Shown here: positions 1 through 64,000 of the stretch, one piece after another | How positions within the stretch are numbered: position 1 is the stretch's first letter | How the letters are laid out: every line of letters begins with the position of its first letter | Source of the DNA: a virus | IMG/VR virus record: IMGVR_UViG_3300009008_002419 | Coordinates: 29,804-93,803 of that record | DNA: 64,000 nt | Strand: one strand, 5' to 3' | Notes under the pieces: generated by a model | What the model was told of the DNA's origin: nothing | Seen by the model: the letters and a program-made list of their open reading frames with translations, nothing else | The model's database searches: none | Made by a program: the position numbers and the translations under genes

Positions 1-373
1 TATGTACCAAATGAGTGATCTTCTTGGTGGAGAGGATGGAAGCGGCTGGCCCGCTTCTGCTGATATGGACGAAATTCCTGGATGGCCTTATGACCCGGAT
101 GAAGAAGACCCTTCCGCTCGCGGTGAGTTCTTCATTAACCTGGCGTCTCAGTTCTTTAACTATCCTTTAGGACTTGGTTTCGTAATCAAGGATCAGGAGG
201 AAGAGAACTATGGTGGGTTCTATCTGGAAGAGTGTTATATTCAGAATCACCAATTCACTGTACAAGCTAATCAAACTGTTGTTCTTGAAAATTCAGGCTT
301 AAGAGCTTCGAAGATTGTTCCGATCGAATTAGATACTAAGATTGGTTTAAAAACTTACGGCGGATCTCTATAA
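1..373 (+). CDS. C-terminal part of a phage structural protein (possibly tail tube)
   Basis: The reading frame is open from the window edge to a TAA at 371-373, so the gene probably begins upstream and the ATG at base 2 need not be its start. The visible part has an acidic, Pro/Gly-rich stretch (about residues 20-40) followed by a beta-rich region. There is no recognisable catalytic motif. It is the last gene of a rightward unit and is followed by a strong terminator. Rightward tail genes resume at 34.6 kb with chaperone-like genes and the tape measure. In many myophages the tube gene directly precedes those, so tail tube is a reasonable guess from position only. No homology was recognised. 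Confidence 0.5.
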   Translation, partial: MYQMSDLLGGEDGSGWPASADMDEIPGWPYDPDEEDPSARGEFFINLASQFFNYPLGLGFVIKDQEEENYGGFYLEECYIQNHQFTVQANQTVVLENSGLRASKIVPIELDTKIGLKTYGGSL

Positions 374-404
374 TTTAAGCTAGAAAGAATTTATTTAAGA
401 ATTA

Positions 405-435
405 GCCCACCCTAGTACTCCTAGGGTGGGCTTTT
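405..435 (+). terminator. Rho-independent terminator
   Basis: A perfect 11-bp stem (405-415 with 421-431), a 5-nt loop and TTTT immediately after form a textbook intrinsic terminator 31 bases after the preceding stop codon. On the minus strand the same hairpin also ends the leftward RNA, although its T-run there is poor. Confidence 0.88.
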
Positions 436-441
436 CATTGG

Positions 442-542
442 TGAGGCAGCAGAGAGGCTTCATTACGGCCCAGGATGCTGCAACATCCCGCCGAGGGCAC
501 GGGCTATTAACTCCGTACGTAAGTCAGCATCATACTACCTCA
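442..542 (-). ncRNA. Candidate structured small RNA, unknown family
   Basis: This 101-nt stretch has no ORF and folds well on the minus strand. The outer stem pairs 535-542 with 442-449 (8 bp). Position 447/537 is G.U on the minus strand but C/A on the plus strand, which favours leftward transcription. Inner elements are TTACG/CGTAA (518-522 with 463-467), GCCC/GGGC (501-504 with 468-471) and a GGATG/CATCC hairpin (484-488 with 473-477). A competing 7-bp pairing, 525-531 with 474-480, would break the last hairpin. A promoter-like TATAAG lies at 548-553, placing a start near 541, and a hairpin follows at 405-431. It is not a tRNA, because no T-loop or anticodon arm can be drawn. It could instead be the structured 3' end of the leftward mRNA. 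Confidence 0.4.
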
Positions 543-545
543 AGA

Positions 546-560
546 TTCTTATACCTAAAA
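546..560 (-). promoter_or_regulatory. Recurrent motif TTTT(A/T)GGTATAAGAA, copy 1
   Basis: On the minus strand TTTTAGGTATAAGAA overlaps the stop codon of the 555-872 gene. Near-identical copies lie at 7884-7897 and 34522-34535. TATAAG resembles a sigma -10 box preceded by GG, and no shared -35 is visible. In this copy it sits just before the structured RNA. It could instead be an RNA-processing or binding site. Confidence 0.35.
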
Positions 561-872
561 AGTATCAGGTTTTCCCCATTTGTCTTCGAGCAATAATAGT
601 GTTATTACTGCGTAATTTGCCAAGTCTTCGAGAGTGTCAATAATTTTTTCATCTGGGATGGCAGGGCGATTTTCATCCCATAGCAAAGTCTTAAGTCTAG
701 AGACTTTGTCCCAAATTCTAACGTAACACCCTTTTGCACCCAGTGCCCCGATGTTGTCAGCTCCATAATCATGGTTTTTAGATTTAGCTAATTTATATAG
801 TGCAATTAACTCTGTTTCAAAGTGACCTAGAGTTTCATCAACATCTTTTTCTATTAAATTTAGTGTACCCAA
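555..872 (-). CDS. DUF1599 / nucleotide modification associated domain 1-like protein
   Basis: A 105-aa protein with the pattern I associate with the DUF1599/Nmad1 family: an N-terminal helix, NHDYG, then R-x-WDKVSRL and a C-terminal DLANYAV helix. The family is found in phages and was proposed from gene context to act on modified nucleotides. Its reaction is not established. It is the last gene of the leftward unit and overlaps the polymerase gene by 13 nt. The start given is a TTG with no convincing SD, so the true start may be a few codons later. The stop overlaps the TATAAG motif. An all-alpha NTP-pyrophosphatase role (MazG-like) is the main alternative. Confidence 0.62.
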   Translation of the reverse strand: MGTLNLIEKDVDETLGHFETELIALYKLAKSKNHDYGADNIGALGAKGCYVRIWDKVSRLKTLLWDENRPAIPDEKIIDTLEDLANYAVITLLLLEDKWGKPDTF

Positions 873-2629
873 TGGTGGTCTATTTCCGGTTTAACTTCCA
901 TTTTAATGTCAGGCGCAAAGTGATTAAACGCCTTGACCATTTCTTCTTGAACTATTTGTGCTGCTTGCTCAGCATGATCTTTATGTACTTCAACTAATAT
1001 TTCGTCATGAACTACATTAACCAAATATGCATCAAGTTTTACTTCTTTAAGTGCGTCATAAACTTTGTAGAGTGCGAGTTTAGTAATACTTGCACCTGCT
1101 CCTTGGAAAGGAAAGTTTTTTGCAATATTTTCTGCATGACGCCTACTTTTTCCATTATCAAAATCAAGATTTGATAAATCTTCTCGCCTGTGGTCTAATG
1201 GACTATAGGCATAATTTTTACTTAGGGCCTCTGCAGCAAACGACTTCATCAACGCTTTAATGCGTGGGAAATTTCGGAAGTAGTTGTACTGTAACTGCTT
1301 TGCTTCCTTAAATGGAATGTTTAATTGATTAGCTAATTTGCCTGGCCCCATTCCATACATATTCCCGAAAGTAATACTTTTGGCAGCGCCTCGTTGCACC
1401 TTAGTTACTTCTTCATACGGGACATCAAATACTAAACTAGCTGACATACTGTGTAAGTCTTTCCTCTCTTCTAACCACTTTAAGAATTTTGGCTCTCTAC
1501 TTAGGTGGATAAGCAGTCGTAATTCTTGGTTAGAAAAATCAGCTGATATAATACGATAATCTTTATTCTTGGCTGTAAAGGCAGCTCTATAAACTGCCTC
1601 ACCTGGGATATTTTGGAGATTGGGTTTGTCACTAGAATAGCGCCCAGTCTCAGTTCCACCTAATTGCCAGAATGAAGAGTGTAGTCTATTAGAAGGAGTT
1701 TTTAGATGTTGATTTAAAAATTCTTCGCCATAAGTAGACACAAGTTTGGCTTGGCTGCGATAATTTAATAGAGCTGTAATTGCAGGGTGTTTAATATTTT
1801 TTAGTACAGGTTCAGATGTACCTTTAAGATCATCTTTACCTGTTAACTTTTTTAGAACTGGTAATAGTTGTTTTGGAGAGTTAAGATTAAGAGTAACTAC
1901 CCCAAACATATCAGTTTCACAGTAAGGCTTTAGATGCCCATCTAGTTCGGCTTTGTACTCATCAACCTTTTTCTGTGCGACAACTTTTAGGGCCTTCCAT
2001 TTTTCAGTGTCAACATGAATACCGTTTAGCTCTAAAGCTGAGGTGGCTCTGACTGTGTTATACTCTAATTGAGCTAAATTATACATATCACGTTCTTTTA
2101 ATAATGTTGTCAGGTGCGTGAATAGTGGTATTAAATGTTCAGTGTCTTCTCTTGCATATTCTAATTGTTCCTCAGTAAAAGGATCTCCTAATTTCATACC
2201 TGCAAAAGAGCTTTGCTCTTCTTTGCTTATAGAGACCCCAATATACTTATCTAGCACAACATCTAAGCTATGTTTGTTCTGTCTCTTACCTTGTGAGAGG
2301 AGTAAATCTGCTAGCATGGTATCTGCTAAAGGGTTTATTTCTACTCCAAAGTTTGTAAGGGTCATTTGAAAATCATACTTAGAATTATGCATGATTTTAA
2401 CAATGTCTTCAGAATTTAATTTCTCTAAAATAAGCTTTATTAATTCAGGACCTAATTTAAAGACATCTAATACAAATTGTTTATGCGCATTGCCAATTTG
2501 TATTAATAAAACTTTGTCGGTTAATGGATCTAGTCCAGTAGCCTCTACATCATACGCTAATAGCGACTGATTTTTAATAAAGCTAAGTACTTCTTTAAGT
2601 TGTTCTTTTGTTGTAATGTAATAATCCAT
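860..2629 (-). CDS. polA: Family A DNA polymerase with 3'-5' exonuclease
   Basis: A 589-aa replicative polymerase of the Pol I/T7 type without the 5'-3' exonuclease domain. The N-terminal third carries the DEDDy exonuclease motifs (DVEATGLD, HNSKYDFQ and YAREDTEHL). The polymerase half has motif A (ADFSNQELRLL), motif B (RGAAKSITFGNMYGMG) and motif C (VVHDEILVEV). All catalytic acidic residues appear present, so the enzyme should proofread and polymerise. The ATG overlaps the sigma gene stop as TAATG, indicating translational coupling. It probably works with the primase-helicase at 25.4-28.1 kb, the DnaQ-like exonuclease at 23.6 kb and the recombination genes at 22.2-23.6 kb. The motif B Lys and Tyr needed for family A activity are present. 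Confidence 0.97.
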   Translation of the reverse strand: MDYYITTKEQLKEVLSFIKNQSLLAYDVEATGLDPLTDKVLLIQIGNAHKQFVLDVFKLGPELIKLILEKLNSEDIVKIMHNSKYDFQMTLTNFGVEINPLADTMLADLLLSQGKRQNKHSLDVVLDKYIGVSISKEEQSSFAGMKLGDPFTEEQLEYAREDTEHLIPLFTHLTTLLKERDMYNLAQLEYNTVRATSALELNGIHVDTEKWKALKVVAQKKVDEYKAELDGHLKPYCETDMFGVVTLNLNSPKQLLPVLKKLTGKDDLKGTSEPVLKNIKHPAITALLNYRSQAKLVSTYGEEFLNQHLKTPSNRLHSSFWQLGGTETGRYSSDKPNLQNIPGEAVYRAAFTAKNKDYRIISADFSNQELRLLIHLSREPKFLKWLEERKDLHSMSASLVFDVPYEEVTKVQRGAAKSITFGNMYGMGPGKLANQLNIPFKEAKQLQYNYFRNFPRIKALMKSFAAEALSKNYAYSPLDHRREDLSNLDFDNGKSRRHAENIAKNFPFQGAGASITKLALYKVYDALKEVKLDAYLVNVVHDEILVEVHKDHAEQAAQIVQEEMVKAFNHFAPDIKMEVKPEIDHHWVH

Positions 2630-3444
2630 TAATCGTCTTCTATATGCATTTCTAGGCGTGAAGCCCGATGTTTTTTCTGTAATTTCTCAATTACAGCTTT
2701 CTTTATTTGTCGTATTCGTTCTCTAGTTAATCCTAAATCAATCCCGATTTCTTCTAATGTGTGTCCTCGCATTTCACCAATTCCGAAATACATTTTAATT
2801 ATTTCTTGCTCACGTTCTGTGAACTCACTTAGAACATCGTCTATATCTTTTGATAGGTATTGATCTTCAAGATCTTTAGATGGTGGTGCATCATCACTAG
2901 GCATTATTTCATGAATAGTTTTATTAGTTTGTTCATGGGGTTTATCTATATCCACATAAGTAAATAATAAGTTATCCAGTGTGTCATAAATGCCGTGCTT
3001 ACTTAATTCTTGGTACAATTCTTCAATTGTAGGCGGTCGTCCCACATCCTGCTCAAGCTCAACTTTTATCTTGTTGATTTTTCCAACAAGTGAAATTTTA
3101 TTAGCAGGTAATCTTATTAATCGGGACAGTTCATGAATACAATTGATTATTGATTGTCTAATCCACCAGACTGCGTAAGTTATGAATTTAATGTTGCGAT
3201 CTATATCAAAGTTTTCATAAGCCTTCATTAATCCATAATTGCCTTCACCAATTAAGTCTTCTAAAGGTATGCCTTGTCCTTGGTATTGTTTTGCAATACT
3301 AACCACAAATCGTAAATTGGAACGAATTATCTTTTCTTTTGCTCGTTCGTTACCAGCCTTTGCTTTCACAAAGAGCAAATGTTCCTCTTCTTTAGATAGT
3401 GGAGGAATATCTTTTATTGTTTCAAAATAGTGTGTTAGGGACAT
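2629..3444 (-). CDS. Sigma70-family RNA polymerase sigma factor
   Basis: A 271-aa sigma factor with regions 1.2 to 4.2. Region 2 has LRFVVSIAKQYQ, EDLIGEGNYGLMKA and the melting/-10 segment KFITYAVWWIRQSI followed by RLIRLPANK. Region 3 is in the middle (RPPTIEELYQEL). Region 4 has EREQEIIKMYFG, then a helix-turn-helix (HTLEEIGIDLGLTRERIRQIKKAVIEKL). It would redirect host RNA polymerase to phage promoters, perhaps the GGTATAAGAA sites or the TATATT promoters described here. That link is inference. It follows a terminator and heads the sigma-polA-Nmad1 unit. No strong SD precedes its ATG. It resembles a bacterial group 2/3 sigma more than the short T4 gp55 type. A second, divergent sigma-like protein lies at 41881-42624. 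Confidence 0.95.
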   Translation of the reverse strand: MSLTHYFETIKDIPPLSKEEEHLLFVKAKAGNERAKEKIIRSNLRFVVSIAKQYQGQGIPLEDLIGEGNYGLMKAYENFDIDRNIKFITYAVWWIRQSIINCIHELSRLIRLPANKISLVGKINKIKVELEQDVGRPPTIEELYQELSKHGIYDTLDNLLFTYVDIDKPHEQTNKTIHEIMPSDDAPPSKDLEDQYLSKDIDDVLSEFTEREQEIIKMYFGIGEMRGHTLEEIGIDLGLTRERIRQIKKAVIEKLQKKHRASRLEMHIEDD

Positions 3445-3460
3445 GTAATTGATGATTTTA

Positions 3461-3504
3461 GATAAAAATACCGCTGCGCATTAGTACTAGCTAACACACA
3501 GCGG
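3461..3504 (-). terminator. Rho-independent terminator (leftward)
   Basis: On the minus strand a CCGCTG...CAGCGG stem (3499-3504 with 3471-3476, loop 22 nt) is followed by TATTTTTATC. It lies between the holin-like gene and the sigma gene, so it separates the ubiquitin-like/holin unit from the sigma-polymerase unit. No other feature is seen in this 71-nt gap. Confidence 0.72.
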
Positions 3505-3515
3505 CATTCAGATAC

Positions 3516-3794
3516 TTATTTCTTTCCGTTCTTTGCCTTTTTAGCCTCAACCGTAGGTCCGATGACCTTATTATCAAAGTTATATAAAAGGGTGGCACCA
3601 CCACCAACTAGGAATGCCTGAATTAAGAGGTCCTGGATCTGTACGCCAGCCTCCTTACCCCAAATAGCAGCAAAGACGCCACCAAGAATAAAGGGTACTA
3701 AGGCCCACAGTCGCTGTGGTAACCATTGTTTTATATAATTTGTAATAATCGGAATAACGACTACTGCAAGAGCATAAATTGAATCAAAATCCAT
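3516..3794 (-). CDS. Small membrane protein, holin-like
   Basis: A 92-aa protein with about three hydrophobic segments (near residues 5-20, 30-45 and 55-72) and a strongly basic C-tail (KKAKNGKK). This matches the size and topology of class I phage holins, which make the membrane lesion that lets endolysin out. No endolysin gene is seen beside it in this window, so holin remains a topology-based guess. It follows the E1-like gene by 13 nt. There is no SD. Instead the ATG is preceded by TAACCGAAA and a 7-nt spacer, in which TAA is the stop of the E1-like gene. The unit ends in the terminator just downstream. A membrane partner of the ubiquitin-like cassette is the alternative. Confidence 0.5.
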   Translation of the reverse strand: MDFDSIYALAVVVIPIITNYIKQWLPQRLWALVPFILGGVFAAIWGKEAGVQIQDLLIQAFLVGGGATLLYNFDNKVIGPTVEAKKAKNGKK

Positions 3795-3801
3795 CTATGT
3801 T

Positions 3802-3810
3802 TTTCGGTTA
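3802..3810 (-). promoter_or_regulatory. Non-SD start-adjacent motif TAACCGAAA, copy 1
   Basis: TAACCGAAA, followed by AACATAG and the ATG of the holin-like gene, replaces a Shine-Dalgarno sequence. TAA is the stop codon of the upstream gene. The 14-nt string TTTAACCGAAAAAC recurs before the gene starting at 19971. A third TAACCGAAA precedes the gene at 34618. Confidence 0.4.
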
Positions 3811-4422
3811 AAATTTAAATGACCACGACGGTAAGTTCCGGTCACCACGTAACCAATTTAATAGCAACTGTGCTGCTATTGTGGCTATAATTCTATTTCC
3901 TAATTGGATACGATTTTCATTAAGTTCCCATTCTAACTGGCAACTTCCTCCATCTTCTGGATTATCTAAATTTAGTGTTTTTAACATTGCTTCGCAAGTA
4001 TTTTTTTCGTGTTTTGTGAAAAAAGATACCATGGTGCTTTCAGATCTTAAATCAATCCAGTATGGATCTGTGTCTGCAATTGGATCAGAAATAAGAGTTT
4101 CAAATAGAAGCTGCCTAAAGGCTGTATTATCTACAGCACTCACAACGCAGTCATAACCCGTTATCTCTTTTGCAGTTGTAATCCTTTTTACCATTGGAGT
4201 AAACAAATAGCGAATATTCAAGGATTCCGCTTTTTGTTCTAAAATGTCTTCTTCTGTGAAGTTTTGGTAAGAAAGATTTTTGGTTTCTACGGTGTCATCA
4301 TCAGCAAAAACAAATTCACATCCCGGAAATTGTCCATGCTTTTGTAATTGAAATAAATGTTGGGCAAGCCAACTACCAATACCACCAGCACCTACGATTA
4401 ATATGTCTCTATTATTCGCCAT
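3808..4422 (-). CDS. ThiF/E1-like adenylating enzyme of a ubiquitin-like cassette
   Basis: A 204-aa Rossmann-type E1-like protein. The nucleotide-binding loop is GAGGIGS (residues 11-17), followed by an acidic strand end (FADDDTVE, 39-46), NLSYQNF and the KAESL helix that typify ThiF/MoeB/E1 enzymes. VVSAVDNTAFR (93-103) is the usual switch-strand D motif. By family, it would adenylate the C-terminal glycine of the ubiquitin-like protein encoded two genes upstream. Cys143 and Cys161 are candidate thioester residues. At the usual N-x-x-R-Q position the Arg is Tyr (NLSYQ), which is atypical. The protein is shorter than ThiF/MoeB (about 250 aa) and lacks a separate E1 cysteine domain. It overlaps the JAB gene by 11 nt, so the two are co-translated. 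Confidence 0.88.
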   Translation of the reverse strand: MANNRDILIVGAGGIGSWLAQHLFQLQKHGQFPGCEFVFADDDTVETKNLSYQNFTEEDILEQKAESLNIRYLFTPMVKRITTAKEITGYDCVVSAVDNTAFRQLLFETLISDPIADTDPYWIDLRSESTMVSFFTKHEKNTCEAMLKTLNLDNPEDGGSCQLEWELNENRIQLGNRIIATIAAQLLLNWLRGDRNLPSWSFKF

Positions 4423-4855
4423 TTAGTACACGTACCTCAGTAATGTGTTCCCACTCTCGGTTGTCTTCATCTCCGTCCCAATAGTAGAAAGCTAGGTTAT
4501 TAAATTTTGGTGAATAGATGATGTAAATTCCTTTATATCCAGCTCCGTTATGATCTGTCATAGACGGGATTGGTAGATTATTTGGATGTGTATGAAAGAT
4601 GCCTATAAAGTCTTTATCCGCTGATTTCTTCACTAATCTGGTGTCTTTAATGATTTGAAAGAATTCAGTCGGATCAGGCATATAATGAACAACAGCCATA
4701 TCACCAGGAGTGATATTAGTTGTTGGTGTAAACTCTTTAATCTCCCATTCATCGCCTTGTTGGCCAGTAAGCACTCCACAGACTTCTACTGTGGAGTGCT
4801 CATCGCCATAATCTGCAAGTTGCTGTAATAAAGAATTCTCTACAGCTACTTTCAT
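4412..4855 (-). CDS. JAB/MPN (JAMM) metallopeptidase
   Basis: A 147-aa protein with an intact JAMM zinc site: Glu24 in the VEVCGVLTG strand, then HTHP with His88 and His90, Ser98 and Asp101 in the spacing HxH-x7-S-x2-D. The family cleaves isopeptide bonds or tails behind ubiquitin-like modifiers. Here the likely substrate is a conjugate of the adjacent ubiquitin-like protein. That protein already ends in Gly-Gly, so deconjugation is more likely than maturation. I chose the ATG at 4855, two bases beyond the upstream stop and behind a GGGGG run, over an in-frame TTG at 4867. It lies between the modifier gene and the E1-like gene. Phage tail-fusion JAB domains exist, but this one stands alone. 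Confidence 0.9.
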   Translation of the reverse strand: MKVAVENSLLQQLADYGDEHSTVEVCGVLTGQQGDEWEIKEFTPTTNITPGDMAVVHYMPDPTEFFQIIKDTRLVKKSADKDFIGIFHTHPNNLPIPSMTDHNGAGYKGIYIIYSPKFNNLAFYYWDGDEDNREWEHITEVRVLNGE

Positions 4856-4856
4856 T

Positions 4857-5096
4857 CTAACCCCCAACGAGGGCGTTAGTTAATGTAAGATCTTCTGCTT
4901 CAATTAATTCGTCAACTGTTACATCCTGAGGATTTCTGTTGACGCCATCAATGTAAAGCCACTTATTCTGTTTGTCACACCGCTCGGTGATTTCTGCTAA
5001 TGCTTGACCAGCAGGAACTTCAATTTCATCGTGACCCGCAGTTGATACTACATTTAACTGTACTTTAGTAAATCTTTTATCTTTGTCAATTGCCAT
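4857..5096 (-). CDS. Ubiquitin-like modifier protein ending in Gly-Gly
   Basis: A 79-aa acidic protein with a beta-grasp-like pattern: beta hairpin (FTKVQLNVVS...DEIEVPAG), helix (ALAEITERC), strand (WLYIDG) and a final strand running to VGG at residues 77-79. The Gly-Gly is the exact C-terminus, as in a mature ubiquitin-like modifier, so no processing is needed before adenylation. It starts 8 nt after an AAGG-type SD (AAGGATTTAAATG). Two bases after its stop comes the JAMM peptidase, then the E1-like enzyme, the minimal set for reversible activation. No E2-like or RING-like gene is seen nearby. The sequence does not closely resemble any named family I can recall. The fold call rests on pattern, terminus and neighbours. 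Confidence 0.8.
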   Translation of the reverse strand: MAIDKDKRFTKVQLNVVSTAGHDEIEVPAGQALAEITERCDKQNKWLYIDGVNRNPQDVTVDELIEAEDLTLTNALVGG

Positions 5097-5129
5097 TTAA
5101 ATCCTTAATTATTAATAATTTGTATTACC

Positions 5130-7394
5130 TTATTTGTTCAAGGTATTAATTTGAGTTGCAACTTTTTCATCGTTATGGAGCGCGAAGATTCGGTTAACGA
5201 TCTTATCTTTGCCAACCTGCGCAGTGGATTTATCAACGATACAAATATAGCTACCGGTATTATAATCATAGACTCCACAACGGTTTGTATGGGCATCATT
5301 GTTTTCAAGCTCTAAGAAATAGGTACCCTTTTTGCCGTCAATCTTATACCCTGTTCTCGTACTTCCACCAATCTGAGAAGTTTCAAGTTCAAGATTGAAC
5401 ATTTTAACAGTTTTGTTTAGAAGCTCTTCGCTCTTAGCGACTGCATTCTTAAAGGTTTCTGTAGCTTTTTCAATGATTCCTTTCATATCTTTGAGATCAA
5501 TGCCTTCAACAATATCTTCATTTAATAAGAGCTCAACCATATCAATTAAATTATTTTTATTTTCTATAGACAGAAAGCGATTAATAGCTTTAATAGTATA
5601 GTTGTTTTTATTAATGACGACAGTGTTTTTCCCATCTTTCTTTTCCAGCAAGAATTTAATCTTTAGTTGTTTATTCTGGAGTTCATCAAAGATGGTTGCA
5701 TCAACACCTAACTCGAGATATGAGTGTATTCGTAAAGAACACTTTTTTACTTCTTTTAAGAAGTAATCATAGTCTGTCTGATTTTGATAGCAGACAGCCC
5801 TTTCTAAACACTCTTGAACTTCACCTTTATTAATTCGGTGACCATTAATACGGTATGTAGTAACATAGTGTCCACGAGCATTTTGCTTTTCAACATGTTC
5901 AACCTTAAATTTAACAGAGCCTAATGTTCCCGCAATAGTACCATTGTGCTTGGCCATTATGTGAGAAATAAAGCCTGTCATAATATGATCAAAGTTAACA
6001 TGTTTAATATCACGAACTTCAGAAGCTCGTGTTAATAAATTTGAAAGCCACGTTTTTTCATTGCCCTCTGAAAAAGACAACTCTTCAGTTTCATATTTAA
6101 CAGAGTCGGCAGTGATTACCATGTCGTTAAATTTGATTTCGCCTTTTTGTTCGGTCAAGTTTTTAAATAGTGTCTTTGCTTTTTTCTTAAGCTTCTCACT
6201 AGCAACAGCTTCTTGCTTTTGTAGTGCCGCTTTTCTTAGCTCTCTATTTGTAATTCTATCAATAGAGTCATTATCGATTAGTACTACTTGTTCTTTTCTA
6301 CCAAGTACAAATTCATTAAGTAAGTTGGCCGAGATTGTTTTGGGATCTTCGAGTTCAATGAACATCCCCACATTGTTTGCTAACTGACCCAAAGCATTTG
6401 TACTAAATCTGTACATAAGTCTGCCTACGTCTAAATAGTCATAAAGATCAGGGTGATCTGCTTGAGTAAAAGAAGCTACTTTCCAGACCATTCCTGAAGT
6501 ATCAGCATTATCATAACGCCTTGAGTAGGGATCTGATTCAAACGAGCCCGAAACAATAGTTCGTGTATTATCAAATTCTGCGACTAAGCCAATAACAGAA
6601 TAAGTTGAGCTAGTTGCTATAATTTTAGCTACTGACGCATTCTCTACTTTTCCGCCATTAAGCTCTACTAAAGTTGTTTTACATTCAGGATGAAGTAACT
6701 CAATAAAAGTTTTATACAACTCTAAGTGTGATGTTGTTTTTTCACTTGTTGGGTATAGTTGGAATGCTTTAGTATCAAAAAAGAAATTTTTATTATCAGT
6801 TATGTATTTTTTAAGCTTATCTAATAATCCATCTGATGTATTTGCAGTTGCTTCTAAGGGCGGAACTAGATTTAGAAAAGTTAGCCCCCCACTGTAAGTT
6901 TTCCCACTTACAAAAACCTGACTAAGCGTTTTTAACTCATTTAAGAATGTTTCAGTAAATTTTTTAAAGTTAATCTTTATTAATACTGAGTTTACTTGTA
7001 CATCTTTATCGTTAGATTTCCCAATATGAAAGGTATCTAAAAATTGATTGATTGTGGGAGAATGTCCTTTAGCCCTTACATTATTTGCAAAGAAATAGTG
7101 GCCTTCACCTTCTGCAATATGTTTATCTAAAAACGTTTTATTTTCTGGAGATATACCTTCAAGAGCTACACCAAAAAAGTTGGTCGCTCCTTGATGATAT
7201 CTGTTATATAAAGGATTTATAACTAACAATAGTTTTGGTGATCTGTATAAATATACAAATCCTTGGTAGCCAAGTCGTTGGCCCGCTTTTGTAACACGCT
7301 CTTTGATTTTAGGTAATTGTTTAATGATTTCATCAGACAATCCAAAATCATAGATAGCGTTAAATGCTTCTAGGTTTTTTTCAGAGATATTCAT
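5130..7394 (-). CDS. Large protein of unknown function beside the ubiquitin-like cassette
   Basis: A 754-aa protein I do not recognise. It is soluble, with no signal peptide or membrane helix. It appears mixed alpha/beta in the first 370 residues and has a Lys/Glu-rich, probably coiled segment near residues 390-430. A further alpha/beta region carries several Cys and His residues, and the end is Gly/Asp-rich. No Walker, nuclease or glycosidase motif stands out. The start has an AAAGGATT SD 9 nt upstream. It sits 33 nt before the ubiquitin-like gene in the same direction, with no terminator between. It is therefore the best candidate for a target, E2/E3-like partner or effector of the modifier. 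That is inference from position only. Confidence 0.7.
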   Translation of the reverse strand: MNISEKNLEAFNAIYDFGLSDEIIKQLPKIKERVTKAGQRLGYQGFVYLYRSPKLLLVINPLYNRYHQGATNFFGVALEGISPENKTFLDKHIAEGEGHYFFANNVRAKGHSPTINQFLDTFHIGKSNDKDVQVNSVLIKINFKKFTETFLNELKTLSQVFVSGKTYSGGLTFLNLVPPLEATANTSDGLLDKLKKYITDNKNFFFDTKAFQLYPTSEKTTSHLELYKTFIELLHPECKTTLVELNGGKVENASVAKIIATSSTYSVIGLVAEFDNTRTIVSGSFESDPYSRRYDNADTSGMVWKVASFTQADHPDLYDYLDVGRLMYRFSTNALGQLANNVGMFIELEDPKTISANLLNEFVLGRKEQVVLIDNDSIDRITNRELRKAALQKQEAVASEKLKKKAKTLFKNLTEQKGEIKFNDMVITADSVKYETEELSFSEGNEKTWLSNLLTRASEVRDIKHVNFDHIMTGFISHIMAKHNGTIAGTLGSVKFKVEHVEKQNARGHYVTTYRINGHRINKGEVQECLERAVCYQNQTDYDYFLKEVKKCSLRIHSYLELGVDATIFDELQNKQLKIKFLLEKKDGKNTVVINKNNYTIKAINRFLSIENKNNLIDMVELLLNEDIVEGIDLKDMKGIIEKATETFKNAVAKSEELLNKTVKMFNLELETSQIGGSTRTGYKIDGKKGTYFLELENNDAHTNRCGVYDYNTGSYICIVDKSTAQVGKDKIVNRIFALHNDEKVATQINTLNK

Positions 7395-7778
7395 TTACGT
7401 TGAATCCTTTTCTTTAATAGTAGGTCGGCTTGTATTAAAGAAAGGTACGACGTTTTCAGTAAATTTATCACGCTGTGTGTTCAGACATGCTGTAACTAGA
7501 TCTTGGATTACATGCACTAATTCAGGTCCTGAATAGTCTTTCGTAACTTTTTGCGCGATTTCCAATGCACTTTCTTCGATATGATCTTGCAAATTCCAAT
7601 CACAGAATAAAGCAGGTTTAACTTTATTTGTGGTTTGCATATCTTTTTTGTTAAGTCGTGTGGTAAAGGTTGTCTTTCCACATCGCTTACACGTTGGGCG
7701 GTGGTCTTTAACTTGTGTATTCATAAAGTGCAAATAACCGCAATTAGTACATTTAATAAAACGTGTTCCAGTCTTCAT
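7395..7778 (-). CDS. Small zinc-ribbon protein
   Basis: A 127-aa protein with an N-terminal zinc ribbon: CTNCG about residue 10 and CKRCG about residue 31, spaced like a four-cysteine knuckle. A helical C-terminal half of unknown role follows. I place the start at 7778 (MKTGTRF), which has a TAGGAAC SD. An in-frame ATG at 7844 lies inside the upstream terminator hairpin and would add a hydrophobic, low-complexity leader. The ribbon suggests nucleic-acid or protein binding. The gene directly precedes the 754-aa gene and ends at the base before that gene's start, so it probably belongs to the same transcription unit. Confidence 0.75.
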   Translation of the reverse strand: MKTGTRFIKCTNCGYLHFMNTQVKDHRPTCKRCGKTTFTTRLNKKDMQTTNKVKPALFCDWNLQDHIEESALEIAQKVTKDYSGPELVHVIQDLVTACLNTQRDKFTENVVPFFNTSRPTIKEKDST

Positions 7779-7800
7779 TTTGTTCCTAATAAATAATATT

Positions 7801-7863
7801 ATTTTAAAATAAAATAAACCCAACACAAGCCTGAAGAGGGACACCTGTGTTGGGTTTTATTTT
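7801..7863 (-). terminator. Bidirectional-looking terminator after the RNR gene
   Basis: A perfect 12-bp stem (7816-7827 with 7846-7857, loop 18 nt). On the minus strand it is followed by a T-rich tract (TTTATTTTATTTT including the stem end) and on the plus strand by TTTTATTTT. It separates the RNR unit from the zinc-ribbon/ubiquitin-like unit. About 30 nt upstream (minus strand) is a GGTATAAGAA motif, so a short RNA of about 70 nt could be made between them. Confidence 0.82.
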
Positions 7864-7883
7864 GAGACGATTTGTCTTCTATG

Positions 7884-7897
7884 TTCTTATACCAAAA
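7884..7897 (-). promoter_or_regulatory. Recurrent motif TTTTGGTATAAGAA, copy 2
   Basis: It sits 6 nt past the RNR stop codon on the minus strand, identical to the copy at 34522-34535 and one base different from the copy at 546-560. TGGTATAAG fits an extended -10 element. The next element downstream is a short AGAC/GTCT hairpin and then the terminator, so it may drive a short RNA or mark a processing site. Confidence 0.35.
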
Positions 7898-7903
7898 TTT
7901 TAA

Positions 7904-10900
7904 TTATTCTATTGTGCAGGTATCTCCATCACAATACTTTTCACCTTCTGCTTCTGAGCTTATATTAGTAAAATCTATTGGTTTTACCTTTTTAACTACT
8001 TCGTTATAAGCTTCTTCTGAAATTGCCTCATAGGGTGCTTGCTCATAGCCATGCTCTGCTAAAGGTAGAAATGATACACTTTTCAAACGATCTTCATATA
8101 ACTCTAAAGCGTTCTGTATATCGTTGGCTTCATTTTCTTTAAATGTAACAGTAACGCTTACTGAATTATCAGACCAGTATTGCTGGTATTTAGCGGCATT
8201 TTCTAGTTGTTCCCATATTGATACATCATATTTAGATTTTTCAAAATACTTTTCTTTAACAGGAAATTCCACCACTTTTGTTGATCTTCCCGAGTCATAG
8301 ACATCATTCTCAACTTTGTACCCTGCTTTTTCTATTGCTGGAAGTAAAGGATCATTTACAGAAAAGCGGATGCGTCTTATATAAAATTCGGCTTCAGGAT
8401 AATGAATTCCTGGGGTAGCTTGTGGCAACAAGCTCACGGAACCACTAGGTTTAACTGTAGTTGTTTTAATACTCTTAGGAATTGCTAACCAGTCAGAGAA
8501 TTTCTTATCTAATTCTTGAATATAATTATAACCGTCGTTAGCCCATTGCAACATCGTTCGTCTACCGTGTTTATTGAAAGATTGAATAATACCACTTTGG
8601 CTTAATCCAATACGTCTGTTTTTAAGCATTCTAGCGTTTGTTTCTGGCCAATGGGTGTTTACTAAGGTAACACTCTTTCCGTACAGATATGCGAGTTTCA
8701 GGGTGTGTTTAAAGTCAGCATACGTATCATGTCTATGTGGGAAGGTTTCAACTAAATTGCAAAGTTCGCGATCTTCAAGGGTCTGTTCTCCACAATTCAA
8801 GTTATTGAAATATAACCACTTACGCTTATTATTTCTAGTTTTACCTTCAAAACCACCAATAAAAAAATTATGGAATTCATCTACAGTTCCATTGTACACA
8901 ACGTCATTACCAACCAATTCGACAGAAACCACTCTGTGATTAAATGTTTCTGCTGCTTCTCTCAAAGATTTCCAGGAAGTAAATGGACTGCTCTTTCGAC
9001 TAATTTCTGCACTAACTCCAAATTTTTTACAGGCAGTCTGCCATTCACTTTTTTGTGGAATACGCTTTAGATTAAACTTTAATTCTGTAAATATTTTAAG
9101 CTGTTTTAACCTAAGCTTTTCTCGTTTTTTGTCGTATGTGACTTTCATACCTTTTTTGCGATGTTCAATATGCTGTAAATTTATATTGCTTTGTTTTATA
9201 CTACAAAATTGGCACTGACTTTGCTCTCTTCGTTTGTACTCTAATATTAATCTTTTACTGCATTTTTCACAATTTTTAATGATCTTTACGTGACCATCTA
9301 TGATCTTGCAATTATATCCTTCATTAATCCATTTTTTGTAAGTTCGTACAGTACGTGGATCTAGGTTTGACATGTCTTCAAAATTACATTTTACTGCAGC
9401 CCATTTAGATAGTCCAAGAACTCCTCCTAAATGATCATTCCGCCATTTAGAAAATTGCTCAGGCAGATTGTTGGATTTTGCATATTCTTTCCACTCGTTG
9501 TTAGAAAATCGCCTCTCAATTTTTTTAGTAAGTTTTAATGCGTGCTGTTGTAACTCTTCATTAGTAACACCTGAGTAATTAGAGTTCTTTTCCCCACTGC
9601 TATTGACAGAGTGCTTTTCTTTGTACCTTGCCCATTTCTCTTCAGACCATTCTGTTTGCGCTCGACGCATAGGATTACTATTTCCTTGCATTGCAATTCC
9701 GTGTAATTTGTCATGATCTTTTTTTGTCATAATTTCAAGATTTAAAGGTCTATTATCTTCTGTATTAAAATTCTTATGATGAACAACGCACCCTTTTTTT
9801 ATTTTAGTATTACTATAGAATTCTGCTATTAGCCTGTGTTCACAATTACTTACAACTCCAGGAGTATTTAACCAAAAATAATTTGCGTTAGGATTATTTA
9901 TTGGTGCTGCGACTTTAGTAGTAACCTTTAAACTATCTCCAACTTTAAGGTTCCTAGTTTCAATATAGTTTCCATCAGTGGTTAAGAACTTATGATTCTC
10001 TGTTACCTTAAGTGTGTTTCCATCATCCAAAGTTATTTTGTAAATAGGTTCGTTTTCTCCAGTAATTCGTGGATTACGCATAGTGCGTATGACTATTTTT
10101 CCTTTGGCATCAAAACAAAATACAGGAACATCTTTACCTTCTTCAGTCAATGTTTTAATTGATACATTACCTCTTCCATCAGCGGTATAAACTAAAGTAT
10201 CTCCCGTAATACAAGGGTTTACACCCATACAATAACTGTCATCGTTTAGTTCTCCCATACGTCCATACTTACGAGCATTTTCTAACCACACATACCCAGG
10301 CTCACCTTGTTTAATAGTGTTAGCAACACATTGAGAATAATCCATTCCTACAGTCGCTGAAACAGAGTTATTTGAAGCATATCTATTAAATAAAAGTTTT
10401 TCTTGATCATGTTTTAATTCTAAATATTCGGTATCTAATGGATCACCAAGTGCTAATGAAGCTGAACGTCGTATGTTTCCAGCAATTACACATTTTGAAA
10501 TATAAGTTTCAATATCAACAATATCACTCGAAGTTAAAAGTTCGTCTATACGTGAATTGAGTAATGTTTTGATATTTTGATGTAAATCTATTAAAGGTTG
10601 TGGACCACTTGCAGTTCCCCCAAAACCTTTAATAGGTTCTCCGAACGGTCTAATTTTTGAATAGTCAAATTTAGGTATTGACGTTCCTGTAAAATAACCA
10701 TTTAACACTAATCCTACTGACTCTACCCAACCTTCTCTGGAATCTGGAATTTCAAATACTAATCCATTCGTTTCTTTCGGCTCTTTTATTTTTAATTTAT
10801 TTGCTCCTAAGGTATCAAACCCTACACCAACTCCTAACATTAAAGCATCGGTTATAAATTCAAAAATTTCACTGCCTCGTTCATTAATCTGTTCTGTAGA

Positions 10901-11281
10901 AGCAAATGCACAATTTAGAAGTCCAGCCCCAGAACGTCCAGTTACATAATCTGTGCCCATCATCCAAAGATTTCTTCCACTTGGAAGAAATTTAAAATTC
11001 CAGATAGCATCGTACATTGCTTGGGCTGTTCGTTGTGACCTTGGATTATCCCAACGTAACCCATTTTTTGCTACATGTTCTTTTTGAATATTGAATACGC
11101 CCTCGACTACACGTTTTACTGTTTCCCAGAACTCTTCTGTGGTACCATCTTCTTTACGTCTTGCGTAAGTTCGTTTATAAACTATATAACCAAGCGGACC
11201 CCATTCAGGTTGCTTATTTTTATAGTTTTCAAGAAACTGATCAGACAGGTAAAATCGTCTATGTGTTGTCGGTTGAACCAA
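7904..11281 (-). CDS. nrdJ: Class II (B12-dependent) ribonucleotide reductase with intein
   Basis: A 1125-aa precursor that would give a 652-aa reductase after excision of a 473-residue intein (residues 357-829). It reduces ribonucleotides to deoxyribonucleotides using adenosylcobalamin. Motifs include SGRNLWMMGT, LLNCAFAS (redox Cys124), NPCGEQTLEDRELC with the thiyl Cys and a second redox Cys 11 residues later, KPSGSVSLLPQATPG in the barrel, and a C-terminal CDGDTC. The C-x4-C tail and overall layout resemble the monomeric Lactobacillus leichmannii triphosphate reductase (739 aa). The intein splits NP from CGEQ. The start overlaps the dUTPase end by 23 nt. With dUTPase it forms a dNTP-supply pair, and activity would depend on host or environmental cobalamin. 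Confidence 0.95.
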   Translation of the reverse strand: MVQPTTHRRFYLSDQFLENYKNKQPEWGPLGYIVYKRTYARRKEDGTTEEFWETVKRVVEGVFNIQKEHVAKNGLRWDNPRSQRTAQAMYDAIWNFKFLPSGRNLWMMGTDYVTGRSGAGLLNCAFASTEQINERGSEIFEFITDALMLGVGVGFDTLGANKLKIKEPKETNGLVFEIPDSREGWVESVGLVLNGYFTGTSIPKFDYSKIRPFGEPIKGFGGTASGPQPLIDLHQNIKTLLNSRIDELLTSSDIVDIETYISKCVIAGNIRRSASLALGDPLDTEYLELKHDQEKLLFNRYASNNSVSATVGMDYSQCVANTIKQGEPGYVWLENARKYGRMGELNDDSYCMGVNPCITGDTLVYTADGRGNVSIKTLTEEGKDVPVFCFDAKGKIVIRTMRNPRITGENEPIYKITLDDGNTLKVTENHKFLTTDGNYIETRNLKVGDSLKVTTKVAAPINNPNANYFWLNTPGVVSNCEHRLIAEFYSNTKIKKGCVVHHKNFNTEDNRPLNLEIMTKKDHDKLHGIAMQGNSNPMRRAQTEWSEEKWARYKEKHSVNSSGEKNSNYSGVTNEELQQHALKLTKKIERRFSNNEWKEYAKSNNLPEQFSKWRNDHLGGVLGLSKWAAVKCNFEDMSNLDPRTVRTYKKWINEGYNCKIIDGHVKIIKNCEKCSKRLILEYKRREQSQCQFCSIKQSNINLQHIEHRKKGMKVTYDKKREKLRLKQLKIFTELKFNLKRIPQKSEWQTACKKFGVSAEISRKSSPFTSWKSLREAAETFNHRVVSVELVGNDVVYNGTVDEFHNFFIGGFEGKTRNNKRKWLYFNNLNCGEQTLEDRELCNLVETFPHRHDTYADFKHTLKLAYLYGKSVTLVNTHWPETNARMLKNRRIGLSQSGIIQSFNKHGRRTMLQWANDGYNYIQELDKKFSDWLAIPKSIKTTTVKPSGSVSLLPQATPGIHYPEAEFYIRRIRFSVNDPLLPAIEKAGYKVENDVYDSGRSTKVVEFPVKEKYFEKSKYDVSIWEQLENAAKYQQYWSDNSVSVTVTFKENEANDIQNALELYEDRLKSVSFLPLAEHGYEQAPYEAISEEAYNEVVKKVKPIDFTNISSEAEGEKYCDGDTCTIE
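8795..10213 (-). mobile_element. Intein with HNH homing endonuclease in the RNR gene
   Basis: This segment encodes 473 residues from Cys357 (CITGDTLVYTADG, block A) to Asn829. Block B is TLKVTENHKFLTTDG. A block F-like segment (NGTVDEFHNFFIGG) and a final YFNNLN precede Cys+1, which is the reductase catalytic Cys (codon at 8792-8794). Between blocks B and F lies an HNH endonuclease (CEHRLIAEF...VVHHKN...NLEIM, precursor residues about 480-525). A CxxC...CxxC zinc ribbon (CEKCSK...CQFC) and DNA-binding-like repeats follow. The residue before the terminal Asn is Leu rather than the usual His. The intein is in frame and intact, so it is probably spliced and mobile. Confidence 0.92.
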
Positions 11282-11699
11282 ATCCTTGTGCCTCTCTTTC
11301 AGATTTCTTTAAATTTGATACTCGTAAGAGATCAAATTCAGGAACAGGTAAAATAACCATCTGCGCTATCTTATCTCCCTTTTTAATGTCAATTGGATAA
11401 TTACTGGTATTTGACATGATAATCATAATTTCACCACGATAGCCTGCATCAATAACACCTGCTTTTACAATAAGCTCGTTTCTGGAAGCTACTCCACTTC
11501 TATCGAAAATTTTTCCAAAGTAACCCACAGGAATTTCAAAGGCGACATCTGTGTGAACTTGGCGTCTAGTTCTTCCAGGAATTTTAACATCGCGGGAAAC
11601 GTACAGGTCAATTCCCGCGTCTCCATCGTATGCGCGAGTAGGTTCGGTGGCTGTCTTTTTATCCAGTAATTTATATTTTACTTGTAATTTTTCTGGCAT
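11259..11699 (-). CDS. dut: dUTP diphosphatase (dUTPase)
   Basis: A 146-aa trimeric-type dUTPase that hydrolyses dUTP to dUMP and diphosphate. All five family motifs are visible: DGDAGIDLY (I), DRSGVASR (III region), GVIDAGYRGEI, GDKIAQMVI (IV) and the C-terminal arm REAQGFGSTDNT (V) that closes over the active site. It keeps uracil out of phage DNA and supplies dUMP. It is flanked by the 84-aa gene, whose stop abuts its ATG, and by the RNR gene, which it overlaps by 23 nt, so the three are translationally coupled. Confidence 0.96.
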   Translation of the reverse strand: MPEKLQVKYKLLDKKTATEPTRAYDGDAGIDLYVSRDVKIPGRTRRQVHTDVAFEIPVGYFGKIFDRSGVASRNELIVKAGVIDAGYRGEIMIIMSNTSNYPIDIKKGDKIAQMVILPVPEFDLLRVSNLKKSEREAQGFGSTDNT

Positions 11700-11953
11700 T
11701 ATTTATTCATTATGGTTGTAAGTACAATAGTATTAATAGGTATGTATGTTGGGAACATGACATTTATTGCTTCTAACTGGTCTGCATAGTCTTCACCGTA
11801 TGCTTTAATCTCGTCGTCAGTTAATGGTAACAGCTCTAAAATGTGTTCAGTTATTCCTTCGCCAACTTTACCAGCTAAAGTAAAATTGAGCTCAGGTCCG
11901 CTATCAGTAAATACCTGGATTTTATAGCCAGGCTTAATTTCAGGAATTATCAT
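11699..11953 (-). CDS. Hypothetical protein (84 aa)
   Basis: A small acidic protein (84 aa) with no motif I recognise. It looks beta-rich at the N-terminus and helical in the middle, and ends with a hydrophobic strand (INTIVLTTI). It overlaps the RecU-like gene by 14 nt and the dUTPase start by one base. It therefore belongs to the same polycistronic unit and is probably expressed with the nucleotide and recombination genes. Function unknown. Confidence 0.7.
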   Translation of the reverse strand: MIIPEIKPGYKIQVFTDSGPELNFTLAGKVGEGITEHILELLPLTDDEIKAYGEDYADQLEAINVMFPTYIPINTIVLTTIMNK

Positions 11954-12404
11954 CTATTATTTTCTCCATATAATTATCAATATCCACAAGCCATTCTTTT
12001 TTAAATTCACTTAATGGTATTGATTTTCGTGTTTCTTCAAACATGTATCGATGTACAAGTGAAATAGGTGTTATAAATGCTTTGTTTTCATAGACTTTTT
12101 TAAAATGTATTAGGAAGAAAGCAATACCACCAAGATCTTCTACTAATTCAAGATAATGTAGTTGATGTTGGTGGATATTTTTTAAAGGAAACGAAGTTTT
12201 ATTTTGGGTCTCTTTTGCATCATATGCGACAAATTTTCCGCCTGCAATTAAACCCGTAAAATCTACGGTTGACGAGCTAGCTATGAGCCCTTTCTTTGTT
12301 AATATTATAGGCGTTGCTACCTTAAGAATCAAGGCTTTTTTATCTTTTCTGTAAGAAAAATTTGCTTTATTAGCGCGCTTTTCGAGTTCGTTTCCGCCGG
12401 GCAT
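11940..12404 (-). CDS. RecU-like Holliday junction resolvase
   Basis: A 154-aa PD-(D/E)xK-type nuclease resembling RecU. The core is VDFTG (Asp), then FVAYDAKET (Asp/Glu and Lys of the catalytic strand), followed by the family's HQHQLHYLELVEDLGGIAFFLIHF helix-strand, with a helical C-terminus. It would cleave four-way junctions during replication and recombination, probably trimming branches left by the Sak4-like/DUF669 system before packaging. It is the first non-glycosylation gene after the sugar cluster in the leftward direction and overlaps the 84-aa gene. A generic nuclease of the same fold is the alternative. Confidence 0.82.
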   Translation of the reverse strand: MPGGNELEKRANKANFSYRKDKKALILKVATPIILTKKGLIASSSTVDFTGLIAGGKFVAYDAKETQNKTSFPLKNIHQHQLHYLELVEDLGGIAFFLIHFKKVYENKAFITPISLVHRYMFEETRKSIPLSEFKKEWLVDIDNYMEKIIDDNS

Positions 12405-12406
12405 AA

Positions 12407-13201
12407 TTATTTCAAATCAAGTAATAGGGTTTCAATTTCATTAAATACTCGTTTAACGGGCGGTTGCCAGTCATGGTCGCCTACAAATACTACAGGTGTG
12501 TTTAAGGGATTCCAGACTTTCTCGTACCGAGCTTTATTATCAATCGCCCATCCATGCTGTTGAGCCCATACAATATGAGGTATGCCACATAAGCTGCCAA
12601 GATGCATAGGTCCACTTGACGGTCCAATAAGTAGACTACTACTAGCAAGGATATTAGTTAATTCTTCTAAGGCTAAACCACGAAGATCTGTAGTTCTCCT
12701 CATGTGTAAAGATGCATTTGGGGAACCTATACATCCAATACTTAGCTCTTGCCCATAATGATCTTTGAGTTGATTAATTAAATTTTCCCAATTTTCTTTA
12801 GGCCAGTTTCTAACATCTGTTTGGTGTTTACTCGTTGATCTTGCATGGATTAGAAGGTCGTAGTGAAGTTCGTTTGAGAGGTGACCATAGTTAACAAATT
12901 CATGTTTTTGTGTCCTATATGAATCTGGAGAAATCCACAGGTCTCTTTTACCTATAAATTTCTTATGAATATTATCATATTCATAACCATGTAGTCTATG
13001 CATATCAGTTTGTGTTTGCTCAGGATCGTTAGGAATAAACTGAGTCATAAAATCCTGATAAAGAACTTCATGACCACTGTGACTAGAAATAATAATTTCA
13101 TCATAATATTTTTGTCTGGCCATATGTCTCACATAACCCTGAAATCCAAATAATTCCCACCCAAATTCTCCTATCCAGGGACCTGCAAAAAGTTTAGCCA
13201 C
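12407..13201 (-). CDS. Glycosyltransferase, GT9/heptosyltransferase-like
   Basis: A 264-aa GT-B-like protein. The C-terminal half has the donor-site pattern LIGPSSGPMHLGSLCGIPHIV, typical of heptosyltransferases and GT9 relatives in general shape. The N-terminal half begins with FAGPWIGEFGWELF. I chose the GTG at 13201, which overlaps the aminotransferase stop (TAGTG) behind a GAAGG SD, over an ATG at 13258 that would lie deep inside that gene. It would transfer a sugar, possibly the one made by the three upstream enzymes. It is the last of the sugar cluster. Acceptor unknown. Confidence 0.75.
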   Translation of the reverse strand: MAKLFAGPWIGEFGWELFGFQGYVRHMARQKYYDEIIISSHSGHEVLYQDFMTQFIPNDPEQTQTDMHRLHGYEYDNIHKKFIGKRDLWISPDSYRTQKHEFVNYGHLSNELHYDLLIHARSTSKHQTDVRNWPKENWENLINQLKDHYGQELSIGCIGSPNASLHMRRTTDLRGLALEELTNILASSSLLIGPSSGPMHLGSLCGIPHIVWAQQHGWAIDNKARYEKVWNPLNTPVVFVGDHDWQPPVKRVFNEIETLLLDLK

Positions 13202-14340
13202 TACCAGCCTTCCTTCATGATAGATACAATAAATTCTCTTTGTTCTTTTGTTACCCACCAGCCAACAGGAATTGAAATTAATTTTTGTTGAACTTCATTT
13301 AAATTGGGTAATAAGGTTTTGAAGTTACTAACACAAGAATGTATATCATTTCTTTCGTGTACTTGACTTACCATAATATTATTTTGTTTCATTTTAAGCA
13401 TAAAGTCAGTTTTCCTTTCTACTAACAGGCTATACAACCAAAAGGAAGAATTCATAGTTGAGTTGCGCTCTAATAAAGTTACATCTTTTATGCCTACTAA
13501 TTCCTTATCATAGAAAGCTGCATTATTTCTTTGTTTATTAACAATCTCATCTAAATGTTTAAAGTTTTCTTTCCCTATTGAGGCATTTACATCATTCATG
13601 TGAAATTTAAAACCCCATTCTGAAATATCTTCTTCACATCTAAAATCTTTTCGATTTGAGTCACGATTAATACCATACCACCTAAGTAATTTGGCTCGCT
13701 TATGATATTCAAGGGTAGGTGAAATAAGAATTCCTCCATCAACTGCAGTTATATGCTTTATTGCTTGTAGACTGAAAGTACAAAAATTGTTATGGCTATA
13801 TCCTAAGGGTTCTCCTTTATAGGTACTTCCCATTGCGTGAGCGCAATCTTCAATAACCATGGGTCTAAAACCAAAGGTTACTTGTGCTCGATTTTGTATA
13901 TCTACAATTTTGTCTAAGTCAATGGGGTACCCTCCCCAATGAACCACGAATATAACTTTCGTATGCTTAGTTATTTTTCGTTCTAAATCAGTAAGATCCA
14001 TATTTAAATTATTCTTATCAATATCAACCCATTTAATGTTTAAGTTATTTGCTAGAACTGGCCAGTTTGTTGCAGTACATGTTAGTGGGGTACATAGAAC
14101 TTCATCACCTTCTTGTAATCCTGGCCAAGTACTACTCTCTCTTTTAAGTAGATGAAGGGCTAGATGTTCAGCGGAGGTTGCTGCATTAGTTGTAGCTACT
14201 AAATTATTTTTGAAGTGTTTTTTTAAATCAGCTTCAAATTCTTTTACTATAGGGCCTTGCCCTATAAACCCACTTCGTAAAACGTTTGCGGATGCTTCAA
14301 TTGCCGCCTCTGACATATAAACTTTAAAAAGTGGTATCAT
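13201..14340 (-). CDS. DegT/DnrJ/EryC1-type sugar aminotransferase
   Basis: A 379-aa PLP enzyme that would aminate a nucleotide-linked keto sugar. Family features are the start IPLFKVYMSEA, the glycine-rich RSGFIGQGPIVKEFE segment, TTNAATSAEHLAL (phosphate-binding), VIEDCAHAMG (Asp near the PLP ring nitrogen) and SLQAIKHITAVDGG with the Schiff-base Lys in its usual place. The length is normal for the family. The ATG overlaps the RmlD-like gene stop by 4 nt. It works with the reductase, epimerase and C-methyltransferase encoded just upstream, so an amino- or branched deoxysugar is a plausible product. The exact sugar cannot be read from sequence. Confidence 0.9.
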   Translation of the reverse strand: MIPLFKVYMSEAAIEASANVLRSGFIGQGPIVKEFEADLKKHFKNNLVATTNAATSAEHLALHLLKRESSTWPGLQEGDEVLCTPLTCTATNWPVLANNLNIKWVDIDKNNLNMDLTDLERKITKHTKVIFVVHWGGYPIDLDKIVDIQNRAQVTFGFRPMVIEDCAHAMGSTYKGEPLGYSHNNFCTFSLQAIKHITAVDGGILISPTLEYHKRAKLLRWYGINRDSNRKDFRCEEDISEWGFKFHMNDVNASIGKENFKHLDEIVNKQRNNAAFYDKELVGIKDVTLLERNSTMNSSFWLYSLLVERKTDFMLKMKQNNIMVSQVHERNDIHSCVSNFKTLLPNLNEVQQKLISIPVGWWVTKEQREFIVSIMKEGW

Positions 14341-15065
14341 TTTAAATCCTTAATTTTAGTTAAGTCCATACGAATATCACATGGAATATATTCAGTCGCT
14401 GTCTTCCGCGACACAGATTTTATATTTGGTTTACTTGCTTTAGCAAATTCATACACAGTTTTGTAATTTGATGATCCTAGATTGATAATCCCCTCTTCAT
14501 TATTTTTAATTAGTTGAATAATAATGGGTGCAGCCTCATCTACATAAATAGACGATTTTTGAAAATCAAAAAAAGCTTGATCATGTCTAAAGGGTCTTGG
14601 ATAATGTGCACTGCGAATTATAAGATGTTTGGGCACAGCTCTTACCGAACACTCTCCGCCTAATTTAGACCAAGCGTAATCATTTATAGGCAATAGAGGA
14701 TCGGTTTCCTTGTAGGGGCCCTTAGTTCCAGGGTATACATAATCAGTTGATATGTATATTAATTTGATATTATATTGAATACAAGTTAGCGCTAAATTTG
14801 CAGTTGCAATTATGTTTGTTTGAATACTAATTTCTGGAGAAATTGTGTGTTGTTTCATAGGCGCAGTCAACGCTGCAGTATGTAAAACAATGTCTGGAAT
14901 ATTAAGTTTAATGTGTGACTGTAATGCAATGTTATCTGTAATGTCTAAATCATTTTTTGGAACAAATTTAAAAGCAACGTTTTGATCATTTAGTTTTTTT
15001 AATTCTGTAGCTAGTAGTCCATTTCCACCAGTTACTAGCACTCTTATTTGTTTTCTGTTGTCCAT
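14337..15065 (-). CDS. RmlD-like nucleotide-sugar reductase/epimerase (SDR)
   Basis: A 242-aa short-chain dehydrogenase of the RmlD/extended SDR type. It has the NAD(P) loop VTGGNGLLATEL, DLDITD, the strand end VLHTAALTAP, STDYVYPGTKGPY with the catalytic Tyr region, and a YxxxK pair (YAWSK). It would reduce a dTDP- or GDP-4-keto-6-deoxysugar. At 242 residues it is shorter than RmlD (about 290), so the substrate domain is trimmed. It overlaps the cupin gene by 22 nt and the aminotransferase by 4 nt. No RmlA or RmlB gene is present in the window, so the starting nucleotide sugar must come from the host or from genes outside. Confidence 0.87.
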   Translation of the reverse strand: MDNRKQIRVLVTGGNGLLATELKKLNDQNVAFKFVPKNDLDITDNIALQSHIKLNIPDIVLHTAALTAPMKQHTISPEISIQTNIIATANLALTCIQYNIKLIYISTDYVYPGTKGPYKETDPLLPINDYAWSKLGGECSVRAVPKHLIIRSAHYPRPFRHDQAFFDFQKSSIYVDEAAPIIIQLIKNNEEGIINLGSSNYKTVYEFAKASKPNIKSVSRKTATEYIPCDIRMDLTKIKDLK

Positions 15066-15460
15066 GTTTCTTCAAAATCTCCTGGCTTGGCTCTGTGTTC
15101 ATCATTCGGATCATATTTATGGTCTACACCATATAATAGAATAGATCCTGGTTCTAGAGCCATGTATCCATGCCAGGTCTCTGGTGGAATTTTTAAAACT
15201 TTCATATTTTTATCAGATAGGTATTCAAATTTCACTGGTGCTGAGTTATTCTGAGATTTTCGTTCAATTTGGTGATCTTTTAGACCCACCTTAAAGGAAC
15301 CTTTTATACAAACCCAATAATCGGTTTGATGGCTATGTTTGTGCCATGCTACGACGTGATTAGTTTTATTAACATATGATAAATTAATTTGCCAGTTTTC
15401 ATTTAATTCTGGAAAAATATTTATCAGTCGTTGTGCTCTATCGTCTTCGTGAAAAATCAT
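15044..15460 (-). CDS. Cupin sugar epimerase/isomerase (RmlC/FdtA-like)
   Basis: A 138-aa cupin. His residues in VVAWHKHSHQTDYWVCIKG and later PPETWHGYMAL match the two halves of a dTDP-4-keto-sugar 3,5-epimerase or 3,4-ketoisomerase active site. The protein would epimerise the keto sugar before reduction by the RmlD-like enzyme, whose gene overlaps its end. It also overlaps the C-methyltransferase gene by 4 nt. Whether it is an epimerase or an isomerase cannot be decided here. Membership of the sugar-nucleotide cupins is clear from motif and context. Confidence 0.82.
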   Translation of the reverse strand: MIFHEDDRAQRLINIFPELNENWQINLSYVNKTNHVVAWHKHSHQTDYWVCIKGSFKVGLKDHQIERKSQNNSAPVKFEYLSDKNMKVLKIPPETWHGYMALEPGSILLYGVDHKYDPNDEHRAKPGDFEETWTTENK

Positions 15461-16650
15461 ATAATAAATCTTACATTAGGTGTATGTGTTATAAAAGCCC
15501 CACCTTTATGAATAAACTCTTTTTCATTTTTAATAATTTCGTCTAAAAAATTCCAAGCCCCTAAAAATGCAATGTCTGCATTATTGACTAGGTCTTTACT
15601 ATAGGATTTTATAGGAATATGTGTACCAGGAGCAAATTTATCAACTTTTTCTGGGGTAGTATCTAAAATATAATCAATTAAAGTTTTGTCTATTCCACAA
15701 AAATTAAATACAGTAGCACTTTTTGCTGTTGCTCCGTATGAAATGATTGTTTTCCCTTGTTTTTTATACTCCTTAAGCATACTCATTAGTATATTTTTAT
15801 TTGCTTCTACTGATGAAGCAAATGCTCTTAAAGCGTCTAGCTGAAGAACTCCTGCTTCCAGATCCAACACTTGTTGAACTAGGGGACTAATTTGTTTAGT
15901 GCCAATATGCCCAATGTATACTCTATTTGATCCACCATGGATATGCGGTAGCCGCTGCACATTAAAAATTTCTAATCCACTGCCTTGTAATAAATTGTGA
16001 ATTGCAGTAATAGAGAATACAGTTGGGTGTTCATCATAAAATTGATCATATGAATTTCTCTTTAAAACTTCAATTAAAGAAGGGTCTTCTAGTATAAAAA
16101 TTCCGTCTTTATGGAGTATCGTTGAAATGGCCTTAAATGCTTCTTTTATTGTGGGAATATGTGAGAAAGTGTTAGATGAAAAAATCTTTGGTATTCTTCC
16201 ATGTTCTTCCAGTAGTTTTTGTGCTAAATCATTTGTCCAAAACTCAGCGTAAGTTTTGTACCCTTTGTTGTTAGTTTCTTTAGCAAAATTTTTACAAGGT
16301 TCAATTGCAATTGAAGTACTAGAGTCAAAATTAAATAGTAGAGTACCATCATTACTTCCGATTTCTAAAAAATTTATACCTTTAAACTTTGGCGGGGTAG
16401 GTAACAGCTTAATTGAGTTTGCAGCACTTTGTAAATGCTGTGTAAAAGTTTTTGATAGTCCAGCACGATAAGGATATTTTTCATTAAACATAGTTTCTGG
16501 ATCTATGTTCATTGCTGTTGTAGTAACTTCTTTAGTCTCATCATCAAAAAATAATCTTAAATTATATAGAGTTTCTTTGTCGGTTGGGCTAGTTAGTAAA
16601 TTATTGGCTAATGGTTGTGCACCTAAGTTAAGGAATTCTACTTTTGCCAA
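15457..16650 (-). CDS. Sugar C-methyltransferase (NDP-hexose type)
   Basis: A 397-aa SAM-dependent enzyme like TylCIII/TcaB9 that adds a methyl carbon to a keto sugar. The N-terminus has LNLGAQPLANNLL. The SAM-binding core is FLEIGSNDGTLL, then NTFSHIP and DGIFILEDPS. The family signature YDEHPTVFSITA is present, and the C-terminal Rossmann-like domain has ISYGATAKSATVFNFC. In typical members the N-terminal domain holds a four-Cys zinc site. Here the protein begins after where the first cysteines should be and the zinc ligands are missing. The gene overlaps its neighbours by 4-13 nt. The product is probably a branched-chain sugar used by the glycosyltransferases in the same unit. Confidence 0.88.
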   Translation of the reverse strand: MAKVEFLNLGAQPLANNLLTSPTDKETLYNLRLFFDDETKEVTTTAMNIDPETMFNEKYPYRAGLSKTFTQHLQSAANSIKLLPTPPKFKGINFLEIGSNDGTLLFNFDSSTSIAIEPCKNFAKETNNKGYKTYAEFWTNDLAQKLLEEHGRIPKIFSSNTFSHIPTIKEAFKAISTILHKDGIFILEDPSLIEVLKRNSYDQFYDEHPTVFSITAIHNLLQGSGLEIFNVQRLPHIHGGSNRVYIGHIGTKQISPLVQQVLDLEAGVLQLDALRAFASSVEANKNILMSMLKEYKKQGKTIISYGATAKSATVFNFCGIDKTLIDYILDTTPEKVDKFAPGTHIPIKSYSKDLVNNADIAFLGAWNFLDEIIKNEKEFIHKGGAFITHTPNVRFII

Positions 16651-17426
16651 TGCTGTCCTCGCTTTATATAGTTAGTGTTAAAATCAGTACAGGATATTTG
16701 ATATAGTTTTTGAAATAAAGTTTCCCTATGCTGTCTATGTTTATTATAATTAGTTAGTTTACTTGTGGTGCTTTGCTGTAAATGATAGATTAAACTATTA
16801 GGGGAATTAACAAATAATCTACACCCTACATCCCAAAAACGTTTCGCTAAACCTTCTTCACTTCCGATGGCGAGACCAAACCGTTCATCATAACCACCAA
16901 CTTTTTTCCAGTATTTAGTTGGCAACAGACAAGGTAGTGCAGTGCTATATAAATCTGGGACAGTGTTTAAAAATTTGGGGTAATCTATCAAAAGTCTTTC
17001 TTCCTGAAAATCGTTTGGGGTCCTTCCGTAATCTTCATTTCCTATTGTCCACGGGGCTTGGCCTATAGGTTCAATCATTGTTGAGTTTATCCAGAATTTG
17101 TCATCGTTTATTTGTTTTACAGTGTTAAAAAGTTCGATGTCCCATTTAGGTAATAAATACATATCATCATCAACTAAGTAAATAAAATCAGAAGTGGCTA
17201 ATTGGCTTACTGTATTTGTACCTACGGCTAGTCCTTCGTTTTTTGAACTGTAAGAATAATTTTGAATTTTATTATCTGTGATCCAATCTAAAAATTCTTC
17301 TGAAACTTCGTTAACATGTATGTTAATTTCGTGCTCAATTGCACTATTCTTTTGGATACTACTCACTAATAACTTTGTCTGTTCTAAACTATTCCAACTA
17401 CAAATTAAAATACTAATTGATTCCAT
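16638..17426 (-). CDS. Family 2 glycosyltransferase
   Basis: A 262-aa GT-A enzyme. It has the family 2 start (ISILICSWNSLEQTKLLVSSI), a donor-binding asparagine region (NEGLAVGTN) and the metal-binding DDDMYLLP. The later GGYDERFGLAIGSEEG is the catalytic-base loop pattern of GT2. It would transfer an activated sugar in the cytoplasm, with unknown acceptor. It overlaps the C-methyltransferase by 13 nt and the next gene by 1 nt, so it is co-expressed with the sugar-making enzymes. Confidence 0.87.
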   Translation of the reverse strand: MESISILICSWNSLEQTKLLVSSIQKNSAIEHEINIHVNEVSEEFLDWITDNKIQNYSYSSKNEGLAVGTNTVSQLATSDFIYLVDDDMYLLPKWDIELFNTVKQINDDKFWINSTMIEPIGQAPWTIGNEDYGRTPNDFQEERLLIDYPKFLNTVPDLYSTALPCLLPTKYWKKVGGYDERFGLAIGSEEGLAKRFWDVGCRLFVNSPNSLIYHLQQSTTSKLTNYNKHRQHRETLFQKLYQISCTDFNTNYIKRGQHWQK

Positions 17427-18205
17427 TAGTTTATTTCCTCATAGTATAGACCATCGTTTAAAGCATTGGAGGCTATACACCTGTTTTTTGCTACAATAGC
17501 TAACTTTGAAGCTATATCCCATTCCCTGCCAATATAGACTTTCGAAAGATTTAATCGTTCTTGGTCACTTATTGTATCTAAATCTGTATTTTCGGCATCA
17601 TATAAAATTTTGGCCTTCTTTTTCCGCCCATTGTCGCTATCATACCAAATATCCTTTAATCCAGTTAAAGTAGCATGATTAATAAAATAATATTGACCAT
17701 GAATGTGTACCTCATCTCTATTAAATTGGCTATACAATAAAATGTCATCATTATTTGGATGACCTGTTTTTAATTTCATTGTTAAACCGTAGGCTAAAGG
17801 TTTAGTAATTTCTGTAAATCGGGATAGTATATTTAAAGCCCACTTAGGCTTTGTAGGATAAACTACATCATCGATCTGAAATAAAAATAAATCAAAGTTA
17901 TCCATTAAAGTCTGATCAGTATTCATTAAATATTTCATTGATGCAAGCCAGCATCCTATATTAGGTATCTGTCTAAAGTGCCAATTTTCTTTTGTTATAA
18001 ACGTTTGTACCCACGATAAATACTCTGGGTGCTTGCTGCCTGTGTCCATAATAAAATATTCTGTATCAACACCTGAGTTGTTAATATCATGTTGCTCACA
18101 ACTAAGTTTAAATTTAGAAAAAAAATCATCTATTGTTGGATTATTCTCAGGGCGTTTAGATCGTTCTGATATATTGGTGGTTATAAATACGCCTAGTTTA
18201 CTCAT
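17426..18205 (-). CDS. Glycosyltransferase-like protein, paralogue A
   Basis: A 259-aa protein sharing a clear scaffold with the gene at 18803-19627. Both start K/L-x-VFITT and share YF/YIMDTGSxHPxxL, IPNxG, FxFxIDD (a DxD-like metal site) and a late HIGRE/YIGREWDxA motif. This looks like a GT-A fold glycosyltransferase family that I cannot name. The pair brackets a methyltransferase gene, suggesting a duplication around it or insertion between the copies. It overlaps the neighbouring genes by 4 nt and 1 nt. A sugar-transfer role is inferred from the DD motif and the cluster. Confidence 0.68.
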   Translation of the reverse strand: MSKLGVFITTNISERSKRPENNPTIDDFFSKFKLSCEQHDINNSGVDTEYFIMDTGSKHPEYLSWVQTFITKENWHFRQIPNIGCWLASMKYLMNTDQTLMDNFDLFLFQIDDVVYPTKPKWALNILSRFTEITKPLAYGLTMKLKTGHPNNDDILLYSQFNRDEVHIHGQYYFINHATLTGLKDIWYDSDNGRKKKAKILYDAENTDLDTISDQERLNLSKVYIGREWDIASKLAIVAKNRCIASNALNDGLYYEEIN

Positions 18206-18798
18206 TTGATTAAAACCCCAATACCACCATAATATGTATGAGAATTAAATTCAAGTTTTGTACCTTTAAGTTCGTTCCATAATTTACAAGCTTCGGCGTT
18301 TACTGCACGATGATGTGGTGTATCATTAATATCGTGAAAAGCTATAATTCCACCTGGTCGTACTAACGGACCATACATTTCGTAGTCCTGCTTAACTCCT
18401 TCATATGTATGGTCACCGTCAATAAACAAGAAATCTAATTCTGCTACTTTAGTTTTTACTGCTTCGAGGCTTGTAGAGTCATGTGAATTCCCAGCGATAA
18501 GAAAAATTTCCGGCGAAAGGTTCTCTAAATACTCATTTCTTTTTTCATGTACTTTTCCTAAGTAAGGATGATCGTTTAAAACCCACCCTCCATGAATTCC
18601 TCCAGGGAGATCTAGTGAAATTTGTACACCCCCTGATTGGGCTAATTTATTAAAAACATACATAGTCCCTCCAAATTTAGTACCTATTTCCAGAAAATTT
18701 TTGATGTTTTGTTTCTCTAGGAATAAAGCGAAGCTTGTAAATTCATCACGATCTTGAGCCATTCCGATTTGAAAACCTTTATCAATTAATTCATTCAT
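18202..18798 (-). CDS. SAM-dependent methyltransferase (Methyltransf_24 / CmcI-like)
   Basis: A 198-aa class I methyltransferase. The SAM loop is FLEIGTKFGGT, the core strand LDFLFIDGDHTYEGVKQDYE carries a metal-binding-type Asp-x-Asp-His, and GGIIAFHDIND follows. This is the pattern of the small CmcI/Methyltransf_24 enzymes often found in polysaccharide clusters, where they O-methylate sugars. The start has an AAAGG SD. Its position between two glycosyltransferase-like paralogues fits capping or decoration of a transferred sugar. The target is unknown. Confidence 0.85.
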   Translation of the reverse strand: MNELIDKGFQIGMAQDRDEFTSFALFLEKQNIKNFLEIGTKFGGTMYVFNKLAQSGGVQISLDLPGGIHGGWVLNDHPYLGKVHEKRNEYLENLSPEIFLIAGNSHDSTSLEAVKTKVAELDFLFIDGDHTYEGVKQDYEMYGPLVRPGGIIAFHDINDTPHHRAVNAEACKLWNELKGTKLEFNSHTYYGGIGVLIK

Positions 18799-18802
18799 TG
18801 TT

Positions 18803-19627
18803 TTACCTTTTATGAAGCTGTAATGCTAGAAATTTATTTCCTACATATTCAGTCAGTTCTTTGTTTAGTAGACGCGTGATCCTAAGTGCCATGTCTACTT
18901 CTCGACCAATATGGATGTTATCCAGAGTTTGCCGATGATCATTGATCTGTTCTACTTCTGTATAATTTTTATTTTCCCACTTGCTTTGGTAGTCCATTGC
19001 TTCTTGTGATTGTATAGGATTATACCATTCACGGGCAAGATCTCTAAGTGTATTTCTGTTGATTAGCCACCAGTCTCCGTGTAAGTGGGGTATTGTTTCA
19101 ATATCCACTATATTCCACATTTGTGCTATGTGTGGGCAACATTTTCGGTGGTCAATTAAACCGTCGGGCCCTAGTCGGATAGTGTCCACGTATCTTCCCA
19201 TGAGTCCAGCGTTATTGTGTTCTTCAAATTGACTAATTAAATCTGTCGCCCATTTGTCAGCAATAGGCTCAACACCGTCATCAATGTGGAATATAAAATA
19301 TTCATATTTATCTTGTAACTTAGTATCCGTATGCATACAGTGCTTTAAGCTAGCTGTAAATCCACCTGTATTTGGAATATTCCTTATATGTAAATTTTCC
19401 CAGTCATTGGAGTATTTGTCTAACCATCTTAGGAAGTCAGGATGTGTACTGCCAGTATCCATAATATAAATATCAAGATCTTTTTTGCTGAGTCCACTAT
19501 CTAAATTCATATAATTATGAATTACAGTGTTTGTATAATACTCAACTATGTAATCATTTACTCTTCTACCATGCCTTGTATTATCATTTACTAGGTGAGT
19601 AGTTATAAATACAGCTAATTTCTTCAT
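18803..19627 (-). CDS. Glycosyltransferase-like protein, paralogue B
   Basis: A 274-aa paralogue of the product of 17426-18205. Shared landmarks in the same order are VFITT at the start, IYIMDTGSTHPDFL, IRNIPNTGGF, FIFHIDDGVEPI (candidate metal site) and DNIHIGREVDMAL near the C-terminus. The rest is diverged, so the duplication is not recent. It overlaps the 115-aa gene by 4 nt and lies 4 nt from the methyltransferase. A GT-A-like sugar transferase is the best inference. Copy B has extra Cys-rich residues (RKCCPHIAQMW) in the middle that copy A lacks. Confidence 0.68.
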   Translation of the reverse strand: MKKLAVFITTHLVNDNTRHGRRVNDYIVEYYTNTVIHNYMNLDSGLSKKDLDIYIMDTGSTHPDFLRWLDKYSNDWENLHIRNIPNTGGFTASLKHCMHTDTKLQDKYEYFIFHIDDGVEPIADKWATDLISQFEEHNNAGLMGRYVDTIRLGPDGLIDHRKCCPHIAQMWNIVDIETIPHLHGDWWLINRNTLRDLAREWYNPIQSQEAMDYQSKWENKNYTEVEQINDHRQTLDNIHIGREVDMALRITRLLNKELTEYVGNKFLALQLHKR

Positions 19628-19971
19628 ACATCAAGTTCTGGTTTTTGTCCCATTATTCGTTCTTCAAGATTAGCTTCATCTTGATCTTCTGGTAATACAG
19701 CAGTTCTTACTTCCTCCAGTACGCGGTAGTTTCCTTCATTTATAACATCATGTAAAAACTTATCTAACTTATTTTTAATATGGCTTCTGGATTCATTAGC
19801 TAATTTTAATCCTCGATAAAGACGGTCAATTAGTTCTAAGTCTTGTGAATCATTGCGCTGTTCAAATTCAATTCTTCTTACAAAGTCTGCTAGTTTAATG
19901 TTTTCAATACATAATCTATCGAGTAAGTGTGAAAATGAATCTACATTTTGTATGTATAGTTTATTTTTCAT
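19624..19971 (-). CDS. Hypothetical helical protein (115 aa)
   Basis: A 115-aa protein, predicted almost entirely helical from its Leu/Arg/Glu heptad-like pattern (residues 10-90), with an acidic tail. No known domain is recognised. It has no SD. The ATG is preceded by TAACCGAAA and a 6-nt spacer, in which TAA is the stop of the upstream CgeB-like gene. The same arrangement occurs before the holin-like gene. It overlaps the next gene by 4 nt. Being the only non-enzyme in the cluster, it may be a scaffold or regulator, but this is speculation. Confidence 0.68.
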   Translation of the reverse strand: MKNKLYIQNVDSFSHLLDRLCIENIKLADFVRRIEFEQRNDSQDLELIDRLYRGLKLANESRSHIKNKLDKFLHDVINEGNYRVLEEVRTAVLPEDQDEANLEERIMGQKPELDV

Positions 19972-19977
19972 AAAGTT

Positions 19978-19986
19978 TTTCGGTTA
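19978..19986 (-). promoter_or_regulatory. Non-SD start-adjacent motif TAACCGAAA, copy 2
   Basis: TAACCGAAA AACTTT ATG: the motif begins with the stop codon of the CgeB-like gene and ends 6 nt before the ATG of the 115-aa gene. TTTAACCGAAAAAC is identical over 14 nt to the copy before the holin-like gene. No purine-rich SD is present. Confidence 0.4.
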
Positions 19987-20835
19987 AATAAATTGTTGAG
20001 CAATATCAATTATTTGTTGTGCAAAATTATCTCGGTTATACTTTTGTACTTTATGGAAACCTTGCTCAGCAATTTGTTCGCGTTCAGCTTCGTGTTCTAA
20101 ATAGTAATTAATTTTATCCTTTGCATCCTGTTTGGAATTAAAAATAACTAGATGCTTGCCATCTTCAAAAATGTCTTGTCGGCCGGTCCAATCTTGAGTT
20201 ATTAGAAAACCTTTGGCTGCTGGGATTTTATACACTCTATCAGAGGCACCATCTGCAGTAACTAGATTTAGATTGATTTTAGATTGACTTACAACCTTTG
20301 AAAAGTTCGTTCCAAAAGCATTACTAAAATGTGTGAAATTTAAGTAGTCTCTGTAATCAGCACGCTGACCATAAATTCCACCAATAAACGATAAGTCATA
20401 TATTTTCTTTAATCCCCAGGGCTTATCAATCAAATGATCAAAACCTTCGACTACGTGATAGCAATGTGGAATGTATCTTTTAATTTTCTGTAAAATATTA
20501 ACTTTATCAATACAAGTAAAAGTTGATACTCTGGCTTTTTGTTCAAATTCTCTGTTCCAGTTACATAATGCATCCATAAACCAAAAACATACAACTGTAT
20601 TTTTTGCCATTTCTTTTATGGCGTCGTTGCTTATACCGTTGCATTTACTCAAAAATATAAGATCTACTTGACGAGAAAGATCAACTAATTCTTGATCTCG
20701 TAAAATATTTCCAATCTGTTTTTCCCGAACTCTGTAATTATATCTTAGAACCTTATGGCCAAGATGTTTAAATCCTCGCGCTTGGCTATTATTTGTTGAA
20801 GTCGTGCTAAATACTGCAACTACTAGTACTTTCAT
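19984..20835 (-). CDS. Glycosyltransferase, GT-B / CgeB-like
   Basis: A 283-aa GT-B-like protein resembling the CgeB/DUF3880 group. The N-terminal Rossmann start is MKVLVVAVFSTTS with RGFKHLGHKVLRYNYR. The C-terminal half has the donor-domain pattern YKIPAAKGFLITQ...IFEDGKHLVIF followed by NYYLEHEAEREQIAEQG, the usual helical end of group 1 transferases. It would move a nucleotide-activated sugar to an unknown acceptor. The 4-nt overlap with the upstream GT2 gene indicates co-translation. Confidence 0.82.
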   Translation of the reverse strand: MKVLVVAVFSTTSTNNSQARGFKHLGHKVLRYNYRVREKQIGNILRDQELVDLSRQVDLIFLSKCNGISNDAIKEMAKNTVVCFWFMDALCNWNREFEQKARVSTFTCIDKVNILQKIKRYIPHCYHVVEGFDHLIDKPWGLKKIYDLSFIGGIYGQRADYRDYLNFTHFSNAFGTNFSKVVSQSKINLNLVTADGASDRVYKIPAAKGFLITQDWTGRQDIFEDGKHLVIFNSKQDAKDKINYYLEHEAEREQIAEQGFHKVQKYNRDNFAQQIIDIAQQFI

Positions 20836-21449
20836 TTTTCTGGTTTACCCCTTTGTGGTCCAGTTTGTAGTTTTGTAAAAATACCATCAATCCATATAAT
20901 TTTTCCATTTAAGTGATTAGTTAATTTCTCGATAGCACGAAAATCAGCTGCATGATTTCCGTCCCACAAACCTATTTCTTTGTACTTGGAATGAAAAGCT
21001 GTCCCACAATTAGGAATATCTCCACATGCTAAATGGCTCTCCCAATATAACTGCGGCAAAATAATATGCGGAAATTTTGTTTTCCATACATAAATTGCAT
21101 CCGTATCCTGAATATGAGAGGCAATAATTTCTAACCCTTTCGGACCACAGAATTCATCATCGTCATCCAATGTTATAATCATTCCTTCCTCTACACCCTC
21201 GTACATTTTATTTATGTAGAGGTTGTAGGGAAAATTTCCATTACCTGTATTTGGAACTTCTTTTTCATAAGAGATAATAGTATCAAAAACGGTTAAGAGT
21301 GGTTTAATATATGTTAAATCATTGGGTTCATCACTCCCCACAATAATACGAACATTTTTATAGGTTTGTTTTCGTATGCTTGTAATACAACGTTTAAATG
21401 CTTTAGGGCGCCGCGAGGTTCGTATTAAAATGTTAAATAAAATATTCAA
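20832..21449 (-). CDS. Family 2 glycosyltransferase (short)
   Basis: A 205-aa GT-A protein. The start FNILIRTSRRPKAFKRCITSIRKQTYKNVRIIVGSDEPND is a family 2 N-terminus, and ITLDDDDEFCGP holds the metal-binding aspartates. It is short for GT2 and stops soon after the acceptor region, so it may be a minimal single-domain transferase. It is tightly packed between two other transferases. Confidence 0.82.
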   Translation of the reverse strand: MNILFNILIRTSRRPKAFKRCITSIRKQTYKNVRIIVGSDEPNDLTYIKPLLTVFDTIISYEKEVPNTGNGNFPYNLYINKMYEGVEEGMIITLDDDDEFCGPKGLEIIASHIQDTDAIYVWKTKFPHIILPQLYWESHLACGDIPNCGTAFHSKYKEIGLWDGNHAADFRAIEKLTNHLNGKIIWIDGIFTKLQTGPQRGKPEK

Positions 21450-21451
21450 TT

Positions 21452-22150
21452 TTATTTCTTTCGTCGGGATTTAGGTGGTTTTCCATTAAAGGGTTTCGTA
21501 AATTTTTCGTTTTTTGGGGGACCTCCCCATTTTTTAATATAGTAACGTTTATTATTTGTAAAGTTATTATTTAATTTTCTATCTTTTTTAATTGTACAAG
21601 AGTTACGAAAAACAGCAACTTTAAGTAAAGATTGTTCTTTAGCTCCCGGTTTTTCGGCTACAGTGCACCGTCTATCAAAGTCGTTATCTTCGAAATAAGC
21701 AGGAAAAAACTCACTATCAAATGGACCTATATCATAAAATCCTTGTTTAGACACTAAAAAATTTGAAAAACTGGCTTCTCCTAAAATAAAAGGAGCTTTG
21801 GGATTCTGTTTAATTGCCTCGTTAATATCTGAGATTGTGTGCCCTAATACAATATCATCATTTACTAAATATACATAATCCGCCTGAAACTCTCCTTCGC
21901 CCTCTTTAAAAGCTAGCTCCATTATAAAGTTCCAACTATCACTAACTCCTAAGTTTGTTTTTGAATTATGAATGAAACTACGATCCTTAAATTCGGAAGG
22001 AATTAATTTATGTATATTTTGCTTTCCATTATCTACTATTATAATTCTATATAAATCAGACATTGTTTCCACTAAGCCAGCTAAATTTTCTTTTAGAAGA
22101 TCAGCCCTATTAATAGTGGGAATTCCTATAACTATTTTATAATTTTTCAT
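21452..22150 (-). CDS. Family 2 glycosyltransferase
   Basis: A 232-aa GT-A protein. It starts MKNYKIVIGIPTINRADLLKENL and has TNLGVSDSWN, the metal-site region YLVNDDIVLG and a catalytic-base-like FPAYFEDNDFDRRC. A basic C-tail (residues about 195-232, rich in Lys/Asn) is unusual. I placed the start at 22150, because an in-frame ATG at 22195 lies inside the preceding terminator hairpin. It is the first gene of the glycosylation cluster in transcription order, so readthrough or an unseen promoter must feed it. Confidence 0.83.
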   Translation of the reverse strand: MKNYKIVIGIPTINRADLLKENLAGLVETMSDLYRIIIVDNGKQNIHKLIPSEFKDRSFIHNSKTNLGVSDSWNFIMELAFKEGEGEFQADYVYLVNDDIVLGHTISDINEAIKQNPKAPFILGEASFSNFLVSKQGFYDIGPFDSEFFPAYFEDNDFDRRCTVAEKPGAKEQSLLKVAVFRNSCTIKKDRKLNNNFTNNKRYYIKKWGGPPKNEKFTKPFNGKPPKSRRKK

Positions 22151-22167
22151 GTAAAAGCCGTTTTGAG

Positions 22168-22206
22168 TAAAATCGGGCAGCCCTGCATCCTTCACAGAGC
22201 TGCCCT
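22168..22206 (-). terminator. Probable terminator after the DUF669 gene
   Basis: On the minus strand GGGCAGC pairs with GCTGCCC (22199-22205 with 22175-22181, loop 17 nt), followed by GATTTTAC. The T-run is short, so partial termination and readthrough into the glycosylation cluster are plausible. Confidence 0.6.
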
Positions 22207-22216
22207 AGTTAAAATG

Positions 22217-22645
22217 TTAAGAGAGTAATGCATCCCCTGAAGTAGAGGAATCGTCTGTTTCGATCGGATAGAATCGTGTTATTTTATTCTTAGGCTTACC
22301 ATCAGGAGTGGCATCCTCTTCTAAGTAAGCGCTGGCTCGGGCGCCGTGGAGCTCAAAAGCTAGAGTCTCTTCGTTGATGTCAGTCTTTTCTAAGAGATCC
22401 TGCTTGCCAGCTGCTTTTAAGAAGTTAATCAGGAAGAAATAGGCTTTTTCGATTAAAACAAAGTTATGCCATACCCTCTGATTTTCTCCTAATACTTTAA
22501 AGGTGCATGAAATCATTGTATTGCCAGAGCTTTTGGCCTCTTTAATTTCTGCACTCTCAACTTCAACATCATAACGCCCTTCCTCAAGAGCGGCGAAGTC
22601 GGTAGTTTCAGTGTTCTCATTAATTTCTTTTAAATTCAAATTCAT
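22217..22645 (-). CDS. DUF669 protein (phage recombination/ssDNA-associated)
   Basis: A 142-aa protein of the DUF669 type. It has a start with DFAALEEGRYDVEVESAEIKE, a central beta-barrel-like domain (TMISCTFKVLGENQRVWHNFVL) and an acidic C-terminus ending DDSSTSGDALLS. An acidic tail is typical of phage ssDNA-binding proteins that recruit partners. DUF669 genes commonly sit next to Sak4-type ATPases, as here (34 nt downstream of it). It probably coats ssDNA for annealing and replication. A GGAGAC SD lies 14 nt before the ATG, and a 12-bp palindrome (ATTATCGATAAT, 22668-22679) overlaps the previous stop. Confidence 0.8.
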   Translation of the reverse strand: MNLNLKEINENTETTDFAALEEGRYDVEVESAEIKEAKSSGNTMISCTFKVLGENQRVWHNFVLIEKAYFFLINFLKAAGKQDLLEKTDINEETLAFELHGARASAYLEEDATPDGKPKNKITRFYPIETDDSSTSGDALLS

Positions 22646-22678
22646 CTATTTAGTACGTGTCTCCTGTATTATCGATAA

Positions 22679-23593
22679 TTATTTGAGATCTTTCAGCAGC
22701 ACTGCTGCTTCGTCTTCTTTGAGGTCTAGTAAAGAAGTAACCATATAATCAACTCGAAGCTTTTCTGCTAACGCATCCTTTTTGTCGCTGTCTGCTATTT
22801 TAGCTAGCGCTTCTAATTGTTCTTCAGTTACTCCAGCAGTTTTTATGTTTTTACCTTTAAAAGTAACATCATGATTTCTAGTTGTATAACTATCCATCGC
22901 TTGTTGCTGGTTAATAACCACTGGCTCTCTTTCTAGCTCTTCGTTTCCTATGAATTTAACAAATTCCTCGTAAGTGAATTCGAATTTGTCTGGCATTGTA
23001 TTAGTTCTATCTTTTATCACGGTTGCATAACGTTTTCCATCTTCAGCAACTGATAGTTCTAGCACAACGTCAAATAGGAATGGAAGTTCTTTTGGCCCAT
23101 CTGCTACTAGTCCAATAGCTTTCATAAAATCGCCTTCGGCTTGACTATAAGCAGTCTTAGCTCTGGCAGTGCAGATAATATTCATGTCTAAGGCCAACAG
23201 TTTCTTGATCAATCCTTTAATAGAGGATTTCAAGAAGCCCCAATCTAGTGGTTGTAGGGCGTAGTTAGGATTATTATTTTTTAAGCGCATCCTTTTTAAA
23301 CGCTTATCCTGCATAGTCTCCCAAACGGCAGTAAAAGGATCGATAACAAAGGTTTTATAATCTTTCGGGTCCTTTAGTAATTCATCAATAGCTTTCTCTA
23401 CTTCAGTCGGATCAGAGGTTTGAATTCTATCAAAATCAAATAACTTACCATAATAGTCGGTGCCTTTTTCGGCATCTACTACAGCTAAGTTTGGGAAGTG
23501 GAGAGAAGTGATTGTTTTACCGGTACCACTTTCTCCGTAAATATACATCTTTAATCTTCGTGCTTTCGGTGTTGCTTTTTCAAATAAACTCAT
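22679..23593 (-). CDS. AAA_24 / Sak4-like RecA-fold ATPase
   Basis: A 304-aa single-domain RecA-like ATPase. Walker A is YGESGTGKT (residues about 19-27) and the Walker B-like strand is FVIDPFTAVWE. IICTARAKT and VADGPKELPFLFDVVLEL are the core pattern of the AAA_24/Sak4 group. A helical C-terminus (about 230-304) follows. Sak4 proteins support single-strand annealing together with a phage SSB, and the DUF669 gene is directly downstream. It probably drives phage recombination with RecU and the DnaQ-like exonuclease. Confidence 0.88.
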   Translation of the reverse strand: MSLFEKATPKARRLKMYIYGESGTGKTITSLHFPNLAVVDAEKGTDYYGKLFDFDRIQTSDPTEVEKAIDELLKDPKDYKTFVIDPFTAVWETMQDKRLKRMRLKNNNPNYALQPLDWGFLKSSIKGLIKKLLALDMNIICTARAKTAYSQAEGDFMKAIGLVADGPKELPFLFDVVLELSVAEDGKRYATVIKDRTNTMPDKFEFTYEEFVKFIGNEELEREPVVINQQQAMDSYTTRNHDVTFKGKNIKTAGVTEEQLEALAKIADSDKKDALAEKLRVDYMVTSLLDLKEDEAAVLLKDLK

Positions 23594-23605
23594 GTTAGTC
23601 TCAGT

Positions 23606-24268
23606 TTACCACCTTTGTTTGGGTTGGAACGTATAGTTCTTAACTTTTTTGTACACTTCATAAGTTGCTTTTACGTCATCTAAGCAATAATCTGCTATTT
23701 CCTGTATTCGCCCATCTTTATAAGCTTGATAAACATTTTCAGCTTTAACTTCTCCGCCTTTGGGAGATTTAAGTCCAAGAAATTCAGTTGCAACATCAAG
23801 AGAAATAGCGTTTCTCATGTCATAGTCACAAATGACTTGAAATACGTCAAAATGGGGATGCTTTTGAAAGCGCCTTGTATCTAAAAATTGAGAGTTTGTG
23901 GGTAATACGTCATGGAACATTGAGCGTTTTAAGATGTAAGGAACATCAAAACCCAACCCATTATAATGAACAAAGAGTCCTTTATGATGTTTGAGAATAT
24001 CCCACCATGTTTGTAACATAGTTTTCTCATCACCTGTGAGGACTCTTGATACTTCTTCTCCTGTTTCTTTCACCTTCATAATTCCTATGCAGATGATTTC
24101 ACCGAAAAACGGAGAGACTGCCATGATCTTATTTCTTATACCATCATATTCAGATTTATCTGTACTATTTTTGGTGGCTCTTTCAACTTTAGTCTTTAAT
24201 GCATTTTCCTGCGAAGGTAAAAGAGTGCTTTGAGGTATTGTTTCTATATCAAATATTAGTGTATCCAT
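23606..24268 (-). CDS. DnaQ-like 3'-5' exonuclease (PolB-exonuclease type)
   Basis: A 220-aa DEDDy exonuclease of the RNase H-fold group related to PolB proofreading domains. The motifs are LIFDIETIP (Exo I), FVHYNGLGFDVPYILKR (Exo II) and EIADYCLDDVKATYEVY (Exo III). Because DxE is at residues 7-9, the ATG at 24268 must be the real start. No SD precedes it, and a promoter -10 box ends only 6 nt upstream, so a leaderless mRNA is predicted. It probably resects or trims 3' ends for the Sak4/DUF669 annealing system encoded downstream. Confidence 0.9.
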   Translation of the reverse strand: MDTLIFDIETIPQSTLLPSQENALKTKVERATKNSTDKSEYDGIRNKIMAVSPFFGEIICIGIMKVKETGEEVSRVLTGDEKTMLQTWWDILKHHKGLFVHYNGLGFDVPYILKRSMFHDVLPTNSQFLDTRRFQKHPHFDVFQVICDYDMRNAISLDVATEFLGLKSPKGGEVKAENVYQAYKDGRIQEIADYCLDDVKATYEVYKKVKNYTFQPKQRW

Positions 24269-24274
24269 GTGTTG

Positions 24275-24302
24275 AATATAAACTTGTTATGTTAATTGTC
24301 AA
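24275..24302 (-). promoter_or_regulatory. Sigma70-type promoter giving a leaderless mRNA
   Basis: TTGACA (24297-24302), a 16-nt spacer and TATATT (24275-24280) on the minus strand. The ATG of the exonuclease gene follows after only CAACAC, where transcription should start. The layout is the same as before the helicase gene at 34470 (TATATT AAACACT ATG). The -35 box overlaps the 3' end of the small upstream gene. Confidence 0.7.
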
Positions 24303-24618
24303 CTAAATTGTTATGCATAACAACTAATTTGTCTAATTTTCTTAACAGTTTTAAATTAGGACAATCAACAATAGTAATGGGTTTGCTTTGTCGTACTGCA
24401 TATGTGATAAGTTGGTCTAACATATAGTGTTCCACAACATCAGGCCCAGGTACTATTTTAATTTCTTTCCCTTCGTCAGCTAATAATAGGCAATCATCGT
24501 GAGCATGATATGCTCGTTTTCCTCGCCCAAGTTCTTTATAAGTCTTTGTTATTTTAGTGTCTTTTTCAAATGCAATTTCGAATACAGTAGCCTTATCACT
24601 TGTGATTAATTTAATTAT
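24292..24618 (-). CDS. Small hypothetical protein with a non-standard (AUA or AUU) start
   Basis: A frame of about 108 codons fills the gap between the MBL-fold and exonuclease genes. It is open from just before the MBL stop (24615-24617) to TAA at 24292-24294, and has no ATG, GTG or TTG until an ATG about two-thirds in. The peptide reads like a real N-terminus (IIKLITSDKATVFEIAFEK), then KTYKELGRGKRAYHAHDDCLLLADEG and PITIVDCPNLKLLRKL. ATA at 24616-24618 overlaps the upstream TAA, where ATGA coupling would be expected. AAAGGTGG lies about 9 nt upstream. The length and sequence character favour coding. A decayed or sequencing-altered ATG is the alternative. Function unknown. Confidence 0.6.
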   Translation of the reverse strand: MIKLITSDKATVFEIAFEKDTKITKTYKELGRGKRAYHAHDDCLLLADEGKEIKIVPGPDVVEHYMLDQLITYAVRQSKPITIVDCPNLKLLRKLDKLVVMHNNLVDN

Positions 24619-25424
24619 TCTATTACCACCTTTGTGGGGCTATCTGGTTTCGCTATAACGAATTTATCGGTATAGTCAGGAAATTCTTGCTCAATTTTAC
24701 TTTGTACAAGCTCAGGACTGTTTGTGTTTTTACTTAAATGTCCAAAGATAATCTTTTGTACTTTGTCTAAATCAATGTTATTTTTTACAAACTCAATTGC
24801 CTGATTAGAGCTTAAATGCCCAGTTGCGCTTTTTATTCGTTCTTTCAACTCAATTGAATAATCAGCGTTCTTTTCAATCTCGTCTTCATCGTAGTCAGCC
24901 TCAATAAAATAGGCATCGCAGTCTTGCAATGCCTCTCTTATCACAGGAGTAATCATTCCTGTATCTGTTAAGTAGCCAAACTTTGGTCCCTTGGGGTATT
25001 GTTCAATAACAAAGCCTAAACTATATTCTGAATCATGTTTAGTGCTAAATGAAGTTACAGTCAAGTCGTGGCCAATCGCATACTTAGTCCCAGGTTTTTG
25101 CATCAGAAAAGTTTTCGATTCTTGAACTCGCGGTAGCTTTTCTTTTTTAGCCTCATATACTTTTTCATGTATATAAACCATTGGATGCTGTCTTTCAGAA
25201 TATTGAGCACAAATGACATCTAAACCTTTAATATGGTCACTATGCCCATGTGTAATAAATATTGCGTCGGGAATATTAGTACCATGTCTAAGAGAGACTG
25301 ACTCTTTGAACTCATTAAATTTTCTAACTCCTATTCCTGCATCAATAATAAGGTTTGTCGTTTCAGTAGTAATTTGAGTGCTATTACCTGAACTACTGCT
25401 TACCATAAAATTTAAGACCATCAT
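24615..25424 (-). CDS. MBL-fold metal-dependent hydrolase (YycJ/WalJ-like)
   Basis: A 269-aa metallo-beta-lactamase-fold protein. HGHSDHIKG is the metal motif (HxHxDH), preceded by NLIIDAGIGVRK. Later metal ligands are suggested by GYLTDTGMIT, YFIEADYDEDE and FGHLSKNTN. The overall pattern (SSSSGNST at the N-terminus) is that of the YycJ/WalJ subgroup, for which exonuclease or DNA-metabolism roles have been proposed. Lying between the primase-helicase (1-nt overlap) and exonuclease genes, a nucleic-acid role fits. Exact substrate unknown. Confidence 0.87.
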   Translation of the reverse strand: MMVLNFMVSSSSGNSTQITTETTNLIIDAGIGVRKFNEFKESVSLRHGTNIPDAIFITHGHSDHIKGLDVICAQYSERQHPMVYIHEKVYEAKKEKLPRVQESKTFLMQKPGTKYAIGHDLTVTSFSTKHDSEYSLGFVIEQYPKGPKFGYLTDTGMITPVIREALQDCDAYFIEADYDEDEIEKNADYSIELKERIKSATGHLSSNQAIEFVKNNIDLDKVQKIIFGHLSKNTNSPELVQSKIEQEFPDYTDKFVIAKPDSPTKVVIE

Positions 25425-28147
25425 TAAGTAATAATACCTGCTTTGAATACCATCACTTTTACGCTTTGTTTATTAAGCTTTCGTGATACTTGTTTATCAT
25501 GCAAGATTAGCCCCTTTTTATGTAAATCTTGTACAATGGCTCCAAGAGAGTGAGCAAGTTCGCCACTTAGTTTTTTATAAATGTAACTATAAGCTTTTTG
25601 CCCAATAATACAAACTTCATCTTCCATTTTAGCGTTGGTCAATCTCCACCCAATAATAGGAGTTCGTTCAGTATCTAAGAAAGTTTTATTATCGTCTTGC
25701 AATCTAATTTCGTTAGTTGCTATACCTTCTTGAAGTGTACTTAAGAATATTTCAGAAGCCATCTCTTCTGCAGATTCATTGACTTGTTCTTTAGTTTTAG
25801 TAACCAAGAAAGTTTTAAATTTGTTTTGATTTTTTACCGCGTCCGCTTCTTTCCACAAATATTCGCTAATTACTTTATAGCTTGCCATCATTAAAGCGAC
25901 GTTTCGAGATATTCTAGCATCATTAGGATTGCCTTTTACATGCTCATGAAACTCTGTTTCATAAGCTTCAAACGAATCGCTGATTTTGTTTGGGTCTAAG
26001 CCCAATACATGTTGAATGTATCTTGCAGTAAACCCAGGAAATAAATGCTGGATTTTTTCAATAGCTTTACCTTTAACTCTGTCTTTAAATCGTGGGTGAC
26101 AGTCTACAAGTATAGTTCGTGCTAATGTTGATGCTTCTCCACCTGGAGTATCCTCACCTGTGGATGCTAGAAATCCTGAGATTGTTTTAGTCTTTTGCAT
26201 CTTAAGATCAGAGCGTGATCTTGCACGAGAGGTGTTGTCAGCGTAGTTCTGCATGAGTGTGATAGCGTAATCGTAACTCGAGTTTTTACCGCCAAAATTT
26301 CTAAGTTTAAAGTCATCAATGATATACAAAGCGTCTTTAAATAAGTAACCTACGTTATGAAGAGCTGTTGCAGTCGAAGTCCAAGACATTAGGTTTGTAA
26401 ATGTTCCATAGAAGTTCTGGAAGAACTTCATAATATAAGACTTACCATCGCCCGATCTACCTCGAACAAAGTAAGAGTATTTTGTCCGCTCACCTTTAAT
26501 AAACGGAAAAATAATAGGTAAGAATGTGTGAGCTAAAGCAGAATGTGTGTAATTATAGTTACTAAGATCTAAAAGATTTATTAGCCCTTCCTTAGCAGTG
26601 TTAAACTCTTCGTCAGTCGGGTTCATAAGATCTAAACCTTCGGCAAGATCTTCTCCTGTTAAGTCATATTCCATTGTTTCATTATCAAAGATTCCATCTT
26701 TAGTAATAATTACAGAGGGCATACAATATCTATTAGGATAAAGATCCTCTTCTTTATCTTTATAATAACCAATAACTTGAGTAATTTCTCTGCGTTCAGT
26801 ATCAGCAAATTTATTCACACAATGACGAATTTTATCCAAATCTTTATGTATAAATATACCATCAATTCCAATAGCATTTGCTATCATTACTTTAAAACCT
26901 TCAGTATTAAAATAACGATCAACTCCTACTTGGAATTCTGCTGAACGCTCTGGACCTGTTATAATTCCATTAAAAAATTTGTGAGTATTAATGCCATCAT
27001 CAATAATGATTTCTTCATTGATATCAATAGTGAAATTAGTTAGTTGTCCATATAACGGTTCATTCTTAGCAGGATCTGCATTTGGGAAAAACTCATAGTA
27101 CCCGCCATCGAGCATTCTATAGTTTTCAAGCGGGTCAGCTAAGATCTCAGCAAGATCTCCAGTATCTCCCAGAGCTTTTTTATAGAATACAATTGGACTG
27201 TTCCAACTACCAATGTTCCGACACTGTGCTGGACATATACCTTGTTCTTGTAACTTACTACAACGAATAGGTTTATAGCCTTTTCCATTAATAGCAGTCT
27301 TCATTTTTTCAATGTGATAGTTACTAGTGTCAGGATTATAATACTCTAATTGTGGTAAGAGTATCTCTCTAAGATAGCGTTCTCCTTCATCTTCTCCATG
27401 ATTGTGAGAAGCATTAATCAAAATATAACCTAAAGCTAAAAGTTCATCATTAGTTAATTTTTTTTCTTTAAATAATTTGTCTTTAATAGCTTGCAGGGCT
27501 ACACATTTTTTAAAAATATTTTCAACAGGGCTAGTTGCATTCTTGAAAGAATCTTCTGTGGCATACTGAACTTCATCAAAATCATTGATATTAGTAAATA
27601 CGCTAAATTTGCCACTAGTTAAATGTTTACCATTAGGCCCTTTAACTAAGTTTCCAGAACTTCCTTTTTCAACCCTTGCTTGTTTAGGAAATAACTCTAA
27701 GTGAATATTCCCAATCTCTTTTATGCCTTCCATCATTTCACGAAGGCCATTATATACAATTTCAGAGCTTACAGGCTCTTTGAAGAATACCCAAACATGA
27801 TATCCCTTATAACCAGAAAACTCCGTATAATGAGGGATTCCTTTTTCTTTAAAAATATCTTCAACATAACCTGTTTGCTCTTGCAGTTTAGGGAGCCAAT
27901 CATCCAAATTAAAGTTGGGCGCAGTGTACACTGGTTTATCTAAGTCAATGTCTACTACAGCCCACTTTAATGTATTCTGTTCTGGAATGATTTGATAGAG
28001 TCCAATAGTTTGTTCACCGTTTAGATGCTTCTGAATTATATCATCGGTAAGGTGTTGCTCTGTTGGAATATGTGCACGATTTGGTAATTGAACCGTGTAA
28101 TTATCGTCACGATGGACAAAAAGTTCCCTAAACTTTGTTGTATTCAT
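25424..28147 (-). CDS. Primase-helicase: archaeo-eukaryotic primase (TOTE type) fused to a P-loop ATPase
   Basis: A 907-aa replication protein. The N-terminal primase domain has AVVDIDLD (catalytic DxD), YTEFSGYKGYHVWVFF, LELFPKQARV and GNLVKGPNGKH, matching the archaeo-eukaryotic primase variant of TOTE systems. A Cys cluster near residue 300 (RCSKLQEQGICPAQC) looks like the linked zinc site. The C-terminal part has Walker A RGRSGDGKSYIMKFF, Walker B ALYIIDDF and a later GFLASTGEDTPGG, consistent with a D5/SF3-like replicative helicase. I chose the ATG at 28147, which overlaps the upstream TGA as ATGA, over one at 28168. It primes and unwinds for the family A polymerase. No other helicase-primase is seen in the window. 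Confidence 0.9.
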   Translation of the reverse strand: MNTTKFRELFVHRDDNYTVQLPNRAHIPTEQHLTDDIIQKHLNGEQTIGLYQIIPEQNTLKWAVVDIDLDKPVYTAPNFNLDDWLPKLQEQTGYVEDIFKEKGIPHYTEFSGYKGYHVWVFFKEPVSSEIVYNGLREMMEGIKEIGNIHLELFPKQARVEKGSSGNLVKGPNGKHLTSGKFSVFTNINDFDEVQYATEDSFKNATSPVENIFKKCVALQAIKDKLFKEKKLTNDELLALGYILINASHNHGEDEGERYLREILLPQLEYYNPDTSNYHIEKMKTAINGKGYKPIRCSKLQEQGICPAQCRNIGSWNSPIVFYKKALGDTGDLAEILADPLENYRMLDGGYYEFFPNADPAKNEPLYGQLTNFTIDINEEIIIDDGINTHKFFNGIITGPERSAEFQVGVDRYFNTEGFKVMIANAIGIDGIFIHKDLDKIRHCVNKFADTERREITQVIGYYKDKEEDLYPNRYCMPSVIITKDGIFDNETMEYDLTGEDLAEGLDLMNPTDEEFNTAKEGLINLLDLSNYNYTHSALAHTFLPIIFPFIKGERTKYSYFVRGRSGDGKSYIMKFFQNFYGTFTNLMSWTSTATALHNVGYLFKDALYIIDDFKLRNFGGKNSSYDYAITLMQNYADNTSRARSRSDLKMQKTKTISGFLASTGEDTPGGEASTLARTILVDCHPRFKDRVKGKAIEKIQHLFPGFTARYIQHVLGLDPNKISDSFEAYETEFHEHVKGNPNDARISRNVALMMASYKVISEYLWKEADAVKNQNKFKTFLVTKTKEQVNESAEEMASEIFLSTLQEGIATNEIRLQDDNKTFLDTERTPIIGWRLTNAKMEDEVCIIGQKAYSYIYKKLSGELAHSLGAIVQDLHKKGLILHDKQVSRKLNKQSVKVMVFKAGIIT

Positions 28148-28545
28148 TTGATTCTTATCTCTTCCCATTTAACTTTTTTGTCCAATATTAGTTTCTTAAT
28201 TCGTTGTTGGTTTTTATTAAGCCTAGCGTTTCCAGATTTAACTTCAATAAACGTTACTGCTTCATCTCCAAATACAACCAAATCAATAGGCATTCCAAGA
28301 AATTGGGTTTGTCTTGGATTATGCTTGAAGGACTTTAAAAAAGGTACGAATTTTTCCGCGATTTGTCCAGTAACAACTTCACTACTTTTCTTCTGGGACA
28401 AAAGTTTTTTGTAGTTTTCTTTCTCCATAGCGAGTTCGTCTTTAAGTTCGCGGCAAAGAAGTTTTATTCGGTGAAGCTTATAAATAACCCACCATGCAAT
28501 AATAGCAGTAGCTATTAAGGATAATGTTAAAATACCTTCAATCAT
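28144..28545 (-). CDS. Membrane-anchored PD-(D/E)xK endonuclease (Holliday resolvase-related)
   Basis: A 133-aa protein with an N-terminal transmembrane helix (residues about 5-20), a charged coiled coil (about 25-55) and a nuclease core. The core has GMPIDLVVFGDE followed by VTFIEVKSGNARLNKNQQRIKKLI, the Asp...Glu-x-Lys arrangement of the endonuclease family distantly related to Holliday junction resolvases. The ATG follows an AAGGACTTAA SD, and the stop overlaps the primase-helicase start. The membrane anchor suggests nuclease activity at the membrane, for example on host or incoming DNA, or at a membrane replication site. That is inference. Confidence 0.8.
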   Translation of the reverse strand: MIEGILTLSLIATAIIAWWVIYKLHRIKLLCRELKDELAMEKENYKKLLSQKKSSEVVTGQIAEKFVPFLKSFKHNPRQTQFLGMPIDLVVFGDEAVTFIEVKSGNARLNKNQQRIKKLILDKKVKWEEIRIK

Positions 28546-30021
28546 TTAAGTCCTTAGTTTCTTATCACAAACGAAATTACAAAAAACTCCACACTTTAGT
28601 TTCCCGTTTTCAAAAGAATCTGATCGATTTTCTTGAACTTGTATTTGAGTACTAAAGAAATGAGGTGCACCTAAAGGACAATTAATTTTGATTGCATTCT
28701 TAATTGTTCTTTTTAAATTTTGTGCTTTGTTGTTTATATTGTCATAAAGAATTTTATTCTTTAAAAAATGCTTTACATAAACAAGTGCATTCTCTGGATC
28801 GTCTGTATGGTTATCAATAATTTTAATTATATCTTTGTCAGTGATATTTAATTTGAAATCTTCTGGGGATATTTTTTCTAGCTGTTTATTTACTCTCTTA
28901 CGTAAAAATTCAACTTTCTCCATACTAATGTTTGCCCGCCCTGTACCATATCTATCTGCGATACGCAGATCTAATAAATTATGTATATTGTCGGGCCCAG
29001 CTTTATTAATGAGCTTTCTAACACTTAAGTCAGAGATTTTCTTTGACGCATCAAAAAGATGAAGGGATACTAAAGAACTTATTTTTTTAATAAAATCTTT
29101 TTTGAATCCCCATCTAAATAAAATACGTTCAGTGAGAAAAGCTCCTGCTTTCTCATGCCCATAAAAATGTAACTCATCATTAATATTAGTTTGGCACTGA
29201 GGTTTACCAATATCATGTAAAAGAGCGGCTGCTCTGATTATTTTACAACGCGGGTGCGACAGTTTAACAGAGTCAAGCGCATACATAATATGTTGAAAGA
29301 GATCTAGATTTTTACGTTTATTTGATTGTGGTATGCCTGTGCATAATGCGAGTTCTGGAAAAAAATCATCTAGAATTTTTGCAGAGCGTAGAATATTAAA
29401 AACTTTAGAAGGAGTTTCAATCCGTGTAAAGATTTTAAGCATTTCTCTATTGATTTGAGCAGAATGTGCTAAGACCAGTTTAAATCGGTAATCTTTTATA
29501 GCCTCATTAGTTTTTGTTTCTAATGACCAGCCCGTACCTAGTAAACCAGCTAATACAGGCGCACGTAAGATACGGACTTTTGATTCTAAGATCTTTTTAT
29601 AAGGATCTCCGATAAATTTTATTGTCTTGTTTTCTAAATCCTTTTCACCATCAAAAAAATCATACCACTGATCATTTAGTGGATCGTAGTATAATGCATT
29701 GATTGTGAAATCTCTTGACTCGGCATCCTCTTTTAGTGATGCTGTATATTCAAATTTGTAATAAGTATTTTCGAGCCAAACTCTTTTCATAGGATACAAT
29801 GTAAAGTCTGTATCCATGTATCTAATTGTAACTGAAGTAGAAAAAGGATCAATATTGATAATTTTATCCTTGAAGCTTTTCTGTAATTCAGTTAATGTGG
29901 CTTTTACAGATATGTCATAATAACGGATTGTGTCTTTTAATTTTAAATCTCTTGCTGTTCCCCCACAGATGTAAGCTGTGTATCCGTGAGATTTTAAGAA
30001 TTTGATAATACTTTTAACCAT
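28546..30021 (-). CDS. CCA-adding enzyme / poly(A) polymerase-like protein with HD domain
   Basis: A 491-aa nucleotidyltransferase-family protein. The head has YICGGTARDLKLKD (residues 17-30, GGxxRD), then YYDIS and SLKEDAESRDFTINALYYD, the typical neck of class II tRNA nucleotidyltransferases. An HD domain (AAALLHDIGKPQ) follows, as in bacterial CCA enzymes with 2'3'-cAMP phosphatase activity. The Cys-containing C-terminal end (CPLGAPHFF...CGVFCNFVC) is unusual. In the catalytic DxD pair the first Asp appears to be Tyr (Y34-Y35-D36 where E. coli Pap has D-F-D), so nucleotide addition may be lost or altered while the HD part stays intact. No tRNA genes are visible in the window. Confidence 0.88.
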   Translation of the reverse strand: MVKSIIKFLKSHGYTAYICGGTARDLKLKDTIRYYDISVKATLTELQKSFKDKIINIDPFSTSVTIRYMDTDFTLYPMKRVWLENTYYKFEYTASLKEDAESRDFTINALYYDPLNDQWYDFFDGEKDLENKTIKFIGDPYKKILESKVRILRAPVLAGLLGTGWSLETKTNEAIKDYRFKLVLAHSAQINREMLKIFTRIETPSKVFNILRSAKILDDFFPELALCTGIPQSNKRKNLDLFQHIMYALDSVKLSHPRCKIIRAAALLHDIGKPQCQTNINDELHFYGHEKAGAFLTERILFRWGFKKDFIKKISSLVSLHLFDASKKISDLSVRKLINKAGPDNIHNLLDLRIADRYGTGRANISMEKVEFLRKRVNKQLEKISPEDFKLNITDKDIIKIIDNHTDDPENALVYVKHFLKNKILYDNINNKAQNLKRTIKNAIKINCPLGAPHFFSTQIQVQENRSDSFENGKLKCGVFCNFVCDKKLRT

Positions 30022-30404
30022 TAAAAATCATCCGCTATTTTTAGATCTTTAATTCCACAGTAGTCTCTGATATATCTGACATTTTTACTAAAAGAGCCTA
30101 ACTTATGTTTAGAGCAAACACAAGTTATATGAGTTTTTGGGAAATCATTGCTGTCTCGTAAACGTTTAAAGTTTTCTCGAGTCATTGCTAGGTTCACGCG
30201 ATTTTGCTTCCTTTTCATAAGCTCATCTCGCATACATAAACCACGTCGTTGGTTACCCATTGAATACTTGAAATACTTGCAATTACCACAACACTTTGCA
30301 ATTTCGAGCCCAGGTCGTTTCTTTATTGCCTTTTTTTCTTTTTCAAACTCTTCAAAAATATCCGATAAGTCTTCGATGTCATTATTAAGTTGTTCGTCGT
30401 TCAT
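30021..30404 (-). CDS. Cys-rich, probably metal-binding small protein
   Basis: A 127-aa basic protein. The Cys cluster CCGNCKYF...RGLCMRD, with a distal ITCVCSKHKLG, suggests one zinc or Fe-S site. The N-terminal 30 residues are acidic and helical. No family recognised. The stop shares one base with the CCA-like gene start, and the start lies 2 nt from the IMPDH-like gene stop, so it is translated in the same unit. A nucleic-acid-binding accessory role is possible. Confidence 0.68.
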   Translation of the reverse strand: MNDEQLNNDIEDLSDIFEEFEKEKKAIKKRPGLEIAKCCGNCKYFKYSMGNQRRGLCMRDELMKRKQNRVNLAMTRENFKRLRDSNDFPKTHITCVCSKHKLGSFSKNVRYIRDYCGIKDLKIADDF

Positions 30405-30405
30405 A

Positions 30406-31521
30406 TTATTTTCGTAAGTGTGGGTGAGATTCTTCTAACCCTGCATTGGTTACTTCATTTAATTGAGCAGCCCATTGAAAGGAACGAATACCTGAAGTGC
30501 CTGTGTAAGACATTGCAGATTTTAACCCATCCATTAAATCGTTAAAAATTCTTTTTACCTTACCTTTATAGGGGATTAGTTTACTATTTCCCTCAATATT
30601 TTTTTCAACTTCACCTCTCGCTCTTTTGGCTTCAAGACTTGCTGATCCTCGGTAAGATTTAAATAGCTGTTCATTGGGCCAATCGCCCATTCGTAAAATA
30701 TCTCCAGGAGCTTCTTTAGTTCCAGCTAATAAGGAACCTAGAATTACTGAGTCTGCTCCTGCGACTACTGCTTTAGCTAAATCCCCTGGAACCCTAATTC
30801 CACCGCAAGAAATAATACTCGGTCTGTTTGCTCTTTCATTAGGATTACGATGAAGATATTCTTCTAGTGCTATTTGAGCATTTAATAAAGCAGTAATTTG
30901 TGGGACACCGCAGCCTGTTTTAATTCGAGTTTCACATAAAGATCCATTACCCTGACCTACTCTTATTCCATCAGCTCCATGATCAAGTAAGTGCTTAGTT
31001 CCTGACCTAGTTGATACAGATCCTGCAATAATGTCTATTTTGATATGCTTTTTAAGTTCATCAAGAGCTTTAATTACTAAAGTATGATCTCCATGTGCAA
31101 CGTCAATTAATAGAACAGTTGCCCCAGCCTTTTCTAATTCTTGAGCTCGTTCTAGATAATCATCTTTAACTCCAATAGTTCCTCCGACATTGCTGCCTTG
31201 AACCATACTCTTAATCTGATCAATTTGTTCATCAATTGACATAAAGCGGTGTATAAATCCAATTCCACCTAAATCATTTAAAGCTTGCGCCATTGAGCGC
31301 TCAGTCACTGTGTCCATTGGAGAACCAATAATAGGTGCACGTGTTTTTACATTTCTACTTATTTGAGTTGTAGTATCACACTCATCTCTACTGTTAATGC
31401 GACTTTTACGTGGTATTATGGTAACATCATCAAATGTTAACGCTTTCTTCAATTCATGGAATCTTTCAATAGCTTTAATTGCTGGTAATGAGTCAGCTAA
31501 GTTTCCGAAGTTATACTTCAT
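30406..31521 (-). CDS. IMP dehydrogenase / GMP reductase family enzyme
   Basis: A 371-aa TIM-barrel oxidoreductase without the CBS regulatory pair. It starts [13 protein letters not shown] and has [39 protein letters not shown] (catalytic-Cys loop), [13 protein letters not shown], a [13 protein letters not shown] strand and the YRGSASLEA flap. IMPDH makes XMP from IMP and GMP reductase runs GMP to IMP. The loop and the GTSGIRSFQ end leave the direction undecided. It would steer host purines for phage DNA synthesis together with RNR. It overlaps the deformylase gene by 4 nt. Confidence 0.9.
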
Positions 31522-32042
31522 ATAATTTTTCCTAAAATATGGTCATACTCATGTTGTAGTATTCGTGCAAACAATTTACTATTGGTTCCTGTTACCTTCA
31601 TAGTTTGACGTTCAGCACTTTTTAAATCATAGAAGGAAATAGTCACATTTTGTTTTCTTCTGACTGATTTTGGTTTACGGTCAGGCAAACTTAAGCAACC
31701 TTCTTCCATTTTAATAGTAGGACCGTTTGATACTACAACAGGGTTAATAAACTCTCTCCAAGCATAAATTTCTTTACCATCTTTTGTAGTTACAGGCCAG
31801 ATTGATATAAAAATTGCAGGGCAAGGTTCGTCAGGTGAATCCCAGATTTGGTTAGCACACAATCCTAGACATTTGTCTTTATGTTCCTGTGCAGTATCCT
31901 TTAAATTTTCAATAGTTTGCACAACATCAGGTCCCCAAAAAGGACTGTCGGACATTGGAGAATCTAAAACAGGCTCAACCATTTCACAGGGTTTCGATAA
32001 AGTTTCTTTATCTTTGGGATATGTATTAATTTTTTTAATCAT
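31518..32042 (-). CDS. def: Peptide deformylase
   Basis: A 174-aa metallopeptidase that removes the N-formyl group from new proteins. Motif 1 is degenerate but recognisable (GLCANQIWDSP for GLAAxQ). Motif 2 is EGCLSLP with the metal-binding Cys. Motif 3 is LQHEYDHILGK (HExxDH). The length is normal for the family. Phage deformylases are known from marine viruses and are thought to sustain host translation or photosystem turnover. Overlap with the IMPDH-like gene (4 nt) and the helicase 3' exon (8 nt) shows it is part of the same unit. Confidence 0.93.
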   Translation of the reverse strand: MIKKINTYPKDKETLSKPCEMVEPVLDSPMSDSPFWGPDVVQTIENLKDTAQEHKDKCLGLCANQIWDSPDEPCPAIFISIWPVTTKDGKEIYAWREFINPVVVSNGPTIKMEEGCLSLPDRKPKSVRRKQNVTISFYDLKSAERQTMKVTGTNSKLFARILQHEYDHILGKII

Positions 32043-32740
32043 TTTTCATTATCTTTTTTATTATTCGCTTTCTCTTAAGAAATTGCGAGTGTAGTAGGTC
32101 AACCTTGTGGTCATGAAAATCTATAATGGCAGCACTAGTTTTTCCCATAGCTTTGCGCATTAGTCTTCCAGCCGACTGCCTAATTTTAATTTCGGATTTA
32201 ATAGGTCCTGCTAAAAACAAAACTTCTAAGCTTGGAAAATCAATTCCAGTGCTAAACAGACCGTAAGTGGAAATAATAACTTTAATCTTTCCAGCTTTAA
32301 GTCGTTTCATAATTTCTGCCCGTTTCTTTTTAGGCATTTTGGAAGTTAGTTTTTCGGACCCCTTTATTTTACTGTTCAAGTACTCGACCTGTGATAGTCG
32401 AGAGCTAAGGATACAGATAAATTTGTCTTTATTTAGTTCGGCTTGTTTGAGGATCAGCTCGTTTCTGGCATGATTTTGTGATAAATCATTCAGCATTTCC
32501 TGATATTCAGTAGTACTGAAAAGCGGAAAATAATAGTCTGTTTTTATTTCTTCAAAAGTAGGAGTTATAAGAACATTCTCTAATTTCTTTTTTTCTACTG
32601 TATGGATTTTAGGACCAGTGGCTAAAAATATAACCTCAGTTAATCCGTCTTCTCTTCTGGGGGTAGCACTAAAACCAAATTTATACTTTGCGGTTAGTTT
32701 TGTTAGCGCTCTATAATATGTTTGTGCTGCGACAATATGT
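32035..32740 (-). CDS. SF2 DNA helicase, 3' exon
   Basis: The C-terminal half of a helicase split by the insertion at 32741-33805. It begins HIVAAQTYYRALTKLTAKYK just after the DEVH box and contains motif III (GFSATPRR), motif IV (FICILSSRL), motif V (VIISTYGLFSTGIDFP) and motif VI (IRQSAGRLMRKA). Joining base 33806 to 32740 restores D-E-V-H-I-V and a 1371-nt frame (665 + 706 nt) coding 456 aa, which supports precise splicing. An internal ATG would give a truncated protein, but the conserved motifs start well before it. It resembles phage UvsW/RadD-like branch-migration helicases. Confidence 0.9.
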
Positions 32741-33805
32741 CAATTTGTTATCCTAAAGACTTTTTATTCTTTAGTTCTTATAATTAGCTTATAAGTTCGG
32801 CGTACTTTTTTACCTTATACTGGTAAGTACTTAGGTATCGGACACTCTTGGTAGAATTATATTTATTCATCTACTACGCTCTACACTGCTAATTAGCCTT
32901 ACGCTATCTAATTAGTTAGCACGGAATTAGCTCATTTAATCAGCCTTCTCCGTTTTTGCCCAATTATAATTTCTGATTTTTCAATCAAAAACGGCACATG
33001 CTTTTTTAAACATTTCTTTTTTTCGTTCCAAACAAACAGAGGTATCATTATATAAATATTTATATAATTCTTTAATTTTTTTATTATCTGAAGTTGAAAT
33101 ACGAAAACATGTTATTTGATCTAAGGTTTTACTATACTTTATTTCACTAATTTTATTTGGAAGACGCAATACATCCTTAGTCCAAGTTATGATTGGTTTG
33201 CTTCCTACTATACTAAAACCAGCTCTACACACTGTTTTTCTTATATAAATTGACCCATCACCATCAAACAACCCTCTAATAAAATGTCTTATTAAATGAT
33301 CTGGAACATTTTCAGGTGGTTTTAAAATCAAAGATTTTTTAGGTATACATCCTTGTTTTATTAGGTCTGTGTGCATTTGTTTGTCAGTAAATTCTAATCG
33401 TTTTGTATTATGACCTTTAACATTCTGTATTTTGTTTTTAAGATTTAATGCCTGTTTAAGCTTACTTAAGTGTTCTATGTCTTTTGTATGTAAAGCTAAG
33501 CTAATGCCTAGATTGTGTGAATGCACACAACCGTCTGCGTAAAGAAATCCAAGCCAATAAGCTTTTTCTTCTGTGTCTATGTCAGCAAAAAAATCTTTTT
33601 TTCTGTCAATTGGTGTATGACAGTGATCATAATCTCTAACAATTCCGTGTTCATGTAAAGTTTTATAAACTTCTCTTTTAGACGAAATGTTTAATTCTTC
33701 CATAATCTGGTACGCGGAATATCCTTTTTTGTATAAAGTAAGAATTTGGTTCTTCATACTTTTTAGTGTACGTACTAATATGGAGTTTGTCAATAGCTTA
33801 ATTGT
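32741..33805 (-). mobile_element. Probable group I intron with homing endonuclease gene
   Basis: A 1065-nt insertion inside the DEAH box codons. The 5' exon ends in U (GATGAGGT) and the insertion ends in G (AACAAATTG) before ACATATT, exactly the group I rule (exon U, omega G). Splicing restores GTA CAT ATT (V-H-I). The 240 nt after the endonuclease gene hold core-like elements: TTGGGCAAAAACGG, GCTAATTCCGTGCTAACTAA, and ACTA/TAGT strings suited to P7. Full folding was not possible by hand. The endonuclease lies near the 5' end, within about 50 nt of the splice site. Without splicing the helicase stops 12 nt into the insertion. Confidence 0.85.
32981..33757 (-). CDS. LAGLIDADG homing endonuclease (intron-encoded)
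   Basis: A 258-aa double-motif LAGLIDADG enzyme. Motif 1 is AYWLGFLYADG and motif 2 FIRGLFDGDGSI, each ending in the catalytic acidic residue. The N-terminus carries a helix-turn-helix (YKKGYSAYQIMEELNIS) for DNA recognition. It would cut the intronless helicase gene and copy the intron in. I place the start at the ATG at 33757. A TTG at 33793 in the same frame would add 12 residues and sits almost on the splice site. No SD is seen for either. The endonuclease appears intact, so the intron is probably still mobile. Confidence 0.88.
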   Translation of the reverse strand: MKNQILTLYKKGYSAYQIMEELNISSKREVYKTLHEHGIVRDYDHCHTPIDRKKDFFADIDTEEKAYWLGFLYADGCVHSHNLGISLALHTKDIEHLSKLKQALNLKNKIQNVKGHNTKRLEFTDKQMHTDLIKQGCIPKKSLILKPPENVPDHLIRHFIRGLFDGDGSIYIRKTVCRAGFSIVGSKPIITWTKDVLRLPNKISEIKYSKTLDQITCFRISTSDNKKIKELYKYLYNDTSVCLERKKEMFKKACAVFD

Positions 33806-34470
33806 ACCTCATCGCAAATTATTTGCCCAAACATATTGTTTATTTTTTGTAACTTATCATCGGTTAGCCGCGTAACTGTCTGTAACAGTCCAACACTTAT
33901 ATTTTTTAAATAAAATTTACCTGCACCAATAAAACCTATTTCGTCTTTAGTAATAGTAGTGTGGTTTACTAGATTTTGTATTGTTTGATTAGCTAATTCA
34001 ATAGTGTGTACTAAAATTAATGTTGGTTCTTTTCTTTTTAGAATAAGATCAATGTACGCTAGGCTCTTGCCAGAACCTGTCATGGCTTCTACAATTCCAA
34101 TGGTTTTATTTAAACACGTTGTAACAATTTCAGTTTGATAATCTCTTAATTGTAAGTGTTCCTTGAGTTTATGTTTATTAAAGTATTTTTCATTTCTATA
34201 TGTTTTTCGATTATCTATGATATCTGTATTTTTTGAGTTGATGTGTTTATGAATATTAGCTATGTACCCAATTGGAACTTGTAGGCTTTTCTCATTCTTC
34301 ATGTAATATTTGAAATCTCTAGGTATACCAAAAGGAGTTACTCCTATATTCTGGGCTTTAGAGAAGGCTGGATTTGCGATTGTAAGGTCTGTCATAATTG
34401 CATTAGATTGCTCTTTTGTCAACCCCGTAATCGTAGCTTTACTGTCTAGTGTGATTGTTGGTTTGCTCAT
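33806..34470 (-). CDS. SF2 DNA helicase, 5' exon
   Basis: The N-terminal half (about 221 residues) of the helicase. It has LQLRDYQTEIV (Q/motif 0), VEAMTGSGKSLAYI (Walker A), LILVHTIELANQTI (Ia), GLLQTVTRL, and IICDEV leading into the split DEVH box. The first 120 residues look like an N-terminal substrate or accessory domain as in UvsW. The ATG is only 7 nt past a TATATT box with no SD, so this first gene of the leftward block is probably translated from a leaderless mRNA. The spliced enzyme would remodel forks or recombination intermediates. Confidence 0.9.
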
Positions 34471-34477
34471 AGTGTTT

Positions 34478-34505
34478 AATATAAATGATTGTGCTAAAAA
34501 CTCAA
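34478..34505 (-). promoter_or_regulatory. Promoter of the leftward block, leaderless type
   Basis: Minus-strand TTGAGT (34500-34505), 16-nt spacer, TATATT (34478-34483), then AAACACT and ATG at 34470. The expected +1 falls on or next to the A of ATG. The architecture is the same as the promoter at 24275-24302 (TATATT CAACAC ATG). Confidence 0.68.
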
Positions 34506-34521
34506 GGATATTTACTCTTCT

Positions 34522-34535
34522 TTCTTATACCAAAA
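34522..34535 (-). promoter_or_regulatory. Recurrent motif TTTTGGTATAAGAA, copy 3
   Basis: Identical to the copy at 7884-7897. It lies about 50 nt upstream of the helicase ATG, between the leaderless promoter and the rightward promoter. If it acts as a -10 it would give a transcript with a leader of about 45 nt, an alternative start for the leftward block. Confidence 0.35.
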
Positions 34536-34547
34536 ATTAAATTGTTA

Positions 34548-34576
34548 TTGACCTGGGTATTTGATATACTTATATT
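34548..34576 (+). promoter_or_regulatory. Sigma70-type promoter for the tail operon
   Basis: TTGACC (34548-34553), 17-nt spacer, TATATT (34571-34576). It heads the rightward structural genes and would give a leader of about 35 nt before the ATG at 34618. It lies back to back with the leftward promoters in a 147-nt divergent region. Confidence 0.72.
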
Positions 34577-34602
34577 AAATAGAACCAACAAATTACACAT
34601 AC

Positions 34603-34611
34603 TAACCGAAA
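34603..34611 (+). promoter_or_regulatory. Non-SD start-adjacent motif TAACCGAAA, copy 3
   Basis: TAACCGAAA GATATA ATG precedes the first tail gene with a 6-nt spacer and no clear SD, matching the sites before 3794 and 19971 on the other strand. No upstream gene ends here, so the motif is not just a stop-codon context. Confidence 0.4.
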
Positions 34612-34617
34612 GATATA

Positions 34618-35040
34618 ATGCCAGAAAAAGAATTTAGTCCGTCACAAATGGTAGAAGATTTTGTTTTACAGGGATCCTGCCAACATGAGATTGAAATTAT
34701 TAAAGATAAGATAGATGCTAAGATTACCAACTTAACTAGTGAAAGCCAGTTAGCCATTGAAAAAGAAATGTCCTCATCTAAAGACGGGCCCGCTGCAGTT
34801 TTGCATGGGTTCTCTTTGTCTATTTTAAGTCATGTACTTACATCTTATAACGGTAAAGAAGTTAAAGATGTTGAGGAAGCCCGAGAGTTACTAGGGCAAC
34901 TTCCGGGAGCTGTTATTGACCATATGATTAAACAACAGCAAGCCTTTGAGACTGCTCTAGCAAAAGCTCTTACAGGCGAAGAAATCGAAAACACGTTTTT
35001 CGAGACAGAACCAGCCTCTACCGACTCCGAGCAAGAATAA
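34618..35040 (+). CDS. Tail assembly chaperone-like protein
   Basis: A 140-aa helical, acidic protein with an acidic tail (ENTFFETEPASTDSEQE). Two small helical genes immediately before a tape-measure gene are the classic position of tail assembly chaperones (lambda gpG/gpGT type), whose second part is normally reached by a programmed frameshift. The next ORF is in the -1 frame relative to this one. That frame is open back to 34950, 90 nt inside this gene, and a T5C run (34996-35001) reads TTT TTC in frame. The chaperone call therefore rests on position, size and frame relation rather than sequence similarity. It is the first gene of the tail operon. Confidence 0.65.
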   Translation: MPEKEFSPSQMVEDFVLQGSCQHEIEIIKDKIDAKITNLTSESQLAIEKEMSSSKDGPAAVLHGFSLSILSHVLTSYNGKEVKDVEEARELLGQLPGAVIDHMIKQQQAFETALAKALTGEEIENTFFETEPASTDSEQE

Positions 35041-35082
35041 ATAACCTTGATATAGGAGCTCCCCAGAGCCTTCAAGAGTCGG
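35021..35082 (+). other. Possible RNA stem bridging the two chaperone-like ORFs
   Basis: CCGACTC (35021-35027) is perfectly complementary to GAGTCGG (35076-35082). The stem would enclose the first ORF's stop codon, an AGGAG at 35054-35058 and a GGAGCTCC palindrome, and end 5 nt before the ATG at 35088. It could stimulate frameshifting or shape re-initiation. A 48-nt loop is large, so chance pairing is possible. Confidence 0.35.
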
Positions 35083-35087
35083 TATCT

Positions 35088-35405
35088 ATGCAGTATTTAT
35101 CCCGACAAGATGCAATTGAAGAGATGAGATTTCTGCTCCTAGTCAAAGCGATTTTACTTAAAAATACGGATCAGGGTGCAGTTGGGGATTTCAATACCTT
35201 AATGGAAAAATACAACAACTTAATACAGCTTAAACCGAAGAAGACTCTTAAATCGAAGCAACTGGCTGAGGATATGGAGGCTATGCGCGGTTTATTCGGG
35301 ACACCTCTAACGATTAAAAAGGGAGACCCTGTTAAAAAGGACCTCTCTAGTAATGTTGAAACTTTCACGAAAAAGGTGAAGAAGGATGCCAGAAGAGACA
35401 GTTAA
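35088..35405 (+). CDS. Second tail assembly chaperone-like protein
   Basis: A 105-aa basic, helical protein directly before and overlapping (20 nt) the tape measure gene. The ATG at 35088 has no SD at normal distance. The nearest AGGAG is 30 nt upstream. The same frame continues open upstream to 34950, and the codons just before the ATG (NLDIGAPQSLQESVS) look coding. This suggests the sequence is made, at least partly, as a -1 frameshift extension of the preceding protein, as in lambda gpGT. Otherwise it is a separate small protein with weak initiation. Function as tape-measure chaperone is inferred from position. Confidence 0.65.
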   Translation: MQYLSRQDAIEEMRFLLLVKAILLKNTDQGAVGDFNTLMEKYNNLIQLKPKKTLKSKQLAEDMEAMRGLFGTPLTIKKGDPVKKDLSSNVETFTKKVKKDARRDS

Positions 35406-38400
35406 ATATAAAATTGAAATAGATGATACTGATCTAGCTAGAAAACTAGCAGATGTTAGAGATCGTATTAATACTTCACTGGCTTCGCCTATTTCTAACT
35501 TTACAACTCCTACAGAACCTCTGGCTTTTGAGGCAACACTCCAACAGAACAATCTTGTTAATAGATTAGGAGAAGCATTTAGTCAAATTGATACGTCACA
35601 GCTAGGCGCTGTTAAAGATCAACTCTCTCAATTTTCAGAGGGTGCGCGATTAGCAGCGCAGCGGGCTAGTCAAGATATAGGTGAGTTAATGAGGACAGTC
35701 CCATCGATACCAATAAGCCGGTATCCTAGTGGCGCTCCCAATGCTTATAACCAAATTCTACATAATATCAACAATCAAGGATTCTTTGGAACTGCTAGAA
35801 ATTCTGCGATTGGTTTTGACTGGGACTCACAGATGCCGTTGTCTATAAGAGAGTATCAACATGAGGCTCGGGCTGCTTTATTTAGGCCAGATCGTGTAGG
35901 AAGTTTAAGTGCAGGAGCTGCGGAAATTGGTGTTTCTACAGCAGTTATGGGATTAAGTGGACCCCTAGGTTTTGCAACAGGAGCTTATTTACATTATGGG
36001 GCAGGGCGTGAGAAGCAGCGAGATGAGCTTGCTCTAACAATTCGTGGAATGTCACGTTCATTTAAGAGTGGGGAATTTGATTGGCATGAGTCTTTAACGG
36101 CTGCCGGCGGGCTCCAAGAACTTGAACGATCTCCTGATTTAAGGCTTAAGGGAATAGATCAAGATGAAATTCAAGGCACCATTCTAGATTTTGCTAACTT
36201 AGGCGGATTTGAAAAAACACAAGACGTAGATCAGTTTCTAAAAACTTCTCGAGATTTAATGAGTAATGTAAAGGAAGTAATGCACGCGTTACGAATTACT
36301 CGACAAGAAGCTGTAGAAGTAATGAGAGAGGTTCAGCAATTTGGTGTATCAGATTTAGGTGATGCTGGAGAACTGGCTTTTTCTGTTGGTGGTCTTGGAA
36401 AAACATTTAGACGAGACCCAAATGAGTTAATGTCGTTTGCAATGGAAGGCGCTAAACAGCTATTTACTACAGCTGGAGTTGCTCCAGGAACAGGGTTTGA
36501 TCTAATGATGCGTTCGCGTATAGAAGCAGAAGCTATGAGATCCACACCTATGGGTGAAATTTCTGTAGCTGCTCTTGGAGGACCTGGAGCTGCAGCACAG
36601 CAAATGATGGCAACTACAATGGAGTTTTACCAAAGCCCGCTTGGAATTAGAACTTTAAAAGCTATGCAAGCAGGTGCTGATCCAACAGCGTTTGGAATTA
36701 TGGACGCAAACTATGGAATGACGCCTTTAGAATATATGGGTCGAATGTTTACTGCCCCTTCTGATGCGGCCGAGTTCAGCACACGAGAAATGCTTGTTAA
36801 TCAAATTAATCCAGTGCTAGAGGTGCTTAATGAGCAATCAATGGGAGAAGGAGTTACAGATGCACAACTTGCAGGTACATTAATGCAGCGCTATGGTTGG
36901 GACAGAAATACTGCAGCTGCAAATGTTGCATTATTTAGAACTGACCCACAAATTATTGCTGAAAAAGAAATGACTGGATATTTCCAAGGTAAAAGTCAAG
37001 AAGCAATGGAAGAGCCAACGATTGGTCAGCGCTTTAAAGCACGAATGGGTGAAATAAAAGATAATTTTACAGGCGCATTTACTGACCCCGCTAATGCAAT
37101 TTATAGAGGCGCTAGTAACTTTGTAACTCGAGAATTAGGAATAAATCAAAGAAATTGGGAGAGTTTTTCACAAGGATTAACAAGCCGAGAAGAGAGTGAA
37201 ATTTATGCTGATCAAACAAACAGAGATGCTTCATTAAGTTTTTTAACAGGCGAAAACGTTGGTCGCACAAGGGCTGAGCGCGAAGAAATTGAGCAAAGAG
37301 TATCTAACTTAAGGGGTTTATTAGGAGCTGATTTTTTAGATGGGGGCGACATGATTGTAGAGCAACGCCGGGGTCGCTCTACTTTTGAAAAACTAGGGAT
37401 CCAGGTTTGGCCAGGACCAGCACCAATAATAACCACTAACCCTGTTTTAGGAAGGGCTTTAACGCCTTACGATACTAAAATATATAGTGGAGATGATGCT
37501 AAGAGGTTAATTTCAAAAATTGAATCTTTTGATCGTATGGAGCAGCAAGCTGAAGAAGTTAAAGTTAACGAACTGTCTCTCGATACAGTTAATCAAGCCA
37601 AAGGATTCATTTCATTTTCAAAAGACAGTACTTTTGAAGAAAATATGGAGCAAATAGACACGTTGACAGGACGAAAATCAGTTTACACGTTTATGGATGT
37701 AGAAGGCCCAATTAGTAAAGAGGCAGAAAAAGAACTTCAAACAAAAGAGTCTAAACTTTTAGCAGGTTTAAAAGAGTTTCATCCAGAGCAATTTCAAATA
37801 CTCGAAGAGTCCCGAAACGAGCTTATTGCTAGAAGAGATTTATCAGATGACAAAGAATTAATGAAAAGTCAAAAAGAACGACTTGGTAAAATTGTTAAAG
37901 ACAAACATTTAATTCAAGTACTAAGTGACCGAGACATGGTTAAAAAAGAATTCGATGAGGCAGTTAGATCTGGCGCATCAACAAATCGTATTGCCGAGTT
38001 AGCTAAAAATTTAAACAGCATTAACTCACGTTTAGCAGAAGAATCACCATTCCAGTGGGGCTCCGCTGATAAAACTTTAGAAGATGTTGCTAATACCTAC
38101 ATTGAATTAGAAGACACTGAAAAAAGTGTAGCACAAGCGGAAGCTGCTACACCAGGATTATTAGATAAAGGCAAAGCGTTTGCTTTTAAATTGGCTGTTA
38201 AAGCTGGTTTAAAAACTGGCGCTGAACCACTAGATGCTGATTTTACATATGAAGATTTTGTATCTGATAAAAAAATAGAACAGCATCGAAGAGCAGAAAA
38301 AATGATGAAGTCAGATGACTCTTTAACTAGAGTTCAAGGTGAATTAATGAAAGAATCGTTAGAGGACTCAAGCAATGTAATTAGAATTGATCCTCACCAA

Positions 38401-38445
38401 TTAGCTGATATTTTTAATGAAATTCAAACCAAACTTTTAAAGTAA
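35386..38445 (+). CDS. Tape measure protein
   Basis: A 1019-aa, largely helical protein with one hydrophobic, Gly/Ala-rich segment near residues 180-205 (GVSTAVMGLSGPLGFATG) of the sort seen in tape measures, which set tail length and enter the host membrane on ejection. The C-terminal 400 residues are highly charged and helical. Position after two chaperone-like genes and before hub and baseplate genes supports the call. No lytic transglycosylase or peptidase motif was noticed. It overlaps the previous ORF by 20 nt and ends 4 nt before the next. Confidence 0.82.
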   Translation: MPEETVKYKIEIDDTDLARKLADVRDRINTSLASPISNFTTPTEPLAFEATLQQNNLVNRLGEAFSQIDTSQLGAVKDQLSQFSEGARLAAQRASQDIGELMRTVPSIPISRYPSGAPNAYNQILHNINNQGFFGTARNSAIGFDWDSQMPLSIREYQHEARAALFRPDRVGSLSAGAAEIGVSTAVMGLSGPLGFATGAYLHYGAGREKQRDELALTIRGMSRSFKSGEFDWHESLTAAGGLQELERSPDLRLKGIDQDEIQGTILDFANLGGFEKTQDVDQFLKTSRDLMSNVKEVMHALRITRQEAVEVMREVQQFGVSDLGDAGELAFSVGGLGKTFRRDPNELMSFAMEGAKQLFTTAGVAPGTGFDLMMRSRIEAEAMRSTPMGEISVAALGGPGAAAQQMMATTMEFYQSPLGIRTLKAMQAGADPTAFGIMDANYGMTPLEYMGRMFTAPSDAAEFSTREMLVNQINPVLEVLNEQSMGEGVTDAQLAGTLMQRYGWDRNTAAANVALFRTDPQIIAEKEMTGYFQGKSQEAMEEPTIGQRFKARMGEIKDNFTGAFTDPANAIYRGASNFVTRELGINQRNWESFSQGLTSREESEIYADQTNRDASLSFLTGENVGRTRAEREEIEQRVSNLRGLLGADFLDGGDMIVEQRRGRSTFEKLGIQVWPGPAPIITTNPVLGRALTPYDTKIYSGDDAKRLISKIESFDRMEQQAEEVKVNELSLDTVNQAKGFISFSKDSTFEENMEQIDTLTGRKSVYTFMDVEGPISKEAEKELQTKESKLLAGLKEFHPEQFQILEESRNELIARRDLSDDKELMKSQKERLGKIVKDKHLIQVLSDRDMVKKEFDEAVRSGASTNRIAELAKNLNSINSRLAEESPFQWGSADKTLEDVANTYIELEDTEKSVAQAEAATPGLLDKGKAFAFKLAVKAGLKTGAEPLDADFTYEDFVSDKKIEQHRRAEKMMKSDDSLTRVQGELMKESLEDSSNVIRIDPHQLADIFNEIQTKLLK

Positions 38446-38449
38446 TAAA

Positions 38450-40777
38450 ATGCCTCCAACAAATTTAACTAGTATTAATTGTTCGCTGTACTTAGAAGGT
38501 ATTGAAGTACCTTTTAATACAGTTTCGATTAACGAACAAGTTAATCAACCACCAACATGTACGGTTACATTTCCTCCACAATCAGGCGCTTTAAAAGTAT
38601 TGCCTGGAACCCTTGTACAGGTTTTTGGTGAGAGAAAGATACCTAACGAGCCTGTAGAAAGTTTTTTAATGTTTGAAGGTGAAGCAGCAGGTATTAACTA
38701 TATTAAAACTGCAGATTCTCGTCAAGCAGCAATACATGCGAAATCTTTAATTAACAGGTGGAAGCAAATACAAAAGTTTGCTGTGGACTATCTTCCTCAG
38801 TATACTTCACAATTTGCAGGCGCCTACTTACTTAAGACATCCGAGATGAATCCACCCGGCACTGATAGTGTAGAAGCTTCAGAAAATACTGAGAAGATGG
38901 AACATTCAAACATCTTAGGTATTCATCAGTTCTTCATTAATGCTATAAAAGCCTATAACCTAGAGCCTGAAGTAGAAGGTAATACACATACAATCTTTAG
39001 AGAGCTTTTAAAGAACTTTAAAAAGCAAAGCTTTTACTACGGTCTTATGGATCAAGCTCTAGACATTTCTAATACATTCTTTGGCTTTCCTAGCCAAGCA
39101 GGCTTAATTGCCACCAAGATAGAGACGACTAATTCCCAAGTTATCAAACAGATGATTCGTGGCACTAATGTTTTAAATTTTTATGACTTATTAATGTTAT
39201 TTGGTGGATACTATAATATGTCGTTAACATTTCCTGCGGCATACACACTCAGCAACTCGCCAGACACAGCAGGTAAAAAAGTTCCGATGCGTGGGTATTT
39301 TGTGCCTGACCTTTCGTATGCAGTTCCTATTAAATCTAATATTGTATTTCCGACCGAGCTGCATTCTGTGAGTACATCTCGTAATTTTGATGCAGAGCCT
39401 ACTGCTCTCGTATCTAATTTAGACCGAGTAACACTTGCAGAAGGTAGTGAGAGTGGTATGGCAGCAAGTACTCTATTGCCAGTTTATATGTCCCCAGGAC
39501 TTGCACTTGGCAAAGATAGTAGCAAGCCTCCAAAACCTCTGTTAGGATTTACTCCTGAAGAAACTTATCGTGGACGGCTGCATGGTGGGAACATTAACAT
39601 ACCCACTTTCTCTGAGCTTTATATGATTGGTAGAGCTAAGAAAAAATTAGGTATAGATGGTAAACCCGAGCTTACAGAAGATGAGAAAAAAGAACTTCGT
39701 GAAACTGTAGATACAATGCTTATTCGTTATACTGATGCCGAATTCTTAAAGCGTCGTTATCAAGCACGAACATGCACAGCGGAAACTGATTATAACCCGT
39801 ATCGTATTGTAGGGTTTCCTGGTTTAATCTTTGACTACGATGGATCGCCCTCGATTGTTGGTCTACTGTCTGGTCAAAACATTAGTATTAACTCGGAAGG
39901 TCGGGCGACATCAACGTTAACATTCTCATCTACAAGATTTGTCTGGGATGACACAGACTTCACCGCCTTAATTGACGGCGAATCAAATAGTTATCCACTA
40001 TATAATTTAACTAATGATGTATTTCCAAAACTACCGATGTGGTATGATGAGAATTTCTACAACTACGATAATATTGGAATTGAACTATACCCTTATGTTC
40101 AAAAAGGTAAGTTAGCTGATATTCCTTCAGCTGTTAAAGCACAGTTATTTGGTGCTGACTCTCAGTGGTATAATTGGACACCTTATAAAAAAGCTACCAA
40201 AAAACCTACCCCATTAAAAGACCCAACCACTGGAACTGAGTATAATAAGAATATCTCTCCCTCTGTTAGTGAAAAGACTGAATTTTATGATTGTTCGTTA
40301 ATGACCTTTGCTCGAGACCCTAATACTGGAAGTCTTGGATTTGCAGTCGAAGTCGATGATAAACTAGACTCTGTTAAAGCTTTGTCTGCTACTATCCAAG
40401 CAATTAGAGTTCTTAAAACAGACTTTAACTCAATAAAAAATAAGCCGCAGTATATTAAAACACACAATCACCGACAACTTACATCTAGAGACGAGTATTT
40501 TAAGTTTTTAGGTGTTGAAGTAACAACAGACACTGATGGTACTACTTCATACGTACCTCAGTATTCAAAAGATTATGTGGATACTGATGTTGAATATACA
40601 GTCGCAGCTGCTGAAGCAATAGTTAAAGCAGACCCACCACAAGATAAAACTATCCCGTATGGCGCCGTAACTGATCGCCCTTTCTCTAAAAAGCGCGCTG
40701 ACCATGTTATTGAAGCTTTTAGAGCATACTTAGAAGATTCCACAATTAAGAAAAATTCCGTTATTGTAACGAGGTAA
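38450..40777 (+). CDS. Baseplate hub / tail-associated protein
   Basis: A 775-aa beta-rich protein. Its start (INCSLYLEGIEVPFNTVSI followed by PPTCTVTFPP) resembles the first domain of tail hub proteins of the gp27/gpD type. The middle has long hydrophilic loops. LSGQNISINSEGRATSTLTFSSTRFVWDD near residue 480-510 is reminiscent of hub beta-barrels. It directly follows the tape measure, the expected hub position. The name is a position-plus-pattern inference. It ends 3 nt before the next gene. Confidence 0.62.
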   Translation: MPPTNLTSINCSLYLEGIEVPFNTVSINEQVNQPPTCTVTFPPQSGALKVLPGTLVQVFGERKIPNEPVESFLMFEGEAAGINYIKTADSRQAAIHAKSLINRWKQIQKFAVDYLPQYTSQFAGAYLLKTSEMNPPGTDSVEASENTEKMEHSNILGIHQFFINAIKAYNLEPEVEGNTHTIFRELLKNFKKQSFYYGLMDQALDISNTFFGFPSQAGLIATKIETTNSQVIKQMIRGTNVLNFYDLLMLFGGYYNMSLTFPAAYTLSNSPDTAGKKVPMRGYFVPDLSYAVPIKSNIVFPTELHSVSTSRNFDAEPTALVSNLDRVTLAEGSESGMAASTLLPVYMSPGLALGKDSSKPPKPLLGFTPEETYRGRLHGGNINIPTFSELYMIGRAKKKLGIDGKPELTEDEKKELRETVDTMLIRYTDAEFLKRRYQARTCTAETDYNPYRIVGFPGLIFDYDGSPSIVGLLSGQNISINSEGRATSTLTFSSTRFVWDDTDFTALIDGESNSYPLYNLTNDVFPKLPMWYDENFYNYDNIGIELYPYVQKGKLADIPSAVKAQLFGADSQWYNWTPYKKATKKPTPLKDPTTGTEYNKNISPSVSEKTEFYDCSLMTFARDPNTGSLGFAVEVDDKLDSVKALSATIQAIRVLKTDFNSIKNKPQYIKTHNHRQLTSRDEYFKFLGVEVTTDTDGTTSYVPQYSKDYVDTDVEYTVAAAEAIVKADPPQDKTIPYGAVTDRPFSKKRADHVIEAFRAYLEDSTIKKNSVIVTR

Positions 40778-40780
40778 ATA

Positions 40781-41881
40781 ATGTCAACAATTTCAGACCA
40801 AGTCACAGGACTGGTAACACAAGGGTTTGATTCCGCTACACAAGTATTTGACGAATACTTAGGCTTACAAACTCCAGACGCCGCTGCAGGAAATATTTTA
40901 GGGGCTGTCTTAGAACCAAGCAGACATGAAAAAGCTCAGCCTACAGGACTAGCAGAAGAAATTAAAGAGTTAGGAAATGTTGGTGCGTTTATATTTGTTA
41001 AACATGTTGGCGGTCCTTTTCTTTATCATATGACCAATAAATTTTACCTGCAAACAATGGAGATAGCCTCTAAAGAACGTGCTCAGATTAGTAATACATT
41101 TGGAGCTTCGTCAGTATTTCTTTTTGGCGAGTCTGTTAAAATTTATTCTTTCTCTGGTGTAGCGGTTGATTATGCATCACAGGACGAACAAGGTAAGTTG
41201 TTCCATGGTACAGCTTTACTAGATCTCTATAACAAACAATTACGAGGAACCAACTTAGTAGATAATGATCGTATTGCAGTCATGAAAGTGATGAACCACA
41301 CGATTTGGGGGTATCCCTTAAACTTTACTTATCGTAAATCTGCTAATAGAGAAAAAACTATAGAGTTTGGAATGTCTTGGATTGTTACAGATCACGTACT
41401 TACAGCAAGTTCTGTTATTACCAATGACGATCTTGAGTATCACAGTAAAGTTGAAAGTTACTTAGCCAAGCTAGGAAAAACAGCCTCTGAGTTGATTACT
41501 TCAGCCAGTGAATTACTCACTCTTATGTATGGTGTTATGGTAGATGTAGATATTATTATGGCAAATCGACAAGTTCTCACTGCCGGGAATCTTAAAGAAT
41601 TAAAAGAAAAAGTTAAAGCTGATTTTGTGGACCCACTAAAAGAAAAACTAGAGTCCTACAATAAAAATGAAGACAGCGTTACTAAAACTAAATTAATTAA
41701 TACAGGAATTATCACGGATTACACAGCATATTTTACTGAATTAAATAATCAAATCGATGACATAAAAGCTGGCGTTGACGATCAAGAGTGGTATAACGAT
41801 TATCCTTGGGCTGATTTAGTCAGATTCTATAAATTTATATTTACACAAAAACAAAAACTCATGTCAGGAAGTAAAGTATAA
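40781..41881 (+). CDS. Baseplate or tail protein
   Basis: A 366-aa protein of mixed alpha/beta character. A central region (VFLFGESVKIYSFSGVAVDYASQDEQGKLF...NRIAVMKVMNHTIWGYPLNFTYRKSA) looks like a structural tail domain. The last 150 residues are helical. I cannot assign a family. It lies between the hub candidate and the sigma-like gene, whose ATG overlaps its TAA (TAATG). A role in the baseplate or inner tail tip is inferred from position. Confidence 0.58.
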   Translation: MSTISDQVTGLVTQGFDSATQVFDEYLGLQTPDAAAGNILGAVLEPSRHEKAQPTGLAEEIKELGNVGAFIFVKHVGGPFLYHMTNKFYLQTMEIASKERAQISNTFGASSVFLFGESVKIYSFSGVAVDYASQDEQGKLFHGTALLDLYNKQLRGTNLVDNDRIAVMKVMNHTIWGYPLNFTYRKSANREKTIEFGMSWIVTDHVLTASSVITNDDLEYHSKVESYLAKLGKTASELITSASELLTLMYGVMVDVDIIMANRQVLTAGNLKELKEKVKADFVDPLKEKLESYNKNEDSVTKTKLINTGIITDYTAYFTELNNQIDDIKAGVDDQEWYNDYPWADLVRFYKFIFTQKQKLMSGSKV

Positions 41882-42624
41882 TGGCTTTAAGTTCACGACA
41901 GGAACAAGAACTCTTACTGTGGAACAAGTATCGTTATCAAAACGATCTAAAATCAGGGCAAGAGTTAATGAAATCAATGGCACCCATCATCAATCAACAG
42001 GTTGGAAAGTATGCTGGTGTGTCTTTACCAAAGGCTTCTATTGAATTGGAAGCTAAGAAACTTATTTATAAAGCATTCGATACTTATGATCCTAGATTGT
42101 CCCAATTAAATACGCACGTAATTAATTACCTTAAAAAATTACAGCGTTTTGTTATTAACTATCAAAATGTGGGACATATCCCTGAGCCGCGTGCAAGACA
42201 GATTGGTAGATATCATACAATTTATGATAATCTTGAATCTGAAAAAGGCAGGGAGCCCACAACACTTGAATTAGCTGATGCAATGACATGGCCTGTAGCG
42301 GAAGTTGAAAAGCTTCAACTTGAGCTACGCAGTGACTTGTCTATTGATGCTGGATCAGGTGACGATGAAGAAATGGGACGGTTCTTTGAGTTTATGTCAA
42401 ATCCTTACTCGCCTGAACAATTTAAAGTAAAGCAGGCAATAGAGTTTGTCTACTATGATGTTGATCCCGTTGACAAGAAAATAATGGAGTATTCGTTTGG
42501 ACTGGCGGGAATGCCAAAATTGAAAGATAAAGACATTGCGGTCCGGTTAGGCATGTCCCCACAACAATTATCCAAGCGTAAGAAAAAACTTGGGCAAGAA
42601 TTAAGAGAGGTTACTCAGGTATGA
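41881..42624 (+). CDS. Divergent sigma70-like protein within the baseplate operon
   Basis: A 247-aa protein with the layout of a sigma factor. A region 2-like helical segment ends AFDTYDPRLSQLNTHVINYLKKLQRFVINYQN. Region 3 features are HIPEPRARQIGRYHTIYDNLESEKGREPTTLELADAM. Region 4 has DPVDKKIMEYSFGL and the helix-turn-helix KLKDKDIAVRLGMSPQQLSKRKKKL. The -10 melting motif of normal sigmas (FxTYAxWWIRQ) is replaced by a Trp-free stretch. It is overlapped by structural genes on both sides (TAATG upstream, ATGA downstream). It may be a late sigma factor, a virion-packaged sigma or a sigma-derived structural protein. The canonical sigma lies at 2629-3444. Confidence 0.8.
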   Translation: MALSSRQEQELLLWNKYRYQNDLKSGQELMKSMAPIINQQVGKYAGVSLPKASIELEAKKLIYKAFDTYDPRLSQLNTHVINYLKKLQRFVINYQNVGHIPEPRARQIGRYHTIYDNLESEKGREPTTLELADAMTWPVAEVEKLQLELRSDLSIDAGSGDDEEMGRFFEFMSNPYSPEQFKVKQAIEFVYYDVDPVDKKIMEYSFGLAGMPKLKDKDIAVRLGMSPQQLSKRKKKLGQELREVTQV

Positions 42625-44843
42625 GTTTAAAGACAGGGTGTTTAATTACAACTCTCCTTGATCTTAAAGGAGTTGAAGGATTTACACCTACAGAAATTAG
42701 CCAAGTTTCAGAATTACTAGAGGTTATTGATGAGTTAACTATTATTGGCAAGTCTTTAGGTTTAGACCCAATGCTGGTTTTTGGCCCTCTTACTAATTTA
42801 TTAATTGATCCTACACAAATAGCTGCTGTTATTAGTGGTATAACTGAATTTTCTGCTCAGTTAGCGGAACTTTTAGCAAAACGTTATAAAGAAATAAGTG
42901 TTGAGTGGATGGATAAAGTTAAATCAGTGTCTGTATTTTCTACAAACTCGTTAATATTAATTGCTATTTTAGTCGCGGATATTATTGGAATTGATTCAGC
43001 TATACTTATTAACTCACTGACTATTGGTGGGGCGTGGGTTACATTAAATGAAGCAATTGTAGCTCCCGTACTTTTACAACTTTTTGCTTTATTCATAAGT
43101 CTTGCAGGCGGAGCGCAACTTATTGTTCTTCATAATCTTGCTAGTAAACTTTTATACTATATAGAAAAACGTCGGCAGGCAATTATAGAATTAAAGCCCG
43201 ATCTTTTAACTGTTATTAATGCGCTTCAATTGCTTGAGAATCTTCAAAATGATGTGCATATTGCAGGCGGAGACCAATCGCTAGTAACAGCTTGGAAACA
43301 TATTCGTAGAGCGCGCGGTGATATTGGCCGTTCGTTTAGGATCGACCCAGACCGTATAACTGAAGACACAGTTGTTGGTCACTTTAGTCCAACATATTTA
43401 GGGCGAGCCTCTGATCAAGTTGAACAAGCTATCCATATTCTTTATGGTGACACAATAGATGAAATTCATGATCACTTTGGAGGAGACATAGGTGTAAGCG
43501 ATTTTATCTCTGATTTTAATGGTACAATTGATCAATTAAAAATTAACTATACTGAAGCTATTAGTACTGCTGAGCAAGAAATTGCTGAGCACGGCATTAT
43601 GGGAGCTCTAGCTGAATTCTCGTCTAACATTGACTCATTGAGTTCTGGTGCAAAATTGTACATGATGGGCGATGCTTTATTAAGTTCACTTGAAGCGTTA
43701 GCACACCGTTTGCCTGTATCCTATTGGGCGGCTGAACGTGAGCTTGCTAAATTTAAAGACCTCAGCTCAACTAGTGGAGGAACCTTTGATGATGTAGGCT
43801 CATTCTTAGATGAAGCAGCTCAACAAGCTTTTGGAGGAATTTTATCTGAGTTTATACAAGGTGTAAAGGCGAATACAGTTCTTGCACTAACACAAAAAGT
43901 AGCTGAGTATGAAAAGTATGTAACAACTCATAATCGTAACTTATCTACAATTGATCAAGTTGCCGCAAAAGCTCTTCAGATGTTAGTGCCTGTATTAAAT
44001 GAACTTAAAGAGATTGAAAACGAAGTTGGTACATACTTACAAGTATCAAATAATCGGCTAGTTGCTATCAATAATCCCAGCATGTCTGAACGTGTGGCAT
44101 GGGTAAAACGGCTTGCACAGCAAAAAAGTGTATTGGATAGTTTATATCAAAACCCACTGTCAGGTGACTCCAGTTGGCTAAATCCTGATTTATTTAGTCA
44201 AGAATTTATTAGTACTGTTGTTCCAGAAAATGTTGAAAGTTGTATGACTAACTTAGCCGGGTACTTAAATGGTGAAATGCCTAGCAGTCCTTTTGCGCCT
44301 AATGGCCAATTCACCTTAACTGACCAGCCTGTTAATCGCGCGATTACTCTTGGAAAGAATGCTGTTGTTGGTGCTATACCTGCAATTTTTGCTGGTCAGG
44401 TGTCATACAAAATAGCTGAACTCAAGGAAATGGACTTTTTGATGAGTGAGCAAATGGGTATTGACTCGCACGTTATTAACATGTGTAATTGTATTATCTC
44501 AGGAATTGAGGCATTGCCCGCATACGATTTAATCGTTAGTGAGTTTAATAACTTCATTGGTGGTCTTGATGATATGAATGTGTTTAATCAGCTACTTGAT
44601 AGCTTTAGAAACGGAAATTTAGGAAGTATTGTGACACTATTAGCAGAGGGTAATATGATCCCCGGTTTGTGTGATCCTTCCTTCTCTATGTTTAAAAACT
44701 TCATTTCAAGTTCATTCGATAGTTTATTAGGCGACTTTGTTAAAAAGCTTAAAGAAGATCGTGAACGCATTGCAAACACAACTAATACTCAATTAGCTTA
44801 TGTTGTTGATATTCAAAAACAATTAACTCGAATCTTAGCGTAG
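42621..44843 (+). CDS. Large tail/baseplate-associated protein with hydrophobic segments
   Basis: A 740-aa mostly helical protein. Residues about 110-190 contain three or four hydrophobic stretches (SLILIAILVADIIG, VLLQLFALFISLAGGAQLIVL) that could cross a membrane. The rest is hydrophilic and helical. Membrane-active proteins in baseplate operons may help the tail penetrate the inner membrane, and this could be such a protein. No family recognised. The ATG overlaps the sigma-like gene stop (ATGA). Confidence 0.55.
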   Translation: MSLKTGCLITTLLDLKGVEGFTPTEISQVSELLEVIDELTIIGKSLGLDPMLVFGPLTNLLIDPTQIAAVISGITEFSAQLAELLAKRYKEISVEWMDKVKSVSVFSTNSLILIAILVADIIGIDSAILINSLTIGGAWVTLNEAIVAPVLLQLFALFISLAGGAQLIVLHNLASKLLYYIEKRRQAIIELKPDLLTVINALQLLENLQNDVHIAGGDQSLVTAWKHIRRARGDIGRSFRIDPDRITEDTVVGHFSPTYLGRASDQVEQAIHILYGDTIDEIHDHFGGDIGVSDFISDFNGTIDQLKINYTEAISTAEQEIAEHGIMGALAEFSSNIDSLSSGAKLYMMGDALLSSLEALAHRLPVSYWAAERELAKFKDLSSTSGGTFDDVGSFLDEAAQQAFGGILSEFIQGVKANTVLALTQKVAEYEKYVTTHNRNLSTIDQVAAKALQMLVPVLNELKEIENEVGTYLQVSNNRLVAINNPSMSERVAWVKRLAQQKSVLDSLYQNPLSGDSSWLNPDLFSQEFISTVVPENVESCMTNLAGYLNGEMPSSPFAPNGQFTLTDQPVNRAITLGKNAVVGAIPAIFAGQVSYKIAELKEMDFLMSEQMGIDSHVINMCNCIISGIEALPAYDLIVSEFNNFIGGLDDMNVFNQLLDSFRNGNLGSIVTLLAEGNMIPGLCDPSFSMFKNFISSSFDSLLGDFVKKLKEDRERIANTTNTQLAYVVDIQKQLTRILA

Positions 44844-44848
44844 GACTT

Positions 44849-45268
44849 ATGACTAAAGATATTCAAATAATCAATCTTGACGAAGATGGAAGACTGTCCG
44901 TATCTTTTCCAACTGGAGTAACTAAAACTAGTTCTAGTTTTAACTTGATTCAGCGTATAGTTAAGCGTATATTAACTTTAGAAGGAACTGACTCTTTAAA
45001 TCCTACTATCGGTACTAACATTCCTGAGCTATTCAGATTTGTAGATAATGAGAACAAAACACGAATTGCTGCTTTATTTCCGATCTTTCTTAAAGACATT
45101 GAAGACGAGCTTCTAAGAGAACAAGCAATTATACCAAACCTTCCAGCCGCGCAAAAATTAAGTTCATTAGAACTTGTTGATGTGTATTTTGATGAGGCAG
45201 CGTGGGGCTGGGTTTTATCAATTAAAGTTAATCTAGAAAATAAAACAACACTCACAGTGACTATCTAA
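44849..45268 (+). CDS. Baseplate wedge protein, GPW/gp25-like
   Basis: A 139-aa protein with the GPW/gp25 pattern: FNLIQRIVKRILTLEGTDSLNPTIGTNIPELF (helix, then the conserved Gly-rich loop), a long helix, then LVDVYFDEAAWGWVLSIKVNLENKTTLTVTI. gp25-like proteins link the baseplate hub to the sheath and nucleate sheath assembly. This is strong evidence for a contractile tail. The baseplate J gene follows 8 nt downstream, the normal W-J order. Confidence 0.9.
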   Translation: MTKDIQIINLDEDGRLSVSFPTGVTKTSSSFNLIQRIVKRILTLEGTDSLNPTIGTNIPELFRFVDNENKTRIAALFPIFLKDIEDELLREQAIIPNLPAAQKLSSLELVDVYFDEAAWGWVLSIKVNLENKTTLTVTI

Positions 45269-45276
45269 GGAAATTT

Positions 45277-46560
45277 ATGGCTGTTGAAATTGTAAACTAT
45301 GTAAGAGAACGAATTAAACAACTTAATCCAGAGATTGATGTAAGACCTGGAAGTGTAGTTTCTGACCTCTTAATAAATCCTCTAGTATCAATTTTGAAGG
45401 ATTATACTACCAAGCAAGACCTAATCTTAAATAACCAGTCTTTGGAAGATTTAAGTTTAATTAGTGAAGAGGCAATGGACGCAATTGCCGCTAATTTCCT
45501 AATGGAGCGTAATACTGGAGCATACTCGACTGGTACTGTAGTCTTGTATTTTAATGAGCCTAGAACACTTACAATTCCTATTGGAACTCAGTTTTCTGAC
45601 TCTACTGGAAATAAAGTGTTTGAGACTACAATTAATTACTCGATTACTCAAGGAACAATGGTCCTAAATCGAGATGATTATCCTTATTATAATACTGGTC
45701 CCATTGCTATTAGAGGAATTCAAGCGGGGGAAAATTATAATGTTGCTGCTAATGCAATTGTAAGAAACTTATCTCTAGCAATCACTCCTGCCAGAATAAC
45801 AAATTTAGAAGCTACAAGTGCTGGAACTGATAGAGAGACTAATGCGGAATTTTATGAACGTATTATAACATCCTTTTATAACCCAACTACTGCATCTGTA
45901 GCAGGTATTGAGAAGCTTTTAGCAGACAACTTCTCAGGATTAACTGATGTTGTGATTGTTGGTGCAGGCGATGAAGCAATGAAGCGTGACATTGTTGAAG
46001 AGTATCAGTTAGTCGAAGACTTAAAAACAGAAGACTATTACTTAGTTTATTCTGGAGAACATACTTATCCGAGTAAAGAACATTTAGCCTTAACTGGCAA
46101 TTTTGTTGACATTGATGAAACTGAGCAAGTCTCACTTCCCTCTCCCACTGCTTTTTCAGGAGAGTTCTCAAATGAGCTTTATAAAGGTCTGTACTTTAGA
46201 GATGATCCACTCTATGCACAAGAAGATGAATATACAATTGTTCAGGAATACTTTGAGGATGTAGGAGATCCTAATGTTCAGATTGATCTACAAACTGTGC
46301 TTGCTAGTGGGCAGTGGTTAGTTAACGATGGTACTAATCCTACGCATACACTTTATTATATTGATGAAGTAAATGTAGAAAATGGATACCTACGATTAGG
46401 TAAGTACTATGATTTTACAAACTTAGATCCAAACGTTATATTACCATACTCCACAATTAACGGATTGTTCACATACTTATCTGAATTACTAGATGTAGTT
46501 GTAACAGATAATGAAGAAATTGATGACGATCCATTTGAAGATGGAGGAGAAAGCGCCTAA
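45277..46560 (+). CDS. Baseplate wedge protein J-like (gp6/gpJ family)
   Basis: A 427-aa protein with the Baseplate_J pattern. The N-terminal helix has IDVRPGSVVSDLLINPL, then DAIAANFLMERNTGAYSTGTVVLYF and TIPIGTQFSD. A beta domain with AGENYNVAANAI follows, and GTDRETNAEFYERIITSFYNPTTASVAGIEKLL is the signature helix pair. These proteins form the baseplate wedge ring. The C-terminal third (VVEEYQLVEDLKTEDYYLVYSG onward) is longer and more acidic than in small phages. A GGAAATTT SD lies upstream. The TAA overlaps the next ATG (TAATG). Confidence 0.93.
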   Translation: MAVEIVNYVRERIKQLNPEIDVRPGSVVSDLLINPLVSILKDYTTKQDLILNNQSLEDLSLISEEAMDAIAANFLMERNTGAYSTGTVVLYFNEPRTLTIPIGTQFSDSTGNKVFETTINYSITQGTMVLNRDDYPYYNTGPIAIRGIQAGENYNVAANAIVRNLSLAITPARITNLEATSAGTDRETNAEFYERIITSFYNPTTASVAGIEKLLADNFSGLTDVVIVGAGDEAMKRDIVEEYQLVEDLKTEDYYLVYSGEHTYPSKEHLALTGNFVDIDETEQVSLPSPTAFSGEFSNELYKGLYFRDDPLYAQEDEYTIVQEYFEDVGDPNVQIDLQTVLASGQWLVNDGTNPTHTLYYIDEVNVENGYLRLGKYYDFTNLDPNVILPYSTINGLFTYLSELLDVVVTDNEEIDDDPFEDGGESA

Positions 46561-48515
46561 TGGAAAATTATATTTTACAAATCTTCAATCAATTTGGTGA
46601 TTTATTAGAGGAAGAAAATCTTAATAATCTTGCTCCAATTTTTCATAAAAAATTAGACCAGCACACAGGAATACAAGTTTCAGGACGATTTAATACAACC
46701 GATGACACCGAATTCGGAGAGATGTCTTACATCACTGCAATGCGTAATGCCTCTACTTATGCTCCGCATGATGGTTTTGGTATAGCTTGGAAGAAACAAC
46801 CTGCATATTTAATTGATTGTGCAAATAACGGATTAAGTGCCACTGACGCTCATCAAACAGATTTTTATGAAGTGTATGGTGTAACTGTAACAGAAGCTAT
46901 TACTCAACTTGGTTCAGCTGCTGCTCTCAAAGAACCTGACAATGGATACTTAAAGTATAATGTGTATTTAGTTGATAATGATATTCTTCAAGAAGAAGTA
47001 TGGATTAGTACTGAAAAACTTTGGGATCAAACAGGTGGAAAGAACCAATTCTTGCAGGCTGCAAAAGTTTGGATAGAGCCAAATACTTGGTATGAATACA
47101 ACTTTAAAATTTATGAAAAACTAGCTGTAGACGCTTGGGTTTGGGATCCGCTCTTAGATCCAGCTGGAGACAGCTTGTTAAATGAAAATCGTACGCTATC
47201 ACGCGGACAAACTTACCCTCCGTATGTTCCACAAGCAGCGGGAGATCACTTCGGTATTGCTGTAGCACAGACTAGAAATAATGAGTGGTATTATGATAAC
47301 TTGTTAATACGCTCGTTTGCTGAAACTTTCCCAATGCAGTTATTTAAGTTTAAGCCTACTTCAGAATACTTTACAAATAGCGGGCCACTCACACTTACTT
47401 ACTATGGAGTTGGTTATGATCCAACTCAATACGCAATTGATGATGCTGGCCACAGTCGTACACGACTGTGGGTACGAAACTATACCACAAGTGCATGGGA
47501 GTACGTAGGAGGACACACGGCTACTATTGATGGCTCTAGAGCTGAACAACGAATTAATGGATCCTTTACACCTTTAAGTGACTATAAAGATTTAAATGGT
47601 TATATTAATGTTCTTGCACACGCAGCTAATTCAGGCCCTCGTCCTGGAGCTGGTTATGATATTAACCAAGATAACGCATATGTATCTAATGTAACTGAGT
47701 ATGATCCAGAAACTCAAACTTATATTTATGTAACCAATGATTTCTCTGAGGACTCTAATCATTCAATCAGAACATACTATGCTAGTTGTTCTAACTTTGA
47801 ATTAGAAGGAGTTCACAAAGGTAACTCAATTGATGTTTATTGTCACGAACCTTCAAATATTCAATACGGTGTTTTAACCACTGTACTAACTGGAAACAAC
47901 CTTTATATACAAGATTTGTTCTCGACTGTTACGGGGCCGATACAAGAAATTACTGCATTACGATTGCATTTATCACAAACTGAATTAGATGAAGATTCTT
48001 ATAGTATAGCAAGTGTAAATACTGGATATGAATTTTCAACTGATGCAAATTACAAAATTAGTTTTAACACTACTGATGATTTAACTGGAACTATTATTGA
48101 CATTATTTATAAGTATTGGGCCACAGGGGATGATATTGAATCTTTCATTAATAGCGATGAACATCGCTTCCCTGGGACTGACTACTTAGTCAAAACTATG
48201 CCTCCTGCAATTGTTAATGTTAGTAATCTTTCATACTCAGGCGGACTTGAAGAAAACTTAATGAGAGAAGCACTTGCAGCATATATTAACGCTCTTACTG
48301 ATACTCGGTTAGATAAATCCGATATTGTAGCATTCTTATACACACAAGGTGCAGATTTTGTAGATACTGATATGAGTATAACAATAAGACGATACTCATA
48401 TAATTATGATCTTTATACTGATACGCTAACAAGCACTAGTTATGAAATTCCAAGTACAGACATTGGGCGTTTCTATACTGACAAACAAGAACTCCTGGGA
48501 CTAAATAAAATTTAG
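46560..48515 (+). CDS. Baseplate/tail tip protein, beta-rich (651 aa)
   Basis: A 651-aa beta-rich protein with no certain family. The first 300 residues have lectin- or jelly-roll-like strands (FGIAWKKQPAYLIDCANN, WYEYNFKIYEKL). The end (about 540-651: VNVSNLSYSGGLEENLMREALAAYINAL...DIVAFLYTQGADFVD) resembles the C-terminal part of baseplate wedge proteins that follow gpJ. It sits where P2 gpI or T4 gp7/gp8 functions would be. A connector between wedge and fibres is a fair inference. Confidence 0.55.
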   Translation: MENYILQIFNQFGDLLEEENLNNLAPIFHKKLDQHTGIQVSGRFNTTDDTEFGEMSYITAMRNASTYAPHDGFGIAWKKQPAYLIDCANNGLSATDAHQTDFYEVYGVTVTEAITQLGSAAALKEPDNGYLKYNVYLVDNDILQEEVWISTEKLWDQTGGKNQFLQAAKVWIEPNTWYEYNFKIYEKLAVDAWVWDPLLDPAGDSLLNENRTLSRGQTYPPYVPQAAGDHFGIAVAQTRNNEWYYDNLLIRSFAETFPMQLFKFKPTSEYFTNSGPLTLTYYGVGYDPTQYAIDDAGHSRTRLWVRNYTTSAWEYVGGHTATIDGSRAEQRINGSFTPLSDYKDLNGYINVLAHAANSGPRPGAGYDINQDNAYVSNVTEYDPETQTYIYVTNDFSEDSNHSIRTYYASCSNFELEGVHKGNSIDVYCHEPSNIQYGVLTTVLTGNNLYIQDLFSTVTGPIQEITALRLHLSQTELDEDSYSIASVNTGYEFSTDANYKISFNTTDDLTGTIIDIIYKYWATGDDIESFINSDEHRFPGTDYLVKTMPPAIVNVSNLSYSGGLEENLMREALAAYINALTDTRLDKSDIVAFLYTQGADFVDTDMSITIRRYSYNYDLYTDTLTSTSYEIPSTDIGRFYTDKQELLGLNKI

Positions 48516-48522
48516 GTGATAC

Positions 48523-51500
48523 ATGTTTAATCCGTCTTTAACGTTTGAAATTAAAGCTCTCTGGGATTATACGTCGTCGTTCTATAATCTTATGTACGAC
48601 AGCGATAGAGAGGTAATTGAAGATTATTGGACTGCTCTATTAGAGGGGATCCGAGGTCTTCATTATGACCTGTATCAATATAATTTATTAAAAGCGCTGG
48701 ATTACTCTCGTGGTTATTTAGAGAATGTGTATAAGTACTATGACATTTACTTAGAGGATGATTATGCAGAAGAGCGTGGACGATTAGAAGAAAAAATACT
48801 AAAGGTACACGAGTTTAATGGAGTTCTTTATGCATTAACTTCTAAACGAATTTACAAGAGCACAGATCAAGAAAGATGGGAAGATACTACTCTAAATCTG
48901 TTTGGCCAGACTTTTGTTTGTAAAGATTTAACAGATGATGGTACTACTTTATTTTTATTAACAAGTCTAGGTGTTTATAAAAAAGAAACTGCACAATGGA
49001 CCTCTGTTTATTCTTCAACTGCTTTTGATAAAATTGCAGCTCATGATACATCAATTGCAGCCATTTCAAATACAAATAATAAAGTTTATTTAGGGGATTT
49101 AAACTATCTTACTGAATATACCTTTACTGATTTGTCTACTAAAGAAAATTATACTTATTCGGGCGAAACTCTGTACTCGACTGAATGGGTAAATGACTAC
49201 TTAACGATAGGTACTGATGCAGGTCTTTATGTTTATGACCCAAACATATTACAGGGCGACATAGGAACTTACGGAGAATGGTTAACTATTTCTGGCGAAC
49301 TTGAGCCAGAACATTGTGTTTCGTTAATTGCTGATCCTGTATCAAGTAATAGTTTATATGTTGGAAGTCCTGATGGTTTATACTCGTATACAATTTCTGG
49401 TGAGTGGGATGAAGTCACAACTGCCATAATTGTGTCAGGTCAGGATTCTGTTGATGCACTAGAAGTTTATGAGTCTGGAATTGTGGCTTCAACTATTACA
49501 GGTGTATTCTATGCTGAAGATGCAGGTAGTACATTTACAAACATCTCTTCTACTCTTGATAGTAGTAAGCCTTTAACACTAGAAGTAATCTCAGGAACAG
49601 TATATGCAGGAACTATTGATGGAGTATACAAAACTATACTACCAAATGATAACTGGTCTAAATTTAGTGCTGGCTATTACTACTATGAACTTCCTGGTAA
49701 TGATCTTTATTTAAGTGTTCCCACATTAAGTGGTGAAACTACTGGGCAACTTCTTGTAGAAGGTACAGACTATGAACTATACCAAATGCGCTATATCAAA
49801 TTCTTTGATGAGTTTGAAACAAGCGATCTTGAAATTTTAAATGGAGAAAGATTTTTAAGTACAAGTAATTTAATCTTAGCTCCTACTCTTAAAAATATAT
49901 TCTTCCCTGGATTTGGAGAAACATCTCCAACAACTTTAATTGAAAATGGTGAGTACCCTCCTTATCTGAGTGGAGTAGATGAAGATTTACTAACAAACTA
50001 TGAGTATAAGCAATACTATGCTCAGCATTTGATGAACTGGACACACGCTTTAAGCGCCAAACTTCGTCATCCACCTACAGTGGAAACTTTAACAGATATT
50101 TATGGGTATATTAAAGGATTGCCCTTCACTTATGAAGATAGTTGGTTCGAGTCTACATGGTCTGGAGAAGATTCAACTTTTGCTAAGTTTGTAACTTCAG
50201 GCAGCACAGATTATGTTGTTTATGAAATTCCATATCCACTTGAATACTTTGAATATGAGTATGGTGACTATGTAGATAAGTATGACTTAATTGGTTCAGG
50301 TATTAATATTGTTGATTATGTTAAAGACATTACGCTGATTAGCGGTATGCTTGAAGAGAATGGTGATGAGATTACAGTTCTCACACTTAAAAACTTACTC
50401 TTCTTACAGGAAACTAATAGGCTCTACTTAGCTGGTATTAAAGAAAAAAATAATGATAATATTATTGAGCAATTTACAACCAAAATTGCACCTTTAGGAT
50501 TAACACAATTAGTTGGTAATCGTGAACCGCAAGTTACATTAACTGAAGATCTGTTAATTTATGAGCCAAGTGGTTTATCAATTGAAGTTCCTATTATAGT
50601 TGAAGATGCCGAAGATGATATCCTTACTTATAAATTACGCTTCAACTCACCAACTTATGAGTACTTAACAGAGAGTGGTTTAAGTGTTACTGTTACAGGC
50701 GCACAAACTGTTCTACCTACATATGTGCCGGATCAACGCCCTCCTGTAGATACAAGTTATAGATTTACTGTTGAAGTAGATGATATTTATCATACAGTAG
50801 AAACGGCTGCAAGAAACTTTGTTTCAGGAGATGTTCCTTTTGTACAATGGGGACAGCCTGACTATGGGTTTGATGATGAGTTTGCAATTGCAGACTGTGA
50901 TATTGAGTACTTATACCTTAGTGGTATTAGTGCAAGCGGTATGGAAATCAACTTTAATCAACCGTTTCTAATTGAAGATACAGAACATTACCCAAAAGAT
51001 TTCTGTATCCTAAAAGATGATACTAACCTTTATCATGTTTACGCTCTTAGAAACAAAATTACAAAAGACTCATATCCGCCTTGGTCAAATTTAGTTGGTG
51101 ATGAACCTTATTTTGGTCATTGGACGAGCTATGATTTACGGAACTGGACAAGCCAGGATCCTGTTTTACCTTGTGATGAGGGCGAATCGTGGGAAAGAAC
51201 TTATGTGTGGGCACCTGATACAATTCGCAATCCCTTTAACACTACTGAAGGACATGCACTGTATGGCTTAGGTACCTACATAATGCTTTACACTGGCGTT
51301 GATAACGGTGATCCTGATCCAGGAGATCCTGGCTGGATCAACCAAAAAATGGGGTTAGCATTTAGCGATGATGGATTTACTTGGACACGCTATGCAAATA
51401 ACCCTGTCATTGATCCTACTGACTGGCACTATGATGGTAGCTCTGATAAATGGATGCATTATTTACCAGATGATGACACAAAACCCTGGAATGGAGTATT

Positions 51501-53049
51501 CCGTGACCCATCTATTGTAGGACCAATAGATGTTAATGGTACAAATACTTGGTATGTTGTTAATACTGCTGAAGTTTATATTAATGGGGTTAATACTTAT
51601 CAAGGTTTATCAATAGCGTCAACAACTGATTTTATAACATGGACTGATTTAGGTGAGCCCTTACTATTACGTGATGATTCTCCTGATACAAGTGCTCATT
51701 TACCTGAAAGTGCTGCTCTATTTTATGCAGATGGGGAATGGCATTTATTTTTCGTTGATATTGCTGGCGATGGTTATGCACAGACAAACCACACCACTAG
51801 CGATAGCCTGTTAACAGGGTGGAACTCTCCTTATGATACCGATGGTTTATCTTCGACATACGACAGAGCGTTACAAACTATTGAGTTCTATGAAGATACC
51901 ACATTTGGCAACGAGTTTATTATGGCTGGTAAACGAACTTGTACTGGCGGGCCTGGGCGTGGTTATTTAACATTCTTAGGAGCTGACTTTACTGTAGGCG
52001 ATCCATATACCGTGTATGATAGTTTAAATTATACTGCTAGTTCATCAGCAATGGAAAACTTAATTGCTATAACTGGTAGTGGTTCTATTGATGCAAATCT
52101 GACTTGGACTGTATATGATGTAGATATTCTTGAAGTTGAAGACCCCGAGGCAGTGTATGATCAAACAGTTTCTGGATTAACGCCAAATGGAGTTGGTGAA
52201 TATAAATTAATACCTGATGGCTGTGATTGGGAAGATGCTACTGCAATTCAAATGTCACTAACAGACAAAGACAGTGAAGATGCCAGTGATGTATTATTAG
52301 GTCAAGATGGGTTGTTTGATATGTTTACAGTGACATATAGTGGAGTAACTGACACATTCTTAGGACAAACACGAACAACTTATAGTGGGTATGTAGAATA
52401 CACAATTCATCCTGCAGTAATAATTGAGTTCACAGGTGCCCCCGAAGATGGAACAGATCTTACAATTTCTTATAATGAAACACAACCAACAGCACTACAA
52501 GCATTTAATTATCAGCCAACAATAGGGGATGGTCCTTTAGAGCGTAATGGTATTTCAAGTAATATGACAGGAAATGCTTACATTGCTACACGAGAAAAAC
52601 ATTACACACCTTATTATGATGACCCTACCAGTACATACGGATTAGGCAAAGCTTGGGATCCGGATGATTGTTTAGGTTGGGCAAAATCTAGCACCTTTAC
52701 AATTCAGAAAAACAGGGTCGCTTTGATGGTTGGCGGTGGAAACCATCCCAACACAGAATTCGTAGCACTAGTAGATGCTGATACTGACAAAATTTTATTT
52801 AAAGAAACTGGCGAAGACTCAGACGTAATGAGTGAACGAATTTGGAATACAACACTTTTACGTGGAAGAAATGTTTACTTTGTTATTGCCGATCTAACTC
52901 CTGACACGTGGGGATTCATCTCATGTGATGCAATTCATGAATACACTGAGTCAGACCCTGATAACGATTCGTCTACAGCAGTGGAACCAATGGGCGACGA
53001 TGCACCATTAATTTCAACTTTAACAGACATTACCGTTGACTTAAGCTAA
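48523..53049 (+). CDS. Large tail spike with beta-propeller and GH43/32-like glycosidase domain
   Basis: A 1508-aa virion protein. Residues 1-80 are helical and probably dock on the baseplate. Residues about 85-390 hold repeated strand-turn units (VYLGD, GLYVYD, DGLYSY, GVFYAED, GVYKT) like a BNR/YCF48 propeller. An Ig/cadherin-like segment lies near 670-770. Residues about 820-1170 carry a five-bladed propeller pattern of GH43/GH32 enzymes: SYDLRNWTS, VWAPDTIRN, FRDPSI with Asp995, and LPESAALF with Glu1062 as candidate catalytic residues. It would cleave host surface glycans. A segment at 51755-51789 is almost identical to DNA in the next fibre gene. A promoter lies across its end. Confidence 0.8.
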   Translation: MFNPSLTFEIKALWDYTSSFYNLMYDSDREVIEDYWTALLEGIRGLHYDLYQYNLLKALDYSRGYLENVYKYYDIYLEDDYAEERGRLEEKILKVHEFNGVLYALTSKRIYKSTDQERWEDTTLNLFGQTFVCKDLTDDGTTLFLLTSLGVYKKETAQWTSVYSSTAFDKIAAHDTSIAAISNTNNKVYLGDLNYLTEYTFTDLSTKENYTYSGETLYSTEWVNDYLTIGTDAGLYVYDPNILQGDIGTYGEWLTISGELEPEHCVSLIADPVSSNSLYVGSPDGLYSYTISGEWDEVTTAIIVSGQDSVDALEVYESGIVASTITGVFYAEDAGSTFTNISSTLDSSKPLTLEVISGTVYAGTIDGVYKTILPNDNWSKFSAGYYYYELPGNDLYLSVPTLSGETTGQLLVEGTDYELYQMRYIKFFDEFETSDLEILNGERFLSTSNLILAPTLKNIFFPGFGETSPTTLIENGEYPPYLSGVDEDLLTNYEYKQYYAQHLMNWTHALSAKLRHPPTVETLTDIYGYIKGLPFTYEDSWFESTWSGEDSTFAKFVTSGSTDYVVYEIPYPLEYFEYEYGDYVDKYDLIGSGINIVDYVKDITLISGMLEENGDEITVLTLKNLLFLQETNRLYLAGIKEKNNDNIIEQFTTKIAPLGLTQLVGNREPQVTLTEDLLIYEPSGLSIEVPIIVEDAEDDILTYKLRFNSPTYEYLTESGLSVTVTGAQTVLPTYVPDQRPPVDTSYRFTVEVDDIYHTVETAARNFVSGDVPFVQWGQPDYGFDDEFAIADCDIEYLYLSGISASGMEINFNQPFLIEDTEHYPKDFCILKDDTNLYHVYALRNKITKDSYPPWSNLVGDEPYFGHWTSYDLRNWTSQDPVLPCDEGESWERTYVWAPDTIRNPFNTTEGHALYGLGTYIMLYTGVDNGDPDPGDPGWINQKMGLAFSDDGFTWTRYANNPVIDPTDWHYDGSSDKWMHYLPDDDTKPWNGVFRDPSIVGPIDVNGTNTWYVVNTAEVYINGVNTYQGLSIASTTDFITWTDLGEPLLLRDDSPDTSAHLPESAALFYADGEWHLFFVDIAGDGYAQTNHTTSDSLLTGWNSPYDTDGLSSTYDRALQTIEFYEDTTFGNEFIMAGKRTCTGGPGRGYLTFLGADFTVGDPYTVYDSLNYTASSSAMENLIAITGSGSIDANLTWTVYDVDILEVEDPEAVYDQTVSGLTPNGVGEYKLIPDGCDWEDATAIQMSLTDKDSEDASDVLLGQDGLFDMFTVTYSGVTDTFLGQTRTTYSGYVEYTIHPAVIIEFTGAPEDGTDLTISYNETQPTALQAFNYQPTIGDGPLERNGISSNMTGNAYIATREKHYTPYYDDPTSTYGLGKAWDPDDCLGWAKSSTFTIQKNRVALMVGGGNHPNTEFVALVDADTDKILFKETGEDSDVMSERIWNTTLLRGRNVYFVIADLTPDTWGFISCDAIHEYTESDPDNDSSTAVEPMGDDAPLISTLTDITVDLS
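51755..51789 (+). repeat. 35-nt segment shared with the fibre gene (copy A)
   Basis: It matches 54886-54920 at 34 of 35 bases, in the same orientation. Here it encodes VDIAGDGYAQTN inside the glycosidase-like domain. In copy B it encodes LDIAGDGYVQTN, a normal fibre-repeat phrase. Confidence 0.9.
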
Positions 53050-53064
53050 CAAAAATTTTATATT
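53036..53064 (+). promoter_or_regulatory. Sigma70-type promoter before the tail fibre genes
   Basis: TTGACT (53036-53041), 17-nt spacer, TATATT (53059-53064), with the ATG of the fibre gene at 53106 behind GAGGATAAACAT. The -35 lies inside the last codons of the spike gene. Spacing and -10 equal those of the tail-operon promoter at 34548-34576, allowing separate expression of the fibres. Confidence 0.65.
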
Positions 53065-53105
53065 TAATACAATAGTAACAGTTTATAAATCATGAGGATA
53101 AACAT

Positions 53106-55676
53106 ATGGCAAATATAGATGGCTATGATGTTCTAATAACTGACACGCCAAACGAGGGGCGGGTTAAGTGGAATACAGCTGACCAAATAATCAATAGTGG
53201 ACTAGAAGAGCATGAAGATGCCAGTGATGAAGTTCATGGTTTAGGAGCTGGTGAGGATGTTGTAGGTACCTCTACAGAGCAAGAGCTCACTAATAAAACA
53301 ATTGATATTGAGCAAAATACTTTTGAAAATTGGCCTGATTCGCTTACTACACTAACCTTCTCTACAGACGATGAAACTGTCTCTGCCGCCGGTAGCGTCA
53401 CTATGTCTGGGATGAACGGTATTGAAGTTTTAGGTGACGACTCTGAGGATTCCATCGCTTTTGGGCTGGAAGAAGCTCTAATTATTAATCATAGTGATGG
53501 TAGTCAAACTGTTACCATTAAAACAGACACACTAGCAGCCGGAGATACCCTAACGGTTGGCGGACAGACTTCAATTCTTGATAATCTTAATGTCTATAAT
53601 GCCACAGCGACACTAGAAGTTGGTGTTAGTACATCTGAGTGTCTATCCTTTACAAAAAATGCTCTGGCAGCAACTGACGGTTTGGGTATTACAAGTACTG
53701 ATTCTATCACATTTAATACTAACGATTTAGTCATTGATCCAGCAAGTAGTAGGGTCGGAATAGGAACAGCTTCACCTTCGGTGACATTGGATGTTGCGGG
53801 ACAGGCTAACGTTGGAGGGTCTAGCGCTTATTTAAATATTAATTCCGCCGCTGTAACTTCAGCTGGAACTGCAACAAACTTTATTTTAGACACAATTAAT
53901 GTTTCGGATTCTATGTTATTTAAAGTTGGTGGAACACTACAATTAACTCTAACAAGTACTACTGCAACCTTTGAGCAAGATGTGGTACTTGACGAAAATA
54001 TTCTTTTAAGTACCCAAAATAATCAGCAATTTGCTTACTATGGTCAAGGATCCAGTAATGTAATTGAGTTAGAATTTGAATCAGATGGCACACTTGATAT
54101 CCAAACTGGTACTGGAGGGTCTGCACCAACATCAGCATTAGAGATTAGTGCAACATCGATAACTGCTAATAAAACATTCATTGCTGAGACTCTTGGCGGT
54201 ACACTAGGAAATATTGAAACTTTTTATAATATCTTTGATAGTAGCTGGAGTACTTACAGTGCGGGAGATATTGAGATTGCAACTGGACTAGGAAGCGGTA
54301 CACGAGTATTAACTACTGCTGATTTAGGTGGAAGTGAAAATATTCCTGAAATACAATCTTTAACCTTAACTGGGACGCCCTATCAAATTGTAGTAAATCC
54401 TGACAGTCCTTTTTATCTAGATAGAGAGGATCCTGTTGAAGTCGAATTTAGGCTTCCAGAAGAAGTCCATGTTGAAGATCGCGTAATTATTGGAACTACT
54501 TCAATCACTGGTGGTTGGGTTGGAGATCAGTATCACTTTGAACAAGAGATTCACGGTGACTCTTACATGCGAAGCATCTATCTTGGAGAACCTTATTCTA
54601 GTGCTAATACTAATAACTTAAATGCTAATGTACACTTAGACTTTTATACTGATCCTACCGTAAGTGACACTAATTGTGGTGCTAAATTTGCCTTTAATGA
54701 TCCGAATAATGATGAATATGAAAAAGAATTTACTCTGGACATGCGTGGCGACGATGCGGACACTGTTAAAAACGGATTTACAATTCGAAAGAACGGCGGT
54801 ACTGATAATACAAGCATCTTTGGTCACTTCTATTGGAATAACGGTGGTCGCTTAAGTGTTAATAAACAGTGGCCGCAGTATACGCTTGATATTGCTGGCG
54901 ATGGTTATGTACAGACAAACTTAACAATTGGCGATACATTAACTACAGTAAATGAATTAGTTCAAGGACGAAGTATAATCAATCGATTAGATGTTCCTCC
55001 TAACACAACAAATCCTAATGGATATGAATACTTTAGCTTTTCACACGGCAGTCATACTGGATTATTTGATGAGGGTTCTTTAGAGCTGTCATTAATTCAT
55101 GAAGATGGGTGGTTTTTGCCCCACTCTGCCTTTGGACCCTCTGGTGGTTTCCAAACTGTCGGATCAGTTCAGGCAATAACTGGGTATGTTTCTGGCGAGT
55201 ATGGTCTTCGTGGAATTGGTGCTACGTATACTGCGCAATCAAATGTAACAGCAGAGCATGGAAATCATTCTGTTGTAACAGCATTAGGTAGCACCGGCTC
55301 AATTACAATGGGCAACGATATTTACTTCTCAAACGGCTACCATTATGTGTTGTTAACAATTAATGATTTACGAAATGCAGACTATACAATTCCAGTAGAA
55401 GCTAACTTTAAATATTTATCAAGCCTGAAAATTGACTGTTACTATGATGTCATGAATAGCTTCTATAATGGTCCTGCTGCAAATGTTGTTTGGTTCTTTA
55501 CAGATGATTCTGGTTCAAATCCCCATGACTATAACACACTTTCATGGGCAGACAAAGAAAACGCTGACCGCATCTTAGTGATGATTGGTCATCCCGAAAC
55601 AGAATATATTGAGAATGCACAGGTAAGAATTAGTTGGACAGCTGAATGGCGCTCAGATTATGGTAGTGGCGCTTAA
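53106..55676 (+). CDS. Tail fibre protein
   Basis: An 856-aa fibre. The start (MANIDGYDVLITDTPNEGRVKWNTADQIINSGLEEHED) is a baseplate-attachment type head. Long triple-beta repeats follow, with phrases typical of phage fibres (NTFENWPDSLTTLTF, VGIGTASPSVTLDVAG, LDIAGDGYVQTNLTIGDTL). The last 170 residues form a beta-rich, Trp-containing tip that probably binds the receptor. It has a GAGGATAAAC SD and its own promoter at 53036-53064. No intramolecular chaperone motif was noticed. Confidence 0.85.
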   Translation: MANIDGYDVLITDTPNEGRVKWNTADQIINSGLEEHEDASDEVHGLGAGEDVVGTSTEQELTNKTIDIEQNTFENWPDSLTTLTFSTDDETVSAAGSVTMSGMNGIEVLGDDSEDSIAFGLEEALIINHSDGSQTVTIKTDTLAAGDTLTVGGQTSILDNLNVYNATATLEVGVSTSECLSFTKNALAATDGLGITSTDSITFNTNDLVIDPASSRVGIGTASPSVTLDVAGQANVGGSSAYLNINSAAVTSAGTATNFILDTINVSDSMLFKVGGTLQLTLTSTTATFEQDVVLDENILLSTQNNQQFAYYGQGSSNVIELEFESDGTLDIQTGTGGSAPTSALEISATSITANKTFIAETLGGTLGNIETFYNIFDSSWSTYSAGDIEIATGLGSGTRVLTTADLGGSENIPEIQSLTLTGTPYQIVVNPDSPFYLDREDPVEVEFRLPEEVHVEDRVIIGTTSITGGWVGDQYHFEQEIHGDSYMRSIYLGEPYSSANTNNLNANVHLDFYTDPTVSDTNCGAKFAFNDPNNDEYEKEFTLDMRGDDADTVKNGFTIRKNGGTDNTSIFGHFYWNNGGRLSVNKQWPQYTLDIAGDGYVQTNLTIGDTLTTVNELVQGRSIINRLDVPPNTTNPNGYEYFSFSHGSHTGLFDEGSLELSLIHEDGWFLPHSAFGPSGGFQTVGSVQAITGYVSGEYGLRGIGATYTAQSNVTAEHGNHSVVTALGSTGSITMGNDIYFSNGYHYVLLTINDLRNADYTIPVEANFKYLSSLKIDCYYDVMNSFYNGPAANVVWFFTDDSGSNPHDYNTLSWADKENADRILVMIGHPETEYIENAQVRISWTAEWRSDYGSGA
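54886..54920 (+). repeat. 35-nt segment shared with the spike gene (copy B)
   Basis: It matches 51755-51789 at 34 of 35 bases and lies in a fibre repeat, so it is the likelier original. See copy A. Confidence 0.9.
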
Positions 55677-55696
55677 TAAATACTCTAGGAGATTAA

Positions 55697-58600
55697 ATGA
55701 AGAAAATTAAGGTACCGGCAAAGACAGTACAAAATTTTGAAACCGTCTTTGATAATTTACATTCGGCTTGGGCGTTTAATTTAACGCGCAGAGAAGATCG
55801 TACCTATAAAAATTATGGCCTGCTTTTCTTAAATGAAAATGATACTCCAACATCTAATGATTGGAAGGTTGAAGTATTAACACCTTACACTCAAACTAAA
55901 TTTAGAACGCGTGTTGGTACAAGCGGTAAAGCTTTGGGTTTACTGTCTTCTGGAGAAATTGTTGGAATCTCAGCTGATAAAGATGTCAATTTATCAAGTT
56001 ATCAAGCAAATAAATTTTATCTTGTTTATGTGATTTGGGATAGTGTTGGGACTGAACCTATTCAAACAGCAGATGGATTTATGTATAATCCTGATGGCTC
56101 GTCTAATACACAAAACACTGTATACTTAGATCGTACTACAATAACAGTAATTGAAAAGTCCACTTTATCAAGCGCTCTTTCAACAGCTAACGAATACATT
56201 AATGATTACACTGATCGTGTGCCGCTAGCTGTACTAAAAACAGAAGAGAGTTCTGTTGAGTGGGATATGGCAACAGACTGGGGTAATAGTACTTACACTC
56301 CTGCCAATGGTGTTATTGATCTTCGTGGATTAGCACAGCTTCAGCTAAATGAAAATTTACTTGATGATTCTGCTGTTGTTATGAAAGACAGAGACTCCAC
56401 AGCATCAAACGGTGGAGCAATTGAGGGTGATGTTGATGTTACAGGAACGTTAACAACCAACGATTCATTAGTTGTCAGTAATCTTACTACTTCCGAAGTT
56501 CTTACGCTTTCTGAAGAAGGTATTTCTCATGACAGTGTAACACTTAACCAACCACTTTCATTCACTTCTGTTGATGGTCCGATTCAGTTTCATTCGAAAG
56601 GAACCGAAAACGGGATTACATTAGATGGTGATAATGTAGCCATTAATGGTGAGCCGAGCACTTCTAGTTCAATGGTTCTTCAGGTATATGGTGGTGGATT
56701 ATATGTGCACGAAGATATGTTGTGGGTTAACGACTTTGCTAAGTTTGATACTGATGAGCAAAAAGCTGTAATAGGCAGTGAGACTGTTCATGATGACTAT
56801 AAACTTTATCTTGATGGTACTACAGGAATTAGTGGTGATACCACAATCTCTGGTGAACTCACACTAGCTGACACTCTTATACTCCCAGTTGATGATTACA
56901 TTACATTTGGTGGTTGGACAACTGGACCTTCAATTGCAGGAAGTACTGCCGGAACCTCTCTTAGTTTTTATGTGCAGGGTGGAATCGCTGAAATGCATAT
57001 CATTGAGTCAGGTGTAAATATCCCATATAACAGTAACCTTATGCTGGATGGTAAAGTCAGAGATGGCGATAGTGAAATTCTACTCCAAACCAAATCTAAT
57101 GCTCAAGCTGAGCTCACTGAAATTGTAATTGGAGATTCCTTAAACTCTACACACACTAACTTTGAAGGAACTTCAGTTGGTGTAAACACTCGTGCTCACT
57201 TAATGAGTGGAATGAATTTTGCAGTCTATGGAGATTCTCGTTTTGACGATATCTACATGACTCAGCGAAAAGCAATTAAGTGGGAACAAACAACTAATAA
57301 TAAAGCTGCCCTGGCGTATCCACGTGATACTGGGGGAGATTTCTTACTAAGCTTAAACTTAGACTACGATGCTAATGGAATTTCAAGTGTAGCAAATTCT
57401 GATAAAGAAGCACTTGCAATTAGTTTAGCAAATATTACGCATTCAGGTTCAGCAATTGATTTCTATGTAACTGATCCTGCAAATGGTTCCGATTTCTTTG
57501 CTAGTCGTGATAAACGAGCATCAATTACAAATGATCGAATGACCTTAACAGGTGATTTGTACATCGGTGACTACTACATTAAACCTAGCACCGGGGAGTC
57601 TCGCTTAGGAACAGTTACGTTCGAAGAGATTATTCAGACAGATGGCGGAGCTTCATTTGAGAGTATAACTACAACCACTCTTGATGTATCCCGCACACTA
57701 ACATTGCCAGGAACAGGTTCATACATTAGTGAATCTGGTTATATGAACTTCCTGTATCCTGACCATTACTTGCCTTCAGGTACTGTAAATATTGGGTTTG
57801 AGGGCAGTGACCCAGCACTTGTTCTATGGCAAAAAGAGTATGATGCTCCAACAAGCATTGAGTTTAAAAACTTTAATAGACTTACTGATTGGGTTATTCG
57901 TAAAGAAGGCGATGTAGATAATCGTTTAACAGTACAACATCGTGTTGATGGTGAATTAAAACGAGCTGTTACAATGTTCGACAGTAATGGGATTGCTAAT
58001 CTTTCAACTGGACAACTAAATTGTACTACACTCTCGTTAGCAAACATTGAAGTAACTAGTAGTGGTCTGGAATTAGACGATCTTTATACTGGACGACTAA
58101 TTAGTACAGCAGGTTCTTATGAATTAAACGCAAGTGGTATTTATGGAGACATACTATCCACTACTAACGGAATGTTCTCTGCGAATCGGGCTGGAACAAT
58201 AAGCCTTGGTACCACAGGATTAAATGCAGCTGTAAATGTTAACGGTGCCTTAAGTATTGTAGGTACACTTGAGCTCGATTCAGCAAACGCAGCAACTATT
58301 AAGGGTGTTACTAATGAAGAATTCTTAGTAGGCGTAGGATCCTTGGGAGTAAGTGGTGAGGGTGTTCCAGTAATGCTCGATTATAACACACCTACTGTCC
58401 CAAATAACTTACGCATCTATGACATGGTTCCTGTGCCCGGCATTCCTAATCAAATGAGCCCTTTCTATACTACAATTAAATGGGGCTTTGAAAGTTTAAC
58501 TTCAGCAGTCTATGGAGATGCTGCTAATAACCAAATTTATACTTCATTAGCAGGGCTGGATTTAACTGGCGATGAAATCTTACTTTCGGGAGCATTAACA

Positions 58601-60019
58601 AATCGTTATTACACAAGTTCAAACACTAGCTTTGGACAATATCTAATCGAGTCAGTAGCAGTTAGCGGTTTATATGCTGTCTTAACATTAGACAGTAGCT
58701 GGACAGCTGATAAAATCGGAGACGGTCATATCATGATTGTTGAAGATGCTAACTACATGGAATTTGAAGTCACTGAGTGGGCACCAAATGTAAGTGACCC
58801 AGACGGTGAGGACATACTATTAAGTGTGTCGAATAAAAAAGTAGGCTCAGACTCTAATGTTACCTCTTTACAGACATGGCCCTACCACAAGTATAAAGTC
58901 CGTGCACGAAGTCAAAAAGCTTCTGCAAACTCTTCATGGGCATTAATGCCTGCAGGAACATATGACCCTGATCATGTAGGCGGCGGTCAAGCAGAAGTTT
59001 CTTATGGTACACCGTTCGAAGCCTTACTGCCAAACCTAACAAACACAGATGCAACTCTAACAGTCGCTTCAACAGACTATGGATTTGTGGCTGATGCAGG
59101 AAGTAGTTGGAAAGGAAGTGATGACCCAGAGCAAAATTGTCATCAGTATCACTTTGCATACACAACTTCTGTTAGCGGCCTAAACTTTGATGATATTTCA
59201 TCTACACACTCACATGTTTATCAAACCTCTCCTTACTTAAATGTGTCTACATCCGAATCCAATACCTATACGGTCGGTGTTCGACCAATGCAAAATGGAA
59301 TGCCCGTAGGTGATGGAATTACTAGTACTGTTACTTCTGGAGCTGGTGGAATGCCGCCGACGGCACAAGTAATTGCAGAACGTGATTTTGACATCATTGC
59401 TGCTGAGGGCGATGTAACTACAGTAAGTGGAGTTGTAAGTGATATTGCCTTCACACATGAAGAGCACGATCCCATTTATAACTTCTTTAAAGACCAGGTT
59501 ATTTCAGACGGTACTTATAATTACCTAGTTAACAAGGATAATCCTGATCTTGATGGAGACGCGACTGGAGCAACACGTGATATTACTACATCCGATAGTG
59601 CTGATGGAGGTACTGGGCTAGTCGCTCTCGATGAAGTGACAATTGGGCAAAGTAAACGTGCTAGAAGAATTATACGAAAAGCTCTAACAAAAGATGTAAT
59701 GATTACATCTGTTAGTGTGTCTGTGAACTCTCTGCATTCAGACTCTGATTATAGTATTGATCTAGCAGCAAACCCAGTTGTAATTCGAGTGTACCAGGAA
59801 GGTAATGAAAATGCTGCTGATAGTATAACAATATCATCAGAGTTTACAGACACAGTACAAACGATGAATGTACGAATTATCTCGTCTGTAGGAGCATCTC
59901 GAGTACTTATTGTTGATGCTTATGATCCAAACGATAATAATAATGTTACAAGCATTAGTGGCTCTATTAGTGTTCATGGGGAAGCAATCACTGTCCCAGG
60001 AGACGTCCCGTCTAACTAA
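55697..60019 (+). CDS. Giant tail fibre protein
   Basis: A 1440-aa fibre. The basic N-terminus (MKKIKVPAKTVQNFETVFDNLHSAWAFNLTRRED) differs from the preceding fibre. The body is built of triple-beta repeats (GDVDVTGTLTTNDSLVVSNLTTSEVLTL, GVNIPYNSNLMLDGKV, DGTTGISGDTTISGELTL). Residues about 900-1240 include an FN3-like stretch (TVPNNLRIYDMVPVPG...YHKYKVRARSQ). The C-terminal 250 residues are beta-rich and may be the receptor tip. An AGGAG SD precedes it. It probably forms the long fibre shaft with the 53106-55676 and 60047-61630 products. Confidence 0.84.
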   Translation: MKKIKVPAKTVQNFETVFDNLHSAWAFNLTRREDRTYKNYGLLFLNENDTPTSNDWKVEVLTPYTQTKFRTRVGTSGKALGLLSSGEIVGISADKDVNLSSYQANKFYLVYVIWDSVGTEPIQTADGFMYNPDGSSNTQNTVYLDRTTITVIEKSTLSSALSTANEYINDYTDRVPLAVLKTEESSVEWDMATDWGNSTYTPANGVIDLRGLAQLQLNENLLDDSAVVMKDRDSTASNGGAIEGDVDVTGTLTTNDSLVVSNLTTSEVLTLSEEGISHDSVTLNQPLSFTSVDGPIQFHSKGTENGITLDGDNVAINGEPSTSSSMVLQVYGGGLYVHEDMLWVNDFAKFDTDEQKAVIGSETVHDDYKLYLDGTTGISGDTTISGELTLADTLILPVDDYITFGGWTTGPSIAGSTAGTSLSFYVQGGIAEMHIIESGVNIPYNSNLMLDGKVRDGDSEILLQTKSNAQAELTEIVIGDSLNSTHTNFEGTSVGVNTRAHLMSGMNFAVYGDSRFDDIYMTQRKAIKWEQTTNNKAALAYPRDTGGDFLLSLNLDYDANGISSVANSDKEALAISLANITHSGSAIDFYVTDPANGSDFFASRDKRASITNDRMTLTGDLYIGDYYIKPSTGESRLGTVTFEEIIQTDGGASFESITTTTLDVSRTLTLPGTGSYISESGYMNFLYPDHYLPSGTVNIGFEGSDPALVLWQKEYDAPTSIEFKNFNRLTDWVIRKEGDVDNRLTVQHRVDGELKRAVTMFDSNGIANLSTGQLNCTTLSLANIEVTSSGLELDDLYTGRLISTAGSYELNASGIYGDILSTTNGMFSANRAGTISLGTTGLNAAVNVNGALSIVGTLELDSANAATIKGVTNEEFLVGVGSLGVSGEGVPVMLDYNTPTVPNNLRIYDMVPVPGIPNQMSPFYTTIKWGFESLTSAVYGDAANNQIYTSLAGLDLTGDEILLSGALTNRYYTSSNTSFGQYLIESVAVSGLYAVLTLDSSWTADKIGDGHIMIVEDANYMEFEVTEWAPNVSDPDGEDILLSVSNKKVGSDSNVTSLQTWPYHKYKVRARSQKASANSSWALMPAGTYDPDHVGGGQAEVSYGTPFEALLPNLTNTDATLTVASTDYGFVADAGSSWKGSDDPEQNCHQYHFAYTTSVSGLNFDDISSTHSHVYQTSPYLNVSTSESNTYTVGVRPMQNGMPVGDGITSTVTSGAGGMPPTAQVIAERDFDIIAAEGDVTTVSGVVSDIAFTHEEHDPIYNFFKDQVISDGTYNYLVNKDNPDLDGDATGATRDITTSDSADGGTGLVALDEVTIGQSKRARRIIRKALTKDVMITSVSVSVNSLHSDSDYSIDLAANPVVIRVYQEGNENAADSITISSEFTDTVQTMNVRIISSVGASRVLIVDAYDPNDNNNVTSISGSISVHGEAITVPGDVPSN

Positions 60020-60046
60020 TGGGGGGATTTACAAAAGGCAAACTAA

Positions 60047-61630
60047 ATGGCTGACTATGAAGGACGTATAGAAACTGCGACGGGAGTGCCAATTCATGGT
60101 GCTCTCGTCAAAGCATTTGAGGATACAACCGATACACTGTTATCAACTGATGTAACAGATGAATTGGGTAAGTATGCCCTTACTAATCTAGAGCCCAGTG
60201 AAGGTGGAGTAGAAACTTTCAAAGTAAACATTAAGTTTTTTGGGAGTGACACATGGGTATTTAATCCCTATATAGCTCAGTATGAGCCTTACTTTGATTT
60301 TTCAATAGACATACCTATTGATATGACAACGGTTCTAGGGGATTCAATTGATTATCAAGTATCTGAAGTTAATCTGGACGGCGATGCGGGGTTTCATAAT
60401 CCTTCGTTTGCTCAAAACACTCTTACTAACTTTGATGTTATTGATGGTAATGTACGATATGTAAGTTTTTATTATCGTGAGCACGATACAGGTGGTTATG
60501 ATACTGATTGGGACTCCACAAACTCATGGTATACTTTAGGAACTGTGAATGTCGAGTTAGGTGAAGATGATGATGATACTATTATACAGGAAACCTTTGC
60601 TAACATTCCAGTAGATCAGTGGGAGAATAAATACTATGAGTTTCGTGTAAAATGTACAAACTCTCAAGGAAATCTTGCTACATTTAATTCGCCCATTGAT
60701 GGAACAGTAGTAGGAACAGTTATTGTAGAAAGTGGAATTGGTTTCTTTACATCAACATCTCCTACTGCCTTTACTAATGTAACTGCAGATGGTTATTCTC
60801 TAGACTTTTACAATGATTCAAGTACTTTGATTTGTTCACGACCTATTGGAAAAGTTGATGATGATACTATTGCTTTTGATGCAGGAAATGATTATATTTC
60901 AGAAGCGACCTTTGAAACAATTACTAGTATAACTAAAGATGACGCACATAATTATATTTATGATGTGGGTGCAACACTCTCTGGCCAAGCTTTTAATGGA
61001 ATAGCAGACTTTTCTGAAATAGCTATGGCTACAAATCTTCAAATGATTATCGAAAAAGATTGGGTTCATACTCCTGAAAGTGATGATGAAATTCCAGGAA
61101 CAACTGTTCGCTTACGTTGGCATAATATGTACGATAAAGATGTTGTTGATCTTACAAATTGGCCTCACATGGATGGGCAATTAAGAGATTTAACTGCTTC
61201 ACTATTACGGCGAATTGAAACATATAAAGTGTTTATGTATATTTCAGACTCAACCCCAGGTGATGATGATTCCCCAACTAATCATGATTGGACTGGTATT
61301 AATTCAGAATTTACCGAAGATTTTCCTGCTCCATTTTATTTGTCTACAGGAGAAGATGAAGGTGGAAATGGAGATGGTACAGATTCAATGGGTCAGTGGT
61401 ATCTGATTGATGAATTACGCGCTTCTCGTATAAAAGGGGTTGAAGGAACAGCCACTGAATACATTACATCAAATATCAATGTTCCTGGTGGAACCTATGT
61501 TGCATTTTGGGTCGGCTTCTGTTCAGATCTTACAACTTCTCAAGCTGATGGCGCGCCCTTAGGCGAGGGCCGTCCTGGGGATAGACCTGGAGGAGGTTGG
61601 GATCCTTATGAACAAGGAAATGATCCGTAA
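60047..61630 (+). CDS. Tail fibre/tip protein with N-terminal carboxypeptidase-regulatory-like domain
   Basis: A 527-aa protein. Residues 1-80 (YEGRIETATGVPIHGALVKAFED...DELGKYALTNLEPSEGG) have the pattern of a CarboxypepD_reg-type beta sandwich, often used in phage virion adhesins. Acidic, beta-rich domains follow, with a short FN3-like part (VRYVSFYYREHDTGGYDTDWDS). The C-terminus is Gly/Pro-rich (GEGRPGDRPGGGWDPYEQGNDP). No enzyme motif. It probably decorates or extends the fibres. It overlaps the next gene by 1 nt. Confidence 0.7.
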   Translation: MADYEGRIETATGVPIHGALVKAFEDTTDTLLSTDVTDELGKYALTNLEPSEGGVETFKVNIKFFGSDTWVFNPYIAQYEPYFDFSIDIPIDMTTVLGDSIDYQVSEVNLDGDAGFHNPSFAQNTLTNFDVIDGNVRYVSFYYREHDTGGYDTDWDSTNSWYTLGTVNVELGEDDDDTIIQETFANIPVDQWENKYYEFRVKCTNSQGNLATFNSPIDGTVVGTVIVESGIGFFTSTSPTAFTNVTADGYSLDFYNDSSTLICSRPIGKVDDDTIAFDAGNDYISEATFETITSITKDDAHNYIYDVGATLSGQAFNGIADFSEIAMATNLQMIIEKDWVHTPESDDEIPGTTVRLRWHNMYDKDVVDLTNWPHMDGQLRDLTASLLRRIETYKVFMYISDSTPGDDDSPTNHDWTGINSEFTEDFPAPFYLSTGEDEGGNGDGTDSMGQWYLIDELRASRIKGVEGTATEYITSNINVPGGTYVAFWVGFCSDLTTSQADGAPLGEGRPGDRPGGGWDPYEQGNDP

Positions 61631-61929
61631 TGGCTACATATCGAGCATCCTATGTTTATAACTATCTTGGCAAAGATTATGTTGGGTATAAATGGTTTGA
61701 CACTTATGCCGAAGCAAGATTTTTTCTTAAAAAAACTGCTTTAACCCCAGCAGGGAATCCTTCACGTAAACAACGTATTGATCAAATTGGAGATATTACT
61801 CCTCCCGAACCAACCTTTGATTGGTTACCTTTCCAATGGTTAGTAGATACTTATCAACAAGCATTGTATGAAGAAGAAGCATTATCATACTTTATGGCAA
61901 TAAACCACTATGAAATAGAAGAGTGCTAA
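61630..61929 (+). CDS. Small virion-associated protein (99 aa)
   Basis: A 99-aa protein rich in Tyr and Trp (YNYLGKDYVGYKWFDTYAEARFFLKKTALTPAG) with a helical end. No family recognised. It lies within the fibre gene row with 0-1 nt spacing to both neighbours, so it is probably a fibre accessory or connector. Confidence 0.6.
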   Translation: MATYRASYVYNYLGKDYVGYKWFDTYAEARFFLKKTALTPAGNPSRKQRIDQIGDITPPEPTFDWLPFQWLVDTYQQALYEEEALSYFMAINHYEIEEC

Positions 61930-62256
61930 ATGGCTAATACATACAAAAACGCATTTGCAGATTTAACTACAACAAATGTTACCACCGTCTACACGACACC
62001 CGCTGCTACTACAGCAATTATACAAGCTATTAATTTAGCAAATGTAGCAGCAAATGCAGTTGATATATCAGTATTAATTTATGATGATAGTTCAGCAACT
62101 GATTTTACATTGTTAAATGAAGGTGAAGTTCCAGGTGATAGTACATTACAAGCTGTAGATAGACCTATTGTTTTAGAAACAGGAGACATACTAAAATTAC
62201 AAGCTTCAGTTGCAGACCGTATTGAAGTGATTGTATCTATTTTAGAGGTTACTTAA
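61930..62256 (+). CDS. Small beta-rich virion protein (108 aa)
   Basis: A 108-aa protein with a regular beta-sandwich pattern (TTVYTTPAATTAIIQAINLANVAANAVDISVLIYDDS...VLETGDILKLQASVADRIEVIVSILEV). Such single-domain jelly-roll-like proteins decorate phage heads and tails and are common beside fibre genes. Role inferred from pattern and position. It overlaps the next ATG by one base. Confidence 0.65.
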   Translation: MANTYKNAFADLTTTNVTTVYTTPAATTAIIQAINLANVAANAVDISVLIYDDSSATDFTLLNEGEVPGDSTLQAVDRPIVLETGDILKLQASVADRIEVIVSILEVT

Positions 62257-63143
62257 TGACAAATGTTGGATACTTTCCTCTTATAAAAGTAGCTAATGAC
62301 CGAGATTTGCAAGACCAAGCAGAGCAGCAATTTTCTGATATTATTTGGTCTGAGTCAATGGTGTTTGAATCTTTTGAGGAAACTGAAAATTTAACTTTTA
62401 ACTATGGTCAATATTTTCGTGTCCGTCCTGGTATGGGCATGGAAGTATTGATGACCCAATTTATGTTAAATGAAGGTGGTGAGGGTTTAAGCTTAACTGT
62501 TGAAACTACAACAGCCTATGAAAATTTAGTGCCAACACCACGAAGCATCCTAGATCCACAAGCATTCCCAGCAAACGATGTTTATGATAATCCCACCATT
62601 TCAGGAACATATGATGGAGACTATCCCGAAGACATTAAAATAATGATTTCAGAAGATGGTGGTGGAGACTATTCCATAGCTACGTATGAAGTTTATTTAA
62701 TGCCAGACATTACTACACCCGTCATGTCCGGCCTTTCTGTAGACACTTGGGAAACGCTAACTTCAGTTTCAGGCTTAGAAAATATTCAAGTGATGTGGGA
62801 ATCTGATCCAGGCACAGACTTTGGTGCTGGTGATGCCTGGCTAGTTGGATGTAGAACAGGCAATATTAGAAGTTTTTTAACTAATTTTGATTACACTGCA
62901 GATGCTAATTCTTATATAACTTTAGATGTTAGTGTTGACGGTGGGTCAACGTACATTGAAGATATTTTAAATCAACAACAATACATTGAAGAAGATGCTG
63001 GGTATGGTTGGTTATCAGACCAATCGGGAAATGATCTTGATTGGAAAGTTACCATTTCAGGAAACTCCTCTGCTGAATATGTACTATTAGAACACTTATT
63101 TATATTTACTGGCGACTATGACGCAATTACATACTGGATTTAA
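62256..63143 (+). CDS. Virion protein, fibre-region (295 aa)
   Basis: A 295-aa beta-rich acidic protein with no recognised family. Repeated strand phrases (TYEVYLMPDITTPVMSGLSVDTWETLTSVSGLENIQVMW) and a late LDVSVDGGSTYIEDIL suggest two beta-sandwich domains. It precedes the collagen-like gene by 6 nt. Probably a fibre or tip component. Confidence 0.62.
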   Translation: MTNVGYFPLIKVANDRDLQDQAEQQFSDIIWSESMVFESFEETENLTFNYGQYFRVRPGMGMEVLMTQFMLNEGGEGLSLTVETTTAYENLVPTPRSILDPQAFPANDVYDNPTISGTYDGDYPEDIKIMISEDGGGDYSIATYEVYLMPDITTPVMSGLSVDTWETLTSVSGLENIQVMWESDPGTDFGAGDAWLVGCRTGNIRSFLTNFDYTADANSYITLDVSVDGGSTYIEDILNQQQYIEEDAGYGWLSDQSGNDLDWKVTISGNSSAEYVLLEHLFIFTGDYDAITYWI

Positions 63144-63146
63144 TAA

Positions 63147-64000
<854 letters not shown>

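Follow-up and report, generated by a model that had tools for sequence, protein, structure and literature searches.

Can a virus of prokaryotes encode a complete ubiquitin-like tagging pathway, and what would it use such a pathway for? The question is raised by a compact gene module in the 64,000-nucleotide stretch of DNA analysed here (the window), which covers bases 29804-93803 of a virus record. The record is 93.8 kb long and includes genes for a terminase and a tail sheath. The window also encodes a sigma-70 factor, PolA and a ribonucleotide reductase, and the source virus is a tailed phage with a bacterial host. From the sequences, we consider it quite likely that the module is a four-gene virus cassette for ubiquitin-like conjugation and deconjugation, by which a ubiquitin-like protein (Ubl) would be joined to host or viral proteins during infection. 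The features of the module are as follows, in the order of the genes.

5130-7394, minus strand: large fourth component of the module, 754 aa, with an N-terminal region of ~480 aa; directly upstream of the Ubl gene in window-type phages
5133-5507, minus strand: probable E2-like (UBC/UEV-fold) C-terminal domain of the 754-aa protein, with a candidate catalytic Cys718 (YICIVD) at 5241-5243
4857-5096, minus strand: Ubl, 79 aa, ending NALVGG-stop, with the two Gly codons at 4860-4865
4412-4855, minus strand: JAB protein (JAMM/MPN+ metallopeptidase), 147 aa from the ATG at 4855, with the active-site motif HTHPNNLPIPSMTD at 4553-4594
3808-4422, minus strand: E1-like adenylyltransferase, 204 aa, with the GAGGIGS loop at 4372-4392, K64, D98 and a candidate thioester Cys161 (SCQ) at 3940-3942

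The open reading frame coordinates bear out the three packed minus-strand genes described in an earlier note on this DNA. The Ubl, JAB and E1 genes, which follow the 754-aa gene in this order, lie 1 base apart or overlap, and the E1 gene overlaps the 3′ end of the JAB gene by 11 bases. The JAB start was placed by the ORF caller at a TTG (4867); the ATG at 4855 (MKVAVENS), one base after the Ubl stop, was judged better. The module is flanked by the ribonucleotide reductase gene on one side and by the sigma factor and PolA genes on the other, and this position is conserved across the phage group. The ribonucleotide reductase ORF (7904-11281, minus strand, 1125 aa) has an apparent intein-like insert, its homologues in L056 and L057 being ~660 aa long. 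On the plus strand, positions 35386-61630 hold a series of very large ORFs of up to 1508 aa; no informative PHROG match was obtained for those scanned, and the run possibly comprises structural genes of an undescribed phage group.

The modifier, the peptidase and the activating enzyme

The 79-aa protein alone has no convincing family match in Pfam, PHROGs, NCBIfam or PADLOC. Its AlphaFold2 model (mean pLDDT 82.7, pTM 0.63) has the beta-beta-alpha-beta-beta-(alpha)-beta order of a beta-grasp fold. The 50 best matches listed in a Foldseek search of the PDB are mostly ubiquitin, NEDD8, SUMO, ISG15 and ubiquilin-type domains, some of them in fusions or complexes, and among these the probability is mostly 0.9-1.0, the best E value 1.5e-3 and the TM score ~0.5. 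Structure prediction and ubiquitin-family PDB matches thus agree with the beta-grasp fold that had been proposed from the letters, and the protein is predicted to be a ubiquitin-like modifier with a ubiquitin fold.

The exact C-terminus of the window protein is Gly-Gly, as the earlier note had read it, and its homologues conserve this end. The Ubl of L010, a 180-kb contig, is 45% identical to the window Ubl and ends with LIGG. A two-sequence Ubl profile found a Ubl in all ten records searched from a second virus group (each with a distant E1), and every one of these matches extends through the Gly-Gly end; TFB-like genes indicate that this group is probably archaeal, and its members are referred to here as archaeal-type viruses. 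Gly-Gly is present in 21/21 distinct Ubls of the first comparison and in every Ubl added later, and in the full count in 42 of 42 units (18 from window-type phages, 14 from archaeal viruses and 10 from archaeal genomes), from which the Ubl of L083 was left out because its reading frame is broken.

What follows the Gly-Gly is variable: nothing, a few to ~23 variable residues, or a domain fused to it (a second Ubl, an E1 or another one). The tail has 0-3 residues in nearly all viral Ubls, 7 in L316 and up to ~23 in archaeal genome contigs; in archaeal-type viruses it is absent or consists of 1-2 residues (QE, SE, SC, CY, NL, HC, SL, KL, Q, K or N). All 18 distinct Ubls of window-type phages carry Gly-Gly, and two of them are fused through it to another domain, of ~160 aa (L184 228-944 and L179 2-589). 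Three Poseidoniales/Euryarchaeota contigs encode longer fusions, namely Ubl-GG-Ubl-GG-E1 (L096 6458-7732), Ubl-GG-Ubl-GG-E2-like (L088 5541-6992) and Ubl-GG-E2-like (L097 1297-2379), arrangements that are reminiscent of polyubiquitin precursors. Judged from the sequences, a fixed Gly-Gly ahead of sequence that is variable and dispensable matches the pattern of ubiquitin-like precursors that undergo processing.

The JAB protein matches Prok-JAB above the Pfam cut-off (E=3.5e-14). Its zinc site is complete, with E24, H88-x-H90, seven residues, S98, two residues and D101, in agreement with the earlier reading of an HxH-x7-S-x2-D site, and H88, H90, P91, S98 and D101 are the sole invariant residues in an alignment of 16 divergent JABs. 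The closest curated family is the archaeal desampylase NF041370 (67.8 bits; cut-off 130). JAB profiles of PADLOC (9e-10) and PHROG tail families (phrog_5556, 5e-10) are matched as well. The tail-family match would fit a function in virion assembly like that of the lambda tail proteins I, which is Ub-like, and K, a JAB, as would the pairing of a Ub-like with a JAB gene in the tail operons of lambdoid phages (Iyer et al., 2006; PMC1779556). We regard this as very improbable: the lambdoid tail pairs come without an E1, and the window module lies among replication and transcription genes, while the recognised sheath and terminase genes are elsewhere in the genome.

The E1-like protein passes the Pfam cut-off for ThiF (E=2.2e-14), and its nucleotide loop, GAGGIGS, is intact, as had been noticed. 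In an alignment of 14 E1s, the GxGGIGS loop (ATP-binding), K64 (catalytic Lys) and D98 (Mg-binding Asp) are invariant. So is S160-C161-Q162 in 14 relatives, which aligns with the SCS of PRTRC E1s and makes Cys161 a candidate thioester cysteine. The Arg of the NLxRQ motif of MoeB and PRTRC E1s is replaced by Tyr in the window protein (NLSYQNF), and this could alter adenylation. The PRTRC ThiF profile TIGR03736 gives 56.6 bits, below its cut-off of 144.75, and a profile-profile E value of 5e-34; the UbaA profile (24 bits; cut-off 450) and the PADLOC E1-E2 profiles match weakly. In the E1 tree, window-type phages, archaeal-type viruses, Methanoperedens and Poseidoniales form one clade (98/96), and the PRTRC E1s form a separate clade (100/98) outside it.

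ThiF/MoeB-type E1s, Gly-Gly beta-grasp proteins and JABs also build sulfur-transfer modules (PMC1779556). The window E1 might accordingly make a Ubl thiocarboxylate for metabolite, tRNA or cysteine synthesis, as in ThiS/MoaD systems or in CysO with its peptidase, and a tRNA nucleotidyltransferase-like gene is present in the window (28546-30021). Such a sulfur-carrier function appears unlikely, however. Rhodanese and ThiS/MoaD family members are absent from the 93.8-kb record and no sulfur gene was recognised beside the module; the best folds among the Ubl matches listed are ubiquitin, NEDD8 and SUMO rather than ThiS/MoaD, and the fourth gene encodes a probable E2-like cysteine domain.

The 754-aa protein and its C-terminal domain

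The earlier note had seen no recognisable E2. This stands for the known families, since profile searches found neither PF14460 nor PF00179 in the virus genome, but it overlooked the conserved fourth gene with its probable E2-like domain. By sequence, searches of Pfam, PHROGs, NCBIfam and PADLOC gave no convincing identification of the 754-aa protein, and its E2-like domain has no useful match in Pfam scans or PDB sequence profiles. Archaeal-type viruses encode a protein of ~400 aa that shares a homologous C-terminus with the 754-aa protein (profile comparison, 93% probability, P 4e-8). The E2-like domains share a GxxICI(D/V) motif with an invariant Cys, usually followed by a G-D segment and an ALxND-like helix. 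The E2 motif is GxICLDIL, and the Poseidoniales domains have ICIDIL or a sequence near it.

The C-terminal 370 aa of the 754-aa protein were modelled with AlphaFold2 from a shallow alignment (pLDDT 83.6). The model runs helix, four strands, Cys loop and helix, an E2/UEV-like order of elements. Its highest-probability Foldseek matches in the PDB are TSG101 UEV domains, at a non-significant level (probability 0.35, E=1.2). The profiles were also compared with four canonical human E2 sequences, entered by hand, using column shuffles as the reference. The match was weak, but the archaeal-type E2-like profile beat 199 of 200 shuffles and the extended E2-like profile beat all 200, with the cysteines in register; for the window-type profile alone, 31/200 shuffles reached its score. 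The fusions of Ubl to this domain in L088 and L097 were also counted for the E2-like reading. From motif, model and profile comparisons, we assign the C-terminal domain as E2-like with moderate confidence.

Linkage, distribution and selection of the module

Gene linkage was surveyed through an outside gene, PolA, chosen against bias. Among the 24 best PolA loci (L158-L181, several being near-copies, ~14 lineages; the sequence of L179/L180 starts within the Ubl gene), 23 contain Ubl, JAB and E1, so the JAB-ThiF linkage on which the first reading had relied is upheld, and 21 also have the large gene. The exception is L170, in which the large gene, Ubl, JAB and E1 are missing as one clean block. 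This locus retains the ribonucleotide reductase, the small gene after it, the sigma factor, PolA and a homologue, recognised by eye, of the small post-E1 gene in L048. PolA relatives beyond the best 24 are mostly without the module. The linkage and the one-block absence in L170 therefore define the module as four genes, and as accessory. The dN/dS values are 0.02-0.2 in nearly all pairs (0.42 in one E1 pair of low divergence), and the module genes are under purifying selection. The conservation of the JAB active-site residues and of Gly-Gly, with low dN/dS, is far beyond chance.

In the cultured-phage collection, no relative was found by JAB or DNA and none convincing by Ubl, while E1 gave partial matches. 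Several Poseidoniales E1s adjoin ordinary chromosomal genes, and the system is therefore also present in cells. Between ordinary chromosomal genes in the Poseidoniales loci L085, L087 and L095, a cluster of E1, JAB and a 78-aa gene is conserved; an adjacent Ubl was not detected in these clusters. In Methanoperedens, a 166-aa protein with the C-terminus GKGG is encoded directly 3′ of E1 (L078 7670-8170 and L082 7640-8140) and may be an unrecognised modifier.

The distribution bears on a counter-defence function, in which the phage JAB as a deconjugase, together with a decoy Ubl and the E1, would strip or saturate Bil-type host immunity and no targets would be tagged by the phage. PMC12660748 cites Bil as a use of Ubl conjugation by bacteria against phages, and describes the Borg elements of archaea as having many putative deSAMPylases that are thought to counter host tagging. 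The cellular homologues in Poseidoniales chromosomes and the dispensability of the module (L170) would also fit. A deconjugase by itself would be enough for this purpose, however, whereas purifying selection has kept the E1 and the Ubl as well as the probable E2-like partner, the module genes travel as one block, and the Ubl-E1 and Ubl-E2-like fusions indicate a working pathway. Counter-defence is accordingly given a minor but real share of the probability, and real conjugation is favoured over a pure decoy because the activating, trimming and probable transfer parts are intact.

Relation to known systems and the proposed pathway

Operons with E1, E2, JAB and Ubl genes are known in bacteria (Iyer et al., 2006; PMC1779556). 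One of them, operon type 6d in that work, is PRTRC, with the Ubl PRTRC-C, the E2-like PRTRC-B, the JAB PRTRC-A and the E1 PRTRC-ThiF. The window module resembles PRTRC in its small Ubl, its separate JAB and E1, its location on a mobile replicon and its probable E2-like protein encoded upstream; the PRTRC E1 is also the closest well-known E1 and has the same SC cysteine position. However, the PRTRC-C proteins examined have GTKG or GAKG near the end, whereas the window Ubl ends in Gly-Gly, and profile-profile comparison gave no match between the window Ubl and PRTRC-C or between the 754-aa protein and PRTRC-B or PRTRC-F. PRTRC-B as the closest E2 was rejected, the profile match being absent though the motif is similar by eye. 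Membership in PRTRC was rejected too: the E1 falls below the TIGR03736 cut-off and in a separate clade of the tree, and the partners are missing. On Planococcus and Lysinibacillus plasmids, ThiF genes and genes for DNA replication adjoin those of JABs (L068 4216-4941 and L069 3910-4983) whose long N-terminal region resembles a Ubl by eye.

The earlier note had linked the trio to Bil, and this tie was not borne out. The module shares the logic of Ubl, E1, JAB and, probably, E2 with Bil, type II Bub and CBASS Cap2-Cap3, but it is virus-encoded and has neither an E2-E1 fusion nor a known E2 family. The E2-E1 arrangement of Bil in a bacterial defence locus was not found, PADLOC profiles fit the JAB and the E1 just partially, and in the tree the E1 falls in a clade with viral and archaeal sequences. 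No cGAS-like gene was seen in the module neighbourhood examined.

The archaeal sampylation system (SAMP, UbaA and HvJAMM1) is likewise a minimal set of Ubl, E1 and JAMM, although its SAMP genes are cellular and SAMPs are MoaD/ThiS-like. The SAMP genes are generally scattered and are not known to form a single operon. The loci of Poseidoniales (MGII) share the E1 clade, the E2-like GxxICID domain and a Gly-Gly Ubl with an adjacent JAB; unlike the window module, they are cellular where examined, and their Ubl is often duplicated, tailed or fused. Those of Methanoperedens share the E1 clade and the E2-like GxxICID domain, but a recognisable Ubl or JAB was not seen nearby.

The pathway that we propose for the conjugation cassette has four steps. 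First, the JAMM peptidase would trim the Ubl to Gly-Gly, a step for which relatives with a tailed or fused Ubl give a strong indication; since Gly-Gly is already exposed in the window Ubl, the enzyme here would mainly deconjugate. Second, the E1 would adenylate the terminal Gly and form a thioester on Cys161, as its conserved residues suggest. Third, the Ubl would be handed to Cys718 of the E2-like domain, an assignment of moderate confidence, and the long N-terminus of the 754-aa protein may choose the targets. Finally, lysines in proteins of the host or the virus would receive the Ubl, and the JAMM peptidase would take it off again. Because the module lies between the ribonucleotide reductase and the sigma and PolA genes, our best guess is that it is replication or transcription proteins that are tagged during host takeover.

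Viruses hijack or remove ubiquitin-like tags, and bacteria tag phages. A prokaryotic virus that itself encodes the tag, the enzyme that activates it, a probable carrier enzyme and a remover would represent a new way to seize the cell. In the open literature searched, we found no viral E1-Ubl-JAB cassette described, and the four-gene cassette is apparently without earlier description in viruses. We hold it slightly more probable than an even chance that the module is the first complete pathway of ubiquitin-like conjugation (Ubl, E1, E2-like and JAMM) to be seen in a virus, that it belongs to a lineage of its own which tailed phages share with archaeal viruses and euryarchaeal chromosomes and which includes polyubiquitin-like precursors (Ubl-Ubl-E1 and Ubl-Ubl-E2) and a new, highly divergent E2 family, and that its role in viruses is to modify proteins of the host or their own during takeover. 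The parts are small and tightly packed, and conjugation is therefore directly testable by co-expression in E. coli. It is relevant to the early history of ubiquitin that Poseidoniales and Methanoperedens genomes contain this lineage too, with tandem Ubl precursors.
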